Assembly: GCA_017547585.1 (NCBI GenBank)
Contig: JAFYPH010000047.1
Location: 1 to 45,151, forward strand
Source of the DNA: Bacteroidaceae bacterium
GTDB taxonomy: Bacteria > Bacteroidota > Bacteroidia > Bacteroidales > Bacteroidaceae
Length of the DNA: 45,151 nucleotides
Direction: 5' to 3'
Under the pieces are notes generated by a model. That model was not told where the DNA came from, made no database searches, and saw only the letters and a program-made list of their open reading frames with translations. The position numbers were made by a program, and so were the translations under genes. Below are positions 1-45,151 of the stretch, piece by piece. The first letter of the stretch is position 1; each line of letters begins with the position of its first letter.

Positions 1-2
1 CA

Positions 3-1010
3 TGGTACGGTGGTGAGATGAAGAAGGGTATGTTCTCTATGATGAACTACTACCTCCCCTTGCAGGGTATCGCTTCTATGCACTGCTCGGCTAACACAAA
101 CGAGAAGGGCGAGACAGCAGTATTCTTCGGCCTCAGCGGTACAGGTAAGACTACTTTGAGTACAGACCCCAAACGTATGCTTATCGGTGACGACGAGCAC
201 GGCTGGGACGACGAGTGCGTCTTCAACTTCGAGGGCGGTTGCTACGCTAAGGTTATCAACCTCGACAAAGAGAGCGAGCCCGATATCTACAACGCAATCC
301 GTCGCAATGCACTTCTCGAGAACGTAACAGTTGCCGAGGATGGCAAGATCAACTTCGCAGACAAGAGCGTTACAGAGAACACACGTGTATCTTACCCCAT
401 CGATCACATCGAGAACATCGTTAAGCCCGTTTCTAAGGCTCCCGCAGCTAAGAAGGTAATCTTCTTGTCAGCTGACGCATTCGGTGTTCTTCCTCCCGTT
501 TCTGTTCTTACACCCGAGCAGACACAGTACTACTTCCTCTCTGGCTTCACAGCTAAGTTGGCAGGTACAGAGCGCGGTATCACAGAGCCCACTCCCACAT
601 TCTCTGCTTGCTTCGGTGCAGCATTCCTCAGCCTCCACCCCACAAAGTATGGTGAGGAGTTGGTTAAGAAGATGGAGATGAACGGTGCTAAGGCTTACCT
701 CGTGAACACAGGTTGGAACGGTACAGGCAAACGTATCTCTATCAAGGATACACGCGGTATCATCGACGCTATCCTCGACGGTTCTATCGACAACGCTCCT
801 ACAAAGACAATTCCTTACTTCGACTTTGTAGTTCCCACAGAGCTCCCCGGTGTTGATACAAACATTCTCGATCCCCGCGACACTTACGAGTGCTCTTGCC
901 AGTGGGAGGAGAAGGCTAAGGACCTCGCAGGCCGCTTCATCAAGAACTTTACAAAGTACACTGGCAACGATGCTGGTAAGGCTTTGGTTGAGGCTGGTCC
1001 CAAGCTCTAA
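3..1010 (+). CDS. pckA: Phosphoenolpyruvate carboxykinase (ATP), 5'-truncated by the window
   Basis: This is the C-terminal part of ATP-dependent PEP carboxykinase, which interconverts oxaloacetate + ATP and PEP + CO2 + ADP in the cytoplasm. The frame is open to the window edge: codons before the first in-frame ATG (18) read WYGGE, which continues into MKKGM as in the family, so the ATG at 18 is internal. Visible motifs are the P-loop GLSGTGKT, the kinase-2/metal-binding IGDDEHGW shortly after it, and the conserved TGWNGTGKR stretch. About 335 residues of a roughly 535-residue enzyme are present. In Bacteroidales the enzyme is usually taken to run in the carboxylating direction to feed succinate formation; that is family knowledge. 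Codon use is narrow (AAG, AAC, GAG, ACA dominate), as in highly expressed genes. A strong terminator follows directly. Confidence 0.97.
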
Positions 1011-1035
1011 TTGAATTAACTTATTCAATATAACC

Positions 1036-1072
1036 AAATGTGCCGCTCGCAAGAGCGGCACATTTTTTTTTT
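1036..1072 (+). terminator. Rho-independent terminator of pckA
   Basis: A 13-bp perfect stem (1036-1048 with 1053-1065) closes on a GCAA tetraloop and runs into about ten T residues. It begins 26 bases after the pckA stop codon. This is the cleanest intrinsic terminator in the window. Confidence 0.93.
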
Positions 1073-1084
1073 AATTATTATTCA

Positions 1085-1140
1085 ATGCACTCTCCCTCTT
1101 TTGTAAGAGGGAGTACCCGTAGGGGAGGGAGTTAGAGCAC
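1085..1140. repeat. Imperfect palindromic intergenic element with two alternative stems
   Basis: CTCCCTC at 1092-1098 can pair with GAGGGAG at 1107-1113, extended to a 9-bp stem with a TTGT loop, or with an identical GAGGGAG at 1125-1131. The outer bases (TGCACTCT and AGAGCACA) are also partly complementary. The element lies between the pckA terminator and the promoter of the next gene and encodes no protein. It resembles a dispersed palindromic repeat; a cis RNA structure is the alternative. No second copy was seen in this window. Confidence 0.5.
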
Positions 1141-1252
1141 ATGCTTTTTTATACTCCGTCCGAAAAACTACCGTTTTTCTCGTCCCTGTTCGAATATATA
1201 GCATATGTAATAATCATTCTCCCGCAACCCTCGCAAAAAGAATAATTTTATA

Positions 1253-1260
1253 TAACTTTG
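1253..1260 (+). promoter_or_regulatory. Predicted -7 promoter element for the THUMP-like methyltransferase
   Basis: TAACTTTG matches the Bacteroidetes -7 consensus TAnnTTTG and lies 28 bases before the ATG at 1289. No clear TTTG -33 element was found at the expected spacing. Confidence 0.55.
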
Positions 1261-1288
1261 AGCAATTTCTGAAATTGCAGCAAAAACC

Positions 1289-2455
1289 ATGGAACAAGAG
1301 ACCTTGAAATTCATCGCCGAGCACCGCAACGACGACGTACGCACCCTCGCCCTGCAAGCGGCGCGCTACCCGGGCGTAGACATGCGCGAAGCAGTAACGC
1401 AGATAGAAGGGTGGCAGCATGCAAGCACCAAACTGCCCGAGTGGGCAGCCGTCGAAGGGATTGTATATCCCCCGCGCATCTCCATGGAGCAGTGCTCCTC
1501 GTCGGCGACAGCCCTCTACAAAGCCTCGCTGATGAAAGGCGATACTTTCGCCGACCTCACCGGAGGCTTCGGCATCGACTGCAGCTACATTTCAAGGAAT
1601 TTCTCCAAGGGCCACTATATTGAGCGCAACGAGAATTTGTGCAGCGTCGCTGCGCACAATTTCGCACTCTTGGGGCTGGGACACATAGAGATTATCAACG
1701 GAAACAGCGAGCAGGTGCTGCCGACGCTCCCCCCGTGTGATTGGATATTCCTGGACCCTGCGCGACGCGACGGAGCGGGTAAAAAGGTCGTTGCTCTTGC
1801 CGACTGCGAGCCCGACGTTGCCGCCCTGCGCGAGCAACTGCTGCAAAAGGCCCGCCGAGTGATGGTAAAATGTTCGCCCATGCTCGACATTACCGCCGCC
1901 TGCCGCCAGCTTGGCTGCGTGAGCGAGGTACACACGGTGGCAGTGAACAACGAGTGCAAGGAGCTGCTCTTTATCTTGGATTCCGAGGCTGCGGGCGCCA
2001 TTCGCGTATGCTGCGTGAATATAGTGAACGGCTCGGCGCAGACGTTTGCTTTTCCCATGGACGATGCTCCTGAGGCGGGCTACGCTCCCGAGGTAGGTGC
2101 CTACCTTTACGAGCCTAACGCCGCTATCCAAAAGGCCGGCTGCCCCTCGTCGCTCGCCACAAGCTACGGGGTACAAAAACTCCACCGCAACAGCAACCTT
2201 TACACTTCGGATGCTCTTGCGGCGCAGTTCCCCGGACGCACATTCAAGGTTACAGGCGTTGCGGGATTCTCGAAAAACGAACTTAAAATGTTGCTCGGCG
2301 ACCTTAAAAGAGCCAACCTCACGGTGCGTAACTTCCCCGACACTGTGCAGCAGTTGCGCAAGCGTTTGAAGCTCTCCGAGGGCGGCGACGTCTATCTCTT
2401 TGCCACCACTCTTGCCGACGGCCGCAAGGTGCTTGTAAGGTGCGAGAAGGGGTAG
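1289..2455 (+). CDS. THUMP-like domain class I SAM-dependent methyltransferase
   Basis: A 388-residue protein with a class I methyltransferase core. Motif I is DLTGGFGID near residues 92-100, where S-adenosylmethionine binds, and a catalytic-type motif IV reads DWIFLDPARRD near residues 150-160. The N-terminal ~80 residues are helical. The C-terminal third resembles the THUMP-like domain that accompanies this family in Bacteroidetes and suggests an RNA substrate. The DPAR motif IV resembles that of enzymes modifying nucleic-acid bases, but the exact target is not known to me. The gene has its own predicted promoter and its stop lies 3 bp from the end of the convergent gene at 2459, with no terminator between them. 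Confidence 0.85.
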   Translation: MEQETLKFIAEHRNDDVRTLALQAARYPGVDMREAVTQIEGWQHASTKLPEWAAVEGIVYPPRISMEQCSSSATALYKASLMKGDTFADLTGGFGIDCSYISRNFSKGHYIERNENLCSVAAHNFALLGLGHIEIINGNSEQVLPTLPPCDWIFLDPARRDGAGKKVVALADCEPDVAALREQLLQKARRVMVKCSPMLDITAACRQLGCVSEVHTVAVNNECKELLFILDSEAAGAIRVCCVNIVNGSAQTFAFPMDDAPEAGYAPEVGAYLYEPNAAIQKAGCPSSLATSYGVQKLHRNSNLYTSDALAAQFPGRTFKVTGVAGFSKNELKMLLGDLKRANLTVRNFPDTVQQLRKRLKLSEGGDVYLFATTLADGRKVLVRCEKG

Positions 2456-2458
2456 TTT

Positions 2459-3733
2459 CTACTTCGAACGCTCGTAGTAGGGTAGCAGTCCTTTCGAGTA
2501 TGCCTCGTCGAGTATAGGGTATTTCAGGTGTATTCCGCTCTTCTTGCCATTAACCTCCTCTTTGGTGGTCAGAATCTTGTAGGCATTGCCGGTAGCTTTT
2601 GTAAATGTCAGATTGTATTTGTCGGCAAAATTATCCTCTTCGTTCAGCGTATAGCTGTTGAAAAAAGCCTTGAATGCATCCAATCCTCCGTTCACTATAA
2701 GTGCGGCACATTGCTGTTTCTCGGGAATATCCACCAGATACAAATTCACATTTTTCATGCCCCGATATTGGCGCACGCACATTCCCAATGTGTCTGCCGC
2801 CCAGATGCACTCCATATTATTCATGTCGCTGATCTTTGTGCCCACTTTGTGCGTTGAGAGCAGATAAAACCTGATGTTCCCCGACAGTTTATCGTATGCC
2901 TTTTTGTCGGTGCCTTCGTAGTAGTGTATCGACGGGCACTCATCCTCGTAGGTGTATTTCGATTTTTTGAACTTGTTGCGAAGAACGGATACGCTGTCCC
3001 TGAATGTAAATGCGCAATATATTGCCGATTCATAGGGTCTCCATTGGTCGTGGTACACTACATCGCCCAATCTGTCGAAATATTTGCTGATGCTTTTGAT
3101 GCCTGTGGGCTCTTCTTTCTTTTCATCATCTGCTGCTCCAAAGACTATTGGCTCTCCCTTGCCGGTGGTAAACTTCTTTATAAGGCCTCCTTCAGTGATT
3201 GACTCAAACTTGTCGTTCACCAACTGTGTGAGCATGTTCTGCGACTTTGTTACAATGTCGTCGTCGCAATAAGCGATAGAGTATTTTTTACTCAGCAGAC
3301 TGTCGGTGAAAATAAACATATTGTTTTTGTCTCTAAAGAGTGCTGCTTTTACAGTGTCATTGCTGTTGTTCAACTGCAAAGGAATACCGGCAAGCTCGTC
3401 GCAGTTATCTATGTTCAGATTCGCCACAAAGGCGCGCATTTTATTGTAGCCCTCTTCGTTCTGCGACTCGGCAAGGATGCTCTTGCTCATTGTAATCTTG
3501 TTAGCCTTCCACACTTCGTCTACCTTCTTTTCCTCGAACTGCTCGTACAATTGTTTCTTTACGTCCTCGATGATGGAGTCGCTATCATACTCATTTACCT
3601 TTATTTGCTTGCTGTCAAGCTCCTTTATGGTCTTTATTACCTTATTAACCTTTCCTTTGTTTGCTCGCGGCTCGGCAGCCTGTGCGCCGGCAAATGCGAA
3701 TATTGCCACGATGGCTATCAGTATATTTCTCAT
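2459..3733 (-). CDS. Unknown secreted protein in the sigma-factor operon
   Basis: A 424-residue protein I do not recognise. It starts with a signal peptide (short basic start, hydrophobic core, AGAQA cleavage region near residue 19), so it should be periplasmic or surface-exposed. The mature part is charged and lysine-rich, with no transmembrane segment and no catalytic motif I can name. The start lies 15 bp after the DUF4252 stop, so it is probably the last gene of the sigma/anti-sigma/DUF4252 operon. A role in the envelope process controlled by that sigma factor is an inference from position only. It ends 3 bp from the convergent methyltransferase gene. Confidence 0.8.
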   Translation of the reverse strand: MRNILIAIVAIFAFAGAQAAEPRANKGKVNKVIKTIKELDSKQIKVNEYDSDSIIEDVKKQLYEQFEEKKVDEVWKANKITMSKSILAESQNEEGYNKMRAFVANLNIDNCDELAGIPLQLNNSNDTVKAALFRDKNNMFIFTDSLLSKKYSIAYCDDDIVTKSQNMLTQLVNDKFESITEGGLIKKFTTGKGEPIVFGAADDEKKEEPTGIKSISKYFDRLGDVVYHDQWRPYESAIYCAFTFRDSVSVLRNKFKKSKYTYEDECPSIHYYEGTDKKAYDKLSGNIRFYLLSTHKVGTKISDMNNMECIWAADTLGMCVRQYRGMKNVNLYLVDIPEKQQCAALIVNGGLDAFKAFFNSYTLNEEDNFADKYNLTFTKATGNAYKILTTKEEVNGKKSGIHLKYPILDEAYSKGLLPYYERSK

Positions 3734-3748
3734 TTTCGTGTATATTTT

Positions 3749-4270
3749 TTAAAAATCAAGTTCGAATCCGTTCTCCAATAGGGCGTTGAAAATATCCATC
3801 GACAGCCCCGCAATGAACACCACTGACAGGGTAGTGTTATTCTCGTCGGTGATTATCAGCAGCCCCTCTTTGCTGCTGTATATTATCGTTGCCTCCGAGC
3901 CCTCTTTGTTTGTGGCCACAAGCTCCATGCCCATCACTTTGTCGTCGTTCGACAAGAAAGGCTGCATCTCCTTTTTCAGCTTTTTGTAGCCCTCGCTGTC
4001 GCTCGAACTATACTGTCGTATATATTTCAGCTTTTTCAGAGATTTTGCCATCTCTTTGTCGCCCTCGCCGAATCCTAAGGCAAAGAGGCTCTTGAGCATG
4101 TTCATGGAAATATACGAGTACTCCACGTGTGACGAGTAGTCGCGTGCAAGGCCCTGAACGAACTTCTCAACCTTGCTATTGCTTTTGCTGTCTCTGCTTG
4201 CGGCGGGTGCTGTTGTCGCTGCTGCAAACGTCAGCAGCAGTGCAAAGAATATTGCTATCAGTCGTTTCAT
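3749..4270 (-). CDS. DUF4252 domain secreted protein
   Basis: A 173-residue protein with an N-terminal signal sequence (MKRLIAIFFALLLTFAA) and a mature part resembling DUF4252, including the predicted helix containing SYISMNMLKS and a later LVATNKEG stretch. DUF4252 proteins are a Bacteroidetes family often encoded beside ECF sigma factors; their biochemical role is unknown. The ATG overlaps the anti-sigma stop as ATGA, indicating translational coupling. The last residues FELDF are hydrophobic. Family assignment is from pattern recognition and should be confirmed by profile search. Confidence 0.78.
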   Translation of the reverse strand: MKRLIAIFFALLLTFAAATTAPAASRDSKSNSKVEKFVQGLARDYSSHVEYSYISMNMLKSLFALGFGEGDKEMAKSLKKLKYIRQYSSSDSEGYKKLKKEMQPFLSNDDKVMGMELVATNKEGSEATIIYSSKEGLLIITDENNTTLSVVFIAGLSMDIFNALLENGFELDF

Positions 4271-4791
4271 TGTTGGTTGCGTTTAATTATTATACTCAGT
4301 TTCTTTATGTTATTTCCCGCCTCTGTTGCGTTGTTGCGGGTGCTCTTTGTGACGGTGGCGAGGTTGCGCAGTATGGCATTTGCGTGGGGCAGTGCCTCTT
4401 CGGGCGTCGCGAACGTGTCTCGGTCGCGGGCGGCGATGAATGCCTCGTCTCGCTCGCTCCTATGCTGCACGATGGCAAGCCCTGTTGCAGCCACGATAGC
4501 CACGATGGCTGCCGCGCGCCATATGTTGCGCAGTTCCAATCTTCGCACTCTCTTTGCGGGGCGGTTGCTCTCCTCGGCCAGATTGTCTATCATTGCCGAC
4601 AGGCGTTCCTCCATGCCCGCAGGGGGCTCCTGGTCGCCCTCAATGGTTGCCATTTGCAGTATAAGCTCACACTCGTCGCGGAACTCCTCTGGAATCTCCT
4701 GCGAGCGCAGGTAACGGACAAACTCCTGCTCCTCGTCGCGGCTCATGCGCTCGTCGAGGTATCTGTCTATCATTTCTCTTATATCTTTCAT
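4267..4791 (-). CDS. Probable membrane anti-sigma factor
   Basis: A 174-residue protein with an acidic, helical cytoplasmic N-terminus (about residues 1-85), one transmembrane segment (about 91-109, WRAAAIVAIVAATGLAIV) and a short polar C-terminal domain outside. It lies 3 bp after the ECF sigma gene and overlaps the next gene by 4 bp, the usual arrangement of a sigma factor and its anti-sigma partner. The zinc-binding HxxxCxxC motif of ZAS-type anti-sigma factors is absent; the only N-terminal cysteine is alone in DECEL. It is also much shorter than FecR-type proteins. The function is inferred from topology and position. Confidence 0.75.
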   Translation of the reverse strand: MKDIREMIDRYLDERMSRDEEQEFVRYLRSQEIPEEFRDECELILQMATIEGDQEPPAGMEERLSAMIDNLAEESNRPAKRVRRLELRNIWRAAAIVAIVAATGLAIVQHRSERDEAFIAARDRDTFATPEEALPHANAILRNLATVTKSTRNNATEAGNNIKKLSIIIKRNQQ

Positions 4792-4794
4792 ACG

Positions 4795-5289
4795 TTACCC
4801 GTTTTTTTGTTTGTAACAGTTTATCAATTCTCTCTTCAGACGCGAGACTGTCATTCGCAGGCTCGTTGCGGGCAGCCCCGTCAGTCGCTCAATCTCGTCG
4901 TATGTGCAGCCTCGCAGCCTCAGCATGAATATGCGCCGTTGCCGCTCGTGCAGACGTGCGAGGAAGGCTTTCAGAAACCTCTGCTTGTCGTTAATCTCCT
5001 CTTCGCTGTATGTCTCGTCGCAGATGGCGGCCGTCTCTTCGTCGAGGCTCTGCTCTTCGTGCCGTCGCATTTCGCGCCATCGGTCGATGCAGATGTTCTT
5101 GAGCAGTTGGCGGCAGTAGGCTTCGTCGCTCTCTATGCTGCCCAGCGTGTCGCGCCGCTCCCACAGCTTCACGAATAGATTCTGCACGGCATCTTCGGCT
5201 TCGTTGCTGTCGCCGAGCATGCGCACTGCCACGCGGTAGAGTTCTTTGTGCAGTGGCAGGAATCTGTTCTTGAATTCTGTGCTTGTCAT
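4795..5289 (-). CDS. ECF-type RNA polymerase sigma-70 factor
   Basis: A 164-residue ECF sigma factor. Region 2 includes GDSNEAEDAVQNLFVKLWE (about residues 27-45) and the helix ending in ICIDRWRE, which would melt and contact the -10 region. Region 4 is a helix-turn-helix with CTYDEIERLTGLPATSLR (about 128-145) for -35 recognition. The acidic segment DEETAAICDETYSEEE links the two. It heads a four-gene operon with an anti-sigma candidate and two exported proteins. Its stimulus is unknown. The ATG at 5289 is the only start compatible with the usual ECF N-terminus. Confidence 0.93.
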   Translation of the reverse strand: MTSTEFKNRFLPLHKELYRVAVRMLGDSNEAEDAVQNLFVKLWERRDTLGSIESDEAYCRQLLKNICIDRWREMRRHEEQSLDEETAAICDETYSEEEINDKQRFLKAFLARLHERQRRIFMLRLRGCTYDEIERLTGLPATSLRMTVSRLKRELINCYKQKNG

Positions 5290-5360
5290 TTTTTTGTGCT
5301 GTTCACTTATATGACGTCGAAGTTACGGAAATGTAACAGAAAAAGTGAAAAATATTTTAT

Positions 5361-5393
5361 AAAAAAACGTCGCACCGAAGAATCGATGCGACG
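5361..5393 (-). terminator. Terminator of the DUF4476 gene
   Basis: On the minus strand CGTCGCA and TGCGACG (5368-5374 and 5387-5393) form a 7-bp GC-rich stem followed by about seven T residues. It lies just after the stop of the DUF4476 gene, separating that gene from the sigma-factor operon. Confidence 0.8.
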
Positions 5394-5398
5394 CATTG

Positions 5399-5842
5399 TT
5401 ATCTGTTGCGGCGTTTCAATATGCTCGCGGCCTTGTCTTTGTTCGACGAGAATGAGAATTCCTTGATAATTTTATCGGCATTCTCCATGTCTACCAAGCG
5501 CGGAGCGATAACCTCGAGCGCCTTTATCTTATTATCATCGAACGACAATAGCGACAACAACTTCGCACACTGCCTGCTGCTAAAATAGCTGCCTATGCAA
5601 GCGACGCGTATAACATCTATCTTTCTGTCTCCAAAGGAGGCATTTTTTACGATACCTGCCATCATTTCAAAATCCTTGTCGCGCATTGCGCGAGGGTGTT
5701 TGTATCTTTTGTCCATCGGCCTTTTGTCGCGATACTCCATCTTCTCTTTAGGCTTTTTGTCGGGGGCGGCAGCAGATGCCGGTAGGCAAAAAATACTCAA
5801 TGCCACAATGGCAACAATCATCAAGGGCTTCAAATTCTTCAT
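5399..5842 (-). CDS. DUF4476 domain secreted protein
   Basis: A 147-residue protein with a signal peptide (cleavage after a PASAAA region near residue 26), a basic lysine/arginine-rich linker (about 29-52), then a DUF4476-like domain of about 90 residues. The family pattern is visible: FSSRQCAKLLSLLSFDDNKIKALEV, followed by DMENADKIIKEFSFSSNK. DUF4476 is a Bacteroidetes family of unknown function. The gene has its own -7 element and terminator, so it is a separate transcription unit upstream of the sigma operon. It could be a target or sensor of that system, but the sequence does not show this. Confidence 0.75.
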   Translation of the reverse strand: MKNLKPLMIVAIVALSIFCLPASAAAPDKKPKEKMEYRDKRPMDKRYKHPRAMRDKDFEMMAGIVKNASFGDRKIDVIRVACIGSYFSSRQCAKLLSLLSFDDNKIKALEVIAPRLVDMENADKIIKEFSFSSNKDKAASILKRRNR

Positions 5843-5869
5843 AGCATATATTTTTTATTGGTTACTGCG

Positions 5870-5877
5870 CAAAAGTA
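5870..5877 (-). promoter_or_regulatory. Predicted -7 promoter element for the DUF4476 gene
   Basis: The minus strand reads TACTTTTG, an exact TAnnTTTG match, 28 bases before the ATG at 5842. Confidence 0.6.
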
Positions 5878-5892
5878 GTCAGTTTCAATATC

Positions 5893-5932
5893 AAAAAAAA
5901 GAGAATCCCCCTATATTTCAAAGGAGATTCCC
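5893..5932 (-). terminator. Terminator of the arginine operon
   Basis: On the minus strand GAATCTCC pairs with GGGGATTC (one G-T pair) across a loop of about 12 bases, followed by about eight T residues. It lies about 35 bases after the argD stop codon. Confidence 0.85.
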
Positions 5933-5966
5933 TAATGTTTGTCGAAAATACTCTATAGTATATTTT

Positions 5967-7091
5967 TTATCCGATTACCTTGTGCAGACGAGCGATAAAC
6001 TCCTGTGCCTGCTCCATGCTCAGGCTCAAGGGGGGCAACAGACGAATAACGTTTGTGCCGCTGACACCTGTGAACACATGCTCCTCGAAGAGCAGCTTTG
6101 TGCGTATCTCCTTTATAGGCTCCTCGAACTCGATACCTATCATCAGGCCCTTGCCACGTACCTCTTTTATCGCGGGGATTTTCTTGAGCTCTGTCATCAG
6201 ATACTCGCCCACTTTGTTTACATTATCCAGCAGGTTCTCATCCTCAATAACGTCGAGCACAGCCTGTGCTGCGGCGCATGCAAGGTGGTTGCCGCCGAAT
6301 GTTGTTCCCAACTGTCCGAAGATGGGGGTGAACTTGGGGCTTATGAGCAGTGCGCCCATGGGGAATCCGTTGGCGATGCCCTTTGCCACTGTGATAAGGT
6401 CGGGACGGATGCCTGCCCACTGGTGAGCAAAGAATTTACCGCTGCGGCCGTATCCGCTCTGAATCTCGTCGAGCACGAGGATGGTGCCTGTTGCGGTACA
6501 CTCCTCCTGCAACTGCTGCAAGAATTCGGGCTGGGGAACAACAATACCGCCGATACCCTGAATGCCCTCGATGATTACCGCTGCAACGTCGCCTTTTGCA
6601 AGCTCGGCACGAACAGCCTCAATGTCGTTCAAGGGAAGGTAGGTTGTGTGGTTGTTGCTGTTGATGGGGGCAATGATTTTTGCATTGTCGGTAACCTCTA
6701 CAGCCAACGAAGTACGTCCGTGGAACGACTTTTTGAAAGAGATTACGCGTGTGCGTCCGTTGGTGAACGATGCGAGCTTCAGTGCATTCTCGTTAGCCTC
6801 GGCACCCGAGTTTACGAAGAAGGCGCTGTAGTCCTCGTAGCCCGACAGACGGCCCAGCTTCTCGGCAACGGCTGTCTGCAATGTGTTTATCACCGAGTTT
6901 GAGTAGAAGCCCAGCTTCTGCACCTGTGAAGCGATGCTCTCTACGTAGTGGGGGTGTGCGTGACCTATTGAGATTACCGCATGGCCGCCGTAAAGGTCAA
7001 GATACTCTGTGCCTTTGTCGTCCCACACTCTGCATCCTTCGCCTTTTACGATGTTAATATCGAAAAGGGGATATACGTTATATAAGTCCAT
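5967..7091 (-). CDS. argD: Acetylornithine (N-acylornithine) aminotransferase
   Basis: A 374-residue class III PLP aminotransferase that forms N-acylornithine from the N-acylglutamate semialdehyde and glutamate. Visible motifs are the cofactor-phosphate contact NSGAEANENALKLA (about residues 93-106), LDEIQSGYGRSGK with the ring-contacting Asp, and TVAKGIANGFPMG with the PLP lysine. Bacteroides is reported to use N-succinyl instead of N-acetyl intermediates, and this enzyme would then act on N-succinylornithine; the sequence alone cannot decide. It is the last gene of the argR-GNAT-argG-argC-argD operon, 86 bp after argC. Confidence 0.95.
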   Translation of the reverse strand: MDLYNVYPLFDINIVKGEGCRVWDDKGTEYLDLYGGHAVISIGHAHPHYVESIASQVQKLGFYSNSVINTLQTAVAEKLGRLSGYEDYSAFFVNSGAEANENALKLASFTNGRTRVISFKKSFHGRTSLAVEVTDNAKIIAPINSNNHTTYLPLNDIEAVRAELAKGDVAAVIIEGIQGIGGIVVPQPEFLQQLQEECTATGTILVLDEIQSGYGRSGKFFAHQWAGIRPDLITVAKGIANGFPMGALLISPKFTPIFGQLGTTFGGNHLACAAAQAVLDVIEDENLLDNVNKVGEYLMTELKKIPAIKEVRGKGLMIGIEFEEPIKEIRTKLLFEEHVFTGVSGTNVIRLLPPLSLSMEQAQEFIARLHKVIG

Positions 7092-7177
7092 CTTATTTTT
7101 TTGTTGAAAGCTGTTCGAACTTTACGTTTGCAAAGTCCAAACAGCTTATAGTTAATTATCCGAATAATGTCTATTTC

Positions 7178-8146
7178 TTAGAATGCCGAAGGCTTCAGGC
7201 GCAATCCCACTGTCTCCTCGAGGCCGAAGAGCAGGTTCATATTGTGTACAGCCTGGCCGCTGGCACCCTTCAGCAGGTTATCGATTACTGAGGTAATGAG
7301 CAGCTTATTGCCGAACTTCTGCAGGTGGATGAGACACTTGTTTGTGTTTACAACCTGTTTCAGGTCTACAGGCTTTTTCACTATGTGTGTGAACGAATCG
7401 CGCTCGTAGTAGTTCTCGTAGATTTCGTAAAGTTCCTCAAGTTCAAGGTCGCACTTCACAACCAATGTGGCGAAGATGCCGCGTGCAAAGTCTCCACGGT
7501 AGGGGATAAAGTCGATTGAGCCGTCAAAGTCGGGCTGCAACTGCTTCACGCTCTGCATAATCTCGGGCACATGCTGGTGCTCGAAGGGCTTGTAGGTGCT
7601 CATATTGTTGTTGCGCCAGCTGAAGTGTGTGGTCGACGAGGGCTTCACTCCCGCACCGGTGCTTCCTGTGATTGCGTTCACAGAAATGTCGCCGTTGAGC
7701 AGGTGCTTCTTTGCCAAAGGCAAAAGTCCAAGCTCGATACATGTTGCGAAACATCCGGGGTTGGCCACGTAGCGGCGTTTGCATGTGTCGCGGCGGTTAA
7801 GCTCGGGCAAGCCATAGATAAAGTCGTGGTCGTTGCTCTTTATGCGGAAGTCCATCGAAAGGTCGATAACCTTCAGCTCCTCGGGCAACTGCTCGCGGTC
7901 GAGGAATTTCTTTGTGTCGCCGTGTGCAGTGCAGAAGAAGAGCACGTCAATCTTGTCAAAGGGCATTTCGTCGGTGAATGTAAGCTCCGTCTCGCCCAAA
8001 AGTCCGCAGTGAACGTCGGTTATCTTGTTGCCGGCGTTGCTGCTGCTGTTTATAAATACAATCTCAACCTCGGGGTGGTTAAGCAACAGGCGGATAAGTT
8101 CTCCGGCGGTGTAGCCTGCTCCGCCTATTATACCTACTTTTATCAT
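7178..8146 (-). CDS. argC: N-acetyl-gamma-glutamyl-phosphate reductase
   Basis: A 322-residue enzyme that reduces N-acylglutamyl-5-phosphate to the semialdehyde with NADPH. The N-terminal Rossmann fold has IGGAGYTAGEL (residues 6-16). The catalytic cysteine lies in NPGCFATC near residue 133, and the downstream substrate segment TGSTGAGVKPS is intact. Length and motifs fit the type 1 family. It starts 15 bp after argG in the arginine operon. Confidence 0.96.
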   Translation of the reverse strand: MIKVGIIGGAGYTAGELIRLLLNHPEVEIVFINSSSNAGNKITDVHCGLLGETELTFTDEMPFDKIDVLFFCTAHGDTKKFLDREQLPEELKVIDLSMDFRIKSNDHDFIYGLPELNRRDTCKRRYVANPGCFATCIELGLLPLAKKHLLNGDISVNAITGSTGAGVKPSSTTHFSWRNNNMSTYKPFEHQHVPEIMQSVKQLQPDFDGSIDFIPYRGDFARGIFATLVVKCDLELEELYEIYENYYERDSFTHIVKKPVDLKQVVNTNKCLIHLQKFGNKLLITSVIDNLLKGASGQAVHNMNLLFGLEETVGLRLKPSAF

Positions 8147-8161
8147 GATATTCGTTTTTTC

Positions 8162-9364
8162 TTAAATTTGTTCGTCGGGGTGATTGCTGTGGTAAACGCG
8201 CAAGGGGGTAGATGTTACCTTGATGAATCCCTTTGCATCCTCGGCTGTCCAGCCTTTCTGAATTTCGCCATACTCGCCGAACTTGGTCTTTACAAGGTCG
8301 CAGGGTGAGTCTACGCCGATTGTGTCGAAGCCTTTGGGGTAGAGCTCAAGAATAGCTGTACCTGTAACATTGCGCTGCGAGCTCTCGAGCATTGCCTCGA
8401 TGTCGCGCATCACAGGCTCCAAATACTGGCTCTCGTGCAGGAACATTCCGTACCAGTTTGCAACCTGGTCTTTCCAGTACTGCTGCCATTTGCTCAATGT
8501 ATATTTCTCAAGGAACTTGTGCGCACCGATGATGAGCATGGGGGCTGCTGCCTCGAATCCCACGCGGCCCTTGATGCCGATGATTGTGTCGCCCACGTGC
8601 ATGTCGCGACCAATACCATAAGCTGCACCAATCTCCTCTACCTTCTGGATAGCCTTGATGGGGTCGTCGAATTTCTCGCCGTTTACAGCTGTCAGGATAC
8701 CCTTGTCGAATGTCAGCTTCAACTGCTCGCTGCCGCTCTTTGTAATCTGCTTCAGATAAGCAGTCTCGGGCAATCCCTGTGTAGAGTCGAGAATCTCGCC
8801 ACCACAGATAGATGTTCCCCAGATACCTACGTTGTAAGAGTATTTGAGTTTTGTGAAGTCTGCATAGAATCCGTGCTCGTTAAGGTAGTTAATCTCGTAC
8901 TCGCGTGTGAGAGTCATGTCACGTGTGAGTGTGATAATCTCTACATTGGGTGCAAGCACCAGGAATGTCATGTCGAAACGAATCTGGTCGTTACCAGCGC
9001 CTGTAGAGCCGTGTGCGATAGCCTCGGCGCCAATCTCGTTGGCGTAGCGTGCGATGGCAAGCGCCTGGAAAATTCTCTCCGATGATACAGAGATGGGGTA
9101 TGTGCCGTTGCGAAGCACGTTACCATAGATCATGTACTTGAGGCTCTTCTCGTAGTACTCTTTTGTTACGTCGAGTGTAACATAGCTTACTGCGCCCAGC
9201 TTGTAGGCATTCTCCTCATTCTGTTTCAACTGTTCCTCGCTGAAACCTCCTGTGTTTGCACATGCTGCATAAACTTCGTAACCCTTCTCGCGTGCGAGGT
9301 ACATTACGGTAAATGATGTATCGAGTCCGCCACTGAAGGCTACAACTACTTTCTTCTTGCTCAT
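8162..9364 (-). CDS. argG: Argininosuccinate synthase
   Basis: A 400-residue enzyme that condenses citrulline and aspartate with ATP to argininosuccinate. The PP-loop ATP-pyrophosphatase motif FSGGLDTS lies at residues 10-17, and the conserved HGSTGAGNDQIRF segment near 118-130 contacts citrulline and aspartate. The length is normal. The start is followed at once by the expected MSKKKVVVAFSGG. It sits 22 bp after the GNAT gene in the arginine operon. The partner lyase argH is not in the window. Confidence 0.97.
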   Translation of the reverse strand: MSKKKVVVAFSGGLDTSFTVMYLAREKGYEVYAACANTGGFSEEQLKQNEENAYKLGAVSYVTLDVTKEYYEKSLKYMIYGNVLRNGTYPISVSSERIFQALAIARYANEIGAEAIAHGSTGAGNDQIRFDMTFLVLAPNVEIITLTRDMTLTREYEINYLNEHGFYADFTKLKYSYNVGIWGTSICGGEILDSTQGLPETAYLKQITKSGSEQLKLTFDKGILTAVNGEKFDDPIKAIQKVEEIGAAYGIGRDMHVGDTIIGIKGRVGFEAAAPMLIIGAHKFLEKYTLSKWQQYWKDQVANWYGMFLHESQYLEPVMRDIEAMLESSQRNVTGTAILELYPKGFDTIGVDSPCDLVKTKFGEYGEIQKGWTAEDAKGFIKVTSTPLRVYHSNHPDEQI

Positions 9365-9386
9365 ATTATTGTCTTTTTTTTATTAT

Positions 9387-9965
9387 TCAACTGTTTTTTT
9401 TCTCTTTCTCTGCGGGGTCGTAGAGCATCGCTGTGCAGATGCAGTAGCGACGGCCTGTGCGCTCCAGAATGTCGTGGTTGATGCAACCCTCGCAGCCTCT
9501 CCAGAATGCCTCGTCGTCGGTGAGTTCGGCAAAAGGTACGGGAACGTAGCCCAGCTCTGTGTTTATGCGCATAACCGCTCCGCCGCTGGTGAGTCCGAAA
9601 AGTTTGGCCTCGGGCCACTTTTTGCGCGAGAGGTCGAATGCTGTCTTCTTGATGCGTTTGGCAAGTCCGCGACGGCGGAATTTGTCCACAACAATGAGTC
9701 CCGAGTTTGCAACGTACTGTTTGTTGCCCCAGCTCTCGATGTAGCAGAATCCTGCAAACTCCTCCTGCTCTCCGGCGAGTGCTATCACAGCCTTTCCTTC
9801 GCGCATCTTCTGTGCAACATACTCGTGTGTACGTTTGGCGATTCCCGTGCCGCGCACCTTTGCTGCTGCGCTTATTGTCTCGAGAATTTCATCAACATAC
9901 TTTTCGTGCGAAGCATCGGCAACGATTACCTTTATTTCTACTTCGCCATTTTTGTTTTCTTCCAT
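9387..9965 (-). CDS. GNAT acyltransferase of the arginine operon, candidate N-acylglutamate synthase
   Basis: A 192-residue GNAT-fold protein. The core runs from about residue 15 to 140; the acyl-CoA pyrophosphate-binding loop is VDKFRRRGLAKRIKKTA (about 107-123), preceded by the beta-strand GFCYIESW. The C-terminus has a cysteine cluster (GCEGC and RRYCIC) not typical of generic GNATs. Located between argR and argG, it is likely to make the first acylated intermediate from glutamate. I recall that the homologue in this position in Bacteroides has been proposed, from fitness data, as the N-acyl (succinyl) glutamate synthase. No argA or argJ homologue is in the window. Confidence 0.8.
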   Translation of the reverse strand: MEENKNGEVEIKVIVADASHEKYVDEILETISAAAKVRGTGIAKRTHEYVAQKMREGKAVIALAGEQEEFAGFCYIESWGNKQYVANSGLIVVDKFRRRGLAKRIKKTAFDLSRKKWPEAKLFGLTSGGAVMRINTELGYVPVPFAELTDDEAFWRGCEGCINHDILERTGRRYCICTAMLYDPAEKEKKNS

Positions 9966-10004
9966 GTTCCTGTGTAAATGTAGTATGTATAATTATTATT
10001 TTAT

Positions 10005-10499
10005 TCAAATATTGGGTATTATCGTGCGCAGCACCTTTATGAGTGCGCTCTTCGATACATTTTCGGCCATCACCAGCATCACTGTGTCGTCGCCGGCGAG
10101 TGTGCCCAGAATTTCGGGAAAGTCGCAGTTGTCTATGTGGTAGGCGAGTGTGCCTGCATAGCTGGGGCGTGTCCTTATTACTGCAATGTTGCCCGAGAAT
10201 TTTATCGAGAGGAATCCATTCTCTTCGGTAAGCGGTGCCAGGGGACGCATTTCGCCTTGTGCACCTTCGTGCTTGTATTGCTGCTGCTGTTGCTGCTGGC
10301 GCGTGAGTACATATTTATAATGTCCGTTTGTGCCGACGGTCTTTACCACTCGCATCTGTCGCAGGTCGCGCGATAGGGTAGCCTGTGTAAGCGTGTATCC
10401 CTCTTTGTTAAGCTCTTTCAGCAGTTCCTCCTGGCTCCCAATCTCGTGGGTCGAGAGTATCAGGCGAATAGCTTCGAGACGTGAATTTTTTACTTTCAT
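10005..10499 (-). CDS. argR: Arginine repressor with polyglutamine linker
   Basis: A 164-residue ArgR. The N-terminal winged helix (about residues 1-65) contains the SQEELLKEL helix and the recognition helix TLSRDLRQM. The C-terminal oligomerisation and arginine-binding domain contains ILGTLAGDDTVMLV with the ligand-binding DD pair. The linker between them carries seven consecutive glutamines (about 68-74), and the protein is slightly longer than the usual ~150-157 residues. It heads the arginine operon, so it probably represses its own operon in response to arginine. Two inverted repeats lie upstream. Confidence 0.95.
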   Translation of the reverse strand: MKVKNSRLEAIRLILSTHEIGSQEELLKELNKEGYTLTQATLSRDLRQMRVVKTVGTNGHYKYVLTRQQQQQQQYKHEGAQGEMRPLAPLTEENGFLSIKFSGNIAVIRTRPSYAGTLAYHIDNCDFPEILGTLAGDDTVMLVMAENVSKSALIKVLRTIIPNI

Positions 10500-10501
10500 A
10501 G

Positions 10502-10600
10502 TTGCATATTTATGCTAATGGACTGCAAAGATAGGTATATTTACTCAATTACGGCTACTCTTTATTCCACTTTTTTTGCAAAATTGACAATTTTTATGCA
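10502..10600 (-). promoter_or_regulatory. argR operon promoter with two candidate ARG boxes
   Basis: The minus strand has a -7 element TATCTTTG (10533 to 10526), 27 bases before the argR ATG. Between it and the ATG is the palindrome GCATAAATATGC (10504-10515 region), which resembles known ARG boxes. Further upstream, 10568-10600, is a longer inverted repeat with arms TTTTTGCA and TGCAAAAA around AATTGACAATT. One site over the start of transcription and one upstream would suit a hexameric ArgR bridging two boxes. Binding itself is inferred. Confidence 0.55.
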
Positions 10601-10650
10601 AAAAATATACGATTGCCGCGCTTTTTGCATCGACAATCGTATATTTTTTA
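10600..10650. terminator. Terminator after the inositol-phosphate synthase gene
   Basis: AATATACGATTG pairs with CAATCGTATATT across an 18-base loop. A-tracts flank one side and T-tracts the other, so the hairpin has a T run on either strand. It would stop transcripts leaving the gene at 10663 (minus strand) before the argR promoter. Confidence 0.8.
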
Positions 10651-10662
10651 TGAAATTTACTT

Positions 10663-11964
10663 TTAGTCAAGCTCTTGGTCGGCCTCGTAGCCTGCCATCA
10701 CACGGATAGCGTTCTTGAGCATTGCAAACTGCTTGAAGAGGTCGTGTACGGGCTGCTCGCCATCTTTGTGCATGGGTGCCTTGCTGTAGAAAGAGAGGAA
10801 CTCCTGTATTCCGCTGTAACCTGCGCGTGCGGCGAGGTCCGAGAAGAGTACAAGGTCGAGCACCAGCGGCGCTGCGAGTATAGAGTCGCGGCACAGGAAA
10901 TTGACCTTTATGGTCATGGGGTAGCCCATCCAGCCGAATACGTCGATGTTGTCCCAGCTCTCCTTTTCATCGCCACGAGGGGGGTAGTAGTTTATGCGCA
11001 CCTTGTGGTAGATACCCGAATAGAGGTCGGGGTAGATGTCGCTGTCGAGGATATTCTCCACTGCCGACATTTTGCTGCGGCGTTTGGTCTCGAAATTCTC
11101 GGGGTTGTCGAGGACAATACCGTCGCGGTTGCCCAGAATGTTTGTCGAGAACCATCCTGTCACTCCCAGCTGACGGGTGAAGAATGCGGGTGCAAGCACG
11201 GTCTTCATCATCGTCTGTCCGCTCTTGAAGTCCTTACCTGCGATGGGCACCTGCATCTCCTCGGCAAGCTGCCACATTGCGGGAATGTCGATGCACAGGT
11301 TGGGCGCGCCCATGATGAAAGGACAGCCCTCGCGCATGGCTGCGTAGGCGTAGCACATGCTGGGTGCCACGCGTGCAGTGTCGTCGGCCTTCATTGCTGC
11401 CTCGAATGCCTGCAGAGAGCCGTGTACGCTCTCGTCGCGGGGAATATATTTTTCGGTGCTCGCTATCCAAATGACAACCACGCGCTCGCAACCGTTCTCG
11501 GCCTTGAAGCGTCTGATGTCCTCGCGCACCTGCTCGGTGAGTTCCCAGCGGCTCGCCTTTGCCTTTACGTTGGGGCCGTCGATGTTCGATGCGTACTCCT
11601 TGTCGAAAAGTGCGGGAATGGGGCGGATGGCCTCAAGCTCGTCGCGCACAGGCTCAATGTCCTGGGGCTTCAGTACTGCAGCCTTTACGGCAGCCTCGTA
11701 GGCGTTGTCGGGGAACAGGTCCCATGCTCCGAATACAATGTCGTCAAGCTCGGCGATGGGTACAATGTTCTTTACCTCTTTATATACTTTATCGCGTCCG
11801 GTGCCCAGACGCATGATTCCTTTGCATGCGAACGAGCCGATGGGCTGCGACAGCCCTTTGCGTGACATCAGTGTGCCTATGATGGTCGTAGTCGTTACAG
11901 CTCCGAGGCCTACACACATTACGCCTAATTTGCCGGTTGCTGCTTTAACTTTGCTCTCTTCCAT
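10663..11964 (-). CDS. ino1: myo-Inositol-1-phosphate synthase
   Basis: A 433-residue NAD-dependent inositol-3-phosphate synthase that cyclises glucose-6-phosphate. The Rossmann nucleotide-binding segment VMCVGLGAVTTTTIIG is at about residues 15-30. Conserved catalytic blocks include GKDFKSGQTMMKT (about 243-255), the motif NILGNRDG and the region SKMSAVENIL. The length matches the short prokaryotic form. In Bacteroides the enzyme is reported to supply inositol for inositol phospholipids and sphingolipids. None of the lipid-assembly genes usually clustered with it are here; its neighbour is lpdA, 27 bp upstream on the same strand. Confidence 0.93.
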   Translation of the reverse strand: MEESKVKAATGKLGVMCVGLGAVTTTTIIGTLMSRKGLSQPIGSFACKGIMRLGTGRDKVYKEVKNIVPIAELDDIVFGAWDLFPDNAYEAAVKAAVLKPQDIEPVRDELEAIRPIPALFDKEYASNIDGPNVKAKASRWELTEQVREDIRRFKAENGCERVVVIWIASTEKYIPRDESVHGSLQAFEAAMKADDTARVAPSMCYAYAAMREGCPFIMGAPNLCIDIPAMWQLAEEMQVPIAGKDFKSGQTMMKTVLAPAFFTRQLGVTGWFSTNILGNRDGIVLDNPENFETKRRSKMSAVENILDSDIYPDLYSGIYHKVRINYYPPRGDEKESWDNIDVFGWMGYPMTIKVNFLCRDSILAAPLVLDLVLFSDLAARAGYSGIQEFLSFYSKAPMHKDGEQPVHDLFKQFAMLKNAIRVMAGYEADQELD

Positions 11965-11991
11965 TTTCTCTATTTTTATGTTTATGCTATT

Positions 11992-13341
11992 TTATAGTTC
12001 AAAAAGTCCCTCTTTCAAAATTTCGCTCACCGTGGGGTGGGGGAATACTGTGCGACGCAGGTAGTTCACCGTAAGGCCGTTGGTTATTGCCATACAAGCG
12101 GCGCAGATAAACTCGCTCGACGAGTTTCCGAGCATGTGTACGCCCAGCATCCTGTCGTTGGTGTCGGCGAGAATCTTGCACAATCCCATCTGGCCCTCAT
12201 TCTCGGCTACGAAGCGGCCCGAGAATGTCATCGGCATTTTGCTCAATCGATACTCGATGCCCTGGGCCTGTGCCTGCTCCTCGGTGAGTCCCACGCTGCT
12301 CACTTCGGGGTTAGTGTAGACAATGCCGGGGATTGCATTGTACTCCATCTTGTCCTCGATGCCCAAAATGTGGTTCACGGCAACCTCGCCTTCGCGGCTC
12401 GCAGTGTGTGCCAGCAGCGAGAAGCCTGTGACGTCGCCCGCCGCATATACGTTGGGCATGCTCGTCTGCATATATTCGTTCACCTTTATTCCGCGCTCGG
12501 CCTCTACGGGGATATTTTCGAGTCCGAAACCTGTGAGGGTGGCTCTGCGGCCCACGCTCATCAATATCTTGTCGCCCTCGACACTCTGTTCGTTGCCCTC
12601 GGCGTCGGTGAAGCGTACGCTGTTCCCGTCGATGGCGGTTACCTTGCAACAAAGGTTGAACTTCACGCCCTTCTTCGCATATATTCCGCGCAACATTTCG
12701 CTGACCTCTTTGTCGAGTCCGCCAAGAATCTCGGGCAGCATTTCTATCACCGTCACGGGAATTCCCAAGCTGTTGTAGAGGCTCGCAAACTCCATTCCTA
12801 TCACTCCGCCGCCAATGATTATAAGGCTCTCGGGTGCCTGTGTCAGTGCCAGAATCTCGCGGTTGGTGAGCACCGCCTCGTTGCCCTCTACTCCGGGAAT
12901 GGGGGGCACGAACGCCTCGCTGCCTGTGCAGATGAGCAGACGCGCAGCCTCGTAGCTCTCGCCTCCGCAGGCAATGGTGATGCTAGCAGCGTCGCCGCGC
13001 ACAATGCTCGCCTCGCCTTTCACAACCTCCACGCCCGTGTGCTCCATCTTCATCTTGATGCCTGCCACCAGCTTGCGTACGACTTTTGTCTTGCGGTCGG
13101 CCATCTTTTTGTATTCAAAGGCCACATTCTCGGCTGTGACGCCATATTTTTTACTGCCCGAAGCGTGGTCGTACATTTTTGCACCATAGAGCAGTGTCTT
13201 TGTGGGAATACACCCCTCGTTCAGACACACACCTCCCAATTCTCTCTTTTCAAAGAGAATGGTCTTCAGCCCTTTTGCTCCTGCATTTTCGGCAGCCACG
13301 TATCCTGCGGGGCCACCGCCAAGTATTGCTAAGTCGTACAT
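11992..13341 (-). CDS. lpdA: Dihydrolipoyl dehydrogenase
   Basis: A flavoprotein disulfide reductase that reoxidises dihydrolipoamide with NAD+ as the E3 component of 2-oxoacid dehydrogenase or glycine-cleavage complexes. It has the FAD-binding GGGPAGYVAA motif right after the start, the redox-active disulfide GGVCLNEGCIP (about residues 36-46), the NAD-binding GGGVIGMEFAS, and the C-terminal dimer-interface HPTVSE. I chose ATG at 13341 (449 residues) over the upstream in-frame ATG at 13374, because the family begins directly at MYDLAILGGG. No E1/E2 genes are adjacent. It is probably co-transcribed with ino1. Confidence 0.93.
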   Translation of the reverse strand: MYDLAILGGGPAGYVAAENAGAKGLKTILFEKRELGGVCLNEGCIPTKTLLYGAKMYDHASGSKKYGVTAENVAFEYKKMADRKTKVVRKLVAGIKMKMEHTGVEVVKGEASIVRGDAASITIACGGESYEAARLLICTGSEAFVPPIPGVEGNEAVLTNREILALTQAPESLIIIGGGVIGMEFASLYNSLGIPVTVIEMLPEILGGLDKEVSEMLRGIYAKKGVKFNLCCKVTAIDGNSVRFTDAEGNEQSVEGDKILMSVGRRATLTGFGLENIPVEAERGIKVNEYMQTSMPNVYAAGDVTGFSLLAHTASREGEVAVNHILGIEDKMEYNAIPGIVYTNPEVSSVGLTEEQAQAQGIEYRLSKMPMTFSGRFVAENEGQMGLCKILADTNDRMLGVHMLGNSSSEFICAACMAITNGLTVNYLRRTVFPHPTVSEILKEGLFEL

Positions 13342-13378
13342 ACTTTTGTTGTTTTTTAATGAAAAACCATTCAAATAG

Positions 13379-13386
13379 CAAAATTA
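13379..13386 (-). promoter_or_regulatory. Predicted -7 promoter element for lpdA-ino1
   Basis: The minus strand reads TAATTTTG, an exact TAnnTTTG match, 38 bases before the chosen lpdA start. This also favours that start over the ATG at 13374, which would lie about 5 bases from the element. Confidence 0.55.
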
Positions 13387-13517
13387 ATCTTTTTTGCGGA
13401 TATTGTCACATATTGTTGCAAATGTTTTCTCTTTTCGTCTGATTTTGGGTGATTTTGACCATTTTTTTGATGCTCGCGGACCTCGGCAGCGCTCTTTTGT
13501 GCCGATTCGCGGTCACG

Positions 13518-13552
13518 AAAAAGGCGGAAGCCCTTTTGGGGTTTCCGCCTTT
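13518..13552 (-). terminator. Terminator of the M60-like lipoprotein gene
   Basis: AAAGGCGGAA and TTCCGCCTTT (13520-13529 and 13543-13552) form a stem extended by CCC/GGG inside, with a T run on the minus strand. It lies about 18 bases after the stop codon at 13571. Confidence 0.85.
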
Positions 13553-13570
13553 GTGTGTGAGTGTGTACAA

Positions 13571-15337
13571 TTATTTCTTGGGCAGGGGCTTCGACCAGTC
13601 GCCGATAGCCTCGAGGTTAACCTTGCCCGGAGGTGTGGTCGCGTCGATGCGTGCCACGGGCAGAGTCATCTTCTCGCCGTTGAAGGTAATCTCGCCGCAA
13701 GTCTCGCGGTCGAGGCTGGTGTTCATTGCGCGGAAGAAGGGGAAAAGGTCCTCGCCTACAGCGATAGACATGTCCTCAACTGTCTCTTCCCATGTAAGCA
13801 CCTTCTCGGGAGTCTCCATCCAGCGAGTGTACTGAATGTTTCTCCAGCGGGGGTACCATGTGGGGCCGTAAACGTCATCCATCTTCTGCCATATTACCCA
13901 CGATTTTCCCCAATCTTTGCCATGGCCGCAGCTGTCAGCGTAAGCTGCGTCGTTAGTGTAGCGCTTGAGGTCGACGTTAAGATACTCGGGAGTGAAAAGC
14001 TCGTCGCAGTTTCTGTTTCCTCTCTCGAGCAGAGTGCTGTCGTACATTGCCATGATTTTTCCCTGGAACCATCCTGCGTGAGCCTCACCCTGGTTGTGGA
14101 AGGGCGACTCGCCGGCCTTCTCGCCTTTAGCATTGGCGGGGCCACCGAGAGTGTGTGCAAGCTCGTGTGCATAGATTCCTATCAATCCCCAAATGTCGGT
14201 GCTGATGATTCCATTCTCCTTGGGCTTGTAAGCGTTTACCGCCCAGCCGCCGCCACCGCCTGCTGCGAGCAACAGATACATGGGCTCGGGAGTGGGGGTC
14301 GAGGGGTGCCACGCCATTATCTGGTCGGTGATGCGGGGCATTTCTGTAACTACAGTCTGTTTCAGATTCTCGTCCATGTTGGGAGTGTAGTACACTACAA
14401 AGCCGTCGAGGTTGGTCTCGAGCTCGGGGTAGATGGCACCACCGCCGCCCCAACCACTCTGACCGGGACGATACTTCTCGCCAAAATCTTTCTGATTCTC
14501 GCACAACCATCCGAAAGACTCGTCGATGACTGCACGGCGCCACTCGTTGGCAGCCTTCTTGCGTGCCTTCTCTTCGTCGCTTGCCTTGTCGTTGATCTCT
14601 TCGAACTTAATCTCCTCGCAGAATCCGCTGATGATTACTCTACCATCCTTATATGTGCGGCGTGCGCGTACGGGAAGGCCATTCTCGCCCTTTGCGACAA
14701 CCTCCCAATTCTCGTCAACCTCCAGTGCTGCGTAGTTTACGCCGTTGCATCTGTCGCTCTTGTCTGTGTATTTTGCTCCGAACACAGCTGCAAGGTTGTT
14801 CATGCTCCAGCCCTCTACGCTGCTCTGCGCGTTTGTGAGAATATAGAGCGAGCCGCCGTCGGCAACAAAATCCTCGAGAGCCTTGCACTCCTCTTTTGTG
14901 TATGCGGGAGCGTTTCTGTCAAGCTGCTGGGTAAGAACAATATTGTATTTGTAGTTGGGTACCCAGCCAAAGGGGTACACGTTGTTCTCTTCGTCGAACT
15001 GCAAACGCATACGGCTGACGCCATCCTCGTCGAGTACAGTGTTCAGCGACGCCATCGAGGGAATTGCGCGGTAACCGGCGGCTCTCAGCTGCGGGGGCAT
15101 TCCCCAAAGATAGGCAAATGTACATTGGTGCGAAACGTCCACAAGTACGTTCATTCCGTTGTCCTTTTTGGGAGTCACGGGCTTGGGAGGGAACTGCTTC
15201 GATGCGTCTACGGGCAGTGTCAATCCCTTGTGCCACGCTTCGGTAATCTCTTCGTTGGTGAAAGTGCGTGCCGGCTGTGTGCATCCGACAACAAGCAACA
15301 GTGCCATGAGTGTTGCGAAAATCTCTATTCTTTTCAT
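13571..15337 (-). CDS. M60-like zinc metallopeptidase lipoprotein
   Basis: A 588-residue protein with a lipoprotein signal ending in LLVVGC (cysteine near residue 19), so it is membrane-anchored outside the cytoplasm. HELAH at about residues 391-395 is followed 22 residues later by a glutamate (NQGE, residue 418), matching the gluzincin HExxH(8-28)E pattern of peptidase family M60, which includes mucin-degrading enzymes. The N-terminal ~220 residues resemble a glutamine-amidotransferase/ThuA-like fold (segments LVDVSHQ and LEDFVADGGSLYILT). I chose ATG at 15337 because the 27 residues before it do not form a signal peptide. The substrate, possibly host or bacterial glycoprotein, is inferred. 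Confidence 0.78.
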   Translation of the reverse strand: MKRIEIFATLMALLLVVGCTQPARTFTNEEITEAWHKGLTLPVDASKQFPPKPVTPKKDNGMNVLVDVSHQCTFAYLWGMPPQLRAAGYRAIPSMASLNTVLDEDGVSRMRLQFDEENNVYPFGWVPNYKYNIVLTQQLDRNAPAYTKEECKALEDFVADGGSLYILTNAQSSVEGWSMNNLAAVFGAKYTDKSDRCNGVNYAALEVDENWEVVAKGENGLPVRARRTYKDGRVIISGFCEEIKFEEINDKASDEEKARKKAANEWRRAVIDESFGWLCENQKDFGEKYRPGQSGWGGGGAIYPELETNLDGFVVYYTPNMDENLKQTVVTEMPRITDQIMAWHPSTPTPEPMYLLLAAGGGGGWAVNAYKPKENGIISTDIWGLIGIYAHELAHTLGGPANAKGEKAGESPFHNQGEAHAGWFQGKIMAMYDSTLLERGNRNCDELFTPEYLNVDLKRYTNDAAYADSCGHGKDWGKSWVIWQKMDDVYGPTWYPRWRNIQYTRWMETPEKVLTWEETVEDMSIAVGEDLFPFFRAMNTSLDRETCGEITFNGEKMTLPVARIDATTPPGKVNLEAIGDWSKPLPKK

Positions 15338-15369
15338 AATATATAATATGTAAAATATGTTTCTGTTTG

Positions 15370-15377
15370 CGAAGATA
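15370..15377 (-). promoter_or_regulatory. Predicted -7 promoter element for the M60-like gene
   Basis: The minus strand reads TATCTTCG followed by CA, 32 bases before the ATG at 15337. The same ten-base sequence recurs before four other genes in the window. Confidence 0.55.
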
Positions 15378-15439
15378 GCATAAAAATGTGCGAAAAACAA
15401 ATTCGCGCCTCTCGCCATTCTTCGTCGTACATAAATGCA

Positions 15440-15462
15440 GCAAGGGGCCGAAAGCCCCTTGC
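15440..15462 (-). terminator. Probable terminator of the PspC gene
   Basis: GCAAGGGGC and GCCCCTTGC form a perfect 9-bp stem with a five-base loop, 21 bases after the stop of the PspC gene. The T tract after it is poor (TGCATTTATG), so efficiency is uncertain. Confidence 0.6.
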
Positions 15463-15483
15463 CCTATAAGAATTGCTTCTCCG

Positions 15484-15711
15484 TTACTGGTTCAATCTGT
15501 CCTGCATGCGCTCTTTGTAGCTGTCGCCGCTGTTTTTCTTGGGCATAATCACCATAAGGATAATATAGGCGATACCTGCAGCCGAGAATGTGAGGAATAA
15601 AAGAAGTACGAATACTATGCGCATAGCGCTTGCGCTAAGGCCGAAGTGCTCGGCGAGGCCGCCGCATACACCTGCGATGACCTTATTGTTTGAACGTGTC
15701 AATTTTGCCAT
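15484..15711 (-). CDS. PspC domain membrane protein
   Basis: A 75-residue protein consisting of a single PspC domain. The conserved start KLTRSNNKVIAGVCGGLAEHFG (residues 3-24) is followed by the pattern SASAMRIVFVLL and one or two membrane-spanning stretches (about 30-58). PspC proteins belong to envelope-stress systems in other bacteria; short stand-alone versions are common in Bacteroidetes and their role is unproven. It is a monocistronic gene with its own -7 element. Confidence 0.9.
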   Translation of the reverse strand: MAKLTRSNNKVIAGVCGGLAEHFGLSASAMRIVFVLLLFLTFSAAGIAYIILMVIMPKKNSGDSYKERMQDRLNQ

Positions 15712-15765
15712 AATCTTTATTGTTTAAATTCTAATTTGTTTGTCTCGAACTTGTTTGAATAGTTG

Positions 15766-15773
15766 CAAAAGTA
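15766..15773 (-). promoter_or_regulatory. Predicted -7 promoter element for the PspC gene
   Basis: The minus strand reads TACTTTTG followed by CAAC, 54 bases before the ATG at 15711. Confidence 0.5.
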
Positions 15774-15846
15774 TTAAAAAAACGACTATCCATCAAAAAA
15801 ATCGGTAATTATTCAAAAAAAAAGCACAAAATTGCTGTAAATAGTG

Positions 15847-15854
15847 TATTTTTG
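15847..15854 (+). promoter_or_regulatory. Predicted -7 promoter element for the ftsX-uppP-folK block
   Basis: TATTTTTG matches TAnnTTTG and lies 53 bases before the chosen ATG at 15908. It falls upstream of the ATG at 15863 too, but that start would leave almost no leader and adds unrelated residues. Confidence 0.5.
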
Positions 15855-15907
15855 TAGCCACTTTGGGTGGAGTATGTTTAAAAACCACCTGTTTGCCAGA
15901 AAATTAC

Positions 15908-16807
15908 ATGACACGAATAATTCACACGGAATGTCCTTTGTGCGGCAGCAAAAAACTGCAGCACCAATTCTCGTGCAAAGACCAATTTGCAACGGGCGAG
16001 GAATTTTCAATATGTAAATGCGAAGATTGCTCTTTTGTGTTTACACAGAATATCCCCGACGAAAATGAGATAGGACGATACTACGAGTCGCCCACATATA
16101 TTTCGCACAGCGACACGAACAAAGGATTCATTAACCGTTGTTACCATATTGTACGCGAAATTATGCTCCGTCGCAAGGCGGCGCTGGTGAACTCGCTCGT
16201 GGGTAGCGACAAGACTCATCTGCTCGATTACGGTGCAGGTACAGGCTATTTTGCACGCGCCATGCAGCGTCTCGACTGGGACGTTACGGCGATAGAGAAG
16301 AGCGAACAGGCGCGCAAATACTCCCAGGAGCAGTTTGGCTTCGAAATGTTGCCGGTAGAGGCTCTCGACGATTGCGAGGCCGGTTGTTTCGACGTTGTTA
16401 CAATGTGGCACGTGATGGAGCACATACAGGATATTAACGGATTCTGGGGCAAGCTCCACCACATTCTCGACGACAGCGGCATTGCTGTGATTGCCCTTCC
16501 CAACAGCGCTTCGTACGATGCTCAGGCCTACCGCGAGCATTGGGCAGCATACGACGTTCCCCGTCACTTGTGGCACTTCAGCCCCTCGACGGTGATGAAA
16601 TTCGGTCGCAAGCACGGCTTTATACTCGAAAGACAATATACGATGCCCTTCGACGGCTTCTATATTTCCATGCTCAGCGAGCGATACAAAGGCTCCAAGC
16701 TATCCTTGATAAAAGGCGTGTGGAGCGGACTGCTCGGTTGGTTGGCGTCGTGGAGCAAAAAGAGCGCGAGCAGCTCTATAATTTATGTATTCAGAAAGGC
16801 AGTATGA
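15908..16807 (+). CDS. Zinc-ribbon class I SAM-dependent methyltransferase
   Basis: A 299-residue protein. The N-terminus has two CxxC pairs (CPLCG near residue 8 and CEDC near 38), a zinc ribbon as found in methyltransferases acting on sugars or small molecules. Motif I is LLDYGAGTGYFA (about 102-113), and MWHVMEHIQD (about 166-175) marks the later part of the SAM-binding domain. The C-terminal part contains PRHLWHFSP, typical of this family. The target is unknown; the cell-envelope neighbours suggest an envelope sugar, which is inference. Its stop overlaps the ftsX start (ATGA). The start was moved from 15863 because the zinc ribbon follows directly on ATG 15908. Confidence 0.85.
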   Translation: MTRIIHTECPLCGSKKLQHQFSCKDQFATGEEFSICKCEDCSFVFTQNIPDENEIGRYYESPTYISHSDTNKGFINRCYHIVREIMLRRKAALVNSLVGSDKTHLLDYGAGTGYFARAMQRLDWDVTAIEKSEQARKYSQEQFGFEMLPVEALDDCEAGCFDVVTMWHVMEHIQDINGFWGKLHHILDDSGIAVIALPNSASYDAQAYREHWAAYDVPRHLWHFSPSTVMKFGRKHGFILERQYTMPFDGFYISMLSERYKGSKLSLIKGVWSGLLGWLASWSKKSASSSIIYVFRKAV

Positions 16808-17664
16808 GCAGACCTAAAATAAAAATACAGACGTTGAGCGTGTATACAAGCACCACTCTTGTGCTTGTGCTTTTGGGTGCAATGTGTGCGTTGCTGCTTT
16901 CGGCGCGCTCACTCTCGGACCACATTAAGCGCAATATGACAATGTCGGTGGTGGTGAGCAGCAAACTGAGCGAGGCCGAGGTTCTCAATTTCCGCACTCA
17001 GCTGAACAAACGCTCCTACGTTGCGTCGAGCGAGTATGTGTCGAGCGCACAGATTCTCGAAGAGCAGAAAAAAGAGCTTGGCACCGACCCTGTGGAGTTC
17101 TTGGGCTACAACCCCTATGAGCCCTCTATCGACCTTACGCTGAAAAGCGAATATGCGCGCCCCGACAGCATGGCCGTGCTCGAAAAACAGCTGCTCAAGG
17201 ACAAACGCGTCACGCAGGTAGTCTACCATCGCGAAGTTATTGAGGCTGTGAACGATAATATACACAAGATAGCAATAGTGCTGCTGGTGTTCATGGCGGT
17301 GCTTATGCTCATTTCGTGGTCGCTCATAGGCAACGCCGTTAGGCTCTCAATATACTCCAAACGCTTCATTCTGCACACAATGAAACTTGTGGGTGCAACG
17401 TGGGGCTTCATACGTCGTCCGTTCATTGCCAGCAATATGTACATAGGACTCCTCTCGGGTGTTGCGGCCGACGCGCTTCTGGGTGGTGCCTTCTATCTTG
17501 CCCTGCGCGAAGAGCCGGCGCTGCTGACCATACTGCCTCCCGTGACACTTGCGTTCATCGCCGTGGCGGTAATCTGTTTCGGCATTCTGATGACAGTCTC
17601 GTGTGCCTACTCGTCGGTGACACGCTTCCTGCGCATGCGCGGCGACGACCTCTATTTCCTTTAA
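16804..17664 (+). CDS. ftsX: Cell division protein FtsX (ABC permease)
   Basis: A 286-residue inner-membrane protein, the permease-like partner of FtsE that activates peptidoglycan hydrolases at the septum. It has one N-terminal transmembrane helix (about residues 18-38), a periplasmic domain of ~120 residues, then three helices; the cytoplasmic-loop region KRFILHTMKLVGATWGFIRRPF matches the FtsX family. The frame stays open upstream to 16540, but that part lies inside the methyltransferase gene, and ATG 16804 gives the standard N-terminus. ftsE is not adjacent, as is common in Bacteroidetes. Confidence 0.92.
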   Translation: MSRPKIKIQTLSVYTSTTLVLVLLGAMCALLLSARSLSDHIKRNMTMSVVVSSKLSEAEVLNFRTQLNKRSYVASSEYVSSAQILEEQKKELGTDPVEFLGYNPYEPSIDLTLKSEYARPDSMAVLEKQLLKDKRVTQVVYHREVIEAVNDNIHKIAIVLLVFMAVLMLISWSLIGNAVRLSIYSKRFILHTMKLVGATWGFIRRPFIASNMYIGLLSGVAADALLGGAFYLALREEPALLTILPPVTLAFIAVAVICFGILMTVSCAYSSVTRFLRMRGDDLYFL

Positions 17665-17692
17665 TCCTCGAAGAGAATAAACAAAAAACAAT

Positions 17693-17923
17693 ATGAATAA
17701 AAGAAATTTTCCTTTTGACAAAGTGAACTACATGCTGCTTGCGGCAGGGTTCATCACCATTGTCATCGGCTTTATGCTGATGGCCGGCCCCGGCTCCACC
17801 GAGACACACTTCGAACCGGATATCTTCAGCTTCCGTCGCATTAAGCTTGCGCCCACAGTATGTTTCTTCGGCTTTATATTTATCATATACGCAATAATGC
17901 GCAAACCTAAAAAAGATAAATAA
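17693..17923 (+). CDS. DUF3098 small membrane protein
   Basis: A 76-residue protein with two transmembrane helices (about residues 14-30 and 53-68) joined by a short loop containing [15 protein letters not shown], the DUF3098 signature. DUF3098 proteins are found in Bacteroidetes between ftsX and uppP; the function is unknown. Its stop overlaps the uppP start as TAATG, which suggests coupled translation. A role tied to the FtsX or undecaprenyl phosphate step is inferred from position only. Confidence 0.88.
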
Positions 17924-18771
17924 TGACCCTTTTTGAAACAATCATAATAGCGATAGTCGAGGGATTGACGGAGTTTCTGCCCGTCTCTTCCACCGGACAT
18001 ATGATTATTGCCCAGAATCTGTTGGGCGTGGAGAGCACCGAATTTGTAAAGGCCTTTACCTTTATAATACAGTTTGGCGCAATTCTTTCGGTGGTTGTTC
18101 TCTATTGGAAAAGATTCTTCAAACTGAACGACACGCCTGCTCCCGAGGGTGCATCGGCGCTCAAGCGTTTCCTGCACAAATACGACTTTTATTGGAAACT
18201 CTTCGTCGCCTTTATTCCCGCCGCTGTCCTGGGACTGCTCTTCAGTGACATGATAGATGCAATGCTCGAGAGTGTAACGGTGGTGGCTGTTACCCTTATT
18301 CTGGGTGGCCTCTTCATGCTCTTCTGCGATAGAATATTCAACAAAGGCAGCGAAAAGACCGAGCTTACAGAGAAGCGCGCTTTTTGGATAGGAATGTTCC
18401 AGTGTATCTCCATGATTCCCGGTGTTTCGCGCTCCATGGCTACCATCGTCGGAGGAATGGCACAGAAACTCACCCGCAAGGCTGCGGCCGAGTTCTCTTT
18501 CTTCCTTGCCGTTCCCACAATGTTTGCAGCGACACTCTACAAGATGCTCAAGATATTCATGGAGCCCGATGGAATGGTAATTTTAAAGGACAATCTTGTG
18601 ACGCTGCTCGTGGGCAACGTGGTTGCATTCATCGTGGCAATGCTGGCGATAAAGTTTTTCATCAGCTTCGTCACAAAATATGGCTTCAAGGCATTCGGTT
18701 GGTACAGAATAATCGTCGGAGGCATCATTCTTGCAATGTTGCTCACCGGCCACAATCTTACAATAGTATAA
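17923..18771 (+). CDS. uppP: Undecaprenyl-diphosphatase
   Basis: A 282-residue integral membrane enzyme (UppP/BacA family) that recycles undecaprenyl pyrophosphate to the monophosphate carrier for peptidoglycan and polysaccharide synthesis. The conserved active-site block [15 protein letters not shown] is near residues 13-27, and the second conserved motif PGVSRSM lies near residues 166-172. About eight hydrophobic helices are visible. It sits in the ftsX-DUF3098-uppP-truB-queA-folK block, with the next gene starting right after its stop. Confidence 0.97.
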
Positions 18772-19467
18772 ATGGATTTTAAAGAAGGAGAAATAATTGC
18801 GCTCTTCAAGCCCTACACATGGACATCGTTCCAGATAGTGAACAAGGTGCGCTACCATCTGTCGAAACACTACAAGATTAAGCGTTTCAAGGTGGGTCAC
18901 GCAGGTACGCTCGATCCTCTTGCGACAGGCGTGCTTGTAATATGCACGGGCAAGGCAACCAAACGCATCGAAGAGTTGCAGAATCATACAAAAGAGTACG
19001 AGGCCGACCTTATGCTCGGCGCAACAACAGCATCGTACGACAAAGAGCACCCGGTAAATGCCACTTTCCCCTACGAGCATATTACCGAGGAGATGTTCAA
19101 CGAAGTGCTCAAGCAGTTTACGGGAACAATAGCCCAGCGTCCGCCTCTCTATTCAGCCTGCAAGGTCGATGGCGAGCGTGCCTACAATCTTGCGCGACAG
19201 GGTAGTGAAATGGAGCTTGCACCCAAGCAGATAACAATAGAGAAGATAGAATTGCTCTCTTTCAATCCGCCACAGGCAACCATCAGAGTAGTGTGCGGCA
19301 AGGGAACATACATACGCTCGCTGGCCCGCGACATTGGCGAGGCTCTTGGCAGCGGTGCCTATCTCACCCGCCTCACCCGCACTCGTGTGGGCGACCTTAG
19401 AATAGAAGAGTGCATAAAACCCGAGGATTTTCCCGCATGGTTCAAAGAGAAATTAACGGAAGTATAA
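18772..19467 (+). CDS. truB: tRNA pseudouridine(55) synthase
   Basis: A 231-residue enzyme converting U55 of the tRNA T-loop to pseudouridine. The catalytic aspartate lies in HAGTLDPLATGVL (about residues 43-55), and RPPLYSACKVDGERAY and GTYIRSLARDIG are further conserved TruB blocks. The ATG follows the uppP stop with no gap. The C-terminal PUA domain of longer homologues is absent, as is usual in Bacteroidetes. Confidence 0.97.
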   Translation: MDFKEGEIIALFKPYTWTSFQIVNKVRYHLSKHYKIKRFKVGHAGTLDPLATGVLVICTGKATKRIEELQNHTKEYEADLMLGATTASYDKEHPVNATFPYEHITEEMFNEVLKQFTGTIAQRPPLYSACKVDGERAYNLARQGSEMELAPKQITIEKIELLSFNPPQATIRVVCGKGTYIRSLARDIGEALGSGAYLTRLTRTRVGDLRIEECIKPEDFPAWFKEKLTEV

Positions 19468-19487
19468 AATATAAAAGCATTTGAGAA

Positions 19488-20555
19488 ATGACTGACATGA
19501 AACTTTCTCAGTTCAAGTACAGGCTCCCGGCCGAACGCATTGCTCTGCATCCTGTGTCGTGCCGCGACGAGTCTCGCCTGATGGTTGTTCACCGCAAAAG
19601 TGGCGAGATTGAGCACTGTTTGTTCAAAGACGTGATTAACTATTTCGACGAGAAAGACCTCTTCGTCCTCAACGACAGCAAGGTTTTTCCCGCGCGTCTT
19701 TATGGTAACAAAGAGAAGACAAACGCCAAAATCGAAGTATTCCTTCTGCGCGAGCTCAACGAAGAGTTCCGCCTGTGGGACGTGCTTGTCGACCCTGCAC
19801 GTAAAATACGTATCGGCAACAAGCTCTACTTTGGCGAGGACAACTCTATGGTTGCCGAGGTTATCGACAACACCACCTCTCGCGGCCGCACATTGCGTTT
19901 CCTCTACGATGGCCCCCACGACGAGTTCAAGAAGGCACTCTTCTCTTTGGGTGTTGCGCCTCTGCCCGACGACTTTAAGGCCCTGCGCAAGGAAGAGCCC
20001 GAGGATCTTGACAATTTCCAGACCTATTTTGCAAAGAAAGAGGGCTCTGTGACTGCTCCCGTGTCGAGCCTCCACTTTACCCGCGAGCTTATGAAGCGCA
20101 TGGAAATCAAGGGTATCGACACAGCTTATGTGACAATGCACATTGGTCTCGGCTGTTTCCGCGAGATTGACGTCGAGGACCTCACGAAGCACAAGATGGA
20201 TAGCGACCTTATAAGCGTTGATAGCGAGGCTGTTGCACTTGTAAACAAGGCCAAGGCCGAGGGCCGCAGAATCTGCGCGGTGGGAACATCTGTGCAGCGT
20301 GTGCTCGAGACAGCGACACTCACCGGAGGAATGCTCAAAGAGTACGATGGCTGGACAAGCAAGTTCATCTTCCCCGAATACAATTTCCAGGTGGCAAACT
20401 GCATGATTGCCAACTTCTACAACCCCTATTCGACAATGCTCATGCTGACAGCGGCGTTTGGAGGTTACGAACTTATCATGCGCGCCTACGAAGAGGCACT
20501 CCGCGACGAGTATCGCTTCGGAATCTATGGCGATGCAATGCTTATCATAGACTAA
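19488..20555 (+). CDS. queA: S-adenosylmethionine:tRNA ribosyltransferase-isomerase
   Basis: A 355-residue enzyme of queuosine biosynthesis that transfers the ribose of SAM to preQ1-modified tRNA. Recognisable blocks are LSQFKYRLPAERIALHP at the start, VLNDSKVFPARL, PVSSLHFT and GTSVQRVLETA. An internal ATG at 19497 also gives the usual family start (MKLSQF), so the true protein may be three residues shorter. It is followed by folK with a 1-bp gap. Confidence 0.96.
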   Translation: MTDMKLSQFKYRLPAERIALHPVSCRDESRLMVVHRKSGEIEHCLFKDVINYFDEKDLFVLNDSKVFPARLYGNKEKTNAKIEVFLLRELNEEFRLWDVLVDPARKIRIGNKLYFGEDNSMVAEVIDNTTSRGRTLRFLYDGPHDEFKKALFSLGVAPLPDDFKALRKEEPEDLDNFQTYFAKKEGSVTAPVSSLHFTRELMKRMEIKGIDTAYVTMHIGLGCFREIDVEDLTKHKMDSDLISVDSEAVALVNKAKAEGRRICAVGTSVQRVLETATLTGGMLKEYDGWTSKFIFPEYNFQVANCMIANFYNPYSTMLMLTAAFGGYELIMRAYEEALRDEYRFGIYGDAMLIID

Positions 20556-20556
20556 A

Positions 20557-21051
20557 ATGCCCGAATCCGAAATTATATATTTGGGATTAGGCAGCAATCA
20601 AGGAGACAGAGAGCAACTGATGGCGCAGGCAATAGAGCAGCTATCGGTTGCTCTCGGTGCGCCTGTGCGTCTCTCGTCGACGATAGAGACCGAGGCGTGG
20701 GGCTTCGTCTCGCCCAATCCTTTTCTTAATATGGTTGCCTGTTTTTCGACAGATGTTCCGCCCATGGAACTTTTGCAGATAACCGAAGATGTCGAGCGCC
20801 GTCTGGGACGAAGGACAAAGAGTGTGGGCGGTGTCTACAGCGACCGTCCGATAGATATTGATATTCTTTTCTATGGTGACAGGATAATCTCCACCGAGCG
20901 TCTGACAGTGCCTCACCCTCGTCTGCACGAGCGCCTTTTTGTGCTTGCACCGTTGGCCGAAATTTCTCCTCGTTTGATGCATCCGTTGTTAGGCAAGAGT
21001 GTGTCGCAGCTGCGCGATTCTATTCTTTCGGCTCCCCACTCAAACGCTTGA
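20557..21051 (+). CDS. folK: 6-Hydroxymethyl-7,8-dihydropterin pyrophosphokinase
   Basis: A 164-residue enzyme that pyrophosphorylates the pterin for folate synthesis. The start YLGLGSNQGDR and the family signature containing DRPIDIDILFY (magnesium- and ATP-binding aspartates) are both present, as is the PHPRLHERLFVLAPLAEI block. It closes the conserved seven-gene block. Its last 32 bases overlap the end of the convergent Sel1-repeat gene. Confidence 0.95.
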   Translation: MPESEIIYLGLGSNQGDREQLMAQAIEQLSVALGAPVRLSSTIETEAWGFVSPNPFLNMVACFSTDVPPMELLQITEDVERRLGRRTKSVGGVYSDRPIDIDILFYGDRIISTERLTVPHPRLHERLFVLAPLAEISPRLMHPLLGKSVSQLRDSILSAPHSNA

Positions 21052-22093
21052 TAGCCAGATGATGCCCCTCGTGGGCCGCACGTTCGTACCACTGCATGGC
21101 CTTCACTCTGTCGGGCTCGTCGGTCCACCCCTCTTCGTAGGCCTGCCCTATGCGGTAATGTGCATACGGGTCGGTCGACTTTTTATAAGCCTCGAAAGCC
21201 TTTTTCAGTGACGGCGCAACCGCTCCGCAACCTTTTCTGTAAAGGTCGCCCAAATTGGTGGGTGCATAGAGAGTGTCGCCCGCCCTCAGTGCCTCGTTGA
21301 ACCAAAAAACCGCCTTTTCACCGTCGATTTTTGTTCCCACCCCCTCGTGGAAAAGTGTGCCAATGTCGTTGAGTACCACTCCGTGCAGGAACTTTCCTCT
21401 CTTGTGCTCCTCGGCGAGCGTGAGCAGCAGCTCCACATCCTCGCACGAATATGTCTCGTACGTCTCGCAACCGTCAAGCTGCCACGACTTTACGCGTCCC
21501 ACGGGCGTGTGCTGGGGAATGTCAACCTCTATTGTCTCCTCTGTGTCGGGCAGGGTGGGCGGCTCTCCGCAGGGCAGCAGCCTGTGGCGCATCATATACT
21601 GCACGTAGCCGTATATGCGCGGGGTAGAGGAGTGCAGGCTCACTCCAAAGTCGCGCAGCGCATCGAGCGAGACGTGGCACTGCTCCATCATTGGCAGCGC
21701 CGGAAAATATTGCGGAACGATGGAAAGGGTGCCTTTCAGCAGCGCAATCTCCTCGGATATTGTCTCTGTTACCCACTCCTCGTCGAATATTTTGTAGACA
21801 GATTCATCGGCAGTGTCGGCAATCTCTCCGCCAAGGAATTTTGTGAGCGTGTCGGCAAGATAGGGGAAAAATCTAAGGTCGTCGTATGCTGCAAGGTTGT
21901 CCACGTGAAGCTCGTAGCCCTCTCCCTCTCTCTGCAGCAGAAAAAGGGTGGTCGACACATTCTCGCGCGCAAAGAGCCAACAGTTTCCCTCTTCGTCGCA
22001 GCCGAAAAGCTGCAGCCCGGGAATGTCTGCGTAGTCGAGAAATTCGTCGGGGCGGAATCTCTTTTCAGAATATATTGTTACCGATGTTGTCAC
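21020..22093 (-). CDS. Sel1-repeat protein
   Basis: A 357-residue cytoplasmic-looking protein without a signal peptide. The C-terminal ~110 residues contain Sel1-like repeats (GTLFHEGVGTKIDGEKAVFWFNEAL, then APTNLGDLYRKGCG, then AHYRIGQAYEEGW with AMQWYERAA), a helical repeat used for protein-protein contacts. The N-terminal ~240 residues are unrecognised. It begins with GTG at 22093; there is no ATG nearby. Its end overlaps folK by 32 bp on the opposite strand. Partner and function are unknown. Confidence 0.82.
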   Translation of the reverse strand: MTTSVTIYSEKRFRPDEFLDYADIPGLQLFGCDEEGNCWLFARENVSTTLFLLQREGEGYELHVDNLAAYDDLRFFPYLADTLTKFLGGEIADTADESVYKIFDEEWVTETISEEIALLKGTLSIVPQYFPALPMMEQCHVSLDALRDFGVSLHSSTPRIYGYVQYMMRHRLLPCGEPPTLPDTEETIEVDIPQHTPVGRVKSWQLDGCETYETYSCEDVELLLTLAEEHKRGKFLHGVVLNDIGTLFHEGVGTKIDGEKAVFWFNEALRAGDTLYAPTNLGDLYRKGCGAVAPSLKKAFEAYKKSTDPYAHYRIGQAYEEGWTDEPDRVKAMQWYERAAHEGHHLAIKRLSGEPKE

Positions 22094-22115
22094 TTTAGTC
22101 TCTCTTTTTTTGTTT

Positions 22116-22715
22116 CTACAATTCTCCCGTAAGCACCTGTATCACCACCCTCTCCGTCAGGCTATCCTCGCCGAATGGGTCGTAGCTTTTCTTCAGGCTC
22201 GCACCGAACAGCGACGCGAACGATTGGTAAAAGACAGCCTTGAACGAGCCCATGAACAGCCTTATCAGCTGATAGGCATTCTGGTCGCACTGCCTGTCGA
22301 CGAGCTTTATGAGCAGCTTACCCTGACGCAACGTCAGCTTTTTCATCTTGGGCGTGTAGACATCTTTAAGCTCCTTTTCGAGCTTCTCTATATGCCTTTT
22401 TTGCGCCTTTTCATCGGGCAAAAGCTGCAAAGTCTCGTATGTTTCGATTATTATTTTTCGTATTTCCGTCGCCAGCGGCAGTGTCTTTTTAACATCATGC
22501 ACCAGGCGGTCGTACCTTCTCCTGTCGTTTCTGTTCCTGAATACCAGCGGCGTGAAAATGTGCACCGTGGGCAGGGTAATATGCGGAATTTTATCGCCTT
22601 TATGCTCCGCTGCCCCCACAATATATGCCCTTCTCTTGTCATCCTGCGCCGTCGCAGGCACTGCCGACAAAAGAGCGAGCAACAATATTATGATATTTTG
22701 AACAGTGTTTTTCAT
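22116..22715 (-). CDS. DUF4294 secreted protein
   Basis: A 199-residue protein with a signal peptide (hydrophobic core and AVPATAQ cleavage region near residue 24) and a mature part matching DUF4294, including RRRYDRLVHDVKKTLPLA and KLTLRQGKLLIKLVDRQ. This family is confined to Bacteroidetes and has unknown function. I chose ATG 22715 over 22760 because the 15 extra residues spoil the signal peptide and because a TATTTTTG -7 element lies between the two ATGs. The start is 22 bp downstream of the Sel1-repeat gene's... opposite end: that gene starts at 22093 on the same strand, so the two may be co-transcribed. Confidence 0.83.
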   Translation of the reverse strand: MKNTVQNIIILLLALLSAVPATAQDDKRRAYIVGAAEHKGDKIPHITLPTVHIFTPLVFRNRNDRRRYDRLVHDVKKTLPLATEIRKIIIETYETLQLLPDEKAQKRHIEKLEKELKDVYTPKMKKLTLRQGKLLIKLVDRQCDQNAYQLIRLFMGSFKAVFYQSFASLFGASLKKSYDPFGEDSLTERVVIQVLTGEL

Positions 22716-22720
22716 CTTTG

Positions 22721-22728
22721 CAAAAATA
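22721..22728 (-). promoter_or_regulatory. Predicted -7 promoter element for the DUF4294 gene, close to the start codon
   Basis: The minus strand reads TATTTTTG and ends only 5 bases before the ATG at 22715. If it is used, transcription would begin at or next to the start codon, giving a leaderless message. Confidence 0.4.
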
Positions 22729-22814
22729 ATCCATTTGCGGCAATTCCTAGCAACTATCAATGTTACTTTGTATTAAAAAACGAAAAGAATGAGCGTCAAA
22801 CGAATAAAAATCAC

Positions 22815-22822
22815 TATCTTCG
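22815..22822 (+). promoter_or_regulatory. Predicted -7 promoter element for the ABC exporter operon
   Basis: TATCTTCG followed by CA, 32 bases before the ATG at 22855; identical to the element before four other genes in the window. Confidence 0.55.
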
Positions 22823-22854
22823 CAAAAAATTATCTAAAATAAAAATCCGTTGCT

Positions 22855-24699
22855 ATGAAAGAGTTTTTCAAAGTTCTGAAAAGGTACATTCCCCCATATA
22901 AAAAATCGCTTGTCCTCTCGTTGATTTTCACGCTCACTTCGGCTGTCCTCAACGTCTTTTCTTTTGCGATAATAATCCCCATCCTGCAGATTCTCTTCAA
23001 GATAGAGGATGTTGAGCATGTTGATTTTATCCCTTGGAGCGAGGCTACATCCGAGAATTTTACCGAGGTTGCCTTGAACAATGGAAACTACTATCTTAAC
23101 AATTTCATCGAGACTGTCGGCCCCTCGACCACCCTGCTTCTGCTGGGGGGCTTTCTGGTGGTGATGACACTGCTGAAGACCGCAAGCTACTTTGGCTCGT
23201 CGGCAGCCATAATCCCTCTGCGTACAGGTGTCGTGCGCGACATCCGCACACAGCTTTACAACAAGGTGCTCAGCCTTCCTCTGGGCTTCTTCTCGAAAGA
23301 GAGAAAGGGTGACATTATTGCCCGCATGAGCGGCGACGTTGTTGAGGTCGAGAACTCAATCGCCGGCTCCATAGATATGCTCATAAAGAATCCCATCTAC
23401 ATTGTAATCTATTTTGCCACACTTATTTACGTCAGCTGGGAGCTTACCCTCTTTACGATACTCGTCTTTCCGGTGATGGGCTGGATAATGGGCCTCGTTG
23501 GTCGTAAGCTGAAGCAGAAATCTCTCGTTGCCCAGGCAAAATTGGGCGAGACAATGTCTCAGATGGAAGAGACGCTCGGCGGACTGCGCATAGTCAAGGC
23601 CTTCCTCGCCGAGAAAAAGATGTCCAACCGCTTCCTCAAGGTTAGCAACGAACTGCGCGACGCTACCATGCGTGTGACCATGCGTCAGGCAATGGCCCAC
23701 CCTGTGAGCGAGTTTCTCGGTACGGGTGTCATCGTAATTGTCCTTTGGTTCGGCGGTACACTCATCCTGGGCGACAATTCTCCCATTTCGGCACCGGCCT
23801 TCATCTATTATCTGACAATACTTTACAGCATCATCAATCCCTTGAAGGACTTTTCAAAAGCATCGTACAACATTCCCCGCGGATTGGCCTCTATGGAGCG
23901 CATCGACAAGATTCTCGACAGCGAGAATCCCATTGTGGAGAAAGAAGATGCAGTCTCAACCGACGGATTGAAGCAGGGCATCGAAATACGCGACCTCACC
24001 TTCTCGTACGATGGCGAAAAGAATGTCCTCAACAACATCAACCTCACCATCGAGAAGGGAAAGACCGTTGCGCTCGTCGGACAGTCGGGCTCGGGAAAAT
24101 CGACACTCGTCGACCTCATTCCCCGCTACTACGATGTTACTTCGGGCGAGGTTCTCATCGATGGAGTGAACGTCAAGGGAATGACCGTAAAATCTCTGCG
24201 CTCGCTCATCGGTAACGTCAACCAAGAGGCGATACTTTTCAACGACTCTTTCTACAATAACATCACTTTCGGCGTCGAGAATGCAACAATGGAGCAGGTT
24301 ATCGAGGCTGCAAAGATTGCCAATGCCCACGACTTTATCATGGCTACCGAGAATGGCTACGACACGAATGTGGGCGACCGAGGCTGTCTGCTCTCGGGTG
24401 GTCAGCGTCAGCGCATAAGCATCGCCCGTGCAATCCTCAAGAATCCTCCCATCCTCATCCTCGACGAGGCAACGTCGGCTCTCGACACAGAGTCCGAGCG
24501 ACTGGTGCAAGAGGCTCTCGAGCGACTCATGAAGACAAGAACAACAATAGCCATTGCCCACCGACTCTCAACCATCAAGAACGCCGACGAAATTTGCGTG
24601 CTTATGGATGGTCGCATCGTCGAGCGCGGAAAGCACGACGAATTGTTGCAGCTTGGTGGAGTGTACAAACGTCTGAATGACATGCAGAGCCTTGCCTGA
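22855..24699 (+). CDS. ABC exporter, fused permease and ATPase (MsbA-like)
   Basis: A 614-residue half-transporter: an N-terminal membrane domain of six helices (about residues 18-330) fused to an ATPase. The ATPase has Walker A GQSGSGKST (about 408-416), signature LSGGQRQR, Walker B ILILDEATSALD and the switch histidine in IAIAHRLST. It would work as a homodimer in the inner membrane. The organisation fits lipid A or lipid flippases of the MsbA type, or drug exporters; the substrate cannot be set from the sequence. It leads an operon with a LOG protein and a PfkB kinase. Confidence 0.92.
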   Translation: MKEFFKVLKRYIPPYKKSLVLSLIFTLTSAVLNVFSFAIIIPILQILFKIEDVEHVDFIPWSEATSENFTEVALNNGNYYLNNFIETVGPSTTLLLLGGFLVVMTLLKTASYFGSSAAIIPLRTGVVRDIRTQLYNKVLSLPLGFFSKERKGDIIARMSGDVVEVENSIAGSIDMLIKNPIYIVIYFATLIYVSWELTLFTILVFPVMGWIMGLVGRKLKQKSLVAQAKLGETMSQMEETLGGLRIVKAFLAEKKMSNRFLKVSNELRDATMRVTMRQAMAHPVSEFLGTGVIVIVLWFGGTLILGDNSPISAPAFIYYLTILYSIINPLKDFSKASYNIPRGLASMERIDKILDSENPIVEKEDAVSTDGLKQGIEIRDLTFSYDGEKNVLNNINLTIEKGKTVALVGQSGSGKSTLVDLIPRYYDVTSGEVLIDGVNVKGMTVKSLRSLIGNVNQEAILFNDSFYNNITFGVENATMEQVIEAAKIANAHDFIMATENGYDTNVGDRGCLLSGGQRQRISIARAILKNPPILILDEATSALDTESERLVQEALERLMKTRTTIAIAHRLSTIKNADEICVLMDGRIVERGKHDELLQLGGVYKRLNDMQSLA

Positions 24700-24703
24700 T
24701 AGT

Positions 24704-25252
24704 ATGAAAATTAAGAGTATAGGTCTTTTTTGTGCAGCTTCCGAGGCGATAGACTCGCTCTACGTCGATGCTGCGCGCGAGTTTGGCCGCTGGTTGGGCA
24801 GTGAGGCACTCACGCTCGTCTACGGCGGAGCAGCGAAAGGCCTTATGGAGGCTACGGCGTCGGCGGCAAAGGCTGCGGGTGCGCACATTGTGGGCGTTGT
24901 CCCCGACATTCTCGTTGCCCACGGGAGCGTCAGCACTCTGCTCGACGAGTGTGTGCAGGTGCCTGACCTTAGCGTCAGAAAAGAGACCATTCTCGGCCGC
25001 AGCGACATTCTCGTTGCAATGCCCGGAGGCCTTGGAACGCTCGACGAGGTTTTTCATGTGATGGGCTCGGCGACGATAGGATTCCACGATAAAAAGGTTG
25101 TTTTTTACAATGTGAACAACTTTTGGGGCAGCATGCTAGCGACGCTTGCCGAGCTTCGCGACAAAGGTTTTCTGCGTGGCGAGCCCGACAAATTCTTTGC
25201 CGTAGCCGACACCCTCGAAGAACTGAAAAATATAATTGCTAACGAAAAATGA
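24704..25252 (+). CDS. LOG family protein
   Basis: A 182-residue Rossmann-fold protein of the LOG (lysine decarboxylase-like) family, which releases free bases from nucleoside 5'-monophosphates by phosphoribohydrolysis. The key motif PGGLGTLDE (about residues 107-115) is intact; the upstream motif reads VRKE in place of the more common ERK. Other conserved segments are VYGGAAKGLM and IVGVVPDIL. I chose ATG 24704, 4 bp after the transporter stop; the ATG at 24677 lies inside that gene and adds unrelated residues. It overlaps the kinase gene by 4 bp. Confidence 0.88.
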   Translation: MKIKSIGLFCAASEAIDSLYVDAAREFGRWLGSEALTLVYGGAAKGLMEATASAAKAAGAHIVGVVPDILVAHGSVSTLLDECVQVPDLSVRKETILGRSDILVAMPGGLGTLDEVFHVMGSATIGFHDKKVVFYNVNNFWGSMLATLAELRDKGFLRGEPDKFFAVADTLEELKNIIANEK

Positions 25253-26178
25253 AAAAGGTAATAGGAATAGGCGAGACGATTCTTGACATTCTCTTCAAGG
25301 ACAACCGTCCGATGAAGGCAGTGCCCGGCGGCTCTGTCTTCAACAGCATCGTCTCTCTTGGACGCATGGGCGTTGCTCCCATCCTCGTGAGCGAGGTTGG
25401 CGGCGACCGCGTGGGCGACATTGTTGTCGAGAGCCTCGTCGACAGCGGCGTGGACGTCTCGTGCATCTATCGCTACGGCGACGTAAAATCTCCCGTCTCG
25501 CTTGCCTTTCTCAACGAAAATAACGACGCCGAGTACCTTTTCTACAAAGAGAATACCGCCACGCATCTCGACGTGGAGTTTCCCAATATAGAGCCCGACG
25601 ACATTGTCATCTACGGCTCGTACTTTGTGCTCAACCCTCTGCTGCGCAGCAAGGTAAAGGCCTTTCTCGAGTATGCACGCGAAAGAGGTGCGATACTCTA
25701 CTACGATGTTAATTTCCGCAAGAACCACGCAGCCGAGAAACTGAAACTGAGCGAGGCGCTCATAGAAAATCTCGAATTTGCCGACATTGTGCGCGGCTCC
25801 ATCGACGACTTTAAGGTACTCTACGCAATGGACGATGCTGCGAAGGTCTACAGAGAGAAGGTGAAATTCTATTCCTCCAATTTCATCTGCACGCATGGCG
25901 GCGACGGCGTCAAGCTCTTCACGCGCGACTTTACCGCCGACTATGCTGTTCCTGCGGTCGAGGTTGTCAGCAGCGTGGGTGCCGGCGACAATTTCAATGC
26001 CGGAGTAATCTACGGGCTTCTTGTAGCGGGAATCACCCGCGAAGAGCTTCCTTCACTCTCGCGCGACGCGTGGGAGACAATCGTAAAGTGCGGCCTCGAC
26101 TTCAGCGCCCACGCTTGCACGCTTATGGACAATTACGTTGAAAAATCGTGGGCCGAGGCCTATAAAAACAGAAAGTAA
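25249..26178 (+). CDS. PfkB family carbohydrate kinase
   Basis: A 309-residue ribokinase-fold sugar kinase. The N-terminal PfkB signature region GGSVFNSIVSLGRMG (about residues 26-40) and the C-terminal catalytic motif GAGDNFNAG (about 244-252, with the base aspartate) are both intact. The substrate (fructose, ribose or a similar sugar) cannot be fixed. It overlaps the LOG gene by 4 bp and ends just before the histidine-rich protein, so five or more genes may be read together. Confidence 0.92.
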   Translation: MKKVIGIGETILDILFKDNRPMKAVPGGSVFNSIVSLGRMGVAPILVSEVGGDRVGDIVVESLVDSGVDVSCIYRYGDVKSPVSLAFLNENNDAEYLFYKENTATHLDVEFPNIEPDDIVIYGSYFVLNPLLRSKVKAFLEYARERGAILYYDVNFRKNHAAEKLKLSEALIENLEFADIVRGSIDDFKVLYAMDDAAKVYREKVKFYSSNFICTHGGDGVKLFTRDFTADYAVPAVEVVSSVGAGDNFNAGVIYGLLVAGITREELPSLSRDAWETIVKCGLDFSAHACTLMDNYVEKSWAEAYKNRK

Positions 26179-26179
26179 T

Positions 26180-26596
26180 ATGCTAAGAAAGATGCGAGTA
26201 ATGTCCTCTGTGCTTCTGTCGGCGGTAATGTTGTTGCTGCTGACATTCAGAGTATTGCCCCATCACCACCACACGCTGCACATTCCCGGCTCCGACGCGG
26301 TTGTCGAGACTCTGCACTATGGAGTAGAGGATTGCCACGAGGGCGACGATGCCTCGCACGACGACCATGGCAAATGCCCCTCGGAGCACACATACTACAT
26401 TGTAAAGGCGTGCGAAGAGCTCGACTACAATAAATACACACAAAGTTTCGACTTTTCGCCGGCGGTGCTTCCCGCCTCTGTGGAGCAGATGCCTCTCTTG
26501 GCACTCTCTGTGCATGCTCCACCATATGTTAATCTGAAAATTCCCGACGGCAGGGCAAGAGTATTGTCCCTGCGCGCCCCGCCCTGTGCTGTTTGA
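26180..26596 (+). CDS. Histidine-rich exported protein beside the metal efflux genes
   Basis: A 138-residue protein of no family I can name with confidence. The N-terminus has a membrane/signal segment (about residues 9-24), then HHHHTLH, and a central acidic histidine/cysteine stretch (about 49-68, with CHEG, SHDDHGKC). These are plausible metal-binding clusters outside the cytoplasm. The chosen ATG lies 1 bp after the kinase stop. Directly followed by an RND metal-efflux adaptor, it may sense or buffer a metal for that pump; this is inference from composition and position. Confidence 0.72.
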   Translation: MLRKMRVMSSVLLSAVMLLLLTFRVLPHHHHTLHIPGSDAVVETLHYGVEDCHEGDDASHDDHGKCPSEHTYYIVKACEELDYNKYTQSFDFSPAVLPASVEQMPLLALSVHAPPYVNLKIPDGRARVLSLRAPPCAV

Positions 26597-26601
26597 TGCA
26601 T

Positions 26602-26622
26602 GTTCCGGTTATTTTGCCGGAG
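26602..26622 (+). promoter_or_regulatory. Small hairpin between the histidine-rich gene and the efflux operon
   Basis: TTCCGG and CCGGA arms flank an AT loop just after the histidine-rich gene, followed by a short T run at about 26633. It may be a weak terminator or attenuator that lets the RND genes be expressed separately. No convincing -7 element was found before 26692. Confidence 0.35.
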
Positions 26623-26691
26623 CACGGCACGCTTTTTTGTGTGCACTCTCTCACAGAATAATCCCAAACAATTGACAAACAGTATAGAACT

Positions 26692-28212
26692 ATGAAAAAA
26701 ATAATTTTCTCGATATTTGCTCTCGCATTTTCGTTGGCACTCGTGAACTGCGGCGAACATTCACACGACCACTCGCACGACGGACACAATCACTCTCACG
26801 AGGGACACGAACATTCACACGATTCGCACGAGCCTATCAACATTGTAGCCTACGGCGACTCTGTCGAGGTTTTTGCCGAGGTCGGCAAACTGCACGCAGG
26901 TGAGGAGACATTCATCCTTGCCCACGTTACCCATCTGAGCAATTACAAGCCTGTAGAGGTCGACGAGATTGCCATCAATCTGATGGTTGCCGGAAAGTCC
27001 GTCAAGAGCGTTGCGAAAAAGCTCTCTCCCGGAATGTATCGCTGCAATATGAAGCCCGAGAGCGCCGGCGAGGGCTATATGATATTCAAAGTTCCCGGCT
27101 CCACCGACGCTGCTACCGCCGTTACGGTGTTCGACGCAGGGCATCATCATCATGGCACCGAGGCTGCCCATGCTCACGGCAGCAATATGGTCACCTTCAC
27201 CAAAGAGCAGAGCTGGAAGATAGACTTTGCAGTGGAAAAGGTTGCCGCACGCCCCGTGAACAGAGTGGTGAAGGGTGTTGCGCGTCTCTCCAATGCTCCC
27301 GAAAATGTTACCACCATCGTTGCGGCCACAAGCGGTCGCGTGCGCTACAACAATGCTGTTGCCATCGGACGCAACGTCAGGGACGGCGAGACACTTTTTA
27401 TAATGGAGACAGGCGACGTCACCGACGACAATGCTGCGCTTAAATTTGCCGAGGCCGAGAGCCGCTACAATTATGCAAAGGCCGAGTACGAGCGCAAGAG
27501 AGAGCTTGTAAAGACACAGATAGTCTCGCTGAGCGAGTTTCAGGCTGTCGAAGCCTCTTATCTTCAGGCAAAGGCCGTCTACGAGAATCTCAACAAGAAC
27601 TTCAAGAGCGGAAAGATGTTCCTGAAATCACCCGCCGCAGGCTACATTTCAGACATTGCCGTTGCCAGCGGCGACTACGTTGCCCAGGGTGCTCCTCTCG
27701 CAACCCTGCAGCGCGACGGCGAGCTTCAGCTTTTCTGCGAGGTCTCTGTGCGTCACGCCTCTGTGTTGCGCAACGTCACCGATGTCAACATCGAGCTTAA
27801 CGACGGCACATGCTACTCGCTCGCCCAGGTGGGCGGACGCATCGCAGGCATCGGTCGAGCCATCCAGAATGACTGCAATATGATTCCCGTTACGGTGATG
27901 GTAAAAAATCTCCCCGGTGTCGTTCCCGGCAATGTGGTTAATATGTATCTTGTCTCTCCCTCGGACGAGAGTGCCATTGTGGTGCCCCGCACAGCGCTTG
28001 TCGAGGAGATGGGACGTCTATTTGTCTTTGTGCAGCACAATCCCGTGACCTTCGAGAAACGCCTCGTCACCATCGGTGCGAACGACGGAAAAAATGTGCA
28101 GATACTCACAGGCGTGCAAGAGGGCGAACGTGTGGTTACCAACGGCGCCGTTTCGCTGAAACTCTCGCAGGGTGCAGGCGCACTCGACCCCCACGCAGGA
28201 CACGTACATTAA
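26692..28212 (+). CDS. RND efflux periplasmic adaptor with histidine-rich lipoprotein N-terminus
   Basis: A 506-residue membrane-fusion protein of a heavy-metal (CusB/CzcB-type) RND pump. The signal peptide ends in LVNCG (cysteine at residue 20, lipoprotein-like), followed at once by about 30 residues dominated by His, Asp and Ser (HSHDHSHDG and similar), then another cluster HHHHGTEAAHAH near 153-164. The adaptor core follows: barrel, lipoyl halves, and a hairpin (about 255-305, EAESRYNYAKAEYERKRELV). The clusters suggest zinc, cobalt, nickel or cadmium binding. The inner-membrane pump follows. Confidence 0.9.
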   Translation: MKKIIFSIFALAFSLALVNCGEHSHDHSHDGHNHSHEGHEHSHDSHEPINIVAYGDSVEVFAEVGKLHAGEETFILAHVTHLSNYKPVEVDEIAINLMVAGKSVKSVAKKLSPGMYRCNMKPESAGEGYMIFKVPGSTDAATAVTVFDAGHHHHGTEAAHAHGSNMVTFTKEQSWKIDFAVEKVAARPVNRVVKGVARLSNAPENVTTIVAATSGRVRYNNAVAIGRNVRDGETLFIMETGDVTDDNAALKFAEAESRYNYAKAEYERKRELVKTQIVSLSEFQAVEASYLQAKAVYENLNKNFKSGKMFLKSPAAGYISDIAVASGDYVAQGAPLATLQRDGELQLFCEVSVRHASVLRNVTDVNIELNDGTCYSLAQVGGRIAGIGRAIQNDCNMIPVTVMVKNLPGVVPGNVVNMYLVSPSDESAIVVPRTALVEEMGRLFVFVQHNPVTFEKRLVTIGANDGKNVQILTGVQEGERVVTNGAVSLKLSQGAGALDPHAGHVH

Positions 28213-28215
28213 TTC

Positions 28216-28221
28216 AGGAGG
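28216..28221 (+). promoter_or_regulatory. Strong Shine-Dalgarno sequence before the RND pump
   Basis: AGGAGG lies 7 bases before the ATG at 28229. Bacteroidetes messages rarely carry such a motif; it decides the start over the ATG at 28172, which is inside the adaptor gene. Confidence 0.6.
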
Positions 28222-28228
28222 AACGACA

Positions 28229-31200
28229 ATGTTGAATGCAATAATAAAATTCTCGCTCAACAACAGGTTGGCGATAATGCTCATGGTGCTGCTCGTGACC
28301 ATCGGCGGCATCTATTCGGCACAGAAGATAGAGGTCGACGTCTTTCCCGACCTCACCTCTCCCACGGTAGTAGTGCTCACCGACGCCACAGGAATGGCTC
28401 CCGAAGAGGTTGAACGCCTCGTCACCTTCCCCATAGAGACAGCTGTGAACGGTGCCACCAATGTGCGCCGCGTGCGCTCCACATCCTCGCAGGGCTTTTC
28501 GTTCGTGTGGGTGGAATTCGATTGGGACGTAGATATTTACAAGGCGCGACAGGTGGTGAGTGAAAAACTCGTAACCCTCTCCGATGCTCTTCCGCAGGGA
28601 GTGGTGCCCATGCTCGCTCCGCAGTCGAGTGTAATGGGCGAAATACTCTTCATAGGCCTGCAGGCCGACAGCACCCCTCTGATGGAGGTTCGCACGCTGG
28701 CCGAGTGGGTGCTGAAACCCGCGATTCTCGCCACGGGCGGTGTCTCGCAGGTGACAATCATCGGCGGCGACTTCAAACAGTATCAGGTGCTTGCCGATGT
28801 TAATAAAATGGCACTCTACGGTGTTACGATGCACGAGCTCGAGAGTGCCGTAGCCTCCATGAGCAACAATACTGCCGGAGGAGTGGTGCGCGAGTATGGC
28901 AACGAATATGCCCTTCGCGGAATGGGCCGCTCCAACGACATTGACGAACTTGGACGCACGCTTGTAAAGATGCATAATGGACGTCCGGTGGTTGTTGCCG
29001 ACGTTGCCGAGGTCTGCATTGCAGGCGCCGTCAGAATGGGCTACGCCTCGCAGAATGCAACCCCTTCGGTAATCCTCTCAATCTCCAAGCAACCGGGAAT
29101 AAACACCCTCAATGTTACCGAAAATATCGAGCGCAACCTCGAAGGCGTCGCAAAATCACTCCCTGCCGACGTCAAGGTCGATACAAAGATTTTCCGTCAG
29201 GCCGACTACATTCGCTCCTCGGTGAACAATGTCAGCAGGGCATTGATTGAGGGTGCAGTGTGCGTCGTTCTTGTGCTTTTCCTCTTCTTGATGAGTCTGC
29301 GCACGACGATAATCTCTATAGTGGCAATTCCCCTGTCGCTTTTGGGAACAGTGATTGTACTCTATCTGTGGGGAATGGATATTAACACCATGACTCTCGG
29401 AGGAATGTGCATCGCCATCGGCTCTCTTGTCGACGATGCTATCATCGACGTCGAGAATGTCTACAAACGTCTGCGCGAGAACCATGCGCTCCCGCGCGAA
29501 CAGCGTCTCTCGTCGCTGCGCATCGTCTTTGAGGCCTCGTCCGAGATTCGCTCCTCAATTATTCATGCGACACTCATCATCATGGTAACCTTCATGCCTC
29601 TCTTCTTCCTGAGCGGCCTCGAAGGACGCATGCTCAAGCCTCTGGGTATTGCCTATCTTGTGTCGCTGCTGATGTCGCTGCTTGTGGCGATGACCGTCAC
29701 TCCGCTCATGTGCAAATGGCTGCTCTCGAGCGAAAAATATCTGCAACGTCAGGAGCGCAAGAATTGGGTAGAGCAGTGGCTGCTCGCAAAATACTCAGTG
29801 TCGCTGGGCAAGGCTATGCGCCACTCAAAGGCAATAACCATTTCCGTGGCGTCGCTGCTTGCACTCTCGCTGGTGCTTTTTGCCCTTATGGGACGCAGCT
29901 TCCTGCCCGAATTCAACGAGAATGCACTGACGATAGCTGCCGTGTCGCGCCCCGGAGTCTCGCTCGAAGAGTCCAACCGCATAGGCTCTCTTTTAGAGAA
30001 AGAACTTCTGCAGATTCCCGAGGTTACAAGCACCGCCCGCCGCACGGGTCGCGGCGAGCTCGACGAGCACTCGCAGACCTCCAACGGCGCCGAGATTGAC
30101 GTAAACTTCGAACTCTCCGACCGCCCGAAAAGCGAATTTCTGCAAGATGTTCGCAGCCGCATGGCCACAATTCCGGGGGTAATCACCTCTGTGGGACAGC
30201 CGCTCGAACACCGCATCGACCATATGGTGTCGGGCACGCAGGCCGACCTTGCAATAAAAGTGTTCGGCCCCGACCTCAGCACCCTCTTTATGCTGGGTAA
30301 CAAAGTGAAAGAGATTCTCTCGTCGATGCCCGAGGTTGTCGACCTCAACGTGGAACAGCAGGTAGAGACTCCGCAGCTGCAGGTGCGCGCCGACCGCGAA
30401 CGTCTGGCCCATTATGGCATCAGCATGGAGCAGTTCAACGCATTTGTCGAGGCGGCCTTCCCCGGTAAAAAGCTGGGCGAAATTTACGAAGAGGAGCGCA
30501 GCTTCGACCTTGTGCTTCGTCTCTCCCACGACAATACCGACAGCATGGAGGGCGTGAAGGATGCCCTCATCGACACATACGATGGCCGTAAAGTTCCTCT
30601 CGAAGCGGTTGCAAGCATCGTCTCTTGTGGCGGCCCTGCGGCCATCAGCCGCGAGAATGTGCAGCGCAAAGTGGTCGTTTCGGCCAACATTGCCAGCGGC
30701 AACGTAAATGGTGTTGTGGATAATATTATAGAATTGCTCGACAGAGAGCTTCCCCTCGACGAGGGCTACCGCCTCGAGTATGGAGGGCAGTTCGAGAGCG
30801 CGCAGAGTGCCGCACGCACCCTGTGGCTCACCTCTTTCATCGCCCTCTGCGTGGTGTTTGCACTGCTCTGCGGAGAGTTCAAGAGCATGATGCTCTCGGC
30901 GGTGGTGATGCTCAACCTTCCGCTGGCGCTCATCGGTGGCGTTGTTGCAACATATTTCTCTTCGGGGGTAATGAGTATTCCTGCCATCATCGGCCTTATT
31001 ACTCTGTTCGGAATTGCCACTCGCAACGGAATTCTTCTTGTGTCGCGCTATCAGCATCTTCGTGCCGACGGCGTCAGCCTCGACGATGCTGTACGCATAG
31101 GCTCGGCCGACCGTCTCACTCCCATCCTTATGACAGCCTTCACTTCGGCGCTTGCTCTTGTGCCGATGGTGCTCAGCGGCTCGTCGTCGGGTAACGAGAT

Positions 31201-31309
31201 TCAGAGCCCCATGGCTGTGGTGGTGCTCGGAGGACTTTTCACCTCTACACTGCTCAATGTCTATGTAATTCCCATAGTCTACAGGTGGTTGGCCCGCCGC
31301 CGTGAGTAA
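28229..31309 (+). CDS. Heavy-metal RND efflux pump (CusA/CzcA family)
   Basis: A 1026-residue inner-membrane proton-driven pump. Two halves each have one helix, a large periplasmic loop and a bundle of helices. The helix-4 motif GSLVDDAIIDVENV (about residues 400-413) carries the acidic residues of proton relay and is of the HME-RND type; helix 11 contains NGILLVSRYQHLR. The start at 28229 follows a strong ribosome-binding site and gives the normal N-terminus MLNAIIKFSLNNR. No outer-membrane factor gene follows, so the pump would have to use a channel encoded elsewhere. A bidirectional terminator closes the operon. Confidence 0.94.
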   Translation: MLNAIIKFSLNNRLAIMLMVLLVTIGGIYSAQKIEVDVFPDLTSPTVVVLTDATGMAPEEVERLVTFPIETAVNGATNVRRVRSTSSQGFSFVWVEFDWDVDIYKARQVVSEKLVTLSDALPQGVVPMLAPQSSVMGEILFIGLQADSTPLMEVRTLAEWVLKPAILATGGVSQVTIIGGDFKQYQVLADVNKMALYGVTMHELESAVASMSNNTAGGVVREYGNEYALRGMGRSNDIDELGRTLVKMHNGRPVVVADVAEVCIAGAVRMGYASQNATPSVILSISKQPGINTLNVTENIERNLEGVAKSLPADVKVDTKIFRQADYIRSSVNNVSRALIEGAVCVVLVLFLFLMSLRTTIISIVAIPLSLLGTVIVLYLWGMDINTMTLGGMCIAIGSLVDDAIIDVENVYKRLRENHALPREQRLSSLRIVFEASSEIRSSIIHATLIIMVTFMPLFFLSGLEGRMLKPLGIAYLVSLLMSLLVAMTVTPLMCKWLLSSEKYLQRQERKNWVEQWLLAKYSVSLGKAMRHSKAITISVASLLALSLVLFALMGRSFLPEFNENALTIAAVSRPGVSLEESNRIGSLLEKELLQIPEVTSTARRTGRGELDEHSQTSNGAEIDVNFELSDRPKSEFLQDVRSRMATIPGVITSVGQPLEHRIDHMVSGTQADLAIKVFGPDLSTLFMLGNKVKEILSSMPEVVDLNVEQQVETPQLQVRADRERLAHYGISMEQFNAFVEAAFPGKKLGEIYEEERSFDLVLRLSHDNTDSMEGVKDALIDTYDGRKVPLEAVASIVSCGGPAAISRENVQRKVVVSANIASGNVNGVVDNIIELLDRELPLDEGYRLEYGGQFESAQSAARTLWLTSFIALCVVFALLCGEFKSMMLSAVVMLNLPLALIGGVVATYFSSGVMSIPAIIGLITLFGIATRNGILLVSRYQHLRADGVSLDDAVRIGSADRLTPILMTAFTSALALVPMVLSGSSSGNEIQSPMAVVVLGGLFTSTLLNVYVIPIVYRWLARRRE

Positions 31310-31322
31310 AAATCAAAAATAG

Positions 31323-31362
31323 ATAATCCCCAAAGTTTTTCTCAAACTTTGGGGATTATTTT
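31323..31362. terminator. Bidirectional terminator between the RND operon and miaB
   Basis: A perfect 16-bp stem (31323-31338 and 31344-31359) with a 5-base loop. T-rich sequence follows it on the plus strand, and an A-rich flank gives T-rich sequence on the minus strand. It serves both convergent genes. Confidence 0.9.
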
Positions 31363-31383
31363 ATGTGTGTAAAAAACTTTTCG

Positions 31384-32718
31384 TTACTCTTCTACCGGCT
31401 CTCCCAGCAGTGTGGCGGCTGTCGAGCTTGTGATGCGCACCTTCACAAAGTCTCCTATCTTGTAGTTTCTGCGGTCGAACACCACTGTGCGATTCTGCTC
31501 GGTTCTTCCGTAGAACTGCTCGGTCGAACGTTTCGAGATTCCCTCGACAAGCACTTCGTAGGTGTTTCCTACGCATCTTCTGTTGTTCTCGGCCGAGAGC
31601 TCCTGCTGCAGTGCGATAATCTCGTTCAGGCGGCGCACCTTCTCCTCCTCGCTGATGTCATCCTTAAAGTGGCGGCTGGCGAATGTTCCCGGGCGCTCCG
31701 AGTATTTGAACATAAAGGCTGCGTCGTACTCGCAATATTTCATCAGCGAGAGTGTCTGTTGGTGATCCTCTTCGGTCTCGCCGCAGAAGCCTGCGATAAT
31801 ATCTGTCGAGAGTCCGCAGTCGGGCACTATGCGACGTATGGCGTCTATGCGCTCAATGTACCATTCACGTGTATATTTTCTGTTCATATTTTTGAGCATT
31901 TCGCTGCTGCCACTCTGCACGGGCAGGTGAATGCTGCGGCACACGTTGGGCTCTTCGGCAATCACGCGCAGTGTCTCGTCGCTCATGTCCTTGGGGTGCG
32001 AGGTTGTGAAACGTATGCGCACGTTGGGTGCCGAGCGTGCCACGCGTCTCAGAAGCTCGGGGAAGGTGATTACTCCCTCTTCTGGCGACTCGAAACGATA
32101 AGAGTTTACATTCTGTCCCAGCAGGATAATCTCTTTGTAGCCCTTTGCCACAAGGTCGGCGGCCTCGTTCAGTATGCTCGAAAGGTCGCGGCTTCTCTCG
32201 CGTCCGCGTGTGTAGGGTACCACGCAGTAGTGGCAGAAATTGTTGCATCCGCGCATGATGGAGATGTAGCCCGAGACTCCCTTGCTGCATATTCTCAAGG
32301 GAATAACTTCGCGGTAGGTCTCTGTGGTCGAAAGCTCGATGTTCATGGCCGGGTGTCCCTGCTCGGCCTGAGCAATAAGCTCGGGCAGTGTCAGGTAGGC
32401 GTCGGGGCCTGCAACCACGTTCACTTTGTATCTGTTAATAAGCTCCTCTTTCACGCGCTCGGCCATGCAGCCGATTACTCCCACGAGGGTCTTTTTGCCG
32501 CGACGCATGGCATTCAGCTGGTCCAGACGACCATAAATCTTCTGCTCGGCATTGTCGCGTATCGAACAGGTGTTCAGCAAAATAAGGTCGGCCTCTTTAA
32601 TGTCGTCGCACACTTCGTATCCGGCCACACGCAGGATGGAGCCAACAACTTCGCTGTCGGCCACATTCATCTGGCAGCCGTATGTCTCTATGAATAATTT
32701 TTTCTCTACATCTTCCAT
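31384..32718 (-). CDS. miaB: tRNA-2-methylthio-N6-dimethylallyladenosine synthase
   Basis: A 444-residue radical-SAM methylthiotransferase that adds a methylthio group to i6A37 of tRNA. The N-terminal domain has the second-cluster cysteines (YGCQMN near residue 15, LLNTCSIRD, VIGCMAE). The radical SAM cluster is RGCNNFCHYCVVPYTRG (about 145-161). A C-terminal TRAM domain follows, ending in VRITSSTAATLLGEPV. It has its own promoter, divergent from the thioesterase operon. Confidence 0.97.
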   Translation of the reverse strand: MEDVEKKLFIETYGCQMNVADSEVVGSILRVAGYEVCDDIKEADLILLNTCSIRDNAEQKIYGRLDQLNAMRRGKKTLVGVIGCMAERVKEELINRYKVNVVAGPDAYLTLPELIAQAEQGHPAMNIELSTTETYREVIPLRICSKGVSGYISIMRGCNNFCHYCVVPYTRGRERSRDLSSILNEAADLVAKGYKEIILLGQNVNSYRFESPEEGVITFPELLRRVARSAPNVRIRFTTSHPKDMSDETLRVIAEEPNVCRSIHLPVQSGSSEMLKNMNRKYTREWYIERIDAIRRIVPDCGLSTDIIAGFCGETEEDHQQTLSLMKYCEYDAAFMFKYSERPGTFASRHFKDDISEEEKVRRLNEIIALQQELSAENNRRCVGNTYEVLVEGISKRSTEQFYGRTEQNRTVVFDRRNYKIGDFVKVRITSSTAATLLGEPVEE

Positions 32719-32744
32719 TTTGCAGGTTTTTTATATTCCGTCTG

Positions 32745-32752
32745 CGAAGATA
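32745..32752 (-). promoter_or_regulatory. Predicted -7 promoter element for miaB
   Basis: The minus strand reads TATCTTCG followed by CA, 26 bases before the ATG at 32718. It is one of two divergent copies in this intergenic region. Confidence 0.55.
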
Positions 32753-32807
32753 CGGATAAAAATCTAAGAAGTTGCTTTTAATTATCAATTATCTCGCAAA
32801 GTTTTTT

Positions 32808-32815
32808 TATCTTCG
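32808..32815 (+). promoter_or_regulatory. Predicted -7 promoter element for the thioesterase operon
   Basis: TATCTTCG followed by CA, 22 bases before the ATG at 32838 and divergent from the miaB element. Confidence 0.55.
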
Positions 32816-32837
32816 CAATCGAAATTGTTGATAACCT

Positions 32838-33254
32838 ATGAATAAAGACAAATATATATTCAGCATTGAGATGAAGGTGCGCGACTACGAGTGCGACCTG
32901 CAGGGCGTGGTTAACAATGCCAATTATCAGCATTATATGGAGCATGCGCGTCACGAGTTTCTCGAAAGCTGCGGCGAAAATTTCGGCCGTCTGCACGACG
33001 AGGGCATCGATGCAATGGTCGCAAAGGTGCAGATAGAGTACAAGCTGCCGCTCATCAGTGGCGACAAATTCATGGTGGGCATCAACATCAAGCGTCAGGG
33101 AGCAAAGCTGCTCTTCATGCAGGACATCTACCGCCTCTCCGACGGCAAGCTGTGCACGAAAGGCTGCGTCGAGACAATCTGCGTGCAGAATGGACGTCTC
33201 ACCCGCGGCGAGCTTTTCGACAGAATGTTTGCAAAATACCTCTCGGCCGAATAA
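32838..33254 (+). CDS. Acyl-CoA thioesterase, 4HBT hotdog family
   Basis: A 138-residue hotdog-fold protein. The 4-hydroxybenzoyl-CoA thioesterase signature is visible as CDLQGVVNNANYQHYMEHAR (about residues 19-38), with the catalytic aspartate at its start. It would hydrolyse an acyl-CoA in the cytoplasm as a tetramer; the acyl group is unknown. It begins a four-gene operon with the CoA-transferase, consistent with a role in CoA-ester balance. Confidence 0.9.
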   Translation: MNKDKYIFSIEMKVRDYECDLQGVVNNANYQHYMEHARHEFLESCGENFGRLHDEGIDAMVAKVQIEYKLPLISGDKFMVGINIKRQGAKLLFMQDIYRLSDGKLCTKGCVETICVQNGRLTRGELFDRMFAKYLSAE

Positions 33255-33289
33255 TCGTCCCGTTTGTTGAAAGATAAAAACAGTGCCTT

Positions 33290-33673
33290 ATGGAAGATTT
33301 TTTGAAAGAATTTTGGCCGGCAGCAATTGTCATTGCCATAAGCATATTCTCCGGCATTCGCAACGCCTCGAAGATGCCCGAGCGCAAGCAGAATACGCAG
33401 CAGCCACAGCCCGACACTCTTGACGAGAACTTCCCCGAAGTGGAGATTTTCGAGTCGCCTTTTGTGCGCCCTTCGGAGACTGCTGCGCCCCGTCCCTCAT
33501 TCGAAAAGCGCCGCCCGAGCAAGGAATATGTGTCGGCCAAGAGCGCCACAAAGCCCGTAGAAATTCCCGAGGCTCCTGCCGCCGAGCGCGGTGCAAAGGT
33601 TGCCTTCAAAGGAAAGAACGACGCAAAAAAGGCATTTATATACTCCGAGATTTTTAACAGAAAATATACATAA
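33290..33673 (+). CDS. Small single-span membrane protein of unknown function
   Basis: A 127-residue protein with one N-terminal hydrophobic helix (about residues 9-23, WPAAIVIAISIFSG), then a long polar, proline-rich, probably disordered tail (residues 28-110). The C-terminus is basic (KGKNDAKKAF). I do not recognise a family. It lies between the thioesterase (35 bp upstream) and the CoA-transferase (18 bp downstream) in the same operon, so it is likely translated, but its job is unknown. Confidence 0.7.
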   Translation: MEDFLKEFWPAAIVIAISIFSGIRNASKMPERKQNTQQPQPDTLDENFPEVEIFESPFVRPSETAAPRPSFEKRRPSKEYVSAKSATKPVEIPEAPAAERGAKVAFKGKNDAKKAFIYSEIFNRKYT

Positions 33674-33691
33674 ACATAAAATAGAATAAAG

Positions 33692-35179
33692 ATGAACTAT
33701 CGTATAATTACAGCAGCCGAGGCTGCAACATACATAAATGATGGCGACGGTGTCGGCATCAGCGGATTCACCCTTTCGGGTACCCCCAAGACTGTACTTC
33801 CCGAGGTTGCCAAACGTGCCGAAGAGGCTCATGCAGCAGGCAAGACCTTCAAAATCAACCTCTATACAGGAGCATCGACAGGCGAAGCTATCGATGGCGC
33901 GCTCACACGTGCAAACGCTCTCAATTTCCGCGCGCCGTTCCTTTCGAATAGCACTGTGCGCAATGCGGTGAATAACAAAGAGATGACGTACACCGATCTT
34001 CACCTCTCGCTCATGGCGCAGGATCTTCGTTACGGTTTTTTGGGCAAGGTTGACGTTGCCATTCTCGAGGCGATAGACATCACTCCCGACGGAAAAGTGT
34101 ACCTCACTACCGCCGGCGGAATCGGACAGACTGTGGCCAACCTCGCAGATAGAATAATCATCGAGCGCAACAGCTTCCACCGCACCGAAGGATTGCACGA
34201 CGTCTACGAGCCCGCCAATCCCCCCTATCGTCGCGAGATTCCCATCTACAAGGCATCCGACAGAATAGGAAAGCCCTATGTGCAGGTCGACCCCAAAAAG
34301 GTAGTCGGCGTTGTCGAGGTCGATCTTCCCAATGAACAGGTTATCTTCAAAGAGCTCGACGACGTTACACGTCGCATCGGCGAGAATGTAGCCAATTTTC
34401 TCGCTTCAGAAATAAAGAAAGGAACAATCCCTGCAACGGGCCTTCCCTTGCAGAGTGGCGTCGGCAACGTGGCAAACGCAGTGCTCAAGGCTCTCGAGAC
34501 AAGCACCGAGATTCCCGCTCTCGACCTCTACTCCGAGGTTCTTCAGGACACGGTAATCGACCTCATGGAGCTTGGTCGCGTAAAGGCGGGTAGTACCTGT
34601 TCACTCTCGCTCAGCCAGGAGGGCTTGCAGCGTGTGTACGACAATCTCGATTTCTTCCGCGACAGACTGATACTCCGTCCCTCGGAAATCTCTAACTGCC
34701 CCGAGATTATCCGCCGTCTGGGCGTTATTGCAATAAACACAGCCATCGAGGTCGACCTCTTCGGTTGCGTGAACTCTTCGCACATCTGCGGAACAAGATT
34801 GATGAACGGCATCGGCGGCTCGGGAGATTTTGCCCGCAACGCATATATTTCAATCTTCACCTGTCCTTCGACACTCAAGGATGGCAAAATCAGCTCTATT
34901 GTGCCCATGGTTGCCCACCCCGACCACACAGAGCACGACGTCAGAATCGTTGTTACCGAGTATGGCGTTGCCGACCTTCGCGGCAAGGGCCCCGATGAAA
35001 GAGCAAAGACCATCATCGAGAATTGTGCCCACCCCGATTATCGCAACCTCTTGTGGGACTACCTGAAAATCGGCAAAAAGGCACACGTCAGCCACAATGT
35101 GGCAGCGGCCCTCTCTATGCACACTACATTCGAGCGCGAGGGAGACATGCGTCTCACCGACTACAATAAGTTTATCTAA
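33692..35179 (+). CDS. Acetyl-CoA hydrolase/succinate CoA-transferase
   Basis: A 495-residue class I-type CoA-transferase that moves CoA between acetate, succinate or propionate. Two halves each have the family fold; the second carries YSEVLQDTVIDLM, where the glutamate is expected to form the glutamyl-CoA intermediate, and GIGGSGDFARNAY, the oxyanion/CoA-binding loop. The N-terminal segment GFTLSGTPKTVLP matches the family. In anaerobic Bacteroidales this enzyme fits acetate and propionate formation with succinate as CoA acceptor; the exact substrates need assay. It is in an operon with a thioesterase. Confidence 0.93.
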   Translation: MNYRIITAAEAATYINDGDGVGISGFTLSGTPKTVLPEVAKRAEEAHAAGKTFKINLYTGASTGEAIDGALTRANALNFRAPFLSNSTVRNAVNNKEMTYTDLHLSLMAQDLRYGFLGKVDVAILEAIDITPDGKVYLTTAGGIGQTVANLADRIIIERNSFHRTEGLHDVYEPANPPYRREIPIYKASDRIGKPYVQVDPKKVVGVVEVDLPNEQVIFKELDDVTRRIGENVANFLASEIKKGTIPATGLPLQSGVGNVANAVLKALETSTEIPALDLYSEVLQDTVIDLMELGRVKAGSTCSLSLSQEGLQRVYDNLDFFRDRLILRPSEISNCPEIIRRLGVIAINTAIEVDLFGCVNSSHICGTRLMNGIGGSGDFARNAYISIFTCPSTLKDGKISSIVPMVAHPDHTEHDVRIVVTEYGVADLRGKGPDERAKTIIENCAHPDYRNLLWDYLKIGKKAHVSHNVAAALSMHTTFEREGDMRLTDYNKFI

Positions 35180-35193
35180 CAAGCGGCGGCCCG

Positions 35194-35739
35194 ATGAAGA
35201 AAAAACTCGTGACGGAAATGGGGCGCATGGGGCGCGAAGAGTTTGCCGGCGCCGAGAAACTGCCGCTGACGGTGGTTGTCGACAATGTGCGCAGTCTGCA
35301 CAATGTAGGCTCGGTGTTCCGCACCTCCGACGCCTTCCGCGTCGAGCGAGTGCTGCTGTGCGGAATTACGGCCACCCCTCCGCACGCCGAGATTCACAAG
35401 ACAGCCCTCGGCGCCGAGGATGTTGTCTGCTGGGAATATTTTGCCGACACCATGGACGCAGTCGCCAAGCTCTCGGCCGAGGGCTACGGAGTCTACGCCA
35501 TCGAGCAGGTCGAGGGCAGCATCCCTTTGCAGGATTTTCTCTGCGAGCCGGCGAAAAAGTACGCCGTCATTCTGGGCAACGAGGTCAAGGGAGTGCAGCA
35601 GCAGGTTGTTGACGCCTGCAACGGCTCCATCGAGATTCCGCAGTTCGGCACCAAACACTCGCTCAATGTCTCGGTCACAGCGGGAATGGTCATCTGGGAA
35701 TTTGCCTGCAAACTCGGCTGGGTGAAGCGCAGCGAGTAG
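35194..35739 (+). CDS. SpoU/TrmH-family RNA 2'-O-methyltransferase
   Basis: A 181-residue SPOUT-fold methyltransferase. Motif 1 is NVRSLHNVGSVFRTSDAF (about residues 30-47), motif 2 VILGNEVKGV (about 127-136) and motif 3 IPQFGTKHSLNVSVTAG (about 149-165), which form the knotted SAM site. The target (tRNA or rRNA ribose) is not fixed. It is the last gene of the thioesterase operon, 14 bp after the CoA-transferase. Confidence 0.93.
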   Translation: MKKKLVTEMGRMGREEFAGAEKLPLTVVVDNVRSLHNVGSVFRTSDAFRVERVLLCGITATPPHAEIHKTALGAEDVVCWEYFADTMDAVAKLSAEGYGVYAIEQVEGSIPLQDFLCEPAKKYAVILGNEVKGVQQQVVDACNGSIEIPQFGTKHSLNVSVTAGMVIWEFACKLGWVKRSE

Positions 35740-35779
35740 GGCGCAACAGCAAGAATACAGAAAAATAAATTACCTTATA

Positions 35780-35829
35780 GCTCGACGGGAAGGATGTTTT
35801 TTGCACCCTTCCCGTCGGGCTTTATTTTC
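35780..35829 (+). terminator. Terminator of the thioesterase/CoA-transferase operon
   Basis: A 14-bp GC-rich stem (35780-35793 and 35807-35820, one G-T pair) followed by a T-rich tract, 40 bases after the stop of the methyltransferase gene. Confidence 0.9.
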
Positions 35830-35925
35830 AATAAAAAATCAAATACTCTCTTAAAGTCGATTAAATTAATCGCTCTTATACCTATTTATATTAGCGGCAA
35901 ATTTCTCTATTTAACTTTTTCTTTT

Positions 35926-35933
35926 TACTTTTG
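35926..35933 (+). promoter_or_regulatory. Predicted -7 promoter element for topA
   Basis: TACTTTTG matches TAnnTTTG exactly, 30 bases before the chosen topA start at 35964. It overlaps the alternative ATG at 35931, which excludes that start. Confidence 0.6.
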
Positions 35934-35963
35934 CGCCACGAAAAGCAGAAAGGCGATAGTATC

Positions 35964-38312
35964 ATGCAAAAAAATTTAGTTATAGTAGAGTCCCCGGCAA
36001 AGGCGAAAACGATAGAAAAATTCTTGGGTAAGGATTACAAGGTGATGTCCAGCTACGGACACATCTGCGACCTCAAAGAGAAGGAATTCAGTATAAATAC
36101 CGACACGTTTGAGCCCGAATACGAAATTCCGGCGAATAAGACAAAAGTTGTTGGCGACCTCAAGAGTGAGGCACAGAAAGCCGAGACTGTTTGGTTGGCA
36201 TCCGATGAAGACCGCGAGGGAGAGGCCATCAGTTGGCATCTGTACACTGTCCTCGGCCTCAAGCCCGAGAACACCAAGCGCATTGTCTTTCACGAAATCA
36301 CCAAAGATGCTATTCTGCGTGCTATTGCAACGCCGCGCGACATCGACACCAATCTTGTCTATGCCCAGCAGGCGCGTCGCGTGCTCGACCGCATCGTGGG
36401 CTTCAAGCTCTCGCCTGTGCTGTGGCGCAAGGTGAAACCTGCCCTCTCGGCCGGTCGTGTGCAGTCGGTTACCGTGCGACTCATTGTCGAGCGCGAGCGC
36501 GAGATTAACAAATTCACCAGCGAGTCGAGCTACAGAGTGACGGCGCAGTTCCTGCCCGCCAATCCCGCCGACGGCGACAGCATCATCAGCAGCGAGCTCT
36601 CTACACGCTTCAAGACAGCCCAGGAGGCCGAGGCGTTCCTCAAGTCATGCGTGGGTGCAAGCTTCACCATCGACGACGTCAGCACCAAGCCTTTGAAGAA
36701 GAGCCCGGCACCGCCTTTCACAACATCCACACTGCAGCAAGAGGCCTCTCGCAAGCTGGGCCTCTCGGTGATGCAGACAATGAGAATAGCGCAGAGCCTT
36801 TACGAGGCCGGTTACATCACCTATATGCGTACCGACTCTGTTAACCTCTCGTCGCTCTGTCTCAATTCGTGTAAAAAGGTTATCACCGAAAGAATCGGCG
36901 AAAAATACCTCAAGACACGCAAGTACGCTACCAATTCCAAGGGCGCACAAGAGGCTCACGAGGCCATCCGCCCCACATATATGGAGAACAGCACCATCGA
37001 CGGCACACAGACAGAGAAGCGTCTCTACGAGCTCATCTGGAAGCGCACCATCGCCTCGCAGATGGCCGATGCGCAGATGGAAAAGACCACAGCCAACATT
37101 GCCATCAGCGACCACAAAGAGAGCTTCGTGGCAACAGGCGAGGTTACCATCTTCGACGGCTTCCTGCACGTCTACCGCGAGTCGACCGACGACGACACTG
37201 CTGCCGAGACAAAGACTCTGCCCATGGTACACGCGGGCGAGCAGCTCAATCCCCAGCAGATTATCGCCACCGAGAGATTCACGCAGCATCCGCCCCGATA
37301 CACTGAGGCCAGCCTTGTGCGCAAACTCGAAGAGCTTGGCATCGGCCGTCCTTCAACATACGCCCCCACCATCAGCACCATTCAGCAGCGCGGATACGTG
37401 GAGCGCGGCGACAAGCCCGGCACCGAGCGCAAGTTTGTGCGCATGACACTCGTCGACGGCAACATTGCCACCATCGAAGAGAAAGAGAAGGTGGGTGCCG
37501 AAAAGTCCAAGCTCATGCCCACGGACATCGGCCTTGTGGTGAACGATTTTCTGCTCGCCAACTTCCCCGAGATTATGGACTACAACTTCACCGCAACAGT
37601 GGAGAAGGACTTCGACGCCATTGCCGAGGGCGAGAAACAATGGGTAGAGCCCATCAGCACCTTCTACAAAGAGTTCGACCCGCAGATAAGCAACATCCTG
37701 CAGACAAAGAGCGAGTACAAGGTGGGCGAGCGCATTCTGGGTACCGACCCCGCGAGCGGCAAGCCCGTATCTGTCAAGATTGGTCGCTTCGGCCCCATTG
37801 TGCAGATAGGAACATCGGCCGACGAAGAGAAGCCCCGCTTCGCACAGATGAAGCCCGGACAGACTATGGAGACAATCAGCCTCGAAGAGGCATTGGAGCT
37901 CTTCAGCCTGCCACGCGTGCCCGGAGAGTTCGAGGGCAAGAGCGTCACCATCGGCGCCGGCCGCTTCGGCCCCTACATCAAGCACAACGATGTTTACGTC
38001 TCAATCCCCAAAGGCACCGACCCGTTGGCAATCACTCTCGAAGAGGCAGTGGAGCTTATCCTCGCCAAACGCAAAGCCGAGGCCGAGCGCATAATAAAGA
38101 CTTTCGACGCCGAGCCCGAGCTTCAGGTGCTCAACGGTCGCTTCGGCCCCTATATAGCATACAAGGGCAGCAACTACAAACTGCCCAAGAGCGCAGTGCC
38201 CGCCGAACTCACCCTCGAGGCCTGTCTCGAAATTGTTACACAGCAGCAAAATAGCGATTCTGCACCTGCGAAAGGTCGTCGCAAATATGCTAGCAAACGA
38301 GCAAAAAAATAA
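35964..38312 (+). CDS. topA: DNA topoisomerase I
   Basis: A 782-residue type IA topoisomerase that relaxes negative supercoils. The N-terminal Toprim domain begins KNLVIVESPAKAKTIEKFLG and contains the acidic ASDEDREGEA metal site. The active-site tyrosine lies in GYITYMRTDSVNLS near residue 289. The C-terminus has at least three degenerate repeats containing GRFGP (LNGRFGPYIAYKG is the last) in place of zinc-finger domains, typical of Bacteroidetes TopA. The start was moved to 35964, because the ATG at 35931 overlaps the promoter. Confidence 0.96.
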   Translation: MQKNLVIVESPAKAKTIEKFLGKDYKVMSSYGHICDLKEKEFSINTDTFEPEYEIPANKTKVVGDLKSEAQKAETVWLASDEDREGEAISWHLYTVLGLKPENTKRIVFHEITKDAILRAIATPRDIDTNLVYAQQARRVLDRIVGFKLSPVLWRKVKPALSAGRVQSVTVRLIVEREREINKFTSESSYRVTAQFLPANPADGDSIISSELSTRFKTAQEAEAFLKSCVGASFTIDDVSTKPLKKSPAPPFTTSTLQQEASRKLGLSVMQTMRIAQSLYEAGYITYMRTDSVNLSSLCLNSCKKVITERIGEKYLKTRKYATNSKGAQEAHEAIRPTYMENSTIDGTQTEKRLYELIWKRTIASQMADAQMEKTTANIAISDHKESFVATGEVTIFDGFLHVYRESTDDDTAAETKTLPMVHAGEQLNPQQIIATERFTQHPPRYTEASLVRKLEELGIGRPSTYAPTISTIQQRGYVERGDKPGTERKFVRMTLVDGNIATIEEKEKVGAEKSKLMPTDIGLVVNDFLLANFPEIMDYNFTATVEKDFDAIAEGEKQWVEPISTFYKEFDPQISNILQTKSEYKVGERILGTDPASGKPVSVKIGRFGPIVQIGTSADEEKPRFAQMKPGQTMETISLEEALELFSLPRVPGEFEGKSVTIGAGRFGPYIKHNDVYVSIPKGTDPLAITLEEAVELILAKRKAEAERIIKTFDAEPELQVLNGRFGPYIAYKGSNYKLPKSAVPAELTLEACLEIVTQQQNSDSAPAKGRRKYASKRAKK

Positions 38313-38383
38313 AGTTTAAAACTTTAGATTTTTACAGCGAGTGCAGTAAATATTCGGAGTTTGCCCAAATACACAAAAAAGAA

Positions 38384-38917
38384 ATGACACGCATCATTCT
38401 CATAGGCTTCATGGGCTCGGGCAAGACCACGCTGGGACGTGCGCTTGCCAAGTCCCTGGGCCTCACCTTCATCGACCTCGACAACTATATAGAATTGCGT
38501 CACTGCAAAAGCATCAATCAGATATTTGCCGAGCGTGGCGAAGAGGGCTTTCGCACCATCGAACGCAACCTTCTGCACGAAGTGTGCGAGTTCGAGGATG
38601 TAATAATCTCGGCCGGCGGTGGAACACCCTGCTTCTTCGATAACATAGACTACATGAACGCGCAGGGCACGACAATCTACTTGCAGGTGCCCCACGAGCG
38701 ACTGCTCACGCGTCTGAAGATAGCCAAGAGCCGCCGTCCGCTGCTCAAGGACAAGAGCGACGAAGAGATCTCCTCGTTCATCGCCGAGAAGATGCAGCAG
38801 CGCGAGCCTTTCTACCTTAAAGCCGACTACAATTTCACTGCCGACCGTCTCGAGGACAAAGAGCAGATAGCCGAGTCGGTGGCGCGTTTCCGCAAGCAAT
38901 TCAACCTTAATAAATAA
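38384..38917 (+). CDS. aroK: Shikimate kinase
   Basis: A 177-residue P-loop kinase phosphorylating shikimate at the 3-hydroxyl in aromatic amino-acid synthesis. Walker A is GFMGSGKTTLG (residues 8-18), the substrate-binding aspartate lies in FIDLDNYIE (about 29-37), and the ISAGGGTPC loop (about 76-84) binds shikimate. It lies 71 bp after topA and only 7 bp before argB. Confidence 0.94.
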   Translation: MTRIILIGFMGSGKTTLGRALAKSLGLTFIDLDNYIELRHCKSINQIFAERGEEGFRTIERNLLHEVCEFEDVIISAGGGTPCFFDNIDYMNAQGTTIYLQVPHERLLTRLKIAKSRRPLLKDKSDEEISSFIAEKMQQREPFYLKADYNFTADRLEDKEQIAESVARFRKQFNLNK

Positions 38918-38924
38918 GATAAAA

Positions 38925-39698
38925 ATGAAGAAACCTATCACAATTATAAAAGTAGGCGGCAAGATTGTCGAAGAGCGTGAGTCGTTGCTTGCGCTTCTCG
39001 ACCGTTTCTCGGCCGTCGAGGGTAACAAAGTGCTCATCCATGGCGGTGGCCGCTCGGCTACCAAGATTGCCGAAAAGCTGGGCATCGAGAGCCGCATGAT
39101 CGATGGTCGCCGCGTCACCGACGAGGCCACCCTTCAGGTGGTTACAATGGTCTACGGCGGTCTTGTGAACAAGAATATCGTTGCGGGCCTGCAGGCGCGC
39201 GGCACCAATGCGCTGGGCCTCACAGGCGCCGACTGCAACATTGTGCACGCCCACAAACGTCCCGTAAAGGATATTGATTGGGGCTTCGTGGGCGACGTCG
39301 ACGGTGCCGACGGCAAGATGCTCGCTGCCCTCATCGAGCAGGGCATTGTGCCTGTTGTTGCTCCCTTGACACACGACGGTAACGGCAATATGCTCAACAT
39401 CAACGCCGACACAATGGCTGCCGAGACAGCCAAGGCACTCGCTCCCTACTTCGACGTTACACTCACCTATTGCTTCGAATTCCCCGGAGTGATGCGCAAT
39501 CCCGACGATGCGTCGAGCGTTATTCCCCTCATCACCCCCGACACCTACTGCGCTCTCAAAGAGGATGGCACCGTCAGCGGAGGAATGATTCCCAAGCTCG
39601 ATAATGCCTTCAATGCTCTTGCAGGCGGCGTCACAAAGGTTATCATCACCCGTGCCGACGCCATCGATGGCAAGCAGGGTACCCACATTGTACAATAG
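38925..39698 (+). CDS. argB: Acetylglutamate (N-acylglutamate) kinase
   Basis: A 257-residue amino-acid kinase forming N-acylglutamyl-5-phosphate in arginine synthesis. The N-terminal IIKVGGKIV block (phosphate lysine), IHGGGRSATKIAEKLG and the C-terminal AGGVTKVIITRADA are present. It supplies the step before ArgC but lies about 29 kb from the arginine operon. No ArgR-type palindrome is visible before it in the 7-bp aroK-argB gap, so any arginine control must act upstream of aroK or on the enzyme. Confidence 0.95.
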   Translation: MKKPITIIKVGGKIVEERESLLALLDRFSAVEGNKVLIHGGGRSATKIAEKLGIESRMIDGRRVTDEATLQVVTMVYGGLVNKNIVAGLQARGTNALGLTGADCNIVHAHKRPVKDIDWGFVGDVDGADGKMLAALIEQGIVPVVAPLTHDGNGNMLNINADTMAAETAKALAPYFDVTLTYCFEFPGVMRNPDDASSVIPLITPDTYCALKEDGTVSGGMIPKLDNAFNALAGGVTKVIITRADAIDGKQGTHIVQ

Positions 39699-39706
39699 TC
39701 TCCACG

Positions 39707-40405
39707 GTGGAAAAAAGAGAGTTTCACCCCACCTACGGGGAGATAAAGATAACGATAAACTCACGGGCGCGGAACATCATTCTCCGCGCCCGTGAGGGCA
39801 TTATTGAGGTCACTCTGCCGCCGCGCGCGAGCAGGGCCGACCTTCTTGCGGCTCTCGACCGTCACGGCGAGAAACTGCTGGGGCAGTGCCGTGCAAACAC
39901 CCCCGCCACCATCGACGGCAGTTACAAAATAGTGAGGGAGAATTTCAGCTTTTCGTTGCAGCAGGGTGGTGGCAGCCGCTATCTTATGCGCTACGATGGG
40001 GCGAAAGCTACGCTCCTTTACCCCGCGACAACCGATTTTTCCGACGAAAAGACACAGGAACTGCTGCGCCGTGTGCGTACGACAGCCCTGCAACATGTAG
40101 CAAAAGAGCATCTGCCGCAGCGTCTCAAAATGTTAGCCGTGAAATATGGATTTTCTTATAATGCCGTGTCGCTGCGCAGCAGCCGCACACGTTGGGGCAG
40201 TTGCAGCAATCGAAAAAATATCAGCCTCAGCATCTATCTTCAGCTGCTGCCCACGCATCTTTCCGATTATGTTCTTCTGCACGAATTGTGCCACACGGTA
40301 GAAATGAATCACAGCGCCTCCTTCTGGGCGCTCATGGATAAGGTCACCGACGGCAAAGCGCGGTCGCTGCGAAGGGAGTTAAGAACTTTCGCCACCGCCT
40401 TTTAA
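39707..40405 (+). CDS. YgjP-like (DUF45) metallopeptidase
   Basis: A 232-residue putative zinc metallopeptidase. The C-terminal catalytic segment contains VLLHELCHTVEMNHSASFW (about residues 187-205), an HExxH with a further histidine, the pattern of YgjP/DUF45 proteins. RTRWGSC, the conserved upstream block, is also present. It starts with GTG 8 bp after argB. Substrate and role are unknown. Its stop overlaps the end of the convergent CPBP gene by 4 bp. Confidence 0.9.
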   Translation: MEKREFHPTYGEIKITINSRARNIILRAREGIIEVTLPPRASRADLLAALDRHGEKLLGQCRANTPATIDGSYKIVRENFSFSLQQGGGSRYLMRYDGAKATLLYPATTDFSDEKTQELLRRVRTTALQHVAKEHLPQRLKMLAVKYGFSYNAVSLRSSRTRWGSCSNRKNISLSIYLQLLPTHLSDYVLLHELCHTVEMNHSASFWALMDKVTDGKARSLRRELRTFATAF

Positions 40406-41235
40406 TCCTCGCTTCTCTCGCGCCACGGACGCGGAACAGCCGGCAGGGCGCGGTTGATGTTCGCAGCCAGCGGGACAAGCACTGCCACTATCAGCAGCAG
40501 AATAGGAATCATCACCATCTTGTCGTCCACCGTCACAGCCTCAATATCCTCGGTGCCCCATATTTTCATACTCACCACCGCCACACTGTTGTTCAGCACA
40601 TGTCCGGCAATCACCGTCAGCAGGCTGCGGGTCCTGTAATATATCCATCCGAAGATAATGCCCAAAAGAGCAGCATACGCCACCTGCTGGGGGTTCATGT
40701 GAATGGCACCGAATACCAGCGCCGTTACAATAATTCCCGTCCACGCATTCGAGCAACGACGCATAAGATAGCCCTGAATGGCCCCGCGGAACATCAGCTC
40801 CTCCACTATGGGTGCGAGCAGCGCCATCGACACCACTCCCAGCGGCTCGTCGGCCATCTCCATGAAAGTGTCCTCCATAAGGTCGGGCAGTGCCACCCAC
40901 TCCATGGCCACGTTAAGCACATACATAGAGCCGAAGATAAGCGCGGCGGTTTTTACAAGAATCGAGGGGCTGACCTCTGTAAATATGTTCTTCGAGATTT
41001 TTACGTATCCGAATGTCACCAGATGCCACATCATCAGCAGAGCCGACAGGAACAGCGAGGCTGCAAGCATTGCATTCTCCGATGGAAAAATCCCTGTGCC
41101 ACCCATAATCCATTTTGCACATCCGTTGAGCGCGTAGATGCCGTACGTGCACGCCACCTGATAGAAAAAGTACCACAGCAGCACCTTTGCCACGAACCAC
41201 GCTCTCTTTCCCAAACTCTCTCTCTCCTCTGTCAT
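40402..41235 (-). CDS. CPBP family intramembrane glutamic endopeptidase
   Basis: A 277-residue polytopic protein with about eight hydrophobic helices. The CPBP/Abi motif 1 EELMFRG (EExxxR, near residue 141) and the second and third motifs around VFGAIHMN and AGHVLNN are visible. Members such as Rce1 cleave CAAX substrates, and bacterial ones have roles in peptide processing or self-immunity; the target here is unknown. It is the last gene of the HAD-ribF-CPBP operon, 3 bp after ribF. Confidence 0.88.
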   Translation of the reverse strand: MTEERESLGKRAWFVAKVLLWYFFYQVACTYGIYALNGCAKWIMGGTGIFPSENAMLAASLFLSALLMMWHLVTFGYVKISKNIFTEVSPSILVKTAALIFGSMYVLNVAMEWVALPDLMEDTFMEMADEPLGVVSMALLAPIVEELMFRGAIQGYLMRRCSNAWTGIIVTALVFGAIHMNPQQVAYAALLGIIFGWIYYRTRSLLTVIAGHVLNNSVAVVSMKIWGTEDIEAVTVDDKMVMIPILLLIVAVLVPLAANINRALPAVPRPWRERSED

Positions 41236-41238
41236 AAA

Positions 41239-42174
41239 TTATTGTTTCTGCGCAGCCATACGCACGGCTGCCACGTCCTTTACTATCTGTGCCTTCAGTT
41301 CGTTGAGCGACGCGAAACGGCGCTCCTCACGCAGACGGCGCACAAACTCCACCTCTATGCTGCAACCATAAATGTCGCCCTCGAAGTCTATGATGAACAT
41401 CTCCACCGTGCGCTTGCCGCTGCCTGTAACCGTGGGCTTTACGCCCACGTTCATCGCGCCTCTGTAGCGCTTGCCGCCGATGATGGCCGACACCTCATAA
41501 ACACCGTTCAGAGGCAAAAGTTGCATGGGCTCTCCAAGCTCAATGTTCGCTGTGGGGAATCCAAGCTCGCGGCCCAGCGCCGCGCCGTGCACCACCGTCC
41601 CACCGATAGAGTAGGGGTGTCCCAACAGCATCGCCGCCGTCTCCACGTCTCCCGCAGCAAGAGCGCGACGCACCTGCGACGAACTCACTTTGCAGCCCGC
41701 CTCGTCGTATTTTGCAGCCCGCACAACCTCAATGCCGCACTCGCGGCCATATTCTATATACGAGTCGCCATCCTCGCCCTCCACGGGGCGGCCGAAACGA
41801 TGGTCATAGCCCAGCACCAGCAGCTTCACGTTCAGACGCTCGGCAAGCACCTTGTGCATAAATTCGCGCGCACTCATCGAGGCAAGCTCCCTGTCAAAGT
41901 CGAGCACCACGCAACGCTCCACTCCCGTAGCTGCGAGACGCTCCATGCGTCCGCTCGTCGTTGAGAGCAGGAAAGGTTGCGCCGCAGTGTCGAAAAGCAT
42001 TCGCGGATGTTGCGAAAATGTCACCAGGGTCACAGGCAATGCAAGAGCCGCAGCCCTGCGGCGCGTCTCCTCGATCATGGCAACGTGTCCGCGGTGCACC
42101 CCGTCGAACGAGCCTATGGTGGCAACCGTCGGCTCGCGGCAGATATCATTAAGGTCGTATATAATCTCCATCAT
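41239..42174 (-). CDS. ribF: Bifunctional riboflavin kinase/FAD synthetase
   Basis: A 311-residue enzyme that phosphorylates riboflavin to FMN and adenylylates FMN to FAD. The N-terminal nucleotidyltransferase has TIGSFDGVHRGH (about residues 20-31). The C-terminal riboflavin kinase contains GRELGFPTANIEL (about 198-210) and the NGVYEV segment. Two ATGs are in tandem at 42174 and 42171. It lies directly after the HAD phosphatase stop. Confidence 0.95.
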   Translation of the reverse strand: MMEIIYDLNDICREPTVATIGSFDGVHRGHVAMIEETRRRAAALALPVTLVTFSQHPRMLFDTAAQPFLLSTTSGRMERLAATGVERCVVLDFDRELASMSAREFMHKVLAERLNVKLLVLGYDHRFGRPVEGEDGDSYIEYGRECGIEVVRAAKYDEAGCKVSSSQVRRALAAGDVETAAMLLGHPYSIGGTVVHGAALGRELGFPTANIELGEPMQLLPLNGVYEVSAIIGGKRYRGAMNVGVKPTVTGSGKRTVEMFIIDFEGDIYGCSIEVEFVRRLREERRFASLNELKAQIVKDVAAVRMAAQKQ

Positions 42175-42801
42175 CTATTCTGTTAACCACTCCGGCAGAC
42201 AGCCGTTGCGCTCCATCACATGCGCCGCAATGCCCAGCGAGGCTGCGGCCGCGCAGTTGTCGCGCGAGTCATCGAAAAACATCGCCTCGGCAGCCTCAAT
42301 GCCCTCAGCCTCAAGCAACTGCTTAAAGATGGCCACGTCGGGCTTGCACGCGTGCATTTCGAACGAAAGATACACCCCGTCGAAGTAGTCGGCAGGCTCG
42401 CGCCCCTCGGTCGCTCTCAGCTTCTCCTCGATAACCTCCCAATGAATGGCATTGGTGTTGCTCAGCAGAAACACCCTGTAGCCACGGGCGCGCAGGTCGC
42501 GCAGACAGCGCAGCTTCTCAACGGCAAAGTCGCCAAGTATTGCGCACCACGCAGCTTTTATGCTTTTGCACACCTCGGGCGAGCACTCCACGCCCATCGA
42601 CTCGGCGAGGGCAGAATACAGCTGCTCGGGCGCCACAAGGCCGCACTCCAACCCGTGCAACATTTCGTTCCTCAGGTTGAATCCGTCGGTCAGTAACCGC
42701 TCGCTCACACCCAGCGCCTTCAGCGCCGCGAGTGTCGCCTCGGGAGCAATGTCGAGCAACACCCCGCCCAAATCAAATATAAGGTTTTTTCTATCAAGCA
42801 T
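42175..42801 (-). CDS. HAD-superfamily phosphatase
   Basis: A 208-residue HAD subfamily IA hydrolase. Motif I is FDLGGVLLD (about residues 9-17): the nucleophile Asp is present but the usual second Asp (the acid/base position) is Gly, as in the YihX-type subgroup. Motif II is the Ser in LLSNTN, motif III the Lys in CKPD, motif IV FFDDSRDN. Its stop abuts ribF, so it could be a flavin-pathway phosphatase; a sugar-phosphate phosphatase (as YihX) is equally likely. It starts the HAD-ribF-CPBP operon. Confidence 0.88.
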   Translation of the reverse strand: MLDRKNLIFDLGGVLLDIAPEATLAALKALGVSERLLTDGFNLRNEMLHGLECGLVAPEQLYSALAESMGVECSPEVCKSIKAAWCAILGDFAVEKLRCLRDLRARGYRVFLLSNTNAIHWEVIEEKLRATEGREPADYFDGVYLSFEMHACKPDVAIFKQLLEAEGIEAAEAMFFDDSRDNCAAAASLGIAAHVMERNGCLPEWLTE

Positions 42802-42854
42802 TTCAGTACAAGTGAAATAAAAATCCCTCCCTGTTTACAAGGGTTAAATTTCTG

Positions 42855-42862
42855 CGAAGATA
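42855..42862 (-). promoter_or_regulatory. Predicted -7 promoter element for the HAD-ribF operon
   Basis: The minus strand reads TATCTTCG followed by CA, 53 bases before the ATG at 42801; one of five identical copies in the window. Confidence 0.55.
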
Positions 42863-42880
42863 CAATTTTTGTCCCAATTT

Positions 42881-42912
42881 CTTGTTTCGTTGCCGAAATT
42901 ATATTACCTTTG
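42881..42912 (+). promoter_or_regulatory. Predicted promoter of the tRNA-Met gene
   Basis: A TTG element about 20 bases upstream of TACCTTTG (about 42905-42912) fits the Bacteroidetes -33/-7 layout. The small palindrome GTATTTC-ATG-GAAATAC lies between the -7 element and the tRNA. Confidence 0.6.
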
Positions 42913-42935
42913 CACCGTATTTCATGGAAATACTC

Positions 42936-43009
42936 GGGCTTTTAGCTCAGTTGGTTAGAGCAACAGACTCATAATCTGGAGGTCCTAGGTTCAAGCCCTA
43001 GATGGCCCA
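42936..43009 (+). tRNA. tRNA-Met (anticodon CAU), elongator type
   Basis: A 74-nt cloverleaf: acceptor starts GGGC and ends GCCCA, D-arm GCTC/GAGC, anticodon loop CTCATAA (CAU) and T-arm CTAGG/CCTAG. No initiator features (GGG/CCC anticodon stem) are present. Two weak spots exist: a T-T mismatch in the acceptor and an A-G pair at the top of the anticodon stem. CCA is not encoded. A CAU tRNA could also be tRNA-Ile2 with lysidine-modified C34; a specialised tRNA predictor would decide. Confidence 0.92.
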
Positions 43010-43013
43010 CGAA

Positions 43014-43042
43014 GAGAATCGCATTCGCGGTTCTCTTTTTTT
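43014..43042 (+). terminator. Terminator of the tRNA gene
   Basis: GAGAATCGC and GCGGTTCTC (9-bp stem with one T-G pair, loop ATTC) followed by about seven T residues, 4 bases after the tRNA end. Confidence 0.88.
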
Positions 43043-43081
43043 ATATGGTAAAAGCCATAAAAAAATACCATGCAACTATTT

Positions 43082-43125
43082 AAATGTAGCAATTCTTGCC
43101 GATATCGGCAAGAATTGCTACATTT
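43082..43125 (+). promoter_or_regulatory. Perfect 44-bp palindrome enclosing the Fic promoter
   Basis: Every base from 43082 to 43103 is complementary to its partner from 43125 back to 43104, centred on GATATC. The Fic promoter lies inside it: TTG at 43096-43098, a 20-base spacer and TACATTTG at 43119-43126. Transcription would start near 43133, so the palindrome itself is not transcribed with Fic and acts as DNA, probably as an operator. Part of the arm, TTGCCGATA (43096-43104), recurs as a half-site at 43148-43156, 52 bases away (about five helical turns). The protein that binds is inferred to be Fic's own N-terminal domain. Confidence 0.7.
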
Positions 43126-43168
43126 GTGCACGAACAATGAATATAATTTGCCGATAGGATAAAATAGT

Positions 43169-44056
43169 ATGGAGTATATTTCGGTATCTGAGTTTGCGAA
43201 AAAGCATGGAGCTTCTGAAAGAACTGTGCGTAATTATTGCGCCGTGGGTAAGATTGAAGGTGCTATAATGGTTGGTAAGACGTGGAACATCCCACACGAT
43301 GCCACCCTGCCTGTACCTAATGCCAAACGAGGCAAAATTATGCCTCTGCTGAATCTCCTTCGCCGAGAAAAAGAGGCGAGGCTTAAGGGGGGCATTTATC
43401 ATCGCACACAAATTGACCTTACATACAATTCCAATCATATAGAGGGTAGTTGTCTCACACACGAGCAAACACGCTTCATCTTTGAGACAAACACCATAGG
43501 CCCCGAAGGCGAATGTATACTTATAGACGATATTATAGAAACCACCAATCACTTTCGTTGTATCGATTTTATCATTGACAATGCCGAGAAACGACTCACC
43601 GAAGGGCTTATAAAAGAGCTGCACAAGATGCTTAAAAACGGTACGTCCGACAGCAATAAGGCGTGGTTTGCGGTGGGTGATTACAAACGTCTTCCCAATG
43701 AGGTTGGCGGCAATGAAACTACGTCGCCGGCAGATGTTCGTCGCGAGATTCAATTGTTGCTCAGAGGGTATAATTCCATAACTCACAAGTCGTTAGAGGA
43801 TATTGTGGACTTTCATTACCGCTTCGAGGCTATTCATCCATTCCAAGATGGTAATGGCCGCGTGGGCAGACTTGTGATGTTCAAAGAGTGCCTTGCCCAT
43901 GGCTATGTGCCTTTTATTATTTCCGACGAGCTGAAGATGTTCTATTATCGCGGCCTGCAAGAGTGGAATAGAGTCCGTGGATATCTGCTTGATACTTGTC
44001 TCTCTGCTCAGGATAACTACAAAGCATTACTTGATTATTTCAAGGTGAAATATTAA
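43169..44056 (+). CDS. Fic-domain protein with N-terminal helix-turn-helix
   Basis: A 295-residue protein. Residues 1-50 are an excisionase/MerR-like DNA-binding domain (SVSEFAKKHGASERTVRNYC with a following wing). Residues 85-240 form a class II Fic domain: the inhibitory helix motif (S/T)xxxE(G/N) is seen as SNHIEG (Ser88, Glu92, Gly93) and the catalytic loop as HPFQDGNGRVGR (His223 to Arg234). Fic enzymes usually transfer AMP from ATP to a hydroxyl of a target protein, and the helix keeps them off. There is no separate antitoxin ORF. The gene lies between an intact and a decayed tRNA-Met copy. Confidence 0.92.
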   Translation: MEYISVSEFAKKHGASERTVRNYCAVGKIEGAIMVGKTWNIPHDATLPVPNAKRGKIMPLLNLLRREKEARLKGGIYHRTQIDLTYNSNHIEGSCLTHEQTRFIFETNTIGPEGECILIDDIIETTNHFRCIDFIIDNAEKRLTEGLIKELHKMLKNGTSDSNKAWFAVGDYKRLPNEVGGNETTSPADVRREIQLLLRGYNSITHKSLEDIVDFHYRFEAIHPFQDGNGRVGRLVMFKECLAHGYVPFIISDELKMFYYRGLQEWNRVRGYLLDTCLSAQDNYKALLDYFKVKY

Positions 44057-44079
44057 CGAGGAAACTATTGTTTGTCTCG

Positions 44080-44094
44080 TGAAATACGGTGCAA
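44080..44094. repeat. 15-bp inverted copy of the tRNA promoter region
   Basis: TGAAATACGGTGCAA is the exact reverse complement of 42910-42924, which lies between the -7 element and the start of the tRNA. Together the two copies bracket the tRNA and Fic segment. Confidence 0.75.
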
Positions 44095-44160
44095 CTTTTA
44101 GCTTGGTTAGAATTATAAGGTCATAATTTGCAGTTCTTAAGGCAAGTCTCGGATGACACA
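44092..44160 (+). pseudogene. Degenerate copy of the tRNA-Met gene
   Basis: The stretch aligns end to end with the tRNA at 42936-43010. CTTTTAGCT, TGGTTAGA and TCATAAT are identical; the anticodon CAT is kept. A 4-base loss removes part of the D-loop, a single-base gap lies in the T-arm, and most other changes are C-to-T or G-to-A. None of the D, anticodon or T stems can form fully, so it is not a working tRNA. It is most simply a decayed tandem duplicate. Confidence 0.72.
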
Positions 44161-44228
44161 TATTAAAATTAAAGCAGTTACGAGCCAGTGATCTGACCCC
44201 AAAAAGTTGGACGGATTAATAAATAAAT

Positions 44229-45125
44229 TTATTGGTAAAGAGTTCGGTATTGCACCGGACTCTTTCCTTTTAGTCTCAGTTTTATTCTATCATTGTTGTA
44301 GTAATGGATATACTTCTTAAGTTCCAGTTTAAAGTGATCCATATCCTTGAACTCCTGCAAATATAGCAATTCGGATTTCATTATTCCAAAGAAGTTCTCC
44401 ATCATAGCATTGTCAAGACAGTTGCCTTTACGTGACATACTCTGTATAATACCATTGCGTTTGAGTGCCAATTGGTACTGCATGTGCTGATAATGCCAGC
44501 CCTGGTCGGAGTGCATTACAAGGCCTTTCTGTGGCTTTACTTTTTTTACAGCACTGTTCACCATATCCATTACCATGCGCAAGTCTGGACTATCGGAGAT
44601 TGTGTAGGAGATTATTTCTCCATTATACATATCAAGTATCGGTGAGAGATAAGCCTTTCTATCGCCTATCTTGAACTCCGTAACATCCGTTGCCCATTTA
44701 CGGTTAGGTGCTTGTGTACTAAAGTCACGCTCCAATACATTTGCTGCCACGCGACCTATCTCGCCTTTGTATGAACGGTATCTTACTCTGCGCACTACTG
44801 ATTTGATGTACATCTCCTGCATCAGTTTCTGCACTGTCTTGTGGTTGATTTCGTACCCTTCATTGCGCAACTGGGCGCATACACGGCGATAGCCATAGCG
44901 TTTATGGTGCTGCGCAAATATCTCGCTTATACGCTTGCGTACTGCCTGATACTTGTCTGTAGGTTCAAGACGTGCTATATTGTAATAGTAGGTTGAGCGT
45001 GCCATCTTTATGCGTCTTAGCATAAAGTGCAGGTCGTGTCCTTCTTGCCTTAGTTCTCGGATTGCCCCCGCCCAATCGCGCGTAGACGGGCTTCTCTCTC
45101 CTCGACTAAGGCTTTGACTTTTTTT
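44229..45125 (-). CDS. IS3-family transposase OrfB (frameshift-expressed)
   Basis: The DDE integrase part of the transposase, carrying out strand transfer. The catalytic residues appear as WATDVTEF (first Asp), MHSDQGWHY (second Asp) and DNAMMENFFGIMKSE (Glu). An N-terminal HTH_21-like region includes YGYRRVCAQLRNEGY. The first ATG in frame is at 45023 (264 residues), but the frame is open to the A7 slip site at 45119-45125 and beyond, so the product is probably the OrfAB fusion made by a -1 shift. No stop codons or frame breaks are visible. Confidence 0.94.
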   Translation of the reverse strand, partial: KKSQSLSRGERSPSTRDWAGAIRELRQEGHDLHFMLRRIKMARSTYYYNIARLEPTDKYQAVRKRISEIFAQHHKRYGYRRVCAQLRNEGYEINHKTVQKLMQEMYIKSVVRRVRYRSYKGEIGRVAANVLERDFSTQAPNRKWATDVTEFKIGDRKAYLSPILDMYNGEIISYTISDSPDLRMVMDMVNSAVKKVKPQKGLVMHSDQGWHYQHMQYQLALKRNGIIQSMSRKGNCLDNAMMENFFGIMKSELLYLQEFKDMDHFKLELKKYIHYYNNDRIKLRLKGKSPVQYRTLYQ

Positions 45126-45151
45126 AGCAGCGCGTTCTCCGTCTTTAGTTC
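45050..45151 (-). CDS. IS3-family OrfA, C-terminal end only
   Basis: Thirty-three residues of the upstream reading frame end at a TAA (45050-45052). They include a typical leucine-zipper end, ELKTENALLKKVKALVEE, of OrfA. The seven A residues at 45119-45125 (minus strand) lie in the KK codons and allow a -1 shift into OrfB. The DNA-binding part of OrfA is outside the window. Confidence 0.88.
   Translation of the reverse strand, partial: ELKTENALLKKVKALVEEREARLRAIGRGQSEN

What the first reader, a model, noticed from the sequence alone, without database searches (positions are those of the whole stretch)
43082..44056. Self-contained Fic switch: enzyme with its own DNA-binding domain and a promoter enclosed in a perfect palindrome
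Seen: the whole -33/-7 promoter (TTG, 20-base spacer, TACATTTG) lies in a perfect 44-bp palindrome, and TTGCCGATA from its arm recurs 52 bases downstream near the ATG. The encoded protein has an N-terminal helix-turn-helix, an inhibitory helix (Ser88, Glu92, Gly93) and an intact HPFxxGNGRxxR loop. Known: class II Fic proteins are AMPylases held off by that helix. Inference: the protein represses its own promoter, and the state of the Fic domain may change DNA binding, so one polypeptide could be toxin, antitoxin and regulator.
Basis: partly seen in the sequence, partly recalled or inferred. Interest (0 to 1): 0.78.

Follow-up and report, generated by a model that had tools for sequence, protein, structure and literature searches.

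The report
Self-regulating Fic enzyme with conserved two-part operator
A lone bacterial AMP-transferring (Fic) enzyme carries its own DNA-binding head, and its relatives keep almost the same two-part landing site at their own promoters, so the protein very probably switches its own gene off and may thereby also control its own enzyme activity.

Summary
A perfect 44-bp palindrome (43082-43125) encloses the promoter of a solitary class II Fic gene (43169-44056) with an N-terminal HTH; only the last G of the -7 element lies outside. Comparison makes it a real regulatory element. Its 16-bp core TTGCCGN4CGGCAA (O1) is exact in 85 of 97 distinct HTH-Fic loci (94 of 97 within one mismatch), against 3 of 722 random stretches within one mismatch. 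None of 16 cellular and 4 viral HTH-less relatives has it within two mismatches. The repeat TTGCCGATA (O2) is a second element: exact in 79 of 93 loci at 51-54 bp from O1 (SD 0.7, five helical turns), while its distance to the ATG varies from 8 to 38. Viral HTH-Fic genes with sigma-70-like promoters keep the O1-O2 geometry although the promoter lies over O2. A second HTH-Fic subfamily has a related half-site. No partner gene is conserved. Best reading: the protein binds O1-O2 as a phased oligomer and represses itself. Coupling of DNA binding to Fic activity has precedent elsewhere but is untested here. Autorepression by a Fic protein is known (CccR); this architecture and operator appear new.

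The parts
43082..43125 (.). perfect 44-bp palindrome around the promoter
   Evidence: 22-nt arms, 100% complementary, 0 nt between
43096..43111 (.). O1: conserved operator core TTGCCGATATCGGCAA (dyad)
   Evidence: TTGCCGN4CGGCAA exact in 85 of 97 loci, 94 of 97 within one mismatch; 0 of 16 HTH-less within two mismatches
43096..43098 (+). -33 element (TTG), first bases of O1
   Evidence: sequence; distance to the -7 element conserved
43119..43126 (+). -7 element TACATTTG of Bacteroidota type
   Evidence: TAnnTTTG in 87 of 93 loci; 23 bases after the O1 start in 76 of those 87
43148..43156 (+). O2: second operator half-site TTGCCGATA, 52 bp (five turns) from the O1 start
   Evidence: exact in 79 of 93 loci at 51-54 bp; within one mismatch in 85 of 93 at 49-56 bp
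43169..44056 (+). HTH-Fic gene, 295 aa
   Evidence: (Pfam Fic E 1.5e-15)
43169..43306 (+). N-terminal winged HTH, residues 1-46, excisionase/BldC-like, recognition helix SERTVRNYC
43394..43447 (+). inhibitory helix, residues 76-93, with S88, E92, G93
   Evidence: invariant in 47 of 47 sequences; helix 76-91 in the model
43835..43870 (+). catalytic Fic loop HPFQDGNGRVGR, residues 223-234

Best explanation
This is a solitary class II Fic enzyme fused to an N-terminal excisionase/BldC-like winged HTH that recognises the half-site TTGCCGATA. Two subunits bind the inverted pair in O1 and a further subunit binds O2, five helical turns away on the same face. The resulting nucleoprotein complex blocks the promoter, so the protein represses its own gene. 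Shown by comparison: O1 and O2 are conserved, they go with the HTH, their mutual spacing is fixed, and this holds when the promoter lies elsewhere. Inferred: direct binding, oligomer geometry and the sign of regulation. Inferred by analogy only: on the operator the protein is in the dimeric, AMPylation-off (or deAMPylating) state of class II Fic enzymes, and it becomes an active AMPylase when free and dilute.
For: O1 exact in 85 of 97 loci against 1 of 722 random stretches of the same loci. No O1 within 2 mismatches in 16 cellular and 4 viral HTH-less relatives, some of them near copies; Fisher p about 9e-17 for 94/97 against 0/16, not corrected for kinship. O1-O2 spacing SD 0.68 against O2-ATG SD 5.3 in 79 loci. 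Operator-first search: O1-N32-42-O2 in 66 of 399 family genomes, reversed control pattern none; of 59 non-redundant places read, 46 directly precede a full or near-full HTH-Fic ORF and 2 more a truncated one. Nine viral loci (several near copies) with -35/-10-like promoters keep O1 (0-2 mismatches) and O2 (0-1 mismatch) at 52-53 bp with the promoter over O2 (promoters read by eye). A subfamily with recognition helix S[ADES]RRVRxLC has half-sites TTrTTCC(GATAA) instead. No conserved neighbour gene. Precedent for autorepression: CccR, PMC9755527. Precedents for coupling: CbFic2, PMC10628234, and FICD, PMC6826200.
Against: No binding or expression data. The link with the HTH rests on few evolutionary events: the tree needs 2 changes of HTH state and its well-supported branches alone force only 1. 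14 of 93 loci lack an exact O2 and 6 of 93 have 3 or more mismatches there. Five O1-O2 pairs stand without a recognisable Fic gene next to them, as do one more (L150) and two of 7 viral places. MerR-type activators also bind the promoter spacer, so activation is not excluded. Enzyme activity, toxicity and oligomeric state are untested.
Confidence: 0.8

Rival explanations
1. The HTH-Fic protein binds O1-O2 but activates its promoter (MerR-like, by acting on DNA in the -33/-7 spacer), giving positive feedback.
For: O1 fills the promoter spacer; the HTH is weakly MerR/excisionase-like.
Against: In the viral loci with sigma-70-like promoters the half-site O2, not the dyad, lies in the spacer, so no one activation geometry fits both. 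The -33 to -7 spacing was not compared with promoters lacking the operator. The known Fic autoregulator CccR represses.
Confidence: 0.1
2. Another host or mobile-element factor binds O1-O2; the HTH of the Fic protein has a different role, such as targeting the enzyme to DNA.
For: Five O1-O2 pairs have no Fic gene beside them; of ten genomes checked, mostly ones with such or decayed places, five hold no Fic match at E 1e-15 or better.
Against: The element is missing from the HTH-less relatives examined, goes with the gene into viral contigs with another promoter type, has no conserved neighbour gene, and differs together with the recognition helix in the second subfamily. Other places show decayed or part-deleted fic genes behind the operator (L190, L212, L213), so the orphans may be relics.
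Confidence: 0.07
3. The palindrome acts as a nucleic-acid hairpin (terminator, mRNA structure or recombination site) rather than a protein-binding site.
For: Perfect inverted repeat; arms beyond the core are symmetric more often than shuffled pairs.
Against: O1 overlaps the promoter upstream of the inferred transcription start. The 16-bp core is conserved in sequence, not only in pairing, and 48 of 91 loci have no symmetry beyond it. O2 has no partner arm in most loci yet keeps a fixed distance.
Confidence: 0.03

Closest known systems
CccR of Yersinia pseudotuberculosis (Fic + HTH autorepressor; PMC9755527, abstract and section 10 part 1 read)
   Same: one polypeptide with a Fic enzyme and a DNA-binding domain; represses its own promoter through inverted repeats near -35/-10; needs dimerisation
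   Different: CccR has a C-terminal HTH and two 10-bp repeats 26 bp apart, and is a secreted effector; here the HTH is N-terminal, O1 is a compact 16-bp dyad and a third half-site lies five turns away
CbFic2 and SoFic (Fic with C-terminal wHTH; PMC10628234, abstract and passages seen)
   Same: Fic enzyme with HTH; CbFic2 is proposed to dimerise and deAMPylate on DNA
   Different: C-terminal wHTH; random DNA was used for CbFic2 and no specific site is given in the passages seen, and DNA binding of SoFic is called undemonstrated there
CdFic (PDB 4X2C/D/E), FICD and BtFic (3CUC)
   Different: matches cover about residues 55-294 of this protein; the CdFic chains have 193-227 modelled residues and no part aligned to the HTH
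PADLOC PDC-S04, candidate single-gene phage defence family
   Same: residues 60-293 match at E 2e-110
   Different: the best model (244 positions) covers only the HTH-less part; I saw no functional test of it (listing only)

Membership tests
Class II Fic AMPylase | HPFx[D/E]GNGRxxR catalytic loop | tested here: met
   H223-R234; H, F, D, G, N, G and last R invariant in 47 of 47 sequences, P224 and R231 in at least 90%
Class II Fic AMPylase | inhibitory motif (S/T)xxxE(G/N) in a helix N-terminal to the Fic core | tested here: met
   S88, E92, G93 invariant in 47 of 47; helix 76-91 in the model
Class II Fic AMPylase | AMP transfer or removal | not testable with these tools
   no biochemical data
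CccR/SoFic/CbFic2 type (Fic with C-terminal wHTH) | wHTH C-terminal to the Fic domain | tested here: not met
   HTH is residues 1-46; the protein ends with the helix 270-290 of the Fic part
CccR/SoFic/CbFic2 type (Fic with C-terminal wHTH) | binds and represses its own promoter | tested here: inconclusive
   strong comparative support for self-binding; no binding data
FicTA or Phd-Doc toxin-antitoxin pair | separate adjacent antitoxin gene | tested here: not met
   88 downstream and 85 upstream neighbours (ORFs of 60 aa or more) fall into clusters of at most 3
MerR family regulator | Pfam MerR/HTH_17 domain above cut-off | tested here: not met
   14.5 and 14.7 bits against cut-offs of 28.2 and 27
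Excisionase/BldC-like winged HTH | fold similarity of residues 1-59 | tested here: inconclusive
   Xis and BldC chains hold the first six Foldseek ranks, probability 0.97-1.0, TM 0.60-0.68, but E 0.065 or worse
PDC-S04 | profile match | tested here: met
   E 2.1e-110 over residues 60-293

The most novel reading that the evidence does not exclude
The operator DNA is itself the antitoxin. O1-O2 assembles the class II Fic protein into a phased oligomer that is both repressor and AMPylation-off or deAMPylating enzyme. Free, dilute monomers are the active AMPylase, so damage to or loss of the DNA carrying the operator (phage attack, loss of the element) frees the enzyme with no separate antitoxin gene. 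The same one-gene design recurs in HTH subfamilies with changed operator words.
Probability: 0.12. Interest if true: 0.88.

Novelty: new variant of a known kind. Interest (0 to 1): 0.62.

Why it matters
For CbFic2, an HTH-bearing Fic protein, the authors used random DNA and ask for a specific site. Here is a family with an exact, widely conserved, phased operator and natural controls: HTH-less relatives, and a second subfamily with a changed half-site. It makes the open question of whether DNA binding sets the oligomeric and therefore enzymatic state of class II Fic enzymes directly testable, and it offers a one-gene alternative to toxin-antitoxin pairs in Bacteroidales and in phages.

Tried and rejected
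O1 as a genome-wide regulon signal: the own genome has three TTGCCGN4CGGCAA places; the other two lie inside long ORFs. In 393 genomes of the order the 16-mer TTGCCGNTATCGGCAA alone hits 37, and many of its places have no Fic next to them, six of them (L133, L142, L152, L157, L161, L169) in one recurrent context that looks like coding sequence. So the palindrome alone is not specific; with O2 it mostly marks HTH-Fic.

Selection on the outer arms: arms beyond the core are more symmetric than shuffled pairs (mean 2.42 against 1.03; 0 of 5000 shuffles as high), but they turn over between close relatives (L003 against L004) and kinship is not corrected. I take a palindrome-perfecting mutation process as likelier than function.

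A tRNA attachment site: tRNA-Met lies upstream here, but of 60 relatives' loci scanned only 7 hold any tRNA; one (L036) has it within 200 bp upstream and one (L049, tRNA-Asp) about 60 bp downstream of the gene. Not a general site.

A partner regulator or antitoxin gene: no conserved neighbour.

Fold search: excisionase/BldC similarity is by topology only (E 0.065 or worse). The second look spans mainly residues 57-293, so it says nothing on the HTH.

Literature: searches in the held open-access library; I saw titles and abstract starts of at most the 20 best each (of 2 to 316 papers found) and none was on an operator of an N-terminal-HTH Fic protein. Passages of PMC5651007 (Campylobacter fetus Fic network) hold no 'HTH'. 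Subscription papers are not held; for the CdFic paper (Dedic 2016) I saw only citations of it.

Full report
What is there. The window ends in a solitary Fic gene, 43169-44056 (295 aa), behind a tRNA-Met (42936-43010) and before an oppositely oriented transposase-like ORF (44229-45023, integrase core domains). Upstream lies a perfect 44-bp palindrome, 43082-43125. The Bacteroidota-type promoter TTG-N20-TACATTTG sits in it, except that the last G (43126) is one base outside (the promoter consensus is recalled). TTGCCGATA from its left half recurs at 43148. Four copies of this 9-mer in the window compare with 0.29 expected and none of 100 shuffles reaching four.

Test 1, O1 in relatives. With the window that made 110 loci, 97 of them distinct in the last 80 nt before the start. 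TTGCCGN4CGGCAA lies within 300 bp upstream, exact in 85, one mismatch in 9, two in 2, three in 1. In 722 random 300-bp stretches of the same loci it was exact in 1 and had one mismatch in 2, two in 21, three in 139.

Test 2, natural control. Sixteen relatives (52-69% identity) begin after the HTH. None has O1 within two mismatches in the 400 bp upstream (best 3-5), although several show ordinary -7-type promoters by eye. Four HTH-less viral relatives, three of them near copies, also lack it (best 3-5). Fisher p is 9e-17 for 94/97 against 0/16, without correction for kinship. A tree of 53 rows (34 with HTH, 18 without, one outgroup) needs 2 changes of HTH state (bootstrap 2-3); its well-supported branches alone force only 1, and it warns of long branches. 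The number of independent events is therefore small.

Test 3, O2 and geometry. Of the 94 loci within one mismatch, 93 have enough sequence (L025 dropped). TAnnTTTG follows in 87 of 93 and lies 23 bases after the O1 start in 76 of those 87. TTGCCGATA is present exactly in 79 of 93 at 51-54 bases from the O1 start (mean 52.70, SD 0.68), while its distance to the start codon ranges from 8 to 38 (SD 5.3). With one mismatch allowed, 85 of 93 have it at 49-56 bases, against 20 of 558 control windows; 6 of 93 have three or more mismatches there. 52.5 bp is five turns of B-DNA, so O2 repeats the left half of O1 on the same face.

Test 4, operator first. The pattern O1-N32-42-O2 occurs in 66 of 399 genomes of the family with no match of the reversed control pattern, and in 2 of 395 genomes drawn from the phylum: this one and one of the same class but another family. 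Of the 71 places listed I read 63 (two of them twice, 65 readings), 59 non-redundant; the 8 left out are HTH-Fic loci already found by protein. In 46 an HTH-Fic ORF follows at once (three of them cut by a contig end after residue 256-260); 2 more are truncated (one by a contig end, one fic with its 5' part missing). The other 11 are 3 with fic remnants (L172, L190, L212), 3 reverse readings at a site already counted (L172, L194, L216), and 5 O1-O2 pairs with no Fic beside them (L205, L207, L211, L214, L218). Of ten genomes checked with the protein, five had no match at E 1e-15 (G620, G717, G757, G123, G064), two only distant Fic proteins, one a fragment, and two an intact relative. I read the orphans as relics of gene loss; this is not shown.

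Test 5, another promoter type. A viral-contig search gave nine full-length HTH-Fic loci of 61-64% identity and one more (L260). L244-L247 are near copies, and L239, L241 and L242 are 96% identical or more. By eye their promoters look like sigma-70 promoters. In nine measured loci (L239-L245, L247, L260) O1 is present with 0-2 mismatches and O2 with 0-1, always 52-53 bp apart, but here -35/-10 bracket O2 and O1 lies upstream. The unit O1-52-O2 thus follows the protein, not the promoter, which also argues against an mRNA role for O2. An operator-first scan of viral contigs found 7 stretches; 5 lead into HTH-Fic (three on contigs already known, one at a contig end), 2 do not (L253, L257).

Test 6, a second subfamily. 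HTH-Fic proteins with the helix S[ADES]RRVRxLC (33-34% identical to the window's; from two Bacteroidales family genomes, another of the order, a Streptococcus phage, Leptotrichia, Mycoplasmopsis and viral contigs) carry TTrTTCC half-sites, followed by GATAA in most copies outside Bacteroidales. In four such loci three direct copies nearest the gene have the outer two 42-43 bp apart (L252, L268, L272, L273). In L118 and L231 the last two copies are 43 bp apart (positions read from the output). This is about four turns. The set is small: 9 distinct upstreams, three of them near copies (L268, L269, L271), and in one (L235) the script misplaced the start and found none; its sites are visible. There was no random control for this subfamily.

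Mechanism. The simplest account is binding of the protein's own HTH to O1 as a dimer and to O2 through a further subunit, blocking the promoter. CccR, a Fic-HTH protein of another architecture, does repress its own promoter through inverted repeats near -35/-10 and needs dimerisation for it (PMC9755527, section 10 part 1 read); its authors found regulatory and toxic activities independent. For coupling: CbFic2 is proposed to switch from AMPylating monomer to deAMPylating dimer on DNA (PMC10628234, abstract and passages), and FICD, CdFic and BtFic share a dimer interface; monomeric FICD AMPylates more (PMC6826200, passages). These are analogies; nothing here tests activity.

Setting. No neighbour gene is conserved: 88 downstream and 85 upstream neighbours form clusters of at most three; 20 of 90 loci have a same-strand ORF of 60 aa or more starting within 60 bp. 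The gene behaves as a mobile single-gene unit. Its Fic part matches PADLOC's candidate defence family PDC-S04; five papers in the held library name that family (listing only).

Verdict. It is a new variant of the known kind 'Fic protein that regulates itself'.

Noticed in passing
window 42910-42924 and 44080-44094; 42939-42987 and 44095-44139: The Fic cassette is flanked by a 15-bp exact inverted repeat (TTGCACCGTATTTCA) and by a tRNA-Met gene and a degenerate (about 70%) tRNA-like copy, as if the cassette had been inserted at or duplicated from the tRNA leader.
   Followed up: partly
L036 3775-3849: A Prevotella relative also has its HTH-Fic gene directly behind a tRNA-Met.
   Followed up: partly
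L205, L207, L211, L214, L218 (also L150): Complete O1-O2 operators stand without a Fic gene next to them; in L214 the operator with its -7 promoter now precedes an unrelated signal-peptide-like ORF.
   Followed up: partly
L118 1198-1938 and 2015-2947: Tandem pair: an HTH-less Fic gene followed directly by an HTH-Fic gene of the RRVR subfamily.
   Followed up: no
L273: In Mycoplasmopsis cynos the HTH-Fic gene lies directly before a type I restriction-modification M subunit gene.
   Followed up: no
L001, L004, L067, L075, L095: Five loci (this one included) have perfect symmetry extending 11-16 bp beyond the core with differing arm sequences, where shuffled flanks give 0.2 with 8 or more; a palindrome-perfecting mutation process may act here.
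   Followed up: partly
L172 (G064): In one family genome O2 is itself a full O1 palindrome, 53 bp from the first, before a decayed HTH-Fic start.
   Followed up: no
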